A stretch of 40,608 nt of DNA, from NCBI GenBank assembly GCA_947455025.1, contig CANGLU010000019.1, positions 1 through 40,608 on the forward strand. Direction: 5' to 3'. Below are positions 1 to 40,608 of the stretch, piece after piece. Below the pieces are notes generated by a model. That model had not been told where the DNA came from. It saw only the letters and a program-made list of their open reading frames with translations, and did no database searches. A program made the translations under genes and the position numbers. Source of the DNA: Hyphomicrobiales bacterium. Its GTDB lineage: Bacteria; Pseudomonadota; Alphaproteobacteria; Rhizobiales; Beijerinckiaceae. Each line of letters starts with the position of its first letter. Positions within the stretch are counted from its first letter, which is position 1.

Positions 1-111
1 AGATAATCGGCGGCGGATCATTGACTTCGTACCCCTAGCTATCGAAAACCAAGCGGCGCATTCGGTCGTAAGTGACATGCGACATTTTGGTTCGGCGGGA
101 GCATTAGAATC

Positions 112-726
112 GTGAAAAGTTTAACAGACGGTGACTTTACCGAGGCGAGTGAGCCTTTTTTGCTGTTTGAGCAGTGGTTTTCCGACGCAACCGCCTCTGA
201 ACCCAATGATCCGAACGCGATGGCGCTGGCAACGGTTGATTCTTCCGGCCTACCCAATGTTCGCATGGTCCTCATGAAGGGCTGGGATGAATCGGGCTTT
301 GTTTTTTACACCAATACCGAATCAGCCAAGGGGCGTGAGATTTTGGGAACGCTTAAGGCGGCTCTGGTGTTCCATTGGAAAAGCCTGAAGCGGCAAGTGC
401 GCGTTCGCGGTCAGGTCGAACAGGTAACGGACGAAGAGGCGGACGCTTATTTCCACTCGCGCCCGCGCGATAGCCGGATTGGCGCTTGGGCAAGCCAGCA
501 ATCGCGCCCGCTGGAGGGGCGCTTCGCCCTTGAAAAGGCGGTTGCGACCAATGCGATGAAATATGCTATTGGGGATGTGCCGCGCCCACCGCATTGGACG
601 GGATTTCGTATTTTGCCGGTGGAAATGGAATTTTGGCATGATCGCCCGTTCAGGCTCCATGATCGGATTGTTTTCCGGCGGGACGCACCATCGGCACCAT
701 GGACGAAGGCGCGGCTTTATCCGTGA
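112..726 (+). CDS. pdxH: Pyridoxine/pyridoxamine 5'-phosphate oxidase
   Basis: FMN-dependent cytosolic oxidase that makes pyridoxal 5'-phosphate, the last step of vitamin B6 coenzyme synthesis and salvage. The 204-residue product is close to the usual length for the family. The N-terminal split-barrel carries the pattern NAMALATVD...[10 protein letters not shown] followed by [11 protein letters not shown], an FMN/substrate-binding segment. The C-terminal PNPOx dimerisation region ends in [18 protein letters not shown] and a final W...RLYP. The start is GTG at 112, behind a GGCGGGAG stretch; no better in-frame ATG precedes the conserved region. It is followed 30 bp later by a dehydrogenase gene on the same strand. 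The upstream 111 bp contain no gene I can support. The family assignment is firm. Confidence 0.95.
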
Positions 727-756
727 TGTTCGATAATTTGTAAGGAGCGATATTTC

Positions 757-1509
757 ATGTCCCAATCCAATGAGCCCGCGCGGCGCAGGACGATGTTGCT
801 AACGGGTGCCAGCCGCGGCATTGGACACGCGACGGTGAAGCGCTTCTCAGCCGCCGGCTGGCGCGTCATCAGCTGTTCGCGTCAGGCTTTTCCCGAGAAT
901 TGCCCGTGGGAGATGGGGGCGCAGGATCATATTCAAGTTGATCTTGAAGACGCAAAAAATACTCGCGAAGCCATTGAAGAAATCCGTCGCCGGTTGGAAG
1001 ATGGGCAGCTCGACGCGCTCGTTAATAATGCCGGTATTTCGCCCAAGGGCGAAGGTGGTGCCCGTTTGGGGACATTGAACACCGAGCTCCATGATTGGCA
1101 GCGTGTGTTTCAAGTGAATTTTTTTGCGCCTATGATGCTGGCCCGTGGACTGCTTGACGAATTAAAAGCGGCCAAGGGATCGGTGGTGAATGTGACGTCG
1201 ATCGCTGGTTCGCGCGTTCATCCCTTTGCCGGCTCCGCCTATGCCACCTCGAAAGCCGCTTTGGCTGGCTTGACGCGCGAAATGGCCTCTGATTTTGGGC
1301 CGCTTGGTATTCGCGTTAATTCGATCTCGCCCGGTGAAATTGATACGTCCATTTTATCGCCCGGCACCGACAAGATTGTCGAGCAAATTCCAATGCGGCG
1401 GCTTGGAACGCCCGAGGAAGTGGCGAAGGCGATTTACTTCCTCTGCACCGATCAATCGAGCTATGTGCACGGCGCTGAAATTCACATCAATGGCGGCCAG
1501 CACGTATGA
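757..1509 (+). CDS. SDR-family NAD(P)-dependent oxidoreductase
   Basis: Classical short-chain dehydrogenase/reductase, 250 residues, the usual length. It has the nucleotide-binding TGASRGIG motif at residues 16-23, NNAG at 90-93, and the catalytic Ser148, Tyr162 and Lys166 (YATSK). The C-terminal half has the typical ISPGEIDT and VHGAEIHINGG segments. TAAGGAG at 741-747 is a good ribosome-binding site for the ATG at 757. Its stop overlaps the next gene's ATG (ATGA), so the two are almost certainly translated together. The substrate cannot be told from sequence: this fold covers sugar, fatty acyl and steroid-like substrates. The pairing with a Nudix hydrolase and pdxH may be only positional. 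Confidence 0.9.
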   Translation: MSQSNEPARRRTMLLTGASRGIGHATVKRFSAAGWRVISCSRQAFPENCPWEMGAQDHIQVDLEDAKNTREAIEEIRRRLEDGQLDALVNNAGISPKGEGGARLGTLNTELHDWQRVFQVNFFAPMMLARGLLDELKAAKGSVVNVTSIAGSRVHPFAGSAYATSKAALAGLTREMASDFGPLGIRVNSISPGEIDTSILSPGTDKIVEQIPMRRLGTPEEVAKAIYFLCTDQSSYVHGAEIHINGGQHV

Positions 1510-1949
1510 GCGATAGGCTCTATCCGCAACGCCCTTTGATTGGCGCAAGCGTTGCGGTTTTTCGGGACGGCAAAGTGTTATTGGCGGCGCGTGTGAATAC
1601 TGAAAGCGCGCCGATTTATTCACTGCCCGGTGGGCTTGTTGAAATTGGCGAGACACTGGAAGAAGCAGCCCTTCGCGAAGTGATGGAAGAGGTTGGCGTA
1701 ACCGCGCGCATTATTGGTTTTGCAGGTCATGTCGAAGTGATTGACCGCGATCCCGATGGAAAAGTGCGCCGGCATTTTGTCGTCAATGCGTTTGCAGCCG
1801 AATGGGTAGAGGGCGAGCCTGTGACGGGGCCTGAAGCGCCTCATATCCAATGGGTTGATCCGCATGCCATAGGTGGTATTGCGGTGACGAAAGGTCTCGG
1901 TGCTGTTTTGAAAAAGGCCACAACGTTGATTGCTAATTCGTCACGTTAA
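1506..1949 (+). CDS. Nudix hydrolase
   Basis: 147-residue single-domain Nudix pyrophosphohydrolase. The Nudix box is complete: Gly43, Glu49, then R57-E58-V-M-E61-E62-V-G64, matching GX5EX7REUXEEXGU, so the metal-binding glutamates are intact. The N-terminal part (IGASVAVFRDGKVLLAAR) is typical of ADP-ribose or nucleotide-sugar pyrophosphatase-like members, but the substrate is not decidable here. The start ATG overlaps the stop of the upstream dehydrogenase by 4 bp, which indicates translational coupling. The gene ends just before a palindromic repeat that lies between it and the convergent dihydroorotase-like gene. It contrasts with the Nudix-like regulator at 6131, whose box is broken. Confidence 0.92.
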   Translation: MSDRLYPQRPLIGASVAVFRDGKVLLAARVNTESAPIYSLPGGLVEIGETLEEAALREVMEEVGVTARIIGFAGHVEVIDRDPDGKVRRHFVVNAFAAEWVEGEPVTGPEAPHIQWVDPHAIGGIAVTKGLGAVLKKATTLIANSSR

Positions 1950-1976
1950 GCCATTGAGGAATAAAGTTATTTGTTG

Positions 1977-2124
1977 CCTTCTCCCTGAGGGAGAAGGTGT
2001 CTGCGCAGCAGACGGATGAGGGTCTGATGTGCGTTATTGATTAAGGCAGGAGCCGCGTTTTAAGTGGTAAACAGTAGAACCTCATCCGCCGCCTCTGGCG
2101 GCACCTTCTCCTTCAAGGAGAAGG
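1977..2124. repeat. Long palindromic intergenic repeat, family 1 copy A
   Basis: About 148 bp with nested inverted repeats. The outer arms are CCTTCTCCC..GGGAGAAGG hairpins at each end (1977-1997 and 2103-2124). Each is followed inward by a small hairpin (GTCTGCGCAGCAGAC on the left, GCCGCCTCTGGCGGC on the right) and then by GGATGAGGG on the left facing CCTCATCC on the right. The same architecture recurs at 38077-38223. The element lies between the 3' ends of two convergent genes and could act as a bidirectional terminator or 3' transcript stabiliser. This repeat style is common in Rhizobiales intergenic regions. Confidence 0.85.
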
Positions 2125-2141
2125 ACCTTTTTCTTAGGTTT

Positions 2142-3461
2142 TTAATTAAACCGAACGGCTTCGCCCTGCGCAGCATCGGTGAGTTCACCTTCCCACATCA
2201 CGCGGTGACCGCGCACGATTGTGCCAATGGGCCAACCTTGAACGCTAACGCCGTCATAGGGCGTCCAGCCGCATTTTGATGCGATCCATTGATTGGTAAT
2301 GGTTTGACGCCGCTTTAAATCGACGATGGTTAAATCGGCATCATAGCCTTTGGCAATGCGGCCTTTATTAACAATGCCAAACAGACGCTGTGGTCCCGCG
2401 CTTGTCATATCGACAAAGCGTTGCAGGCTCATATGACCTTTGTTGATATGATCGAGCATCATTGGCACAAGCGTTTGAACGCCTGTCATGCCGGAAGGCG
2501 AATTCGGATAGGGCTTGGCCTTCTCCTCAAGTGTATGAGGTGCGTGGTCAGACCCTAAAACATCGGCAACGCCTTGGGCTATGCCTTGCCAAAGCGCATC
2601 GCGCACATCGGCGCCACGAACCGGTGGGTTCATCTGCACCAAGGTTCCAAGGCGCTTATAGGCCTCATCCCCATCAATCGTTAAATGATGCGGGGTGACC
2701 TCGCAGCTTGCGACATCTTTGTGACCCGCAAGAAAGACCATTTCTTCGGCTGTCGAGATGTGCAGCACGTGAATTTTGGCCCCTGTCTCATGCGCTATGC
2801 GCACGAGCCGTTCCGTGCAGCGAAGGGCTACTTCAGGCGAGCGCCAGATGGGGTGCGAAGATGGGTCGCCTTCAACGCGTAAATCTTTCCGCGCGCGCAG
2901 CATCATCTCATCTTCGGAATGAAAGGCCGAACGGCGTCGCGTTTTTTCCAAAATGGCTGCTACGCCTTTGTCATCCTCTACCAAAAGCGAACCGGTCGAG
3001 GATCCCATAAACACTTTGATGCCGGCCGAGCCGGGGAGGCGTTCAAGCTCTGGGATATGTTTGACATTGTCATGCGTGCCACCGACCCAGAACGCAAAAT
3101 CACAATGCATGCGATGCGTGCCGCGTTTCACCTTATCGGCGAGCGCTTCAGCCGTTGTGGTCTGCGGATCGGTATTCGGCATTTCAAAAACGGCGGTAAC
3201 CCCGCCCATAACGGCCGCACGTGATCCCGATTCGAGGTCTTCTTTGTGGGTTAGGCCCGGCTCACGGAAGTGAACTTGCGTATCGATCACGCCCGGAAGG
3301 ATATGGAGACCCGTACAATCGACCACTTCGCCCGCCGCTTTTGGATCAAGTGACCCTAGTGCCACGATCTTTCCTTGGCTTACCCCAATATCTGCCATCC
3401 CGATTCCGTCCTGATTAACGACGGTGCCGCCTTTGAAGAGGGTATCGAAGGTATGGGACAT
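2142..3461 (-). CDS. Dihydroorotase-like cyclic amidohydrolase
   Basis: Member of the dihydroorotase/allantoinase/hydantoinase branch of the amidohydrolase superfamily, 439 residues. It is annotated as dihydroorotase in related bacteria, which would place it in pyrimidine synthesis. The start at 3461 is chosen because GAGGAG sits a few bases ahead of it; the open frame extends 25 codons further upstream without support. The metal-site pattern is Asp60-Thr-Gln62-Val-His64 in DTQVHFREPG, candidate bridging Lys149 (GIKVFMG), His181 (AFHSEDE), His234 (VLHIS) and Asp305 (GSDHAPHT). Position 62 is normally His, the first His of the HxH metal pair, and is Gln here. Other metal ligands look intact. 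The exact substrate is therefore less certain than the fold. It is divergent from the ygfZ-like operon. Confidence 0.85.
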   Translation of the reverse strand: MSHTFDTLFKGGTVVNQDGIGMADIGVSQGKIVALGSLDPKAAGEVVDCTGLHILPGVIDTQVHFREPGLTHKEDLESGSRAAVMGGVTAVFEMPNTDPQTTTAEALADKVKRGTHRMHCDFAFWVGGTHDNVKHIPELERLPGSAGIKVFMGSSTGSLLVEDDKGVAAILEKTRRRSAFHSEDEMMLRARKDLRVEGDPSSHPIWRSPEVALRCTERLVRIAHETGAKIHVLHISTAEEMVFLAGHKDVASCEVTPHHLTIDGDEAYKRLGTLVQMNPPVRGADVRDALWQGIAQGVADVLGSDHAPHTLEEKAKPYPNSPSGMTGVQTLVPMMLDHINKGHMSLQRFVDMTSAGPQRLFGIVNKGRIAKGYDADLTIVDLKRRQTITNQWIASKCGWTPYDGVSVQGWPIGTIVRGHRVMWEGELTDAAQGEAVRFN

Positions 3462-3551
3462 TGGGGTCTCCTCGAATGGAACATCGGCTTGAGTGGCGAC
3501 AGCTTCTGTCCTACGTATCGGAAATTGCCAAAGCAAGAAAGTTGATTGCCT

Positions 3552-4406
3552 ATGCCTGTATGTTTTTTGCCCAATCGCGGCCTAATCAGCGTTTTAGGTC
3601 CGGATGCGGCACCCTTTCTGGATAATTTGCTCACCGTTTCGATCAGCGGGCTCCAAAAAGGGGAGGCGCGGTATGGCGCGCTTTTGACGCCACAGGGCAA
3701 AATGATTGTGGATGGCTTGATTGTCGCAACCGATGACGGCTTCGCGATCGACTGCCCCCGCGCGCTTGCCGGTGACTTGGCGCGGCGCCTTGGGTTTTAT
3801 AAATTGCGGGCGAAAGTAGATATCGCCAATCGCAGCGATGACTGGGCGGTCATCGTAGGGTGGCAAGACGGCCTTGTTCCACCGGATGCTATTGTGAGTT
3901 TCATCGATCCTCGTTACGCGGCGCTTGGTTGGCGGTCCATTATCGAGGCGGCTCATCGTCCTCCCTTATCGGATCCAGAAGCCGATTATGACGCGCACCG
4001 TGTTGCGCTCGGTATTCCGGAAGGGGGGCGTGATTTTATCTATGGAGATGCTTTCCCGCATGAGGCGGATATGGATCAGCTGCATGGCGTTGATTTCGCT
4101 AAGGGGTGTTATGTCGGTCAAGAAGTCGTTTCTCGCATGCAGCACCGTGGAACGGCGCGTACCCGTTGTGTGCCTATTCGATTTATCGATGGCATGTCCG
4201 TTCCTGAAGGCACCGACGCATTGGCCGGTGAAAAAATCTGTGGCCGTATAGGCTCATCCAGCTCCAATGGCTCGGCGATCGGGCTGTTAAGGCTGGACCG
4301 CGTAGCCGATGCATTGGCCCTTGGCGAGACGTTGTCGGCAAATGGCCGTGCCTTTGTCCTTGAAAAGCGGGATTGGATTCAGTTTGAATTGACAGGTGCA
4401 GCATGA
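3552..4406 (+). CDS. ygfZ: YgfZ/GcvT-type folate-binding protein (Fe-S cluster repair factor)
   Basis: 284-residue homologue of YgfZ, a tetrahydrofolate-binding protein related to GcvT and needed for the activity of certain iron-sulfur enzymes. The signature K184-GCYVGQE-191 with Cys186 is present, followed by RMQHRGTARTR. The N-terminal folate-binding region reads GEARYGALLTPQGK. I start at ATG 3552; a TTG two codons earlier is possible. It is the first gene of a close-packed operon: its stop overlaps the tag start (ATGA), and three more genes follow with overlaps or gaps of a few bases. The promoter should lie in the roughly 90-bp divergent gap shared with the amidohydrolase gene. Confidence 0.88.
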   Translation: MPVCFLPNRGLISVLGPDAAPFLDNLLTVSISGLQKGEARYGALLTPQGKMIVDGLIVATDDGFAIDCPRALAGDLARRLGFYKLRAKVDIANRSDDWAVIVGWQDGLVPPDAIVSFIDPRYAALGWRSIIEAAHRPPLSDPEADYDAHRVALGIPEGGRDFIYGDAFPHEADMDQLHGVDFAKGCYVGQEVVSRMQHRGTARTRCVPIRFIDGMSVPEGTDALAGEKICGRIGSSSSNGSAIGLLRLDRVADALALGETLSANGRAFVLEKRDWIQFELTGAA

Positions 4407-5011
4407 CAAAGGGTCTCATCGAACACGAAGACGGCAAACATCGCTGCCCTTGGCCGGGTGTTGATCCGCTCTATGTTGCTTATCACGATACGGATTGGGG
4501 CGTGCCGGAATATGATGACCGCGCTTTGTTCGAAAAGCTGATTTTGGATGGCTTTCAAGCGGGATTAAGCTGGATCACGATACTACGAAAACGCGAGAAT
4601 TTTCGGGCGTCTTTTGATGGCTTTGATGCTGAAAAGATTGTGCGCTATTCGCCGCAAAAAATTGAAAGCCTGGTTCAGGATGCGGGCATTATCCGGCATC
4701 GCGGCAAGATTGAGAGCACGATCAAGAGCGCGCGCGTTTATTTGGATATTCAAGAAAAACAAGGATTTTCGAATTATCTTTGGGATTTCACCGACGGGCG
4801 CGTTATTCAAAATACACCGCGGAGCATGGCCGATATTGTGCCGCAGACGGACGTTTCCACGCGCATCTCAAAAGATTTAAAAAAGCGCGGCTTTAATTTT
4901 TGCGGGCCTACGATTGTGCATGCGTTCATGCAGGCGGTGGGCATGGTGAATGATCATCTCGTCGGTTGCTTCCGACATGAGGAGGTAAAGCTTTTGGAGC
5001 GGAAGCGCTGA
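4403..5011 (+). CDS. tag: DNA-3-methyladenine glycosylase I
   Basis: Cytosolic base-excision repair enzyme that removes 3-methyladenine from alkylated DNA. The 202 residues align throughout with E. coli Tag from memory. The zinc-snap ligands are Cys15, His28, His185 and Cys189, with the same internal spacings as in E. coli. The core YHDTDWGVPE, QAGLSWITILRKREN and VQDAGIIRHRGKI are conserved. The residue aligned with E. coli catalytic Glu38 appears to be Asp49 (ILDGFQAGLSW), a conservative change. It is co-translated with ygfZ by a 4-bp overlap and is 2 bp from the HD gene. The identification is very secure. Confidence 0.95.
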   Translation: MTKGLIEHEDGKHRCPWPGVDPLYVAYHDTDWGVPEYDDRALFEKLILDGFQAGLSWITILRKRENFRASFDGFDAEKIVRYSPQKIESLVQDAGIIRHRGKIESTIKSARVYLDIQEKQGFSNYLWDFTDGRVIQNTPRSMADIVPQTDVSTRISKDLKKRGFNFCGPTIVHAFMQAVGMVNDHLVGCFRHEEVKLLERKR

Positions 5012-5013
5012 TC

Positions 5014-5613
5014 ATGTCGGCAAAGCTTGAACGACCCCGCGCCTGGCAGCGCATGTTATCGGGACGGCGGTTGGATCTTTTAAATCCATCGCCGCTCGAT
5101 ATTGAAATCGAAGACATCGCGCATGGCTTGGCGCGTGTGGCGCGGTGGAATGGCCAGACCATTGGTCCGGCGATTTTTTCCGTTGCGCAACATTCTTTGC
5201 TCGTCGAGGCGATTTTCTCCGATGATGGTAAGGCTACGCGTGATGAGCAAATGGCGGCCTTGCTGCATGATGCGCCGGAATATGTTGTGGGCGATATGAT
5301 ATCGCCGTTTAAAGCGGTGATTGGGGGCGATTACAAAGCCGTCGAGCTTCGGCTTTTAGCGGCGATCCATGTGCGGTTTGGTTTAAAGGCAAGCGTGCCG
5401 GATGCGTTAACGAAGCGCATTAAACAGGCGGATCAGATTGCGGCCTTTCTCGAAGCCACTCAATTGGCAGGCTTTGATGAAGAGGAAGCCAAGCGGCTGT
5501 TTGGTAAACCGCCTGTCATGAAGCCTGATTATGATTTACTGGTAAAGTCTTGGACGGCCGAGGAAGCAAAGACACGGTTTATTGAACGATTTTTAAGGTT
5601 GGAGACGCGTTGA
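5014..5613 (+). CDS. HD-domain hydrolase, YfbR-like
   Basis: 199-residue HD-superfamily metal-dependent phosphohydrolase. The motif residues visible are His60 (VAQHS), His85-Asp86 (LLHDAPEY), Glu89 and Asp94 (VVGDMISP), plus a late Asp in KQADQIA. This fits the YfbR-like group, whose E. coli member is a 5'-deoxynucleotidase; the substrate here is untested. It starts 2 bp after tag and ends in TGATG, overlapping the start of the phosphatase gene, so the five-gene operon is continuous here. The DNA-repair and nucleotide-related neighbours make a nucleotide-monophosphate substrate reasonable, but that is inference. Confidence 0.85.
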   Translation: MSAKLERPRAWQRMLSGRRLDLLNPSPLDIEIEDIAHGLARVARWNGQTIGPAIFSVAQHSLLVEAIFSDDGKATRDEQMAALLHDAPEYVVGDMISPFKAVIGGDYKAVELRLLAAIHVRFGLKASVPDALTKRIKQADQIAAFLEATQLAGFDEEEAKRLFGKPPVMKPDYDLLVKSWTAEEAKTRFIERFLRLETR

Positions 5614-6125
5614 TGGCCAAATTGCATGTATGTTCGCTGTCGCGCTTACAAGAAACCGTTGATCGAACGGGCGCTAAACACGTCGTTACGCTGTTGACGG
5701 AAGCCGCAGGAGTGCCCAGTCCTGATGGTATCGTGTCGACGCAGCATCTGAAATTGATCGCGAGCGATATTACAGCGCCGATGGAAGGCCATATTCTGCC
5801 AGGTGCCGAGCATGTTGAACAATTAATCGCCTTTGTGCAGGCATGGGATCGGGTTGATCCGATGGTTATTCATTGTTGGGCCGGAATTAGCCGCTCAACC
5901 GCTTCGGCCTATATTGCCGCCAGCGTGTTAAATCCCGATTTGGATGAGGTGCATTTGGCAACGCGATTGCGGGCCGCTTCACCGAGTGCCACGCCTAATC
6001 CACGCCTGATTGCCTTGGCCGATTCGATCTTGGGTCGAAAGGGTCGAATGATGGCGGCAATTGCAGATATCGGACGCGGCGCCGATGCCTTTGAAGGCAC
6101 GCCTTTTGAACTTGTTTATGATTGA
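5613..6125 (+). CDS. Tyrosine-phosphatase-like protein (CX5R)
   Basis: 170-residue protein with a protein-tyrosine/dual-specificity phosphatase loop, His87-Cys88-WAGIS-Arg94-Ser95. This matches HCX5RS, with Cys as nucleophile and Arg as phosphate binder. A plausible general acid is the Asp in IASDIT (around residue 52). The ATG at 5613 overlaps the stop of the HD gene. The rest of the protein is not distinctive enough to name a substrate: it could act on phosphotyrosine, on a small phosphorylated metabolite or on phosphoinositide-like molecules. Two phosphate-ester hydrolases of different folds joined by an overlap suggest consecutive steps or a shared substrate class. Confidence 0.8.
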   Translation: MAKLHVCSLSRLQETVDRTGAKHVVTLLTEAAGVPSPDGIVSTQHLKLIASDITAPMEGHILPGAEHVEQLIAFVQAWDRVDPMVIHCWAGISRSTASAYIAASVLNPDLDEVHLATRLRAASPSATPNPRLIALADSILGRKGRMMAAIADIGRGADAFEGTPFELVYD

Positions 6126-6130
6126 ACCTA

Positions 6131-7114
6131 ATGACTGAGCATCACCCCGAAACGCCGATTGAGATTGGGCTCGCCGCTGCCATTGTGGCGGTGGAAGGCG
6201 ATGCGCCGCAAATTCTCGTAGGCCGCGTTGAAGGCGGTGAGGATGGCTTGCCCTATGGCAGTTTCGATCCGCTCTCGCATCGCACGCTTGAAATTGCGCT
6301 ACGAGCCTTTGTGGCAGAGCAATCGGGCCTTTCGTTGGGCTATGTCGAGCAGCTTTACACCTTTGCCGATCGCGGACGGCATGATCGGCCCAATGATGGC
6401 GCGCCGCATGTGGTATCGATTGGATATCTTGCTCTCACACGGGTTGCGGCGCAGGCCGAAGATCGCCCCAAGAAGGCGGCTTTTCGCCCATGGTATCGGT
6501 TTTTTCCGTGGGAAGATTGGCGCGGTGGACGGCCTGCTATTTTGGACCGTGATATTTTGCCAAGGCTTAATCATTGGGCGCAGGATAGCGCTGCAGAAAA
6601 AGCGGAAATGAAGGCAAGGCCGCTTTCTCGGCTGGAGCGCCTTCGGTTTTGCTTTGGTACGGAGTCAGGGCCTTGGGATGAGGAAAAGGTGCTGGATCGG
6701 TACGAGCTTCTTTATGAAGCAGGTTTGGTTTTTGAAGCAGGACGCGATGGCCGCCCCGGTGCCATTGATCCCGATATTGCGCGACGGTTTGGCGAACCCA
6801 TGCGGCACGATCATCGCCGGATATTAGCAACCGCGATGGGACGGTTACGGGCTAAATTAAAATATCGCCCGGTTGTTTTCGAATTGATGCCGCCGAGTTT
6901 TACACTGACGGCGTTACAAAGCACCGTTGAATCCATTTCAGGACGGCATTTGCACAAGCAGAATTTTCGAAGGCTTGTGGAGACGACGGCTCTTGTCGAA
7001 CCGACGGGAAGTCAAACCACCACACGGGGCAGGCCTGCGGCTTTATTTAGGTTCAGGCGGGACGTGTTGCAGGAACGACCGGCACCCGGTTTGCGGGTCG
7101 GAAAACGCGGATAA
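6131..7114 (+). CDS. nadQ: NadQ-type Nudix-related transcriptional regulator of NAD synthesis
   Basis: 327 residues: an N-terminal Nudix-like domain (about residues 10-150) and a C-terminal region ending in a winged-helix-like segment (about 225-310, with FTLTALQSTVESISG and KQNFRRLV). This matches the architecture I recall for the alphaproteobacterial NAD regulator NadQ (COG4111), a relative of NrtR. The Nudix box is broken: Gly43, then RTLEIALRAFVAEQSGL at 51-67, so the REUXEE glutamates are largely missing. That suits a ligand-sensing rather than a hydrolytic domain. Candidate operators lie upstream of nadA in this same window. The start is ATG 6131; a TTG at 6122 overlapping the upstream stop is an alternative. 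It is last in the ygfZ-tag-HD-phosphatase operon and is followed by a strong terminator. Confidence 0.78.
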   Translation: MTEHHPETPIEIGLAAAIVAVEGDAPQILVGRVEGGEDGLPYGSFDPLSHRTLEIALRAFVAEQSGLSLGYVEQLYTFADRGRHDRPNDGAPHVVSIGYLALTRVAAQAEDRPKKAAFRPWYRFFPWEDWRGGRPAILDRDILPRLNHWAQDSAAEKAEMKARPLSRLERLRFCFGTESGPWDEEKVLDRYELLYEAGLVFEAGRDGRPGAIDPDIARRFGEPMRHDHRRILATAMGRLRAKLKYRPVVFELMPPSFTLTALQSTVESISGRHLHKQNFRRLVETTALVEPTGSQTTTRGRPAALFRFRRDVLQERPAPGLRVGKRG

Positions 7115-7153
7115 AAAAAGCCCTCCGACACGCTAAGCATCGGAGGGCTTTTT
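7112..7153. terminator. Bidirectional intrinsic terminator
   Basis: A perfect 10-bp stem, AGCCCTCCGA (7119-7128) pairing with TCGGAGGGCT (7140-7149), has an 11-nt loop. It is flanked by an A-run at 7113-7119 and a T-run at 7149-7153. It sits between the convergent nadQ-type and ald genes and should end transcripts from both sides. Confidence 0.92.
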
Positions 7154-7166
7154 AAACATCAAAAGC

Positions 7167-8285
7167 TTAAAGGCCTAAAAGGCTTTCGGCGCTTGTATAG
7201 GTGAGGCCTTGTGCATCAGCGACGGCCTTATACGTCAACTTGCCATCATGAACGTTGAGGCCATTACGCAGATGCTTGTCGTCGATTGTGGCCTGTTTCC
7301 AGCCTTTATTGGCGAGCGCTAAAGCAAAAGGCAGCGTGCCATTGTTCAGTGCGAAGGTTGAGGTGCGGGCCACTGCGCCGGGCATATTGGCGACGCAGTA
7401 ATGAATGACGCCATCCACAACATAAGTAGGTTCGGCGTGGGTGGTGGCTTTCGACGTTTCGCAGCAGCCACCTTGATCGATAGCGACGTCGACAATGACG
7501 GAGCCGGGCTTCATGGTTTTAAGCATCGCGCGGGTGATCAGCTTTGGTGCTTCGGCACCTGGGATCAACACGCAACCGATGACCATATCCGCCGTTGTGA
7601 CGAGGTTATTAACCGCGTCACGGGTTGAAAACACCGTGCGTACGGCGCCGTTGAACTGTGCTGAAATACGACGAAGCACTTCGGCCGAGCGATCAACCAC
7701 GGTGACATTGGCACCCATGCCAAGCGCGATGGTTGCGGCATGCGTACCCGAGACGCCGCCGCCTAAAATCACAACATTACCAGCAGGCACGCCGGGGACG
7801 CCGCCGAGCAAAATGCCCAAGCCCCCTTGGGCCTTCTCCAGACAATGCGCACCGACTTGCGGGGCCAAGCGGCCAGCAACTTCGGACATCGGGGTCAAGA
7901 GCGGAAGACCGCCTGTTGGTGACGTCACCGTCTCATAGGCGATGCAGGTGGCACCTGACGCCAAAAGATCTTTCGTCTGCTCAGGATCTGGAGCCAAATG
8001 AAGATAGGTGAAGAGGAGCTGGCCCTTGCGGAGCTTTTTACGTTCAACGGCTAGGGGTTCTTTGACCTTTACGATCATGTCAGCGCTGGCGAAAATTTCA
8101 TCCGCCGTTGCGGCGATGGTTGCGCCTGCGGCGACATAGTCGGCATCGGTTACGCCCGCGCCATTGCCGGCATTGGTCTCAACCGTCACCTGATGGCCGT
8201 GATGAACGAGTTCAGCCACGGAGGATGGCACGAGGCCAACCCGAAATTCGTTGTTTTTGATTTCCTTTGGAACGCCAATGCGCAT
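7167..8285 (-). CDS. ald: Alanine dehydrogenase
   Basis: NAD-dependent L-alanine dehydrogenase (alanine to pyruvate plus ammonia), 372 residues, the usual length. Visible features are Arg15 (EFRVGLVP), Lys75 (KVKEPL) and His96 (TYLHLAPD) at the canonical numbers for substrate binding and catalysis, and the Rossmann motif VVILGGGVSGTHAA. The rest (MRIGVPKEIKNNEFRVG, EVAGRLAPQVGAHCLEK) is typical of Ald. It is transcribed divergently from an Lrp/AsnC regulator across 141 bp, the usual arrangement for an ald gene and its regulator, so alanine-responsive control is likely. It shares a terminator with the convergent upstream operon. Confidence 0.96.
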   Translation of the reverse strand: MRIGVPKEIKNNEFRVGLVPSSVAELVHHGHQVTVETNAGNGAGVTDADYVAAGATIAATADEIFASADMIVKVKEPLAVERKKLRKGQLLFTYLHLAPDPEQTKDLLASGATCIAYETVTSPTGGLPLLTPMSEVAGRLAPQVGAHCLEKAQGGLGILLGGVPGVPAGNVVILGGGVSGTHAATIALGMGANVTVVDRSAEVLRRISAQFNGAVRTVFSTRDAVNNLVTTADMVIGCVLIPGAEAPKLITRAMLKTMKPGSVIVDVAIDQGGCCETSKATTHAEPTYVVDGVIHYCVANMPGAVARTSTFALNNGTLPFALALANKGWKQATIDDKHLRNGLNVHDGKLTYKAVADAQGLTYTSAESLLGL

Positions 8286-8376
8286 GAGATCCTCCCTTTT
8301 ATTCCGTTGTCCGGTAAAGGGATATTTCCACAGGCTGAATGGAATCTCTCGCGAAAGAGGGGCGCAGGATGCCTCG

Positions 8377-8425
8377 TTTAAAAAATTTTATGCGACATTT
8401 CACCATAAACATGGCAGAATATTCG
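8377..8425. promoter_or_regulatory. AT-rich divergent control region between ald and the Lrp-family gene
   Basis: The half of the 141-bp gap nearest the regulator gene is strikingly AT-rich against its surroundings. It contains TTTAAAAAATTTTA (8377-8390), CATAAA (8404-8409) and the palindrome GAATATTC (8417-8424). Lrp-family proteins bind loosely conserved AT-rich palindromes, so an autoregulatory site is plausible. No clear Shine-Dalgarno sequence precedes the regulator's ATG at 8427, so translation from a very short leader is possible. The exact operator is not defined by sequence alone. Confidence 0.35.
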
Positions 8426-8426
8426 A

Positions 8427-8888
8427 ATGATTGAACTTGATGCGCGTGATCGTTCTATCCTTCGGCTGCTTCAGGCGGATGCCGGCATTACCAATGCCGA
8501 TCTGGCGGAGCGGGTGAATTTGTCGCAATCGGCCTGTTTGCGGCGGGTGAATATGCTGCATGAGCGCGGTTTGGTGCGCGGAACCGTGATGCTGCTGGAT
8601 GAAAAAGCGGCGGGTCTATCGGGCACCGCCTTCGTCTTCGTGACGCTCGACCAGCAGGGCCGAAACAGTCTTGATGAATTTGAAGCGGCTGTGGGCGAGC
8701 ATCCGGAAATTTTGGAATGTTACCTGTTGGCGGGTACGGCGGATTATCTTTTGCGGGTGGTTTATGCCGATACCGCCGATTTTGAGAGGATTCACCGCAA
8801 TATTGTCACACGATTGCCCGGTGTCGTGCGTGTGCAATCGACCTTGGCGCTCCGAACTGTGAAGCGGACAACGGCGCTGCCCGTCTAG
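8427..8888 (+). CDS. Lrp/AsnC-family transcriptional regulator, likely ald regulator
   Basis: 153-residue Lrp/AsnC protein. The N-terminal helix-turn-helix is LDARDRSILRLLQ...NADLAERVNLSQSACLRRVNML (about residues 4-45). The C-terminal ligand-binding RAM domain begins near GTAFVFVTLDQQ and includes VLECYLLAGTADYLLRV-like spacing (LECYLLAGTADYLLRVV). It is divergent from ald, and in many proteobacteria such a partner (AldR) activates ald in response to alanine, so that role is inferred from position. The ATG at 8427 is the only sensible start; the Shine-Dalgarno sequence is weak or absent. Confidence 0.9.
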   Translation: MIELDARDRSILRLLQADAGITNADLAERVNLSQSACLRRVNMLHERGLVRGTVMLLDEKAAGLSGTAFVFVTLDQQGRNSLDEFEAAVGEHPEILECYLLAGTADYLLRVVYADTADFERIHRNIVTRLPGVVRVQSTLALRTVKRTTALPV

Positions 8889-8948
8889 TGTTGGCTTGCG
8901 TCTTTTATCGCCTTGGTCGATAAGGTTTCGACCTTTCGAGAAGGATTC

Positions 8949-9206
8949 GTGCCCGTGTCTCAGTCTATTCCTGCCGATATTGCTGCTTTACCGTTTGAAA
9001 AGGCTTTGGCCGAACTCGAGACCATTGTTGGCCGCCTTGAAAAAGGGGACGTGCCGCTCGAGGATTCAATCGCGCTCTATGCGCGGGGCGATGCGCTGCG
9101 GGCGCAATGCGAGACGTTGCTGAAAAAGGCCGAGGCGCGGATCGAGAAAATCGCGCTTGATGCGCAAGGCAAGCCGACAGGCACGACGCCGCTCGACGCC
9201 GACTAG
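8949..9206 (+). CDS. xseB: Exodeoxyribonuclease VII small subunit
   Basis: 85-residue XseB, which forms the ExoVII single-strand DNA exonuclease with many copies around XseA. The core [27 protein letters not shown] and the [15 protein letters not shown] segment are diagnostic. The start is GTG 8949, placed by GAGAAGG (8938-8944) just ahead; a second GTG two codons later and a TTG at 8913 are weaker options. In related genomes xseB is usually followed by dxs and then tlyA. Here a pirin gene occupies the place where dxs is expected. Confidence 0.92.
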
Positions 9207-9290
9207 CAAGACTGCAAGCCAGCGCTTGCATCAACTTCCTTGAAGATTACGCACGCTTAAGCAAAATAGCGGCTCACAAGGAGTATTGCC

Positions 9291-10205
9291 ATGTCTACGC
9301 CTGATCATGAGGATCCAATCGCCGGAAACGCTTGGAGCTGCGATGCGATTGAAACCGTGATTGTGCCGCGTGCGCGGGACTTGGGCGGATTTTCGGTACG
9401 GCGCGCGCTGCCATCGGCGCGAAAGCAGATGGTAGGACCCTTTATCTTTTTTGATCAGATGGGACCGGCTGAATTTTTGCTCGGCCAAGGTCTTGATGTG
9501 CGCCCGCATCCGCATATCGGGTTATCGACGGTGACCTATTTGTTTGATGGCGAAATTATGCATCGGGATTCCTTAGGCGTTGTGCAGCCTATTCGTCCGG
9601 GTGCTGTGAATGTCATGACGGCGGGGCGCGGGATTGTGCATTCGGAGCGGACGGCACCGGAAGAGCGGGCCAAGGCTCCTAAATTGTTTGGCATTCAAAC
9701 ATGGGCGGCCCTTCCGGCCAGCCATGAAGAAGCGATGCCGGATTTCTCCCATTTTTCGGAAGCCGATTTGCCGCGTATTACCGGCGAGGGAAAGCGAGTC
9801 CGTGTGATTATGGGGTCGCTTTATGGCGAAACCTCGCCGGTCCCGTTTCCGTGGGATGTGATGTATGCGGAAGCCATATTGGCTCCGGGCGCTATTTTGC
9901 CGCTTGATCCGAGCCATGATGAGCGGGCGATTTATGTGGTTTCGGGCGAGATTGATATTGCGGGTGACAGTTTTGGCGCTGGACAATTGCTGGTGTTTAA
10001 ACCGGGCGACCGGATTTCGGTCTTGGCGTTATCGAATGCTCGGCTCATGTTGATCGGCGGCGAGCCGATGGATGGCCCGCGGCATATTTGGTGGAATTTC
10101 GTCTCCTCCCGCAAAGAGCGGATCGAGCAAGCCAAGGCGGAATGGAAATCCGGGCGATTTGATACGGTACCCGGCGAATACGAGTTTATTCCGCTGCCCG
10201 ATTAA
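9291..10205 (+). CDS. Pirin family protein
   Basis: 304-residue bicupin of the pirin family. The metal-binding set of the N-terminal cupin is visible as His73 and His75 (RPHPHIG), His117 and Glu119 (IVHSERT). Bacterial pirins have been reported as quercetin dioxygenases or as regulators of central metabolic enzymes; the role here is open. AAGGAG (9278-9283) stands ahead of the ATG at 9291. The gene lies between xseB and tlyA on the same strand, with an 84-bp gap upstream that includes a short GCAAG..CTTGC inverted repeat. Confidence 0.9.
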
Positions 10206-10249
10206 GGCTCGGATTGGACTTGTGAGCGCAGACTTGCTTTAAGGCGGGT

Positions 10250-10984
10250 ATGACCTCACGCCTTCGCGCCGATCTGTTGCTTGTTGAACGTGGCTTTTAT
10301 GAAAGCCGCGCCCGCGCGCAATCGGCCATTGCGGCTGGGCTTGTGACGGCCAACGGTGTTGCGATCACCAAAGCTTCCTCGACCATCGCATCGGATGCGG
10401 TGATTGTGGCCGGATCGGAGCATCCTTGGGTTTCGCGGGGTGGGGTTAAGCTTAAGGCCGCGCTGGATCATTTTAAGATTGACGTTTCCGGACGCTATTG
10501 TCTCGATATTGGCGCATCGACGGGCGGCTTTACGGATGTGCTGTTAAAGCATGGTGCTGAGCATGTTGTTGCTGTTGATGTAGGCCATCATCAATTTCAC
10601 GCTTCATTGGCGGATGATGAAAGAGTGACGTTGTTGGAAGGCATGGATGCGCGGCGATTGACGCGTGATGATGTAAGGCAAGTCCCTTCATTGATTGTTT
10701 TCGATGTGAGCTTTATTTCATTGTCGCTCGTTGTGCCGCCTGTTTTAGCGTTGGCTGAATTAGGTTGCCTTTGTGTTGCGCTGATTAAACCGCAATTTGA
10801 AGTGGGCCGCGCCTTTCTCAAAAAGGGCCTTGTTAAAGACGAGCTTGCCCGTGATGAAGCGGTCGAGCGGATTAAGGCACAGTTTATATCGCTTGGCTGG
10901 CAGTGTTTGGGCTTAATCCGTTCGCCGATTGAGGGCGGGGATGGCAATATCGAATTTTTAATCGCGGCGGAGAAAGTCACTTGA
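10250..10984 (+). CDS. tlyA: TlyA family rRNA 2'-O-methyltransferase
   Basis: 244 residues: an N-terminal S4 RNA-binding domain (about 3-62, RLRADLLLVERG...ARAQSAIAAGLV) and a FtsJ/RrmJ-type methyltransferase domain. The SAM motif is LDIGASTGGFTDVLL. Asp in VFDVSFISL, Lys in LIKPQFE and Glu in GNIEFLI fit the catalytic K-D-K-E set, with the first Lys in RGGVKLKAAL. TlyA methylates ribosomal RNA and affects capreomycin sensitivity in mycobacteria; it was formerly called a haemolysin. Its stop overlaps the next gene's TTG start, so the two RNA methyltransferases are coupled. Confidence 0.93.
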   Translation: MTSRLRADLLLVERGFYESRARAQSAIAAGLVTANGVAITKASSTIASDAVIVAGSEHPWVSRGGVKLKAALDHFKIDVSGRYCLDIGASTGGFTDVLLKHGAEHVVAVDVGHHQFHASLADDERVTLLEGMDARRLTRDDVRQVPSLIVFDVSFISLSLVVPPVLALAELGCLCVALIKPQFEVGRAFLKKGLVKDELARDEAVERIKAQFISLGWQCLGLIRSPIEGGDGNIEFLIAAEKVT

Positions 10985-12249
10985 CCACACTAACCCTTGA
11001 TATTCTCCGCTTAGGTAGCAAAGGCGATGGTGTTGCCGAAGGGCCCAACGGTCCGATCTTTGTGCCGCGTGCCATTCCGGGTGACCGCGTCAGCGTTGAT
11101 TTAGCCTATGGCGAACCCGAGATCGTTGAAATCGAAACCGCATCACCCCATCGCATCGCACCAATATGCCCCTTGTTTGGGACATGCGGCGGTTGTTTGA
11201 TGCAAGAAGCAGATGAAGAGACCTATTCCACTTGGAAGCGTGGTTTGGTTATTGAAGCTATGGCACCGTTGAAAGCGGGGGATCGTGTTGCCCCATTGAT
11301 CGCGGCCCATGGTGATGGACGCCGACGGGTGACGTTTCATGCACGGCGAACGGATAGCGGTGTGGAGCTAGGCTTCATGCGCGCGCGCTCACATGATTTG
11401 ATCCCTGTGGCGCATTGCCCGTTGCTGACGGATGGATTGAAACGCGCTGCCGAAATTGCATTGCCGCTTGCAACACGGCTCGCTTCTTCCGGCAAACCAA
11501 TTGACGTCGGGGTTACGGAAAGTCTGGGTGGCCTTGATGTTGATTTGCGCGGCTATGGTGCGGTGAGCGCGCAGTTACGCCGTACGCTTGCCAATGATGC
11601 CGAGCATTATGATTTGGCCCGGCTATCCGTGCATGGCGATGTGATTGTTGAACGTCGACGGGCCGAGATTATGATTGGCCGCGCGCGGGTCGCGCTTCCG
11701 CCCGGAGGCTTTTTGCAAGCAACGCAAAAAGGTGAAGAAGTTCTTGCTGAGCTTGTGACCCAAGCCTTGCAAAAATCAACAAAAGTAGCTGATCTTTTTT
11801 CGGGCATCGGAACTTTTGCACTTCGGATTGCCGAGACGGCAAGCGTGCATGCGGTTGAATCCAATGCGCCAGCGGTAGCCGCGTTGCAGCGCGCGATCCG
11901 CGAAACGCAAGGCTTGAAGCCGATGAGCGTTGAGACACGCGATTTATTTCGTAGGCCGCTGACGGGATTAGACCTTTCAGCCTTTGATGCGATTGTTTTA
12001 GATCCGCCGCGGGCCGGAGCGGAAGCGCAAATTCGTGTGATCGCAACGTCCAATATCCCGCGTGTTGTTTCGGTATCGTGTCATCTCGGAACCTTTGTCC
12101 GGGATGCGGAGCTTCTTGTCAGAGGCGGATATCGACTGGTATCGGTAACGCCTGTCGATCAATTCCGTCATTCGTCGCATGTTGAATTGGTCGGTGTGTT
12201 TGAGCGTCCTGCGTTGAGCGTGAAGCGTCCAAGGAAATTGCTGGGCTAA
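10981..12249 (+). CDS. TrmA/RlmCD-family class I SAM-dependent RNA (uracil-5-)methyltransferase
   Basis: 422 residues. An N-terminal TRAM-like beta-barrel (GSKGDGVAEGPNGPIFVPRAIPGDRV) is followed by an iron-sulfur motif with Cys63, Cys69 and Cys72 (CPLFGTCGGC) and a fourth Cys in AHCPLL. Next comes the methyltransferase domain with VADLFSGIGTFALRIA and VLDPPRAGAE. The catalytic Cys is in VSVSCHLGTFVRD, where related enzymes usually read SCNPxTFxRD. The start is TTG 10981, overlapping the tlyA stop. Whether the target is 23S rRNA U747/U1939 or tRNA U54 cannot be decided from sequence. Confidence 0.9.
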   Translation: MTTLTLDILRLGSKGDGVAEGPNGPIFVPRAIPGDRVSVDLAYGEPEIVEIETASPHRIAPICPLFGTCGGCLMQEADEETYSTWKRGLVIEAMAPLKAGDRVAPLIAAHGDGRRRVTFHARRTDSGVELGFMRARSHDLIPVAHCPLLTDGLKRAAEIALPLATRLASSGKPIDVGVTESLGGLDVDLRGYGAVSAQLRRTLANDAEHYDLARLSVHGDVIVERRRAEIMIGRARVALPPGGFLQATQKGEEVLAELVTQALQKSTKVADLFSGIGTFALRIAETASVHAVESNAPAVAALQRAIRETQGLKPMSVETRDLFRRPLTGLDLSAFDAIVLDPPRAGAEAQIRVIATSNIPRVVSVSCHLGTFVRDAELLVRGGYRLVSVTPVDQFRHSSHVELVGVFERPALSVKRPRKLLG

Positions 12250-12252
12250 GAC

Positions 12253-13677
12253 ATGTCGGATGTGCAGAATAATTCAATGGCAATCGTTGCCGAACTTAAG
12301 ACTTTGCTCGGCAGCCCTTATGTGCTGGATGGTGCCGAAGCGATGGCGCCCTATCTCACCGATTGGCGGAAGCGGTTTACCGGATCAGCCCTTTGCGTTG
12401 TAAAGCCGGCCACTACGGAAGAGGTTGCGGCTCTGATGCGCCTCGCCTCCGAGAAGGGTTTGTGCATTGTGCCACAAGGCGGCAATACTGGCCTCGTTGG
12501 CGGTAGTGTCCCCATCGGCAATGGCCATGAAATTATTTTGTCGTTGGCGCGGTTGACGAATATTCGCGAAATCGATGCGGTTTCGGATGTGATGGTGATT
12601 GAGGCTGGTGCAACGTTGATGGCGGCGCAAGAGGCAGCGGCTAAAAACGACCGTCTTTTTCCTTTGTCGCTGGCGTCCGAAGGAACCGCGACGATTGGTG
12701 GCGCGATCGGTACCAATGCAGGCGGCACGGCCGTTCTCGCTTATGGCACGATGCGCGATTTGGTGGTTGGACTTGAAGTTGTCTTAGCCGATGGCCGGAT
12801 CTGGAATGGATTGGGCAAGCTTAAAAAAGACAATACCGGCTATGATCTCAAACATTTATTTATCGGCTCAGAAGGAACATTGGGCATCGTAACGGCGGCG
12901 GTTGTTAAATTGTTCCCCGCCCCTAAATCACGCGCGACGGCTCTGTGTGGCCTCGCATCCGTTGAGGATGCTTTGAAGTTTTTCAACCTTGTTAAGGCGG
13001 AAGCCGGGCGTGAATTAACGACTTTCGAATTGATCCCGCGCTTGGGCATTGACCTCGTGTTGAAACATTTTTCCGACACAAGGGAACCGCTGTTTTTTAA
13101 ACACCAATGGTATGTCCTCATTGAGTTTTCTTCTTTAACGGAGGACGGCGCAGACCCGCTCGCTCAGCGGCTGATCCTTGATGCGATTGATAAAGCCTAT
13201 CTCGAGGATAGTGTGTTTGCAGTAACGCTTTCGCAACGGGATGAATTTTGGCGGCTTCGGGAATATATGCCCGATGCGCAGACCCGCGAGGGCGCGTCGA
13301 TCAAGCACGATATTTCTGTTTCGATCGATGCTATTCCGGCCTTCATCGATACCGTTGTCAAAGAATTGATCGCCCTCCTTCCCGATATCAGGCCTTTTGT
13401 GTTTGGGCATGTCGGTGACGGTAATTTGCATTTTAACATGCAGGCTCCTGAAGGTGCCGATCGAAAGGCATTTTTAAAACAGGCTGATGCAGTGCATGAG
13501 ATTGTTTATCGCCATATTGCCGCATTTAAGGGTTCCATCTCTGCCGAGCACGGCATTGGACAAGTTAAGCGCGAACGCCTTGCGCAAACCAAAGATGCGG
13601 TAGCGCTTGACTTGATGCGGACGATTAAAAAAGCGCTTGATCCGGATGGCCGGCTCAACCCGGGAAAAGTGCTTTAA
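12253..13677 (+). CDS. FAD-linked oxidase, D-2-hydroxyacid (2-hydroxyglutarate/lactate/glycolate) dehydrogenase type
   Basis: 474-residue VAO-fold flavoprotein of the GlcD/DLD group. The FAD-binding PP-loop region is visible (PQGGNTGLVGGSVP and LASEGTATIGGAIGTNAGG), and the C-terminal oxidase domain has FGHVGDGNLHFN and SAEHGIGQVKRE. D-2-hydroxyglutarate dehydrogenases, D-lactate dehydrogenases and GlcD all carry these motifs, so the acid oxidised is uncertain; the composition and length suit the D-2-hydroxyglutarate dehydrogenase-like group best. It starts 3 bp after the methyltransferase gene. Its last 4 bp overlap the end of the convergent yedK gene. Confidence 0.88.
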   Translation: MSDVQNNSMAIVAELKTLLGSPYVLDGAEAMAPYLTDWRKRFTGSALCVVKPATTEEVAALMRLASEKGLCIVPQGGNTGLVGGSVPIGNGHEIILSLARLTNIREIDAVSDVMVIEAGATLMAAQEAAAKNDRLFPLSLASEGTATIGGAIGTNAGGTAVLAYGTMRDLVVGLEVVLADGRIWNGLGKLKKDNTGYDLKHLFIGSEGTLGIVTAAVVKLFPAPKSRATALCGLASVEDALKFFNLVKAEAGRELTTFELIPRLGIDLVLKHFSDTREPLFFKHQWYVLIEFSSLTEDGADPLAQRLILDAIDKAYLEDSVFAVTLSQRDEFWRLREYMPDAQTREGASIKHDISVSIDAIPAFIDTVVKELIALLPDIRPFVFGHVGDGNLHFNMQAPEGADRKAFLKQADAVHEIVYRHIAAFKGSISAEHGIGQVKRERLAQTKDAVALDLMRTIKKALDPDGRLNPGKVL

Positions 13678-14357
13678 AAGAGGCTTTGCTGCTCTGGCTT
13701 TTTAGGCTTTTGCACAGCGGGCTCAATGGTGATCGGCCCTGTTCTGGGATCAAATGGTTCCATCACGAAAAAATCATCGGGCGCGGGTTTGATGAGCTTC
13801 AGTGCATCTTCCAAGGGATGGGATTCGGATTCAAGCCAAAGCGCGAATTGGTCTTGATGAATGATCACAGGCATTCGGTTGTGGAGGGCTGATACCATGC
13901 CATTGGCATCGGTTGTAACAATCGCCGCCGTATCAATTTCCGAGCCATTGGCGTGGGCGTAAGGTTCCCATAAGCCTGCCATGGCAAACACGGCGTTATC
14001 GGGTTTGTGAATACGATAGGGCGTTTTTTTCTTGGCCACCGTTGACCATTCATAAAAGGAATCCGCAGGGATGAGGCAACGGCGGTGGCGTGTGGCGGAT
14101 TTGAAGGTTGGCTTTGCTGCAATGGTCTCGCCGCGCGCATTGAAAAGGACGGGAAACCCTTCCGGCTCTTTCAGCCAGCCGGGCAAGAGGCCCCACCGCA
14201 TCAAGCGGAAATGGCGGTGCGTGCCTTCCTGCGTCACTACCGCGATGGGATCGGTTGGCGATATATTACCGCGTGGCGGAAAATTAGGTCGTTCATCATA
14301 GGCAAAGAGAGCGAGCACTTCTTCGGGTGTTGCGCTCAGAGCAAATCGTCCGCACAT
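13674..14357 (-). CDS. yedK: SOS-response-associated abasic-site peptidase-like protein (YedK/HMCES)
   Basis: 227-residue SRAP-domain protein. The catalytic Cys2 follows the initiator Met (MCGRF) and forms a stable thiazolidine link to abasic sites in single-stranded DNA. Asn73 (FNARGET), Glu103 (SFYEW) and His159 (LHNRMPVI) complete the active site. It shields abasic sites from strand breakage. It lies 6 bp downstream of the acyl-CoA dehydrogenase gene on the same strand and so is probably cotranscribed with it. The window also carries tag and a uracil-DNA-glycosylase-like gene, whose type of activity produces abasic sites. Confidence 0.94.
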   Translation of the reverse strand: MCGRFALSATPEEVLALFAYDERPNFPPRGNISPTDPIAVVTQEGTHRHFRLMRWGLLPGWLKEPEGFPVLFNARGETIAAKPTFKSATRHRRCLIPADSFYEWSTVAKKKTPYRIHKPDNAVFAMAGLWEPYAHANGSEIDTAAIVTTDANGMVSALHNRMPVIIHQDQFALWLESESHPLEDALKLIKPAPDDFFVMEPFDPRTGPITIEPAVQKPKKPEQQSLF

Positions 14358-14363
14358 GATGAA

Positions 14364-16127
14364 TTAGGCGCTCGCTAGTAAAACGGAATCGATATTCGAC
14401 AGCGCTGCTGCCCCTTCGGTTACCGTTCGCGCCAGCGATTGGGCTTCCGGTGCGATCTGCTCGGCAAAGAAACGCGCCGTCGCAATATGCTTGTCGGATG
14501 GATCGGCGAGGGCGGCGTGCACCAGATTAATGCCGCCGAGCGTCGTGCCAAAAAGGGTCTGGTAGGGCGTGGCGGAAGCTAAGGCTTCTTCGGTGCGTTC
14601 TTTAAGCGCTTTTGCCATCCACAGCGTTGCCGCTTCAAGGGCTGCCATCGCTTCGCTAAGTTTATCAGCGCTTGCGCCAAAGCCGGGCAGATTGCTTGCC
14701 TTTAAAGCGTTCAGCGTCGCATGCATTTCGCCAAAGAGCGAGCGCACTGCGTCACCGTTTGAAAGCGGTAATTTACGGGTCACAAGATCAATGGCTTGAA
14801 TGCCATTGGTGCCTTCGTAAATCGCGGCAATGCGCGCGTCGCGCAAATGTTGGGCGGCGCCCGAGCCTTCGATAAAGCCCATGCCGCCATGGACTTGAAT
14901 ACCGAGGGATGCCACTTCAATGCCGATATCGGTTGACCATGCTTTGGCGATGGGGGTGAGCAACGCGGCGCGCTCTTCCGACGCTTTGCGCTTTTCAGGA
15001 TCGGCTTCGCGGTGTGAGCGGTCCATCGCGGCGGCTGTCATGTAGCAAATGGCGCGGGCTGCATCTGTCTTGCTGCGCATGAGCATCAACATTCGTCTGA
15101 CATCTGGATGCGCGATAATGGCACTCATGCCGTCGGACGTGCTGCCAATGGCGCGGCCTTGTTTGCGTTCTGAGGAGTAAGCAAGGGCCAATTGATAGGC
15201 GCGTTCGGCAATGGCCACGCCTTGTAAGCCAACGCCGAGGCGGGCATTGTTCATCATCGTGAACATGCAATTGAGGCCACGGTTTTCTTCACCGATGAGA
15301 TAGCCGACCGCTCCGCCTTGATCACCATACATCATCGTGCAGGTGGGAGAGGCGTGGATGCCGAGTTTGTGCTCGAGACCAGAGCAACGCACATCATTGC
15401 GCGCGCCTAAACTTCCATCCGGATTGACGAGAAATTTGGGCACGAGGAAAAGCGAGATGCCACGCGTGCCTTGTGGCGCATCGGGCAAGCGGGCGAGGAC
15501 GAGATGGATAATGTTATCCGTCAGATCATGCTCGCCATAGGTGATGTAGATTTTCTGTCCGCTGATGCGATAGCTGCCATCGGCAGCGCGCTCGGCGCGG
15601 GTTTTCAACGCTCCGACATCGGAGCCTGCATGCGGCTCCGTCAGGTTCATGGTGCCCATCCATTCGCCGGAGACGAGCTTGTCGAGATAGATTTTTTTGA
15701 GCGCGTCTGAGCCATGGGCGACAAGCGCATCAACCGCCCCCGTTGTCAGCATCGGCCCCAGCATGAAGGCCATGGAGGCGGAGGTCCACATTTCGCTGCA
15801 CGCGGTTTGTAAGAGCTGCGGCAGGGCTTGGCCGCCGTGCTCGGATGGCGCGGTGAGGCCGTTCCAGCCACCCTCGGCCCAATCGCGATAGGTTTCTTTC
15901 CAACCGGGCGCGGTCGTCACAACGCCATTGTCAAAGCGATTACCGATTTGGTCGCCAATGTGATTGAGCGGTGCGATACGGTCGGTTGCGAATTTGCCTG
16001 ATTCTTCCAAGACAGCATCGGCCAAATCATCGGCAAGTTCAGGTGCCAATCCGTCCTTTAACAGGGAATTGAGGCCGAATGTCTTGGCCATAAAGGCGAT
16101 TTCAGCAACCGGTGCGCGATAGGTCAT
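14364..16127 (-). CDS. Acyl-CoA dehydrogenase, long form with C-terminal extension
   Basis: 587-residue flavoprotein of the acyl-CoA dehydrogenase superfamily, longer than the roughly 380-residue basic form. The extra N- and C-terminal segments fit the FadE/DmdC-like long group. FAD and substrate regions visible are MGTMNLTEPHAGSDVG, ISGQKIYITYGEHDL and the QVHGGMGFIEGSG stretch; the catalytic-base region is IAAIYEGTNGIQAIDL. TGAGG lies 8 bases ahead of the ATG at 16127. The long form includes 3-methylmercaptopropionyl-CoA dehydrogenases as well as fatty acyl-CoA enzymes, so the substrate is open. An AcuI-like reductase lies 2 kb away. Confidence 0.9.
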   Translation of the reverse strand: MTYRAPVAEIAFMAKTFGLNSLLKDGLAPELADDLADAVLEESGKFATDRIAPLNHIGDQIGNRFDNGVVTTAPGWKETYRDWAEGGWNGLTAPSEHGGQALPQLLQTACSEMWTSASMAFMLGPMLTTGAVDALVAHGSDALKKIYLDKLVSGEWMGTMNLTEPHAGSDVGALKTRAERAADGSYRISGQKIYITYGEHDLTDNIIHLVLARLPDAPQGTRGISLFLVPKFLVNPDGSLGARNDVRCSGLEHKLGIHASPTCTMMYGDQGGAVGYLIGEENRGLNCMFTMMNNARLGVGLQGVAIAERAYQLALAYSSERKQGRAIGSTSDGMSAIIAHPDVRRMLMLMRSKTDAARAICYMTAAAMDRSHREADPEKRKASEERAALLTPIAKAWSTDIGIEVASLGIQVHGGMGFIEGSGAAQHLRDARIAAIYEGTNGIQAIDLVTRKLPLSNGDAVRSLFGEMHATLNALKASNLPGFGASADKLSEAMAALEAATLWMAKALKERTEEALASATPYQTLFGTTLGGINLVHAALADPSDKHIATARFFAEQIAPEAQSLARTVTEGAAALSNIDSVLLASA

Positions 16128-16173
16128 AACACATGCCTCAAAAGGAATTGATCATTTAGCGTCTAAGATAGGC

Positions 16174-16179
16174 TATAAT
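16174..16179 (+). promoter_or_regulatory. Candidate -10 element upstream of the Sua5-type gene
   Basis: A perfect TATAAT occurs in the 124-bp divergent gap between the acyl-CoA dehydrogenase and Sua5-type genes. The nearest -35-like hexamer, TTGATC at 16148-16153, is 20 bp upstream, longer than ideal. The promoter call is therefore tentative. Confidence 0.35.
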
Positions 16180-16251
16180 GCCCTGATTTGCACCTTGGCT
16201 TTCTCTCAACCAAAGGATTATAGCGCGTAAGATGAAAGTGAAGTTCCGCCT

Positions 16252-17244
16252 ATGAGTGAAATGAAGATCACGCGTCACTTAGCTTCCGATGCATCGGGGT
16301 TTGCCCGCGCGGGCGATCTTTTGCGCGCCGGTGGGCTCGTGGCCTTTCCGACGGAAACGGTTTACGGGCTTGGTGCCGACGCGACCGATGGCTTGGCTGT
16401 CGCGGGCATTTATGCGGCGAAGGGACGGCCTAGCTTTAATCCTTTGATCGTCCATGTCGCTGCCTTGGAGCAGGCGCTGACGCTCGCCGATTTTAACGCC
16501 GATGCGCTGCGGCTTGCTAAGGCCTTTTGGCCGGGACCGTTGACCATTGTTGTTCCTCGCCGGGCGGATTGTCCGGTAAGCGAATTGGCTTTGGCTGGCC
16601 TTGATAGTATCGCGTTGCGTATTCCTTCAGCACCAGAGGCGCTGGCCTTGCTGAAGGCTGCGGGAAAGCCCATTGCGGCACCTTCGGCCAATCGATCTGG
16701 GCGGGTGAGCCCTACGACGCCGGACCATGTGCTTGAGGATCTTGATGGGCTGATTGATGCGGTGGTGATGGGGCCTTCGGCAGAGGTTGGCGTTGAATCA
16801 ACCATTGTCTCTTGTTTGGTCCATCCGCCTGTTATGCTTCGTCCGGGTGGATTGGCGCGAGAGGCGATTGAAGCAGAACTTGGCTGCCGCTTGGCTGATC
16901 CGGGGGCTTCCGATGATGACCAAGCTGCGCCTTTGGCGCCCGGTATGTTGCTGTCGCATTATGCGCCGCGCGCAAAGGTACGCCTTAACGTGCATACAAT
17001 CGAAGAAGGCGAGGCCGTGTTGTTGTTTGGCTCGGTATCAATGCCTGGGTTGGCGCGAAGTGTTGCGACCCTTAATTTAAGCCCGTCAGGTGATTTGGCG
17101 GAGGCTGCCGCGGCGCTTTTCGGGGCTTTGCGGACGCTGGATGCTTCCGGCGCTTCCTCGATAGCCGTGGCGCCCGTCCCCTCGCACGGGCTTGGCGAGG
17201 CGATCAATGATCGGTTGCATCGGGCGGCAGCGCCACGAAATTGA
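16252..17244 (+). CDS. tsaC: L-threonylcarbamoyladenylate synthase (Sua5 type)
   Basis: Makes threonylcarbamoyl-AMP from threonine, bicarbonate and ATP, the first step of the t6A37 modification of ANN-decoding tRNAs. The 330 residues comprise a YrdC/TsaC domain (PTETVYGLGADA, AAKGRPSFNPLIVHV, KPIAAPSANRSGRVSPT) and a C-terminal Sua5 domain after the linker region PGMLLSHYAPRAKVRL. It is therefore the longer Sua5 variant, not the short TsaC. The start ATG 16252 has only a weak Shine-Dalgarno sequence; ATG 16261 is an alternative. A TATAAT at 16174-16179 in the divergent gap may be its -10 element. Confidence 0.92.
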   Translation: MSEMKITRHLASDASGFARAGDLLRAGGLVAFPTETVYGLGADATDGLAVAGIYAAKGRPSFNPLIVHVAALEQALTLADFNADALRLAKAFWPGPLTIVVPRRADCPVSELALAGLDSIALRIPSAPEALALLKAAGKPIAAPSANRSGRVSPTTPDHVLEDLDGLIDAVVMGPSAEVGVESTIVSCLVHPPVMLRPGGLAREAIEAELGCRLADPGASDDDQAAPLAPGMLLSHYAPRAKVRLNVHTIEEGEAVLLFGSVSMPGLARSVATLNLSPSGDLAEAAAALFGALRTLDASGASSIAVAPVPSHGLGEAINDRLHRAAAPRN

Positions 17245-17309
17245 CCTTGTGTTTTCCAATTTGCACGATATTTATCAAAGTCTAACCGATTGATATTGCG
17301 AGCGTGCAA

Positions 17310-18245
17310 ATGAACCATATTCCATGGGACGATTTTCGGCTTGTCAAAGCGATTGCCGATACGAAATCACTCAATGGCGCGGCGGATATTCTGAACATCA
17401 ACCACTCAACGGTGTTTCGGCAGTTGTCCGACCTTGAAAAGCGCATTGGCACGATGCTGTTTGAGCGTCACCGCTCCGGCTACGCGCTAACCCCTGCCGG
17501 TGAAGAAATGGCGCAATTGGCCGGTCGTATCGATGACGATGTCGAGGCCTTCACCCGTAAATTGGTCGGGCAAAGTCTTATTCCGACGGGGGAATTGCGG
17601 GTCACGACCAATGATACTTTGCTCGTCTATTTGTTGATGCCCGTTTTTGCGGCGTTTCGACGGGCCTATCCGACGATCAATTTGGACATTGTGCTGACCA
17701 ACCAGCCCTTGAACCTTTCAAAGCGGGACGCGGATATTGCTATTCGCGCGACCGATGCGCCGCCTGAGACCTTGATCGGTCGCCGGATCTCCAGCTTGAA
17801 TTGGGCGATATACGGCTTGAAAAGCGAATTTCCAGACGCTGTTGAGGGACGCTACCCCGATTTGGATGGTTTGGCGGATCGGCTATGGGTGTCATTAGGT
17901 GATCAGCTGGGCCACATCCGTGCCGTTCGGTATGTGCATGAACGCGTGCCAGAGGCGCAAATCGTCATCAAGATCAATACGGTACTTGGTCTCACCGAAG
18001 CGGTGGAGGAGGGCATCGGAATTGGCCCGCTGCCCTGCCTGATTGCCGATCAACGGCCGAGTTTGGTGCGGTTGACGGAACCCAATCCCGATTTTGCGAC
18101 GGGGCTGTGGTTGCTCACCCACCCGGATCTGAAAGCCTCGCCGCGCGTGCGGGCTTTTCTTGATCTGGCAGCGAATGAACTCAGCAAACGCAAAGCGTTG
18201 ATCGAAGGCACCTATATGGGAAAACCTTCGATCGTCTCCGTTTAA
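17310..18245 (+). CDS. LysR-family transcriptional regulator
   Basis: 311-residue LysR-type regulator. The winged helix-turn-helix is at the N-terminus (WDDFRLVKAIADTKSLNGAADILNINHSTVFRQLSDLEKRIGT, about residues 5-50), with a periplasmic-binding-protein-like effector domain after about residue 90. The start is ATG 17310; a GTG two codons earlier is also possible and neither has a strong Shine-Dalgarno sequence. It is convergent with the AcuI-like reductase gene, overlapping its end by 4 bp, so it is not the usual divergent LysR-target pair. Its target is unknown. Confidence 0.9.
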   Translation: MNHIPWDDFRLVKAIADTKSLNGAADILNINHSTVFRQLSDLEKRIGTMLFERHRSGYALTPAGEEMAQLAGRIDDDVEAFTRKLVGQSLIPTGELRVTTNDTLLVYLLMPVFAAFRRAYPTINLDIVLTNQPLNLSKRDADIAIRATDAPPETLIGRRISSLNWAIYGLKSEFPDAVEGRYPDLDGLADRLWVSLGDQLGHIRAVRYVHERVPEAQIVIKINTVLGLTEAVEEGIGIGPLPCLIADQRPSLVRLTEPNPDFATGLWLLTHPDLKASPRVRAFLDLAANELSKRKALIEGTYMGKPSIVSV

Positions 18246-19231
18246 GCGATATTCACCACAACGCGACCACGGATGCCGCCTTTGACGATTTTGGCGGCCT
18301 CGGCAATGACATCGGAAAAAGCGATGGTGCGCGTCATGGCATCAAGCTTTTTCAGATCGAGATCGGTTGCGAGACGCTTCCACGCTTCCAAACGATGCGC
18401 CATCGGGCACATGACGCTATCAATGCCGAGCAACGCGATACCGCGAAGAATAAAGGGCGCTACGCTTGCGGGCAGATCCATGCCTTGGGCCAAACCGCAG
18501 CAGGCCACGGCACCGTGCGATTTTGTCATCGCCAGAACATTGGCCAGCGTATGCGAACCGACAGAGTCAACCGCTGCAGCCCAACGCTCTTTGCCAAGCG
18601 GGCGGGCGGGTTCGGATAATTCTTTGCGGTCGATAATTTCTGATGCGCCAAGGGATTTCAGATAGTCTGCTTCTTCAGGGCGGCCAGTGGACGCGATCAC
18701 ATGCCAGCCCAGTTTTGACAGGATCGCGATGGCCACAGAGCCCACGCCACCTGCGGCACCTGTTACCAATACAGGACCATCGGAAGGCTTAACGCCATGC
18801 TTTTCTAAAGCCAGGACCGAGAGCATCGCGGTATAGCCTGCGGTGCCAATCGCCATGGCGTGATGCGCGTCGATGCCGGCGGGCAATTTGATGAGCCAAT
18901 CGCCTTTTACGCGGGCCTTTTCTGAATAGCCACCGTAATGGGTTTCAGACAGCCCATAGCCGTTTAAAAGGACGGCATCGCCCGCTTTGAAACCCGCATG
19001 CGAAGAGCTTTCAACAATGCCGGCTAAATCAATTCCACCGATCATCGGAGATTTACGCGGAATGGCCGATTTAGCTGATAGAAAGAGGCCATCTTTGTAA
19101 TTGATGGTCGAATGCGTCACGCGCACGACAACATCGCCTTCCATCAACTCGGCTTCGGTCAATTGCTTCCAATCGAGATGCTGCACACCGGCATCATCTT
19201 TGGTGATCATCAAGGCTTTAAACGTGCTCAT
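18242..19231 (-). CDS. acuI: Acrylyl-CoA reductase-like zinc-independent MDR oxidoreductase (AcuI/YhdH)
   Basis: 329-residue medium-chain reductase of the AcuI/YhdH group, which reduces acryloyl-CoA to propionyl-CoA with NADPH. Visible are THSTINYKDGL, GIDLAGIVESS, GTAGYTAMLSV and the cofactor loop VTGAAGGVGSVAIAIL. The ATG at 19231 is chosen because GGAG lies 9 bases ahead; the TTG three codons further up is not spaced for it. It follows the MFS transporter by 40 bp on the same strand, so the two are probably one transcript. An acryloyl-CoA substrate is family knowledge; other enoyl or quinone substrates are possible. Confidence 0.82.
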   Translation of the reverse strand: MSTFKALMITKDDAGVQHLDWKQLTEAELMEGDVVVRVTHSTINYKDGLFLSAKSAIPRKSPMIGGIDLAGIVESSSHAGFKAGDAVLLNGYGLSETHYGGYSEKARVKGDWLIKLPAGIDAHHAMAIGTAGYTAMLSVLALEKHGVKPSDGPVLVTGAAGGVGSVAIAILSKLGWHVIASTGRPEEADYLKSLGASEIIDRKELSEPARPLGKERWAAAVDSVGSHTLANVLAMTKSHGAVACCGLAQGMDLPASVAPFILRGIALLGIDSVMCPMAHRLEAWKRLATDLDLKKLDAMTRTIAFSDVIAEAAKIVKGGIRGRVVVNIA

Positions 19232-19271
19232 TGGTTTCAACTCCGATTACGGTGAACATCATATCAAGAAA

Positions 19272-20504
19272 TTAGGCCGATTGTGGTTGGCTGCGAAGAA
19301 CAGCAACTTCCCTGATCGGCAGATTGATCAGCGCCGAGGCAATGCCCAGTGCAATCGAAAGCCACCAAACGACCATGTAAGAGCCTGTTCGTTCGTACAG
19401 AACGCCACCGAGCCAGACACCCAAAAAGCCGCCAAGTTGATGCGAAAAAAACGCAAAGCCGTAGAGCATTGCGAGATAGCGCGTGCCGAACATGACGACC
19501 ACCAGGCTTGACGTGGGCGGTACGGTTGAGAGCCATAAAAAGCCCATAGCGACGCCGAACAAAAGGGCATTCGCCGGTGTTGCAGGCGCCAGAATAAAGC
19601 ATAGGACAGCCACTGAACGGCCTAGATAAATCACCGATAAAATCCAACGCTTAGGCACACGGCCCGATAGCCACCCTGCCGTTAACGAGCCGACAGCATT
19701 GGCTAGTCCGATCACGGCCAATGTCCAGCCGCCCACCCAAGCGGGCATACCGATATCGTTCAGATAAGCGGGCAAGTGAGCGGTGATAAAGGCAAGCTGA
19801 AAGCCGCAGGTGAAAAACCCTAAAACCAGCATCACATAGCTAGGGTGGTGAAAGGCTTCGCTAAGCGCAGCCTTTACCGATTGCTTTGGCGCCTGACCTG
19901 TATCGGCTGTCGACAAAGCGCGTGTGGCAAGTGGCAGGGATAATGGCAATATGAAAAGGAGCGTAATGGAAAATACCAGAAGCGTTTCATGCCAACCGAT
20001 TGAATCAATCAAGACGCTGCCAATGGGTGGAAATACGAATTGGCCAAAGGAACCTGCAGCTGTACCAGCACCAAAGGCAAGACCCCGCCATTTTTCAGGC
20101 AGTAATTTCCCGAAGGCGCCAATGACAAGATTAAACGAACACCCCGAAAGCCCCATGCCGATCAGAACGCCCGCGCCAACCGTTAAAACGCCAGGGCTTG
20201 ACGAATACGCCATCACCACGAGGCCCACGGCATAGAGCAATGCGCCAAGGCATAACATCCGTATTGTCCCGAAGCGATCGGCAAGCGCGCCGGCAAAAGG
20301 CTGACCGACGCCCCACAGGAGATTTTGAATGGCAATGGAGAACGAAAAGATTTCCCGGCCCCAGCCATATTCATGGGACATTGGAAGCTGAAACAACCCA
20401 GCCGATGCACGCGGCCCAAAGGTGATGAAGCCGATCAAGCAGCCGCAAATCAAAATAAATTGGGGCGTGTAGTTTGGCTTCGTGTGATTTTCGGTCGTCG
20501 ACAT
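19272..20504 (-). CDS. MFS transporter, monocarboxylate/oxalate-formate-antiporter-like
   Basis: 410-residue inner-membrane permease with about 12 hydrophobic segments. The MFS motif between helices 2 and 3 reads GALADRFGTIRM. The general pattern, with a GRREIFSFSIAIQ-like helix 1-2 region (WGREIFSFS), recalls OxlT/monocarboxylate-type carriers, but the substrate is not known. The start at 20504 is chosen because GAGGAG lies 6 bases ahead; it directly abuts the ATG two codons upstream, leaving no spacing for that start. It is followed by the acuI-like gene, which suggests uptake of a short organic acid processed as its CoA ester. Confidence 0.85.
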   Translation of the reverse strand: MSTTENHTKPNYTPQFILICGCLIGFITFGPRASAGLFQLPMSHEYGWGREIFSFSIAIQNLLWGVGQPFAGALADRFGTIRMLCLGALLYAVGLVVMAYSSSPGVLTVGAGVLIGMGLSGCSFNLVIGAFGKLLPEKWRGLAFGAGTAAGSFGQFVFPPIGSVLIDSIGWHETLLVFSITLLFILPLSLPLATRALSTADTGQAPKQSVKAALSEAFHHPSYVMLVLGFFTCGFQLAFITAHLPAYLNDIGMPAWVGGWTLAVIGLANAVGSLTAGWLSGRVPKRWILSVIYLGRSVAVLCFILAPATPANALLFGVAMGFLWLSTVPPTSSLVVVMFGTRYLAMLYGFAFFSHQLGGFLGVWLGGVLYERTGSYMVVWWLSIALGIASALINLPIREVAVLRSQPQSA

Positions 20505-20730
20505 GGGCATCTCCTCGGGCAGCTTCCTATAGCCTCGTTACCGCTTCGTGGCGAGGCCTCGGAGCCGTTTTGGCCAATAAATGTCGCGTTTTAGCAGGAA
20601 ATGCGGGCACCAAACGGGTCGTTTGTGGATCATTGGGTCTTTTGGTGACTATGGAGCTTTAGTTGGAGTTGCTTTTTGCGAAGGGATCAGCGAAGCAGGT
20701 TTATCTCGCAACTGCGAAATGGGGCAGGTG

Positions 20731-23409
20731 ATGGCAAAATGGGTCTACACATTCGGTGACGGAAAAGCCGAAGGCGAATCCGGAATGCGTAATCTTCTAG
20801 GTGGTAAGGGCGCTAACCTTGCCGAGATGAGCAATCTCGGCCTGCCTGTGCCCCCCGGCTTTACCATTACAACCGAGCTTTGCACCCATTATTACGACCA
20901 CGGCAAAACCTATCCTGTCGAGTTGGAAGCGCAAGTCGCATCGGCCCTTGCCCATGTTGGCGAATTAACGGGCAAAAGATTTGGGGACGCGAATAATCCT
21001 CTTCTAGTTTCGGTTCGCTCTGGTGCCCGCGCCTCTATGCCCGGCATGATGGATACGGTGCTCAATCTTGGGTTGAATGACGTCACCGTCGAAGCGCTTG
21101 CCAAGGGTTCGGGCGACGCCCGTTTCGCGTGGGATTCGTATCGTCGTTTCATTCAGATGTATTCGGATGTCGTGCTCGGTGTGGAGCATTATCATTTTGA
21201 AGATATTTTAGAGACGGCCAAAGAGGGCCGTGGCTATTCGCTGGATACGGAAGTCACCACCGACGAGTGGAAGGCGATTGTGGCCGATTATAAGGCCGTT
21301 GTTGAGCAAGAGCTTGGCAAAGCGTTTCCGCAAGACCCGAATGAACAATTATGGGGCGCGATTGGAGCCGTTTTCGGCTCCTGGATGAATGCGCGCGCGA
21401 ACAAATACCGTGAGTTGCATGCGATCCCCGCAAGTTGGGGGACGGCGGTGAATGTTCAAGCAATGGTGTTTGGCAATTTAGGCGAGACATCGGCGACCGG
21501 CGTTGCCTTTACGCGCAATCCGTCAACCGGTGCAAAAGAGCTCTACGGCGAATTTTTGATCAATGCGCAGGGCGAAGATGTCGTGGCTGGCATTCGCACG
21601 CCGCAGGACATTACGGAAGTTGCGCGCATTGCCGCCGGATCGGATCGGCCATCGCTGGAAAAGGCGATGCCAGAGGCTTTTCATGAGTTTTTGCGGATTT
21701 GCGCGCTGCTGGAAAAGCATTACCGCGATATTCAGGACGTTGAGTTCACCATTGAACGCGGCAAGCTCTGGATGTTGCAAACGCGCAACGGCAAGCGGAC
21801 GGCGAAGGCGGCGTTAAAAATCGCCGTTGATTTGGCCGCCGAAGGTCTGATTACCCGCGAGGAAGCCGTTGGCCGGATTGATCCTGCCTCGCTCGACCAG
21901 CTTTTGCACCCGACCATTGACCCGAAAGCCGAGCGTCGCGTGATGGCCTCGGGTTTGCCGGCTTCACCCGGTGCTGCGATGGGTGAAATCGTGCTCGATT
22001 CCGATGAGGCGGAGGCGGCCAAAGCAGCGGGGCGCAAGGTTATTCTCGTACGCGTTGAAACCTCGCCTGAGGACATCCACGGCATGCATGCGGCGGAAGG
22101 GATTTTGACGGCGCGGGGCGGCATGACATCCCACGCCGCCGTTGTCGCACGCGGTATGGGCAAGCCCTGTGTGTCAGGTGCAGGCATGTTGAAGGTGGAT
22201 ATGGCGGCCGGAACGATTACGGCCTCCGGCGTGACGCTGAAAAAGGGCGATTTCATTACGATTGATGGCTCGACCGGGCAGGTGCTTCTTGGCCAAGTGA
22301 AGATGATTGAGCCTGAATTATCAGGCGAATTTGGCACGCTGATGGGCTGGGCGGATAAAGTGCGCCGCATGAAGGTGCGCGCCAATGCCGAGACGCCGTT
22401 GGATGCCCGCACGGCGCGGAATTTTGGCGCGGAAGGCATCGGGCTTTGCCGCACCGAGCATATGTTCTTCGAAGGCGAGCGCATTGTGGCGGTTCGAGAG
22501 ATGATTTTGGCCGATGATACCGCCGGAAGGCGGCAGGCTTTGGCCAAGCTGTTGCCGATGCAGCGGGCTGATTTTGTTGAGCTTTTCACGATTATGCAGG
22601 GGCTTCCCGTCACGATCCGCTTGCTCGACCCGCCTTTGCATGAATTCTTGCCGCATTCGGACGAGGAAATCGCCGAAGTGGCCGCAGCAATGGGAGCTAG
22701 CCCTGAGAAACTGAGGGCTCGGGCGCTGGAATTGCACGAATTTAACCCGATGTTGGGCTTTAGAGGCTGCCGTTTGGCTGTTGCTTACCCCGAAATCGCC
22801 GAAATGCAGGCCCGCGCGATTTTTGAGGCGGCGGTTGAGGCCGCGCAAAAGACCGGACAGGCGGTTATTCCCGAAGTGATGGTGCCGCTTGTGATGGCGA
22901 AACCGGAACTTGATTTCGTCAAGGCGCGGATTGATGCCATGGCGCAGGCCGTGAAAGACGAGACTGGGGCGACCTTTACCTATCAGGTGGGCACGATGAT
23001 CGAGCTGCCGAGGGCCGCCTTACGGGCCGCCGAGATTGCACAATCCGCCGAGTTTTTCTCCTTTGGGACCAATGATTTGACGCAAACAACCTTGGGCATT
23101 AGCCGTGATGATGCGGCGTCGTTCTTGGGCACCTATACGGCAAGCGGGCTGTTGCCTGCGGATCCGTTTGTGACCCTTGATCAAGAGGGCGTTGGCGAAC
23201 TTGTGAAGCTGGCCGCTGAACGGGGACGTGCCACTAGGCCGTTGATAAAGCTCGGGATTTGCGGTGAACATGGTGGCGATCCGGCCTCGATCAGCTTCTG
23301 CGAAGGGGCGGGGCTTGATTACGTTTCCTGCTCGCCTTACCGCGTGCCGATTGCGCGGCTGGCCGCAGCGCAGGCGGCGATTGGGGCCAAGGTCGCAAAC
23401 CAAGCTTAG
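20731..23409 (+). CDS. ppdK: Pyruvate, phosphate dikinase
   Basis: 892-residue enzyme interconverting pyruvate + ATP + Pi and phosphoenolpyruvate + AMP + PPi. Domains in order: N-terminal ATP-grasp (GGKGANLAEMSNLGLPVPPGF; VSVRSGARASMPGMMDT), central swivelling phosphohistidine domain with His468 in GGMTSHAAVVARGMGKP, and C-terminal TIM-barrel PEP/pyruvate domain (SFGTNDLTQTTLG; GICGEHGGD with the catalytic Cys). The start ATG 20731 gives the family N-terminus; the open frame 5' to it is unconserved. In related genomes ppdK commonly follows glyQ-glyS. Here glyQS are 6 kb away on the other strand. Confidence 0.97.
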   Translation: MAKWVYTFGDGKAEGESGMRNLLGGKGANLAEMSNLGLPVPPGFTITTELCTHYYDHGKTYPVELEAQVASALAHVGELTGKRFGDANNPLLVSVRSGARASMPGMMDTVLNLGLNDVTVEALAKGSGDARFAWDSYRRFIQMYSDVVLGVEHYHFEDILETAKEGRGYSLDTEVTTDEWKAIVADYKAVVEQELGKAFPQDPNEQLWGAIGAVFGSWMNARANKYRELHAIPASWGTAVNVQAMVFGNLGETSATGVAFTRNPSTGAKELYGEFLINAQGEDVVAGIRTPQDITEVARIAAGSDRPSLEKAMPEAFHEFLRICALLEKHYRDIQDVEFTIERGKLWMLQTRNGKRTAKAALKIAVDLAAEGLITREEAVGRIDPASLDQLLHPTIDPKAERRVMASGLPASPGAAMGEIVLDSDEAEAAKAAGRKVILVRVETSPEDIHGMHAAEGILTARGGMTSHAAVVARGMGKPCVSGAGMLKVDMAAGTITASGVTLKKGDFITIDGSTGQVLLGQVKMIEPELSGEFGTLMGWADKVRRMKVRANAETPLDARTARNFGAEGIGLCRTEHMFFEGERIVAVREMILADDTAGRRQALAKLLPMQRADFVELFTIMQGLPVTIRLLDPPLHEFLPHSDEEIAEVAAAMGASPEKLRARALELHEFNPMLGFRGCRLAVAYPEIAEMQARAIFEAAVEAAQKTGQAVIPEVMVPLVMAKPELDFVKARIDAMAQAVKDETGATFTYQVGTMIELPRAALRAAEIAQSAEFFSFGTNDLTQTTLGISRDDAASFLGTYTASGLLPADPFVTLDQEGVGELVKLAAERGRATRPLIKLGICGEHGGDPASISFCEGAGLDYVSCSPYRVPIARLAAAQAAIGAKVANQA

Positions 23410-23422
23410 CCCCAAAAAGCCG

Positions 23423-23468
23423 TTAACCTCTTGTAAACCATAGTCTTTAACCTCCCATCAACCTTAAC
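23423..23468. promoter_or_regulatory. Candidate CtrA-like TTAA motifs upstream of the wall hydrolase gene
   Basis: TTAA-N7-TAAAC at 23423-23438 differs by one base from the alphaproteobacterial CtrA consensus TTAA-N7-TTAAC. Further TTAACC and TTAACG half-motifs occur at 23447 and 23464. They lie 80-125 bp ahead of a peptidoglycan hydrolase gene, a plausible cell-cycle target. TTAA-rich spacers are common, so this is only a candidate. Confidence 0.25.
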
Positions 23469-23547
23469 GCGGGATAAACGCGGCAAGGCTTCGGGGGCCG
23501 CGATTGTGTGATTCGCCGCCGCCTTTTTAAGGGTTCGGGCGGGTTTC

Positions 23548-24684
23548 ATGCGGCGTTCCGGTCTTGTTCGGGTGCTTTCGGTGCTCAACCGCACGGTGTT
23601 GGGGGGCTGCCTTTTGGTGTCCTTCACCGCGAGCGCCAGTGTGGATGCCACGCGGGGCTTTTCGATTGCCACCTACCATCCGAAACAACCCACTAACCTT
23701 CTGAAATCCCTATCGAATAATGCGGCATTAGAGGCCTCTGACGAGGCCGAACCCTTGATTATGGTTCCCGCCCATATCGGCCTTGGGCCCGAATTTTCGC
23801 CGGGGTTTACATCCGCTCCGCGCTATCAGGAAAAGCTGGCTTCGGGGGCGGAAGAGCGGGTGAACACGCTTAAGAAAAGCGACCCGTTGCCAGCCTTTAT
23901 ACCGAGCTTTGACGGGCAGACGCCGGCCCTTGGGATGGCCGCTGATGATCCTGCTAACACGCTGACAAAGCTTGCGGAATCCCGTGCCAAGGAGGGTGAC
24001 GGCAAGGTGACGGTCGGCTCCGGTTTGACGCCCAAAGCGGATACCGCGGCCACGACACCCAATGTATCGGGAGCAGCGACCTCAAGCGTGGCACTGCTGT
24101 CGTTGGATCGGCTTTCGGGCGGCATGGAAAAGGACCGTTTCTCGGGCGGAATATCCATTGTTGCCAAGCCCTTACCGCCTATTCGCCCCGAGGATCCGAA
24201 GGCCAGTTTTGTAAGCCTCATCAAGCCTTCGGACTTTGCGAAAGAGATGCATTGTCTGTCGGAAGCGGTCTATTTCGAGGCCCGCAGCGAGCCGGAAACG
24301 GGCCAAGCGGCGGTCGCCCAAGTGGTGCTTAACCGCTTGAAAAGTATCTATTATCCCAAAACCATCTGTGAGATCGTCTACCAAAATCAGGAGCGGTATT
24401 TGGGCTGCGAGTTCACCTTTACCTGCGAAGGCAAATCGCTGGTGGTGACCGACCCCGATTCCTGGGCTTTGGCCGAAAAACTAGCCCGAAAAGTGCTGGA
24501 AGGGGCAATTTACAACGCGGAAGTGGGCGATTCCACCCATTACCACGCCGATTATGTGCGCCCCTATTGGGCCAAAGCGTTGGAAAAACGCGACGTGATC
24601 GGGCGGCATATTTTCTACCAGTTGAAGCCCGGCCTGCCGGGCGGCGTGTGCCCGGGCTGTCTGCTAGCGAAGGCAGCAGGGTAG
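23548..24684 (+). CDS. SleB-type cell wall hydrolase
   Basis: 378 residues. An N-terminal hydrophobic stretch (VLGGCLLVSFTASASVDA, about 18-36) serves as signal peptide or anchor. A long low-complexity periplasmic linker (about 40-230) rich in Ala, Ser, Thr and Pro follows. The C-terminal Hydrolase_2 (SleB) domain, about 232-376, contains CLSEAVYFEARSE with the expected catalytic Glu, AVAQVVLNRL, and STHYHADYVRPYWA. Such proteins cleave peptidoglycan glycan strands and in Gram-negatives are wall-remodelling enzymes, not germination enzymes. The ATG at 23548 begins the signal sequence. The gene follows ppdK with a 138-bp gap, and a repeat-rich non-coding region lies downstream. Confidence 0.88.
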   Translation: MRRSGLVRVLSVLNRTVLGGCLLVSFTASASVDATRGFSIATYHPKQPTNLLKSLSNNAALEASDEAEPLIMVPAHIGLGPEFSPGFTSAPRYQEKLASGAEERVNTLKKSDPLPAFIPSFDGQTPALGMAADDPANTLTKLAESRAKEGDGKVTVGSGLTPKADTAATTPNVSGAATSSVALLSLDRLSGGMEKDRFSGGISIVAKPLPPIRPEDPKASFVSLIKPSDFAKEMHCLSEAVYFEARSEPETGQAAVAQVVLNRLKSIYYPKTICEIVYQNQERYLGCEFTFTCEGKSLVVTDPDSWALAEKLARKVLEGAIYNAEVGDSTHYHADYVRPYWAKALEKRDVIGRHIFYQLKPGLPGGVCPGCLLAKAAG

Positions 24685-24699
24685 GGGTTTTGCCCCGCT

Positions 24700-24784
24700 T
24701 TGAGGTGAATAGCGGCAGGGGTTGAGGTAATGGCCGCGGTGTTTGAGGTAGTGGTGGGGCGGGTTGAGGTTATTGGAAGTGTGC
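24700..24784 (+). repeat. Short imperfect tandem repeat, ~21 bp x 4
   Basis: TTGAGGT recurs at 24700, 24722, 24743 and 24764, each followed by a GT-rich spacer, giving a period of 21-22 bp. From 24709 one plus-strand frame is open through the last three units and into the decayed small-gene remnant. The repeat could therefore be an expanded part of a former coding sequence. Confidence 0.6.
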
Positions 24785-24866
24785 GGGCTGCGGAGGTGCA
24801 GTCACCCGTGCCTGAGCATGCCATGTGGAAACAGAGCAGTTGATCGGGAAGATCGAAAAGTTTGAA
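24780..24866 (+). pseudogene. Decayed duplicate of the 3' end of the small gene at 25392
   Basis: This stretch aligns base for base, with substitutions and small indels, to the last ~80 bp of the small gene (25522-25604): GTGCGGGCTGCGGAGGTG here against GTGCGTGCTGCGGAGGTG there, then CAGTTGATCGGGAAG against CAGTTGATTGGGAAG. The similarity continues past the stop into the palindromic repeat downstream of each. The reading frame here gives VRAAEV, then diverges and hits TGA at about 24841. No start or leader is retained, so it is a fragment left by duplication. Confidence 0.7.
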
Positions 24867-24875
24867 TAATTCTTA

Positions 24876-25040
24876 CCGTCATTGCGAGCGAAGGCGAAGC
24901 AACCCAGCTAAGAGAAAACCATAAGAGCGCGACATCACCTTTGCACTTACAAAACAACCATCAACTGGGTTGCTTCGCGTTCGCTCGCAATGACGGCTGA
25001 GGTTTGCGTCGCGAACTGTTCCTCACTTCGCAATGACGGG
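24876..25040. repeat. Palindromic repeat, family 2 copy 1
   Basis: The left arm begins CCGTCATTGCGAGCG at 24876 and continues GAAGCAACCCAG. The right arm, ending CGCAATGACGG at 24996, is its inverted complement (CTGGGTTGCTTCGCG). A further CGCAATGACGG end occurs at 25029-25039 after a short GCGAACTGTTCCTCA spacer. The same layout, including the extra end, is seen in copy 2. Confidence 0.85.
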
Positions 25041-25137
25041 TGATGTGTGAACCTTTTACTAAAATCCAACTATACACCTTAAGGTTGCATAACGCTTTTC
25101 CATGCTACCGCTGTCCTTCGCGTTGATCGCGCGGGGT

Positions 25138-25165
25138 TTGTGTTTGGTGGGTGGGGTGGTATAGT
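25138..25165 (+). promoter_or_regulatory. Candidate sigma-70 promoter of the leader RNA and small gene
   Basis: TTGTGT (25138-25143) and TATAGT (25160-25165) are separated by 16 bp, a good match to a housekeeping promoter. Transcription would begin at about 25172, a few bases before the first hairpin of the structured leader. Confidence 0.5.
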
Positions 25166-25171
25166 TGCCGT

Positions 25172-25391
25172 TAGGTCATGCGTCCGCATGGCTTGGGGAA
25201 CTAGAAAGCCTCATCCAAGATCGGCAGTGCATCTGCCGTTACCAAACTGCCCTGACGCTTCACGTCGGGGTGGCGGCGTTATGTCCAGGCTGCAAGGCTA
25301 AAAGCGCTGCGGCCATATCTTGGTGGCTTTTCTAGCACCCCGGCACCAGCGCGCTTTTGCGCTGGCGCCGTTCTCTCATTTGGAGGGTGCG
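25172..25391 (+). ncRNA. Candidate structured leader RNA (four-way junction) upstream of a small gene
   Basis: By hand folding: a long closing stem P1 is formed by 25201-25210 with 25325-25335 (10 pairs, one bulge), extended by CCAAGAT (25215-25221) with ATCTTGG (25317-25323). Inside are three hairpins: P2 CGGCAG/CTGCCG (25222-25238), P3 CCCTGACG/CGTCGGGG (25250-25270) and P4 GGCTGC/GCGGCC with inner pairs (25288-25314). A fifth hairpin (25342-25369, 10 pairs and one mismatch) stands just before the ribosome-binding site at 25382. GGCTT at 25190-25194 can instead pair with AAGCC at 25206-25210, breaking P1. I do not recognise a known riboswitch, tmRNA, 6S, SRP or RNase P signature. Confidence 0.6.
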
Positions 25392-25604
25392 ATGCCATTG
25401 ATTGATTATTCAAAGCCCGTGAATTTTTTTGATAGTGCTGAGGGCGTGAGTGTTGTGCTGCAACACGCGCTTGTTCAATTGCGTGATTGTGTGGCGTTTC
25501 AGGAAGAGAAGGATCGTGCCGTGGTGCGTGCTGCGGAGGTGCTGTCCGCCGTGCTTGAGGATGCGCATGCGGAAATTGAGCAGTTGATTGGGAAGCTCGA
25601 ATAA
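25392..25604 (+). CDS. Small hypothetical protein, 70 residues
   Basis: I do not recognise this protein. It is 70 residues long, acidic and apparently mostly helical, with no signal peptide or membrane segment. After MPLIDYSKPVNFFD comes a heptad-like run of Val, Leu and Ala (VSVVLQHALVQL; VVRAAEVLSAVLEDA) ending EQLIGKLE. The start ATG 25392 follows GGAGGG (25382-25387); the reading frame is open 24 codons further up but runs through the leader hairpin. It sits behind the structured leader and a plausible promoter. Its last 80 bp are duplicated in decayed form 740 bp upstream, and a palindromic repeat follows its stop by 6 bp. Confidence 0.6.
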   Translation: MPLIDYSKPVNFFDSAEGVSVVLQHALVQLRDCVAFQEEKDRAVVRAAEVLSAVLEDAHAEIEQLIGKLE

Positions 25605-25610
25605 TTTTTA

Positions 25611-25777
25611 CCGTCATTGCGAGCGATGAGCGAAGCAACCCAGTTGGAGATTCAGAAAAGAGCGCAATCAATCCGTTGCACTTAAAAAAATATAGATTAG
25701 CTGGTTTGCTTCGCGTTCGCTCGCAATGACGGCTGAGGGGGGTGCTTCGCGAACCGTTCCTCACCCCGTAATGACGG
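25611..25777. repeat. Palindromic repeat, family 2 copy 2
   Basis: CCGTCATTGCGAGCG at 25611 with the complementary end CGCAATGACGG at 25732, plus an extra ATGACGG end at 25777 after GCGAACCGTTCCTCA. The inner part (AAGAGCGCAATCAA, TTGCACTTA) matches copy 1, so both repeats belong to one duplicated ~255-bp segment that includes the small gene's end. It lies between that gene and the convergent nadC and may terminate both. Confidence 0.85.
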
Positions 25778-25784
25778 CTGCGCT

Positions 25785-26627
25785 TTAACTCACGCCAATA
25801 TCCAACCCCAAATCGAGTACCTTCGCCGAATGCGTCAGCGCGCCGACGGAGATCATATCGACGCCGCTTTCGGCTATCGCTGCGACTGTTTCTAAATTCA
25901 CGCCGCCGGAGGCTTCGGTGAGCATTTGGCCACTCACGCGGGTCACGGCTTCGCGCAATTCAGCGGGCGTCATATTGTCGAGCAGCACCACATCGGCGCC
26001 CTCTTGCAATACCTCGTTGAGTTGGTCGAGCGTGTCGACTTCGATTTCGATTTTGACGAGATGGCCGATGCTGGCTTTTACCGCGCGTAGCGCAGGGATA
26101 ACACCACCTGCTACGGCGATGTGATTGTCCTTGATGAGGATGGCATCATCGAGCCCGAAGCGGTGGTTGAAGCCGCCGCCGCAGCGCACGGCGTATTTCT
26201 CAAAGGCGCGCAGACCCGGCGTGGTTTTACGGGTGCAGACGATGCGGGCTTTGGTGTGGGCGACGGCCTTCACATACAAGGCCGTGAGCGAGGCTATGCC
26301 GGAAAGGCGGCCCATATAATTCAGCGCGACACGCTCCGCCGAGAGAATGGCGCGGGCGGGACCTTCGACGGCCAATACGACATCGCCTTTGTTGACGGAT
26401 GAGCCATCGGCGAGATGCGTGTCGAAGCGTACGGATGCGTCCATCATGCGGAAGGCGGCAATCGCGATTTCGCTGCCAGCGATGGCGCCTTCCTGACGCG
26501 CGGCAAGCACCGCGCGGGCGCGGGCTGAGGCGGGGATGGTGGCAAGCGTGGTGATGTCACCCGCGCGGCCGAGGTCTTCGAGGAGGGCGGCTTTGACGGC
26601 GTCTTCGATCATGAGCGGGTTGAGCAT
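25785..26627 (-). CDS. nadC: Nicotinate-nucleotide pyrophosphorylase (carboxylating)
   Basis: Quinolinate phosphoribosyltransferase: converts quinolinate and PRPP to nicotinate mononucleotide, CO2 and PPi, the third de novo NAD step. At 280 residues it has the usual length. Diagnostic segments are [13 protein letters not shown] near the N-terminus, [44 protein letters not shown]-type core ([17 protein letters not shown]), [11 protein letters not shown] and [10 protein letters not shown]. The start ATG 26627 lies 3 bp after the nadB stop; a second ATG at 26612 is possible. It is last in nadA-nadB-nadC. Confidence 0.96.
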
Positions 26628-26630
26628 GAT

Positions 26631-28160
26631 TTAGGTTCCGGAAAGGACGGTGGTGATGATCGCGCGCACCTCATCCAGCGTAAATTTGGAGCGATGCGCC
26701 AGCGCGGGATTGGCTTCGGGATAATCGGAGCGGTAATGCCCGCCGCGGCTTTCCTGCCGTGCATAGGCGGCCGTGGCGATAAAAAGGGCTGATCGGGCCA
26801 TGGCGGTGACTTCCGGAGCCTCTCCGGTCGCCTCTATGTCGGCAAGCGTCCAGATGGCGGTCATCAGGCCCGTTTTGGTGCGGATGACGCCGACATGATC
26901 TGTCATGGTTTGGCGCAGCATGTCGACAAGGTCGGGGTCGAAGGGGATGGCGGGCGCTTTGCCTTTTTCGGTTACTTGCACCGGGCTTAACGCGGCGGGC
27001 AGCGCATCGGCCACGCGGGCGGCAAACACGATGGCTTCAAGCAATGAGTTGGACGCAAGACGGTTTGCGCCATGCACGCCGGTGGAGGCGACTTCGCCGA
27101 TGGCCCACAGGCCTTCGCATGAGCTTCGGCCCTCCGAGGAGGTGAGCACGCCGCCCATGTGGTAGTGCTCGGCTGGGGCTATCGGGATAAAATCTTTTGC
27201 GGGGTCGATGCCTGCGGATTGGCAGGTGGCGTAGACGGTGGGGAAGGCTTCCGCGAAGCGTTCGCCTATGGCGGTGCGGCAATCCAAGAACGCGCCGCGG
27301 CCTGCTTGGATTTCCGCGAAGACGCCGCGGGCGACGATATCGCGCGGGGCGAGTTCGGCGTCTTTGTGCAAGGCCAGCATGAAGCGCTTACCCGCTGTGT
27401 TGACGAGCGTTGCGCCTTCGCCTCTGAGTGCCTCGGTCGCGAGCGGGGCAGGATCGCGACCAATGGCGATGGCGGTCGGGTGGAATTGCACGAATTCGGC
27501 ATCGGCAATGACGGCACCAATTTCGGCCGCCATGCTAATGCCATTGCCGCAGGCTTCTTTGGGATTCGTCGTCATCGCGTAGAGATGGCCGATACCGCCA
27601 GTGGCGAGCACGACATCGCTGGCGTGGTAATAAGTCAGCCTGTCACTTTCATCGCGCGCGGCAACGCCTGTTACTTTTCCGCCTTCGGTCAAAAGACGTT
27701 CGGCGGTGATGCCTTCTAATACGGTGATGGAAGGCGTTGCGCGAACCGCTGCAATCAGCGCCTGCATAATGGCGGCCCCTGCCATATCGCCGCGCACTCT
27801 TACGATGCGACGTTCGGAATGCGCGGCCTCGCGGGATTGCACGAGATGGCCTTCGAGGTCTTTATCGAACGGTACGCCGAAGCTTAACAGATCGCGCACC
27901 CGATCCCCCGCCTCGCGCGCCATACTGAGCGTGATGGCTTCATCGACAATGCCGCCGCCAGCGGCGAGAGTGTCGGCAGTGTGTTTTTCTGGCGTGTCAC
28001 CTTCCGCCATCGCCGCTGCAATGCCGCCTTGTGCCCAAGCGGAGGATGCGCCTTCGCCGAGGGGTGAAGTGGCAAGCACCGTAACGGGGCGTGGCGCTAG
28101 TTTTAACGCGCAGAACAGGCCTGCTAATCCGCCTCCGACGATGACAACGGAGGAAGCCAT
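26631..28160 (-). CDS. nadB: L-aspartate oxidase
   Basis: FAD enzyme oxidising L-aspartate to iminoaspartate, the first de novo NAD step. The 509 residues have the N-terminal dinucleotide motif [15 protein letters not shown], then [57 protein letters not shown] and the C-terminal three-helix capping region. The His and Arg residues of the succinate-dehydrogenase/fumarate-reductase flavoprotein family are in place. Its ATG shares a base with the nadA stop (TAATG), so NadA and NadB are translationally coupled, as suits two enzymes passing an unstable iminoaspartate. Confidence 0.96.
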
Positions 28161-29251
28161 TATCGGCCGAGCGCAATCATGCGTTCAACCGATGCTCTGG
28201 CTTTATCCGCAATGGCCGGATCAACAATCACTTCATCGCGCAGATAGACGAGGCTATCCAAGATTTTTGGCAGCGTGATGCGCTTCATGTGCGGGCAGAG
28301 ATTGCAGGGGCGGATGAAATCCACCTCCGGCGCTTCGGCTGCAACATTCGACGCCATTGAGCATTCGGTGACCATCAACACGCGCTTGTGCTGGCCGGTT
28401 TTCACCCAATCGATCATATGCGCGGTGGAGCCGGTGAAATCGGCCTCCGCCAACACGTCTGGCGGGCATTCGGGATGCGCGATGATTTCGATGCTCGGGT
28501 CCGCTTCGCGATAGGCGCGGAGTTCCTCGCCCGAGAAGCGCTCATGCACTTCGCAATGGCCCTTCCAGAGGATGAGTTTGACGTGCGTTTTGGAGGCGAC
28601 ATATTTGCCCAAATATTCATCGGGCAAAAAGATAACGCGATCGACGCCCAAGCTCTCCACAATCTGCACGGCGTTGGAGGATGTGCAGCAGACATCGGTT
28701 TCGGCTTTCACATCAGCGGATGAGTTCACATAGGTCACCACCGGCACGCCGGGGTAGCGCTGTTTGAGCAAGCGGACATCCGCGCCTGTGATGGAGGCGG
28801 CGAGCGAGCATCCGGCGCGCGTATCCGGAATGAGAATGGTTTTTTCGGGGTTCAAGAGCTTCGACGTCTCGGCCATGAAATGCACGCCGCATTGCACGAT
28901 GATGTCGGCATCAACTTCGGTGGCTTTGCGCGCAAGTTGCAGCGAGTCGCCGACAATATCCGCGACACCGTGGAAGATTTCCGGCGTTTGATAATTATGC
29001 GCGAGGATGACGGCGTTGCGCTCTTTCTTCAGCCGGTTGATGGCTGAGATATAGGGCGCGTGGAAGGGCCATTCGACGCTCGGGATAACGTGCTGCACGC
29101 GGGCGTAAATCTCGGCCGTCTCGCGCTCAACTTCCGGCGTCCAAGCGAGGTTGGGCATGGGCAGGATGCCTAACCGCTGCACCAGCGCGGAGGGCGCGCT
29201 GGGGGGCACGGGCTTTGAGGCCATGGATGCAGTCGTGGACAGAGCGCTCAT
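28160..29251 (-). CDS. nadA: Quinolinate synthase
   Basis: 4Fe-4S enzyme condensing iminoaspartate with dihydroxyacetone phosphate to quinolinate. It has 363 residues from the chosen start at 29251, which lies 6 bases after GGAG; an ATG one codon upstream (29254) is closer. The open frame continues 30 codons further upstream but would run through both candidate operators. Cluster cysteines are visible in [21 protein letters not shown] and [10 protein letters not shown]; other core parts are [19 protein letters not shown] and HPECPPDVL. It is the first gene of nadABC. Confidence 0.95.
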
Positions 29252-29262
29252 CATCTTCTCCG

Positions 29263-29283
29263 TTATACTCTTTACGAGCATAA
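29263..29283. promoter_or_regulatory. Candidate NadQ operator 1 upstream of nadA
   Basis: An imperfect palindrome, TTATACTC-N5-GAGCATAA, centred 22 bp ahead of the nadA start. On the minus strand it overlaps a TATTAT -10-like hexamer and runs up to the ribosome-binding site, an ideal place for repression. The same core (ATRCTC-N5-GAGYAT) recurs 72 bp upstream. Confidence 0.65.
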
Positions 29284-29334
29284 TAGGGTTGAGGAAAAAC
29301 TGGCTGTTACGCCAGATCGCCTCCCCGAGGGTAT

Positions 29335-29355
29335 AAATGCTCATTTAGAGCATAA
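29335..29355. promoter_or_regulatory. Candidate NadQ operator 2 upstream of nadA
   Basis: ATGCTC (29337-29342) and GAGCAT (29348-29353) form perfect 6-bp arms around ATTTA, with partial extension to 8 bp. It matches the core and spacer length of operator 1, centre-to-centre distance 72 bp, close to seven helical turns, which would allow two bound dimers on one DNA face. Confidence 0.65.
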
Positions 29356-29418
29356 GGATTATACGCCTGATCGTGGAGATTGGATAGATGGAAAATGCGG
29401 GGGTGGGGGGAATATCAG

Positions 29419-29539
29419 CCGTCATTGCGAGCGATGAGCGAAGCAACCCAGCTAAAGGTTATTGTTGGAGCGCAGCTCGAAGGTCGCTCTCTTTCTGAAA
29501 CCATCAACTGGGTTGCTTCACGTTCGTTCGCAATGACGG
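29419..29539. repeat. Palindromic repeat, family 2 copy 3
   Basis: The left arm CCGTCATTGCGAGCG (29419) plus GAAGCAACCCAG faces the right arm CTGGGTTGCTTC ... CGCAATGACGG (ending 29539). The middle differs from copies 1 and 2 and holds a GGAGCGCAGCTC..GGTCGCTC segment. It lies 10 bp past the glyS stop and upstream of the nadA operators, so it may separate the glyQS and nadABC transcripts. Confidence 0.85.
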
Positions 29540-29549
29540 GGAAAGGTTA

Positions 29550-31616
29550 TTACCCGCCAGCAATTGCCGAGAAATCTGCAACCGCTCTCGTCGCCTCACG
29601 GAACGACGCCAGCAAGCGCAGCCGGTTGGCGCGTAGCTCTTTATCTTCCGCATTGACGAGGATTTTATCGAAGAAGGCATCCACCGCCGGGCGAAGCTCG
29701 GCGAGCGCTTTCATCGCGCCTGCGAAGTCCTCTTTTGCGACATGCTCGCTTGCGTGGCGGGCGGCGACATCGAGCACTTCCGCGAGTACTTTTTCTTCCG
29801 GCTCGCCCTTGGCTTTGATGAGGTGAAGATCGACAGACTCGTTATAGCTCTTGCCGTCTTTCTTCTCCTCGGCCTTGAGGATATTGGCAGCGCGGCGGAA
29901 ACCTGCAAGCAGGTTGGTGCCGTCATCGGTGGAAAGAAAGGCATCAAGCGCCTCGACGCGTTTGACAATCATCAGGAGGTCATCTTGCTGGCCGGAAGCG
30001 AGTACGGCATCGATAAGATCATGCCGCTGGCCTTGATCGCGGAGATAGACTTTGAGGCGATCGTGGAAGAAGGCGAGGAGGCTTTCATCGACATGATGCT
30101 TAGAAAGAGAAAGCCGAATTTCGTTTTCCAAGATCAAGCGCACAACACCCAAGGCCGCACGGCGTAGCGCATAGGGATCTTTCGAACCTGTTGGCTTTTC
30201 ATCAATCGCCCAGAAGCCTGAAAGCGTGTCGAGTTTATCCGCCAGTGCAACGGCAATTGAAACGTGATCCGTCGGCACGACATCGCTCGGGCCTTGCGGC
30301 TTATAGTGCTCTTCAATCGCCGCTGCGACGCTTGGTGCTTCGCCTTGGCGTGTCGCGTAATAGCGGCCCATCAGGCCTTGCACTTCAGGGAATTCGCCAA
30401 CCATTTCGGAGACGAGATCGGCCTTGCACAGTAACGCTGCACGGGCGGCTTGTGTCACATCGGCTTTAACGATGGGGGCGAGTTTTTTGGCCAGTGCGAC
30501 GATGCGTTCAACGCGCCCATATTGCGTGCCGAGCTTGGCGTGAAAGGTAATGCTCTTCAGCTTCTCCAACCGGTCTTCGAGCTTCACCTTTAAATCGGTT
30601 TCCCAGAAGAATTTCGCATCCGACAGGCGCGCGCGCACCACGCGTTCATTGCCGCCGATGATGGTGGCGCCATCATCTTTTGCGATCATGTTCGAGGTAA
30701 GCAGAAATTTATTGGCGAGCGTATTCGAGCCCGCTTTGCGTAACACAAAACATTTCTGATTGGCGCGGATTGTGGCGCGGATGACTTCTGGCGGGATATC
30801 CAGAAAGCGCTCTTCAAACGAACCCATCAGCACCACGGGCCATTCGACAAGGCCCGCGACTTCTTCGAGCAGTGCTTCGTCTTCCACCAATTCCAAGCCT
30901 TGTGCGAAGGCCAAATGGCGCGCGTCATTGACGATGATTTCCTTGCGGCGATCGGTTGAAAGCACAACCTTCGCGGCTTCAAGCTTTGCGACATAATCAT
31001 CATATCGGCGCACATGGATGGGTGCTGGCGCTAGGAACCGGTGGCCATAGGTGATGTCGCCGGAATGTAAGCCATCCACTTCGAAGGGAATGATCTCCGG
31101 TGTCTCGGTATCGCTGCCAAAGGTGCACAGGATCGAGTGCAGCGGGCGCACCCACCGCATCGCACCTGCCTCAGCCGACGCCTTGCCCCAGCGCATGCTT
31201 TTTGGCCATGGGAAAGCTTTGATGATGCCGGGAATAAGCTCTGCAATCACATCCGGCGTTGGGCGGCCTTTGCTCTCGACGATGGCGATATAAAAATCGC
31301 CTTTTTTCGGATCGTTTTGAATGGTCGCTTCAGAGAGATCGGTAAGCCCCGCACCTTTCAAGAAGCCGTCAATCGCCTGCTGCGGCGCGCCAACGCGCGG
31401 GCCTTTCTTTTCCTCCTTCACATCGGGTTGATGTGCGGGAAGGCCAATAATATGCAGCGCCAAACGACGCGGCGTGGCAAAGGCTTGTGTTCCCTCATAG
31501 AGGCAACCGCGCTCGACCAACGCATTGGTAACAAGCGACTTCAAATCCTCCGCCGCACGACGCTGCATGCGGGCGGGAATTTCTTCGGAGAAGAGTTCTA
31601 GTAAAAGATCAGGCAT
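29550..31616 (-). CDS. glyS: Glycyl-tRNA synthetase beta subunit
   Basis: Beta chain of the bacterial alpha2beta2 glycyl-tRNA synthetase, 688 residues, the usual length. It begins [18 protein letters not shown], the family N-terminus, so the start is ATG 31616; the TTG six codons upstream lacks support. Later landmarks are [47 protein letters not shown] and [16 protein letters not shown], followed by the C-terminal anticodon-binding-like domain with [18 protein letters not shown]. It follows glyQ by 42 bp on the same strand. It ends next to a family-2 palindromic repeat. Confidence 0.96.
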
Positions 31617-31658
31617 CGGTGCGGTCTCGAACAATAAGGGGACAGGGACGAGCGGGCG

Positions 31659-32585
31659 TTATGCCCCGCCGCCCTCGGTGCGGAGCCACGCTTCGCCGCA
31701 GGCTTTGGCGAGTTCGCGCACGCGGAAAATATAGCTCTGCCGCTCGGTGACGGAGATCACACCGCGCGCATCGAGCAGGTTAAAGAGATGGCTCGCTTTG
31801 ATGCATTGATCATAAGCGGGGAGTGCCATTTGGTGGCGGCCTTCGCCTTTATTGCCGAAATCGAGAAGCGCTTTGCACTCGGCCTCTGCATCTTTGAAAT
31901 GTTGCGCGAGGTTTTCAGTGTTGGCGGCTTCGAAATTGTGGCGTGAATATTCCTGCTCGGCTTGCAAGAACACATCGCCATAAGAGATTTTCTCGTCGCC
32001 TTCGAGCCCGTTGAAATTGAGATCATAGACGTTCTCAACGCCTTGCACATACATAGCCAAGCGCTCAAGACCGTAAGTGAGCTCGCCTGCAACGGGGGAG
32101 CATTCAACGCCTGCTACTTGCTGGAAATAGGTGAATTGGCTCACTTCCATGCCATCGCACCAGCATTCCCAGCCAAGGCCCCACGCGCCGAGCGTTGGGC
32201 TTTCCCAATCGTCCTCGACAAAGCGGATATCGTGCAATTCGGGATCAATGCCGATGGCGTAGAGCGAGCGCAGATACAGATCCTGCAGGTTCGGCGGCGA
32301 TGGTTTGATGATGACTTGGTATTGGTAATAATGCTGCAAGCGATTGGGGTTTTCGCCGTAGCGACCATCTTTCGGGCGGCGCGAGGGCTGCACATAGGCC
32401 GCTTTCCATGGCTTTGGGCCAAGCGCGCGCAGCGTGGTGGCGGGGTGGAAGGTACCCGCGCCCACTTCCATGTCATAAGGCTGCAAAATCACGCAGCCTT
32501 GCTCCGCCCAGAAACGGTGAAGCGTCAGGATCAGCGCTTGAAAGGAGCGCTGCGGGTTCATGGCATCGGGGGGCGTGTGAGGCAT
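31659..32585 (-). CDS. glyQ: Glycyl-tRNA synthetase alpha subunit
   Basis: Catalytic class II alpha chain that forms glycyl-adenylate and works with GlyS. The core begins [36 protein letters not shown]-type sequence ([29 protein letters not shown]), followed by [28 protein letters not shown] and [21 protein letters not shown] choose ATG 32585 (308 residues). ATG 32561, eight codons later, or TTG 32654 are possible because no start has a strong Shine-Dalgarno sequence. It lies 101 bp after ispE in a minus-strand run. Confidence 0.95.
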
Positions 32586-32686
32586 CGGAAGTACCGCTTC
32601 AATTCGATTGGATTTGTTGCGCTGCACCGTATGGAAGGGGGCCTTATCGGTCAAGCTCGCTTAAGCCCCGATCTTGTCAGGCATGG

Positions 32687-33562
32687 CTAGTCGATTGTGG
32701 TTGGTTTCACCCACCATTCGGGATGCCGGTGCGATATAAGCTTAGCGGCAAGGGCGGCGGATCGGCAGCTATCGAACAGCCCGAAAAACGTGGCACCGGA
32801 ACCCGACATGCGCGCAAGGCGGCAATCGGGCAGGGCGGTTAATGCAGCTTCCACCTCGGCAATGACGGGTAAAAGCCGAATGGCCGCGCTTTGCATGTCG
32901 TTGCGGCCCTGTTTGAGGGTTTCTAGCAGGCGGGCCGTTGGTTCGCGGGACGCGATGGCGGGGTGGGTTGGGCCTTTGTAGGTTTGGCCTTTTTCGAGGC
33001 CGATGGCTTGAAATACCGCAGGCGTGGAGGAGCCCTGTCGTGGGTTGACCAGCACGGCGAAGAGGCGCGGTAGGATAAGAGGCTCACCAAGCGCTTCACC
33101 AATGCCGCGCATCATGCGCGCTTGGCTCGCTACACAGACGGGGACATCTGCCCCTGTTTGGATCGCTGCTTGATGAAGCGCGGGATCATCGGGTGCCAGA
33201 TGATTAAGGCGGGCAAGGAGCCTTAAGGCCGCCGCCGCATCGGCCGAGCCGCCACCCATGCCGGAGGCGATGGGCAATCGCTTGATCAAGCGAAAGGCCC
33301 CAAGCTTTAGGCCCGGTTTAAGAGCCGCCAGCGCTGTTGCTGCTTTGATGATGTGGTTGTCCGATGAGTCATTGAGGGGAGCTGCTTCGGGCCCTGTAAT
33401 GACAAGCGAGAGTTGCTTGTTTTCAACAAGCTGCAGCTCGTCGCCAAGCCCTGCAAAAGCAACAAGGCTTTCGAGATCGTGATAGCCATCGTCTCGGCGG
33501 CGCGTGATGTGCAAAGTCAGATTGATTTTGGCGCGTGCCCGCGTTTGTCCGGTCCACGCCAT
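32687..33562 (-). CDS. ispE: 4-diphosphocytidyl-2-C-methyl-D-erythritol kinase
   Basis: GHMP-family kinase of the MEP isoprenoid pathway, 291 residues. It shows the N-terminal RARAKINLTLHITRRRDDGYHDLES, with the Lys/Asn substrate residues, and the ATP loop PIASGMGGGSADAAAAL. The C-terminal part has ARMSGSGATFFGLF, the third GHMP motif. It starts 6 bp after the TPR gene's stop, so the two are cotranscribed. Its presence shows that the MEP pathway operates, which makes the missing dxs beside xseB notable but not alarming: dxs may simply be elsewhere. Confidence 0.95.
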   Translation of the reverse strand: MAWTGQTRARAKINLTLHITRRRDDGYHDLESLVAFAGLGDELQLVENKQLSLVITGPEAAPLNDSSDNHIIKAATALAALKPGLKLGAFRLIKRLPIASGMGGGSADAAAALRLLARLNHLAPDDPALHQAAIQTGADVPVCVASQARMMRGIGEALGEPLILPRLFAVLVNPRQGSSTPAVFQAIGLEKGQTYKGPTHPAIASREPTARLLETLKQGRNDMQSAAIRLLPVIAEVEAALTALPDCRLARMSGSGATFFGLFDSCRSAALAAKLISHRHPEWWVKPTTID

Positions 33563-33568
33563 TGGCGT

Positions 33569-35311
33569 TCAGCCACCATTGCTTGCGCCACCCGATGCCA
33601 CTGGCTCATCAGGCAGACCATTTGCAATCTTGTCGAGAATCTTCGGCATTTCTTCGGGTTCGGCACCTAAATCACGCGCGTGATTCCATTGAAACTTCGC
33701 TTCCAATTTGCGGCCCAAACGCCAATAGACGTCGCCTAAATGATCATTCACCGTTGGATCAGCCGCTTTAAGCTGCACGGCCTTTTCCATCAATTGAAGC
33801 GCGTTGTCATATTGGCCCAAACGATAGAAAGCCCAACCTAAACTATCGACAATATAACCATCTGCTGGACGTTGTTCGACCGCGCGCCGCAGCATGCGAA
33901 AGGCTTCATCGAGATTGCTGTTTTGTTCGATCCAGGAATAGCCGAGATAGTTCAAAACCAAGGGCTGCTCTGGCGATAGTTCAAGGGCTTTGCGGAAATC
34001 GGCTTCAGCATCCGGCCAACGCTTCAAGCGTTCATAGGCAATGCCGCGCGAGTAATAGATGCTCCAATGGCCCTGATTGGGCGCGCCAATGGATTTGAGC
34101 GCGCCGGAATAGGCTTCAGCCGCTTCAGCAAAGGCTTTTTTAGAGCGATAAATATTGCCTAGCGCAATCAGAGGCTCGGTGTGATCGACGAGCCGCGCAT
34201 TGGTTTGTTTGAGCAATGCGATGGCTTCATCCGAACGGCCAAGCTGCTCGAGATCGAGCGCGCGTTGAATATCGGCGGAGATGCGCAAGGGTGAATCGCT
34301 TTGAACTTTTTCATAGGCCGAGACAGCCGAGTCCAATTGCTTCATGCGCTCATAGGTTTCGGCGATGGCGACATTGGCCGATGCGTGGTCGGGCTGCAGC
34401 CATGTCGCGAGACGCAGGTAAATCAGCGATGAAAGCTCATCGCCATCGCGCGTGACCGCACTGCCTAAACCGAACAGAACTTCAGCCGCGCCTTGCTTTT
34501 CATTCTTGATGCGATCTTCAAGCGGCTTGCCGTTTTCGAGACGATCAAGCGCATCGCGGATGAGCGGGTGACGCGGCAAGACTTTGGCGATTTCCTGATA
34601 GACCGATTTGGCCTCATCAGCCTTACCGAGCGCTACGAGGCTGCGCGCATAAATATCAGCCGTTACGACCGAGTTACGGTCGCTTTCATAGGCTGATTTT
34701 ATGAGGATCAAGGCTTCGTCGGTATTGCCCGCCAATTTGGCAATCAGTCCCGCATGCAGATTGCGAAACGGACGCGTTGCAGGATCATCGGGCATTTTCT
34801 CGATGGTTTCGAGCGCCTTTTTAGAATTGCCCGCTCCGGCCAATGACCATGCGGTCAGGAGGGAAGCCGTCAGATCGCTGTTCTGTTTGCTGCCGCTGCG
34901 CTTCAGCGCTGATTTGGCGGTGTTGAATTGCCCGTCCCGAATGGCGCCCACCGCCATGATCAGCTGCACGATTCCGTTATTGGGGTTTTTGCGGCTGACC
35001 GTCTGCGCCATGCGCACCGCTTCCGTCATATTGCCTTCGGCCAGCATCGTGACGAAAGCGCGTTCGGCGAGGTCGGCGCTGTGGGGATCGAATTTGAGTG
35101 ATTCCGCGTAGAATTGTGCGGCGGCCGACGTATCCGATGACAGGCCGGCGACAAGCGCTGCGAGGTAATTGCCCGAAAGCGTATTGGCGGTGGTCCGATC
35201 AAGGCCCGAGGCTTTATCCGCCTCGGCAAAAGCCGGGCAGGCAAGGCCGATCGCCATCAGGGCCAAAAGTCCTGTTATGGCGCTAGCGGATCGCACGGAA
35301 GGACGAGGCAT
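33569..35311 (-). CDS. Tetratricopeptide-repeat protein, exported
   Basis: 580 residues from the preferred start at 35311. A signal peptide is clear (SAITGLLALMAIGLACPAFAEAD, cleavage near residue 30), so it acts in the periplasm or at the envelope. The rest is a near-continuous TPR solenoid. Units are recognisable around YAESLKFDPHSADLAE, IYLRLATWLQPDHASAN, ADFRKALELSPEQPLVLNYLGYSW and DNALQLMEKAVQLKAADPTVNDHLGDVYW. A start 12 codons upstream (35347) would only precede the signal peptide. It is cotranscribed with ispE, an arrangement I recall from other Rhizobiales. Its partner protein is unknown. Confidence 0.85.
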   Translation of the reverse strand: MPRPSVRSASAITGLLALMAIGLACPAFAEADKASGLDRTTANTLSGNYLAALVAGLSSDTSAAAQFYAESLKFDPHSADLAERAFVTMLAEGNMTEAVRMAQTVSRKNPNNGIVQLIMAVGAIRDGQFNTAKSALKRSGSKQNSDLTASLLTAWSLAGAGNSKKALETIEKMPDDPATRPFRNLHAGLIAKLAGNTDEALILIKSAYESDRNSVVTADIYARSLVALGKADEAKSVYQEIAKVLPRHPLIRDALDRLENGKPLEDRIKNEKQGAAEVLFGLGSAVTRDGDELSSLIYLRLATWLQPDHASANVAIAETYERMKQLDSAVSAYEKVQSDSPLRISADIQRALDLEQLGRSDEAIALLKQTNARLVDHTEPLIALGNIYRSKKAFAEAAEAYSGALKSIGAPNQGHWSIYYSRGIAYERLKRWPDAEADFRKALELSPEQPLVLNYLGYSWIEQNSNLDEAFRMLRRAVEQRPADGYIVDSLGWAFYRLGQYDNALQLMEKAVQLKAADPTVNDHLGDVYWRLGRKLEAKFQWNHARDLGAEPEEMPKILDKIANGLPDEPVASGGASNGG

Positions 35312-35401
35312 AGGAAAGGACCAAACGCTTGAATCGTGTGTAGGCATACGATGTGGTTAACGAGTGCCCCGCTAAAATGGAAGAGAAACAATAAGGCTTC
35401 G

Positions 35402-37081
35402 TTACATATTTGGATAATTCGGTCCGCCGCCGCCTTCCGGCGTTACCCAATTGATGTTTTGCGACGGGTCCTTGATGTCGCAGGTTTTGCAATGAACGCA
35501 ATTTTGCGCGTTGATCACAAATTTTGGATCGGCCTTTGTCTCGGCGTTTGAATAGGTCACTTCATAGACGCCAGCGGGGCAATAAAGCCGGGCAGGCTCA
35601 CCATAAAGCGGCAGGTTTTTGCCAATCGGGATCGACGCATCCGCAAGGGTGAGATGCGCGGGCTGGTCTTCCTCATGGTTGGTGGAGGCTAAAAACACCG
35701 AGGAAAGCTTATCAAAGGACACGACGCCGTCTGGCTTCGGGTAGGAGATCGGTGTGATCGATTTGATGGGCTTGAGCGTTTCAAAATCCGCCTTGCCGTG
35801 GCTTAACGTGCCGAAAAACGAGAAGCCGAAAAGATCATTCGTCCACATATCGAGGCCGCCAAGCGCGATGCCGATATAAGTGCCGAATTTCGACCAAAGC
35901 GGCTTCACATTGCGCACTTTGCGTAGATCGCGGCCAATGGCCGAGAAGCGCCATCCGGCCTCATAATCCGTCAACTCATCGTTTGAGCGGCCTTCATGAA
36001 GGGCGCTTGTGATGTGATCGGCCGCTTGAATACCGGATAACACAGCATTGTGCGAACCCTTGATGCGCGGGACGTTGACAAAGCCCGCCGCGCAACCAAT
36101 CAGCGCGCCGCCTGGGAAGGTGAGCTTCGGGACCGATTGCCAGCCGCCTTCGGTGATGGCGCGCGCGCCATAAGACAGGCGTTTGCCGCCTTCAAAGGTC
36201 TCGCGGATCATCGGATGCGTTTTGAAGCGCTGGAATTCGTCGAATGGCGACAAAGTCGGGTTCTGGTAATTGAGATGCACCACAAAGCCGACGGCGACGA
36301 GATTGTCTTCGAGATGGTAGAGGAAGGAGCCGCCGCCTGTCGTGCCATCCAAGGGCCAGCCGAAGGAATGTTGCACAAGGCCTAGACGGTGCTTGTCGGG
36401 CTTTACCTGCCAAAGTTCTTTGATGCCGATGCCGAATTTGGCGGGATCGCGGCCTTCATCAAGGCGGAATTTTTTGATCAGTGTCTTCGTGAGGCTACCG
36501 CGTGCACCTTCCGCAAAGAGCGTGTATTTCGCGCGCAATTCCATGCCGCGGGTGAAGCTGTCTTTGACTTCATTCTGCTTGGAAATGCCCATATCGCCGG
36601 TGGCGATGCCAACGACTTCGCCCTTTTCGCCGTAAAGTACTTCGGCCGCGGCAAAGCCCGGATAGATTTCAACGCCAAGCGCCTCGGCGCGGGTCGCGAG
36701 CCAACGGCAGACATTGCCGAGCGAGACGATGTAATTGCCGTGATTCGACATGAGCTTGGGCATCAGGAAATTGGGCAGGCGGATGCCGCCTGCTGGTCCA
36801 AGCATCAGAAAATGATCGTCGGTGACTTCCGTCTTGATCGGCGCGTCGGCATCTGAGCGCCAATCGGGCAGCAAGCGATCAAGGCCAATTGGATCAATGA
36901 CCGCGCCTGAGAGGATATGGGCGCCGACTTCCGAGCCTTTTTCGACGACAACAACGGAGAGATCCGGATTTTTCTGCTTCAAGCGGATAGCGGCGGAGAG
37001 GCCTGCAGGGCCTGCACCCACGATTACCACATCGAATTCCATGCCCTCGCGTGGGGTCATGCGTGCCTCAGCCAGATCCAT
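35402..37081 (-). CDS. Electron transfer flavoprotein-ubiquinone oxidoreductase
   Basis: Membrane-associated FAD/4Fe-4S enzyme that passes electrons from ETF (acyl-CoA and amino-acid dehydrogenases) to ubiquinone. It has 559 residues, like the family. The FAD motif VVIVGAGPAGLSAAIRL is near residues 18-34, with ILSGAVIDP shortly after. The C-terminal cluster cysteines occur in LYCPAGVYEV and NCVHCKTCDIKDPSQNINW, ending GGGGPNYPNM. AGAGGA lies 6 bases ahead of the ATG at 37081; the open frame 5' to this is unconserved and rejected. An acyl-CoA dehydrogenase that could feed it is also in the window. Confidence 0.96.
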   Translation of the reverse strand: MDLAEARMTPREGMEFDVVIVGAGPAGLSAAIRLKQKNPDLSVVVVEKGSEVGAHILSGAVIDPIGLDRLLPDWRSDADAPIKTEVTDDHFLMLGPAGGIRLPNFLMPKLMSNHGNYIVSLGNVCRWLATRAEALGVEIYPGFAAAEVLYGEKGEVVGIATGDMGISKQNEVKDSFTRGMELRAKYTLFAEGARGSLTKTLIKKFRLDEGRDPAKFGIGIKELWQVKPDKHRLGLVQHSFGWPLDGTTGGGSFLYHLEDNLVAVGFVVHLNYQNPTLSPFDEFQRFKTHPMIRETFEGGKRLSYGARAITEGGWQSVPKLTFPGGALIGCAAGFVNVPRIKGSHNAVLSGIQAADHITSALHEGRSNDELTDYEAGWRFSAIGRDLRKVRNVKPLWSKFGTYIGIALGGLDMWTNDLFGFSFFGTLSHGKADFETLKPIKSITPISYPKPDGVVSFDKLSSVFLASTNHEEDQPAHLTLADASIPIGKNLPLYGEPARLYCPAGVYEVTYSNAETKADPKFVINAQNCVHCKTCDIKDPSQNINWVTPEGGGGPNYPNM

Positions 37082-37230
37082 GAACAATCCTCTTTGGTGA
37101 ATCGCGGGTTGAACGTTCTTCGCATCCTCTATCGCAAGACTTTTGCACACTCGCAACCTATCCCGACACTGTTGCGTCATAGGGCGACGAAAGACTGGAA
37201 CTTTATCACCAAGCCCAATAGAGTTTAGCG

Positions 37231-38073
37231 ATGAGCACGGGATTGAATGACGAGCGAAAGATGGCGGCCGAGCTATTGGCCTGGCATGTCGCAGCAGGCG
37301 TTGACGCCGCGCTGGACGATGTTCCGCATGATCGCTTTCAAGAGGCGGCGAGCGACGCGCAGGCGCCTCGTGATACGCCCAAACGCATCGCATCGCGATC
37401 CGAGCCCGCCGGAATGGCGGCTAAACCACGCGATTCAGTCTCGGCGGTTACGCTTGTGACGCCTGGTCCGGCCAATGACTGGATTCAGGAGGCGCGCGCA
37501 CGGGCTGCGGCGTCCGCGACTTTGGATGAATTACGCGCCTCTTTGGCCAGTTTTGAAGGATGTCCGCTGAGCCGAACCGCCAAAAGCTGCATTTTGGCCA
37601 ATGCCGCTTCCGAGAACAGCATCATGGTGATCGGCGATGCGCCCGAGGCCGATGATGACCGGAGCGGGGAGGCGTTTTCAGGCCGCCCCGGTGTTTTGCT
37701 CGATGCGATGATGAAGGCGATCGGGCTTGAGCGCGACAGACTTGTATTGACGACATCCATTCCATGGCGTCCGCCGGGCAACCGCGCCGCGACGGTGCAA
37801 GAATTGGAGGTCTGCGCGCCTTTTCTGCTTCGACAGGTGGAATTGGTGAAGCCACGGTTTATCTTGGCGCTCGGCGCGCTGCCGGCGCAATTGCTCGTGG
37901 GACGCAGCGAAAGCATGCTGAAATTGCGCGGTCACTGGTTTGATGTGGAGAACGGCGGGCACCGCGTAAAAATGATGGCGACGTTACCGCCTGCTTATCT
38001 TTTGCGACAGCCGATGCAAAAACGCTTTGCTTGGCGTGATTTGAAGGCGTTTAGGGAAGTGGTTGGTCAGTGA
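37231..38073 (+). CDS. Uracil-DNA glycosylase family 4/5-like protein, degenerate motifs
   Basis: 280 residues: a variable N-terminal ~95 residues and a UDG-fold domain. The family-4 motif normally reading GEAPGxxEDxxGxPFVG is here GDAPEADDDRSGEAFSG (135-151). The later motif HPxYLLR reads PPAYLLR (253-259), so the catalytic-loop His is Pro. SIPWRPPGNR (176-185) and LRGHWFD are retained. Only Cys111, Cys120 and Cys195 remain as possible iron-sulfur ligands, without the first Cys of the C-x2-C pair. The overall scaffold and the neighbour ETF-QO support the family; catalytic activity is uncertain. It diverges from ETF-QO across 149 bp. Confidence 0.82.
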   Translation: MSTGLNDERKMAAELLAWHVAAGVDAALDDVPHDRFQEAASDAQAPRDTPKRIASRSEPAGMAAKPRDSVSAVTLVTPGPANDWIQEARARAAASATLDELRASLASFEGCPLSRTAKSCILANAASENSIMVIGDAPEADDDRSGEAFSGRPGVLLDAMMKAIGLERDRLVLTTSIPWRPPGNRAATVQELEVCAPFLLRQVELVKPRFILALGALPAQLLVGRSESMLKLRGHWFDVENGGHRVKMMATLPPAYLLRQPMQKRFAWRDLKAFREVVGQ

Positions 38074-38076
38074 ATT

Positions 38077-38223
38077 CCTTCTCCCGTTGGGGAGAAGGTG
38101 GTCGCGGAGCGACCGGATGAGGGACTAACGGTCATCATTGAGGATGGATGGTTGAGCTTTATCAGGCAACCACCAGAACCTCATCCCCCTGCTCCGCAGG
38201 GACCTTCTCCTTGAAGGAGAAGG
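38077..38223. repeat. Long palindromic intergenic repeat, family 1 copy B
   Basis: Same design as the copy at 1977-2124: CCTTCTCCC..GGGGAGAAGG at the left, GTCGCGGAGCGAC as the small inner hairpin, CGGATGAGGG, then AGAACCTCATCC, CCCTGCTCCGCAGGG and the right end CCTTCTCCTTGAAGGAGAAGG-like hairpin. It lies 4 bp past the glycosylase-like gene's stop and 16 bp from the end of convergent atpF, again between convergent genes. Confidence 0.85.
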
Positions 38224-38239
38224 GACGGGATATAGAGTG

Positions 38240-38719
38240 TTAGTTAAACTCAGACCGCAAATTGGCGACATTCTTTGTCACCAAGGCTTCACCAGCCGCG
38301 CCCGTTAACGTGCTGCGCAGAATGCTTTCCGACGCTTTCACGGCGGCATCGGCGGCAGCGGCACGAACTTCGGCCATAGCGGATGCTTCGGCTTGCGCAA
38401 TGCGCTTTTCAGCCATTGCACGGCGGCGGACCATGAAGCCTTCGAATTCGGCATCGACTTCGGCGGAATAGCGAGCCGCATCAGCCTTGGCGCGAGCGAT
38501 AATCGCTTCGACTTCTTTTTCGGCCGCCGAAAACTTGGCCTTGTATTCGTGGAAAACGCGTTGGGCTTCGTCGCGCAACGCTTTTGCTTCTTCTAATTCT
38601 TTACGAATGGCCTCTGAACGATTGTCCAAAGCACCAATGATCGTCGAGAACGCCCCGAACCGATACAGTACGCCGAGGAATACAACGAAAGCGATGGCAA
38701 CCCAAACTTCAGCGTCCAT
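38240..38719 (-). CDS. atpF: ATP synthase F0 subunit b
   Basis: 159-residue peripheral-stalk subunit: one N-terminal membrane helix (WVAIAFVVFLGVLYRFGAF, about 6-24) and a long charged helix (RSEAIRKELEEAKALRDEAQRV...) that dimerises with b'. It is the last gene of atpI-atpB-atpE-atpF'-atpF, the F0 order of alphaproteobacteria, where the F1 operon is separate. The gap to b' is 14 bp. A family-1 palindromic repeat just downstream may terminate the operon. Confidence 0.94.
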   Translation of the reverse strand: MDAEVWVAIAFVVFLGVLYRFGAFSTIIGALDNRSEAIRKELEEAKALRDEAQRVFHEYKAKFSAAEKEVEAIIARAKADAARYSAEVDAEFEGFMVRRRAMAEKRIAQAEASAMAEVRAAAADAAVKASESILRSTLTGAAGEALVTKNVANLRSEFN

Positions 38720-38733
38720 GGTGGCCGTCTCCC

Positions 38734-39282
38734 TTAAGCGTTCGAGACATGTCTGACGGCAGCGGAAGCATCCGCAGCACTCGGCGCTTGGCCGGTCAGA
38801 TGTTGGATAATAGCAATGGTCGATTCTGTTGCGATCTCACCGACATTCTGCATGGCTTTGGTTTTGTTGGCCGCAATCGTATGCTCTTCAGCGTCGAGAT
38901 TGGCGGTCAACTCAGCATCAAACGCTTTGCGCTTGGCGATGATTTCGGCGTTGAGCTTATCCCGTGTGCTTTGTCCGATTTCTTCGGCATGCGCATGGGC
39001 GTCGGCCAAGGCCTTTTCAAAAGAGGCGATGGCGTCTTCTGTTTCGGCACGCAAGCGTGCTGCTTCAGCAAGATCGCTGTCATGGGCCGCTTTGCGCGCG
39101 GCAAGAATGCCTTCGACGCGCGGCAAACCAACACGTGACATTAATAGATAGAGGGCGCCAAAGATGATGGCCAGCCAAAGCAATTGGCTGCCGAAGGTCG
39201 ATGGGTCAAAGGGAGGGAACACGCCGCTTGCGTGGCCACCATCATGACCGACTTCGGTATTCGTCTGTTCTGTCGAAGCCAT
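38734..39282 (-). CDS. atpG: ATP synthase F0 subunit b'
   Basis: 182-residue second b-type stalk subunit, often named AtpG or AtpF2 in this group. The N-terminus is hydrophilic (EVGHDGGHASGVFPPFDPSTF), then comes a membrane helix (QLLWLAIIFGALYLLMSRVGL, about 33-53), then a long Ala/Glu-rich helix (ARKAAHDSDLAEAARLRAETEDA) for pairing with subunit b. The C-terminal tail is Ala-rich. It follows atpE across 72 bp that contain a GC-rich hairpin. Confidence 0.93.
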   Translation of the reverse strand: MASTEQTNTEVGHDGGHASGVFPPFDPSTFGSQLLWLAIIFGALYLLMSRVGLPRVEGILAARKAAHDSDLAEAARLRAETEDAIASFEKALADAHAHAEEIGQSTRDKLNAEIIAKRKAFDAELTANLDAEEHTIAANKTKAMQNVGEIATESTIAIIQHLTGQAPSAADASAAVRHVSNA

Positions 39283-39322
39283 TATCTCTTCTCGCGCTTA
39301 AGACCAATGAATAAGGGCCGAA

Positions 39323-39341
39323 GGGGCGGCTGAACCGCCCC
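39323..39341 (-). other. GC-rich hairpin between atpE and atpF'
   Basis: GGGGCGG (39323-39329) and CCGCCCC (39335-39341) form a perfect 7-bp stem with a 5-nt loop, 13 bases past the atpE stop, with no T-run after it. It is more likely a 3' stabiliser of the atpE message or a partial terminator than a full stop, in keeping with the high copy number of subunit c. Confidence 0.6.
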
Positions 39342-39354
39342 AATGGCAAAGACC

Positions 39355-39585
39355 TTACTTGATCACGAAGAGCAGCAAAATCGCGACAAGGAACGCGAAA
39401 ATGCCAAGACCTTCGGCAAGTGCTGCACCGATGAAGGCGCGGCCGAACTGGCTGTCGGAAGCCGATGGGTTACGCAGCGCGCCCGACAAGAAGTTGCCGA
39501 AAATCACGCCGACGCCGATGGCTGCGATGCCCATGCCGATAGCCGCGAGACCAGCGCCGATATATTTTGCAGAGACGGGATCCAT
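39355..39585 (-). CDS. atpE: ATP synthase F0 subunit c
   Basis: 76-residue proteolipid: two membrane helices joined by the polar RNP loop (Arg38-Asn39-Pro40). Helix 1 is Gly/Ala rich ([21 protein letters not shown]). Helix 2 carries the proton-binding carboxylate Glu58 ([15 protein letters not shown]); there is no sodium-binding signature that I can see. GGAG stands about 6 bases ahead of the ATG at 39585. It forms the rotating c-ring and needs more protein than its neighbours. Confidence 0.96.
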
Positions 39586-39638
39586 GGTGTGCTCCTATGA
39601 GATGGTTGGATCAGTGGGATAGATAACCAGACACTCGA

Positions 39639-40394
39639 TTAGTGGCCGGGATGGATCGCGTCGTTAAGATAGACGCAAGTGAGAATGGCGAAAACATAAG
39701 CCTGCAAGAAGGCCACGAGAAGTTCGAGCGCGGATAGCGCGACCGTCATCGCAAAAGGCAAAGGCGATAAAATCACCGCCCATGTGCCTGACGCCAAAAG
39801 CATGGCCACGAAACCGCCAAACACGTTCAACGTAATGTGCCCTGCCAACATATTGGCGAACAAACGAACGGAAAGGCTGATCGGGCGGGAAATGAACGAG
39901 ATCACTTCGATCAAAACGAGCAAAGGCAACAGCACCGGCGATACGCCCGACGGCACGAAGAGACCTAAGAAATGCAGGCCATTCTTATAGAAGCCATACA
40001 AAATAACGGTGAGAATTACGATCGCAGCCAGTGCGAAGGTAACAATGATGTGGCTTGTCACCGAGAAGGTGAAAGGGATCAAGCCAATCAGATTGGCGAT
40101 CAACACAAACATAAAGAGCGAGAAGACAAGAGGGAAGAAACGCATGCCTTCATGGCCTGCCGAGCCACGCACCGTGCTGGCCACAAACTCATAAGCCACT
40201 TCGCCCAGAGACTGAAGGCGACCCGGTACAAGTGCCTTAGGCGCGGTGCCGATAATCATGACGAACGTAGCAACCACCAAAATGGCGATCATGTACGCGG
40301 CCGAATTTGTGACGGTCAGGCCCCCAAGGTGGAACATGGGTTCGATCACAAACTGGTGGATGGGGTCGATTGCCCCTTCGCTTTCAGCCGCCAC
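39639..40394 (-). CDS. atpB: ATP synthase F0 subunit a
   Basis: 251-residue integral membrane subunit forming the proton half-channels next to the c-ring. The start is GTG at 40394, with GAGGAG 8 bases ahead. The essential Arg lies in [16 protein letters not shown], and the last helices ([24 protein letters not shown]) carry the conserved Gln and Tyr. About five to six hydrophobic helices are visible. It lies 49 bp after atpI, a gap containing a perfect 23-bp palindrome. Confidence 0.96.
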
Positions 40395-40414
40395 GTTCTT
40401 CGCTCCTCGTTACG

Positions 40415-40437
40415 TCAAATCAGACCGTCTGATTTGA
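40415..40437. promoter_or_regulatory. Perfect 11-bp inverted repeat between atpI and atpB
   Basis: TCAAATCAGAC (40415-40425) and its exact complement (40427-40437) are separated by one base. In RNA this would form a hairpin of about 9-10 pairs with a tight loop, 6 bp after the atpI stop and 20 bp ahead of the atpB ribosome-binding site. No T-run follows. It could be an RNA-processing or attenuation hairpin, or a protein-binding operator. Confidence 0.55.
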
Positions 40438-40443
40438 AGAATT

Positions 40444-40608
40444 TCATTTCCGCTTCACGGACACGCTTGCCGATTTCATCATGTTCCAAAAACCGGCCGC
40501 AACGCCCAGTATCAGAAACACAATCAAAAACAAAGGCGACATACCCGACCATTGATCAAGTTGCCAACCGATAATTGCGCCAACCAGCACGCCAGACACC
40601 AATTCCGC
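40444..40608 (-). CDS. atpI: ATP synthase protein I (AtpI), C-terminal part
   Basis: The last 54 codons of a gene that runs off the right end of the window; it was found by reading the reverse strand directly. It has two hydrophobic stretches, ELVSGVLVGAIIGWQLD and MSPLFLIVFLILGVAAGFWNMM, then a basic tail ending SVKRK before TGA. This is the pattern of AtpI/AtpZ-type membrane proteins encoded at the head of F0 operons, which help c-ring assembly or magnesium supply. Position directly before atpB supports the call. Confidence 0.85.
   Translation of the reverse strand, partial: AELVSGVLVGAIIGWQLDQWSGMSPLFLIVFLILGVAAGFWNMMKSASVSVKRK

Follow-up and report, generated by a model that had tools for sequence, protein, structure and literature searches.

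A leader RNA of a Beijerinckiaceae genus, related to sRNA-Xcc1, as a probable C4-like antisense regulator of its own downstream gene

A structured leader RNA ahead of a 70-codon gene in a member of the Hyphomicrobiales is probably a processed, C4-like antisense RNA that controls this very gene, which encodes a predicted helical-hairpin protein. The RNA lies in the window, by which we mean the whole stretch of 40,608 nucleotides that was analysed, contig 19 of a 2.5-Mb genome from a genus of the Hyphomicrobiales/Beijerinckiaceae known from MAGs. The mechanism is well supported across several groups of the RNA family and moderately supported for the window copy. Sequence comparison provides the structure, a hypervariable stem with compensated changes, a match of that stem to the Shine-Dalgarno site of the same copy in relatives from several groups and, within the genus, a weaker one of a single strand (b'); for the window copy, we infer transcription, processing, activity and the direction of the effect. 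A preliminary description of this DNA had suggested a cis-regulatory RNA, and the present analysis likewise argues for an RNA that is cis-linked and probably regulatory, with compensated stems and a real gene downstream, but not for the switch that was then proposed, which is not conserved.

The RNA in the window

The predicted fold of positions 25172-25391 has a minimum free energy of -113.5 kcal/mol (z -6.9), a value reached by none of 200 dinucleotide shuffles. It reproduces, at the same place, a structure previously drawn by hand in which a composite closing stem of 17 pairs surrounds three hairpins, and the stem is made up of 7 + 3 + 7 pairs in both the predicted fold and the genus alignment (Table 1). 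The fifth hairpin, the ribosome-binding site and the 70-codon open reading frame (ORF) that had been described downstream are all present as well. The fifth hairpin has a T-rich tail and is terminator-like in many genus copies; its T-tract is weak in the window, where a terminator scan makes no terminator call. The promoter that had been placed just ahead of the RNA was not recovered, in that a crude scan, which misses other promoter types, found no sigma-70-type promoter there.

The switch of the preliminary description consisted of a GGCTT word competing with the closing stem for AAGCC. The two words are indeed complementary in the window, but their pairing is not conserved: as judged by eye, both stand at those two places only in the window among 24 copies, and both occur anywhere in the first 65 nt in just 4 of the 24. 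Better support exists for another choice, in which the 3' strand of P1 pairs with its own 5' strand or, alternatively, with the Shine-Dalgarno/start region downstream. On both sides of the element, at 24880-25000 and 25605-25735, lie dispersed inverted-repeat-like sequences (ACCGTCATTGCGAGCG...CGCTCGCAATGACGG), and similar sequences adjoin other copies of the RNA (L002, L003, L013).

Table 1. Features of the leader RNA and its surroundings in the window
Feature	Position	Strand	Basis
Decayed copy of the small gene's end, ahead of the RNA	24781-24857	+	85% identical to the end of the query (25138-25604)
5' hairpin (GGTCATGC/GCATGGCT) ahead of the core	25173-25194	+	fold; in most genus copies
P0 5' strand GGGG (partner 25338-25341)	25195-25198	+	fold/genus alignment
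Closing-stem pairs	25201-25207/25329-25335, 25211-25213/25324-25326, 25215-25221/25317-25323	+	fold, covariation
P1 5' strand, proposed decoy	25201-25221	+	covariation
Sub-parts of the P1 5' strand: b1; intervening part; a1	25201-25207; 25211-25213; 25215-25221	+	
P2 hairpin CGGCAG-TGCAT-CTGCCG	25222-25238	+	fold, genus alignment
P3 hairpin (precursor fold), 25247-25257 with 25263-25273	25247-25273	+	fold; covaries in wider set
Alternative acceptor-like 9-bp helix, GTCGGGGTG (25264-25272) with CACCCCGGC (25336-25344)	25264-25344	+	fold, RF02221 match
P4 hairpin, conserved loop TAAAAGC	25288-25314	+	genus alignment
a', hypervariable P1a 3' strand ATCTTGG	25317-25323	+	genus alignment
b', P1b/P0 3' strand	25324-25341	+	own-leader pairing scan
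GC-rich (fifth) hairpin between RNA and gene	25342-25369	+	fold
ACCA immediately following the alternative helix; a tRNA-like end and candidate signal for RNase P	25345-25348	+	sequence
Shine-Dalgarno region GGAGGGTGC	25382-25390	+	sequence
70-codon gene	25392-25604	+	coding test, predicted structure

Copies and covariation within the genus

A blastn search of the window's own genome found 10 places, which comprise nine copies of the RNA and one decayed gene end. A covariance model built from 24 genus copies (R1) recovered 40 copies from 11 of the 12 genus genomes, with 9 in the window genome and 14 in another; one of these 40 rows (L035+) is the reverse-strand shadow of another copy. The alignment of the 24 copies has 94.3% of its cells paired (85.3 in shuffles) and contains 105 cells with changes on both sides of a pair (30.6 in shuffles), and neither value was reached in 500 shuffles. 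Two coarser measures are weaker: 14 pairs show a both-side change where shuffles give 11.6 (16 of 500 shuffles), and a version with further pair types was equalled in 36 of 500. All seven pairs of the inner closing helix covary, and the nearest copy in the same genome, which is 94% identical, has an inner closing helix that is almost wholly different with its pairing kept. On the evidence of these 24 aligned copies, the RNA is real, and its variable stem changes greatly yet remains paired. The homologues that had been expected from a covariance search were thus found, within the genus and also outside it, with compensated stems. For P3, a scan-based test was uninformative, with strands borrowed from other copies fitting nearly equally well, and the support for this hairpin consists of covariation in the genus and in the wider set.

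To see whether the unit is a mobile cassette, flanking sequences were compared for as many as 40 genus loci. Several of them have flanks in common across species, for example L035, L036, L053 and L054, where the stems differ and one species has a different downstream gene (that of L036); because their flanks are shared, those copies seem to have been inherited in place. For the window copy, none of the loci compared had matching flanks.

Relatives beyond the genus

R1 matched 22 of 385 genomes of the class, and a covariance model rebuilt with distant copies (R2) matched 35 of 398 genomes of the phylum, the window's own genome being counted in both cases. One genome of the same class (G387, 1.6 Mb) carries 29 copies. 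An alignment of 91 distinct sequences from outside the genus (A5), which was fitted to the model and hence leans towards it, has 87.3% of cells paired, 44 of 46 pairs that covary, and 981 cells with both-side changes where shuffles give 317.5. A degenerate pattern scan of named genomes returned at least 115 stretches; when 80 listed stretches were checked with R2, 63 gave a full-length match at E<=1e-4, as did 11 of 13 viral contigs. Full-length relatives therefore occur in viral contigs and in records from Acidobacteriota and Bilophila as well as across the Pseudomonadota, with names that include Micavibrio, Magnetococcales, Hyphomicrobium, Sneathiella, Rhodopseudomonas, Magnetospirillum, Rickettsiales, Granulicella, another Acidobacteria record and Bilophila. 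Searches by blastn with other queries matched six plasmid and four phage records, and one with L075, a relative of the window RNA, matched nothing among plasmids and phages.

Inspection by eye of L059-L077 showed that many distant members have a possible pseudoknot between the P2 loop and the segment joining P2 and P3 (for example GCAUC/GAUGC, GGCACC/GGUGCC and GACAC/GUGUC, noted without statistics). The commoner RNA type in the window's genus seems, by eye, to be without it.

Relation to sRNA-Xcc1

The RNA had been described as matching no known class, and an Rfam scan of the window indeed finds no family that reaches its cut-off; the 3' half of the RNA is nonetheless a sub-threshold relative of sRNA-Xcc1 (RF02221) of Xanthomonas campestris. 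This family is the sole match at E<=5 in 25050-25650, at 25264-25352, and its 35.4 bits stand below the cut-off of 53, so that the window copy is not filed under RF02221 as drawn. A whole-genome search with RF02221 at E<=10, in which 150 of 176 first-look candidates were scored, returned exactly the nine copies, at 28.4-35.4 bits and over model positions 1-87; 2 of 14 control genomes also matched at this threshold, none above the cut-off. L075 scores 56.2 bits, above the cut-off. At E<=0.001, 58 of the 398 phylum genomes match RF02221, 39 of them above the cut-off, and none of the 14 control genomes does. Thirty RF02221 loci were fetched, and R2 matches 14 of these at E<=1, extending 73-114 nt further upstream, which argues that RF02221 corresponds to the 3' half of a longer element; the other 16 are missed by R2 at that threshold. 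The likeness thus extends over the whole RF02221 model and includes a 9-bp closing helix with hairpins, as well as the occurrence of multiple copies in other bacteria. The difference is one of extent: the model covers 87 nt, whereas the window element is a leader of about 150-200 nt with a 5' strand that pairs to the 3' half.

Published information on sRNA-Xcc1 comes from several systems. According to the relevant passages of these papers, it was mapped in Xcc as a stable transcript of 88 nt (PMC2996969); it sits upstream of symE in integron cassettes, and a 2025 Xanthomonas study proposes a divergent regulatory mechanism for it in that position (PMC12444791); a homologue is listed for E. coli O157:H7 EDL933 with a figure of 40,293, presumably reads (PMC5331693); and Xylella Temecula1 has five copies about 380 nt apart (PMC12189769).

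Downstream genes

In 12 pairwise comparisons of the small ORF family, one of them poor (L046-L058, 19% identity), substitutions at codon positions 1, 2 and 3 numbered 213, 160 and 381, a bias which argues that the family is under coding selection and that the ORF is real. AlphaFold2 predictions for eight members (mean pLDDT 87) give the 70-aa protein the form of a helical hairpin, with helices at residues 12-35 and 42-69. The protein has no Pfam family at E<=5 and no confident one in PHROGs or NCBIfam. The candidates that came up were too weak to accept: phrog_3876 (E 0.14, PHROGs), FliX (E 0.022, with 14.9 bits against a cut-off of 175, NCBIfam), DUF3077 (E 0.054) and FliG_M (E 0.069), the latter two each with a single member among 14, and three PDB sequences at E 0.49-0.91.

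The expectation of a conserved downstream gene holds for the genus, in which the window's protein family is encoded within 600 nt downstream in 29 of the 40 rows, but across the wider family the RNA has no constant partner. A second small protein family (about 72 aa, 'EFPNEFSL...') stands downstream of the same genus RNA at L031, L046, L052, L058 and L149. The constancy within the genus would fit an RNA-protein pair, with the RNA as the functional component and the small helical protein as its binding partner; outside the genus, the proteins encoded after this RNA are unrelated, and we regard such a pairing as very improbable.

Among 188 distinct copies gathered for this purpose, 154 are followed by an ORF of at least 35 codons that starts within 135 nt and has a Shine-Dalgarno-like triplet, compared with 44-46 when the downstream letters were shuffled (three shuffles), and the start of the chosen ORF falls 40-75 nt downstream in 131, compared with 18-27. 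Pfam scans of 30 and 104 downstream proteins found, outside the genus, Bro-N, pRha, P22_AR_N, KilA-N, AntA, SymE, HTH domains, sigma-70 regions, DUF4268, outer-membrane barrels and a KhpA-type KH domain, and nucleases are also in the census. In annotated records, the RNA lies about 30-40 nt ahead of ant in Haemophilus phage Aaphi23 and Escherichia phage Rac-SA53, of a KilA-N gene in Acinetobacter phage 4316, of a BRO gene on a Pseudomonas aeruginosa plasmid and of a Rha gene on a Providencia plasmid, and these five RNAs score 73-86 bits with RF02221. SymE_toxin accounts for 2 of the 30 proteins downstream of RF02221 loci (L291 by Pfam, L311 assigned by eye), and at the SymE loci the stem strand, or a near copy of it, recurs at the Shine-Dalgarno site (by eye). 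The KH-domain gene was noted by eye in a Granulicella MAG (L190; one KH_KhpA-B match), and L115 has, also by eye, a type III methyltransferase-like gene downstream of the RNA.

The diversity of these genes bears on the idea of a ligand-sensing cis element, in which the core of P2, P3 and P4 would bind a small molecule or protein and switch a terminator or the ribosome-binding site. The strong conservation of core segments and loops, the possible P2-loop pseudoknot seen by eye in distant members and the terminator-like hairpin ahead of the gene in many genus copies would all suit such an element. The census gives no functionally coherent set of downstream genes of the kind associated with riboswitches, and no pathway common to antirepressors, HTH regulators, SymE, nucleases, outer-membrane proteins and sigma factors; moreover, the stem is the fastest-changing part of the RNA and tracks the Shine-Dalgarno site of its own copy in several groups of relatives. 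We consider a ligand sensor quite unlikely.

Units of RNA and gene sometimes stand in tandem. The E. coli loci L326-L328 have a partial antirepressor-type gene (AntA or ORF6N) before the RNA and another after it; together with the decayed gene end at 24781-24857 and the spacing of about 380 nt in Xylella, this leads to the idea that tandem units may recombine at the RNA.

A stem strand matched to the leader of the same copy

At many RF02221 loci, inspection by eye shows that the 5' strand of the variable stem recurs at the downstream Shine-Dalgarno site. By this repetition, the 3' strand of the stem is antisense to the gene that it precedes, and the decoy that masks it is part of the RNA itself. 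As a measure of the match, the energy of pairing between the 3' strand and the leader of its own copy was compared with that for leaders permuted within each group. None of 5000 permutations was as good for the RF02221 loci (25 of the 30; z -8.0), for a Magnetococcales-type group (n = 20, assembled by hand and taking in a Bilophila record and a viral contig; z -7.9) or for the other, mainly alphaproteobacterial copies (n = 80; z -6.9), signals to which relatedness and base composition may contribute. Twenty control tests with windows inside ORFs ranged from z -2.0 (three tests) to 1.8. Words of 6 nt or longer that recur in both the 5' region and the leader of the same copy are present in 20 of 20 Magnetococcales-type copies (5.6 expected) and in 14 of 25 RF02221 loci (8.4 expected, with some words outside the stem); the 16 of 80 in the third group (10.3 expected) are not significant. 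By eye, the stem strand is repeated at the Shine-Dalgarno site in all five phage and plasmid loci, and in E. coli, from one phage and four chromosomes, stem and leader vary together (for example TCGAAA and TCAGAA).

The 22 copies of G387 that were tested gave no own-leader signal. Many copies in this genome (L123-L142, L159-L162) precede short HTH proteins, with stem and leader unmatched, and the RNA device may work differently there.

Within the window's genus the match is weaker and concerns part of the same strand. The third copy of the P1 5' strand that relatives have at the Shine-Dalgarno site is absent from the window, and the hypervariable a' shares at least 6 nt with its own Shine-Dalgarno site in 4 of 32 genus copies (3.6 expected). 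A third copy of the hypervariable 7-mer was also sought as exact arms in a span reaching 250 nt upstream and 600 nt downstream of each genus copy, and beyond the two arms there were just two stray 7-mers far downstream (L033, L038). Tests of the whole strand gave weak signals (128 and 173 of 5000 permutations). When 25 segments of the RNA were scanned against the own leader, columns 184-204, the P1b/P0 3' strand (b'), alone stood out clearly (z -4.3; second-best segment z -2.7), and none of 100000 permutations over 33 genus copies was as good. With a leader window of -15 to +22 the score was z -4.2, and four windows inside ORFs were flat (z -0.9 to 0.5). Ending the leader at the start codon reduced b' to z -2.1 (39 of 2000) or -1.9 (123 of 5000), which barely exceeds the strongest of the 20 control tests and argues that part of the signal lies in the first codons. 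In the window, GCACCC of b' (25335-25340) can pair with GGGTGC at the Shine-Dalgarno site (25385-25390), and TGGC (25324-25327) with GCCA just past the start (25394-25397); the leader of the window copy is only the 12th best of 33 for its strand.

The unmatched a' of the genus would be expected of a trans-acting small RNA whose copy-specific loop a' targets other mRNAs and to which the small gene is a mere neighbour, and the title of Chen et al. 2011 reportedly calls sRNA-Xcc1 trans-acting. The recurrence of a start codon 40-75 nt downstream in 131 of 188 copies goes against a mere neighbour, as does the better fit of the genus b' to its own leader than to others when the start region is included, and we therefore hold this explanation to be unlikely.

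An alternative helix and possible processing

In the antisense reading the 3' strand would be freed from its decoy, and a 9-bp helix resembling an acceptor stem offers a route. This helix is mutually exclusive with P3 and P0, and it begins at 25264, where the RF02221 match also starts. All nine pairs form in 34 of 40 genus rows, 76 of 102 others, 20 of 24 and 6 of 22 copies in two further groups and 30 of 30 RF02221 loci, counts that are the best of a scan. With strands permuted, nine of nine pairs were found in 30.5, 18.7, 11.5 and 3.5 copies (genus, others, 24- and 22-copy groups), and the group's own mean was reached in 15, 0, 0 and 7 of 5000 permutations, respectively; the excess in the genus is small because genus strands vary little. 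Folded alone, 25264-25350 forms the alternative helix, with ATCTTG of a' as a hairpin loop and P4 replaced by another hairpin; the stability of this fold is moderate (z -1.9, with 9 of 200 shuffles as good).

The start of the RF02221 match at 25264, together with the 88-nt length mapped for sRNA-Xcc1, suggests that a 3' half of the RNA is processed from the leader. C4 RNA is cut by RNase P, according to the part of the literature that treats it (PMC5320573). The alternative helix is followed by CCA in 37 of 40 genus rows and 46 of 102 others, and in 0 of 24 and 0 of 22 copies of the two further groups; being present in most genus rows and absent from two groups, this sequence makes RNase P a candidate for the processing enzyme rather than a finding.

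Proposed mechanism and known antisense systems

We propose that the RNA is the 5' leader of the small-gene transcript and at the same time controls that gene as a C4-like antisense regulator. As long as the transcript is full-length, the 5' strand of P1 would act as a decoy that holds the antisense 3' strand (a' and b'). If cleavage at about 25264 removed the 5' part, or the fold rearranged there, the 3' half would refold with the acceptor-like helix, so that a' becomes an exposed loop and b' a free strand. Pairing of these exposed segments with 25385-25397, the Shine-Dalgarno/start region, would then stop translation, whether in cis or in trans. Every copy would stay matched to itself through rapid change of its stem.

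In working logic, the closest known system is C4 of phages P1 and P7 (RF01695). C4 has an a1/b1 decoy arrangement and lies upstream of ant, and relatives of the window RNA stand upstream of ant, AntA, BRO, KilA-N and Rha genes. In sequence and fold the two are unlike, and the family described here reaches far past phages to non-phage genes. RF01695 gave no match at E<=5 in 25050-25650, nor in the other Rfam searches of the window and of relatives, and the RNA is therefore better called C4-like than C4. A second parallel is the type I toxin-antitoxin system SymE/SymR of E. coli, in which an antisense RNA acts on symE. SymR is transcribed from the strand opposite to symE; the window RNA, in contrast, precedes its gene and shares its strand, and that gene does not encode SymE. 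SymR is a cis-encoded small RNA in the account given by the passage concerned (PMC12444791). In the open-access literature searched, sRNA-Xcc1 and antirepressors are not treated together, and the one paper there that names both sRNA-Xcc1 and C4 antisense RNA lists them in a table as separate small RNAs; RF02221 itself is named in two papers of that literature.

There is about an even chance that the following holds as a whole: that sRNA-Xcc1 and the window RNA form one large, unrecognised class of self-decoyed antisense leaders parallel to C4; that the targets of this class in phages and Gammaproteobacteria are phage antirepressors and SymE, and that it has been recruited many times to chromosomal genes in Alphaproteobacteria; and that its copies in the Beijerinckiaceae genus form a system in which every RNA is the private regulator of one small helical protein, its own. 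The leader RNA in the window probably silences its own gene by means of a strand that matches the ribosome-binding site, and the antirepressor genes of phages appear to be controlled by the same device. This reading would provide a concrete, testable mechanism for sRNA-Xcc1, an RNA known from Xanthomonas, from Xylella vesicles and from E. coli O157:H7, for which the published accounts, in the portions that deal with it, give no mechanism at the level of the neighbouring gene, and it would link the sRNA-Xcc1 family to the control of phage antirepressors. The 87-nt RF02221 model misses the 5' half that bears the proposed decoy strand. The stem has changed almost fully between near-identical copies and yet is matched to a third site in several groups, and such stems would represent a natural set of orthogonal RNA regulators.
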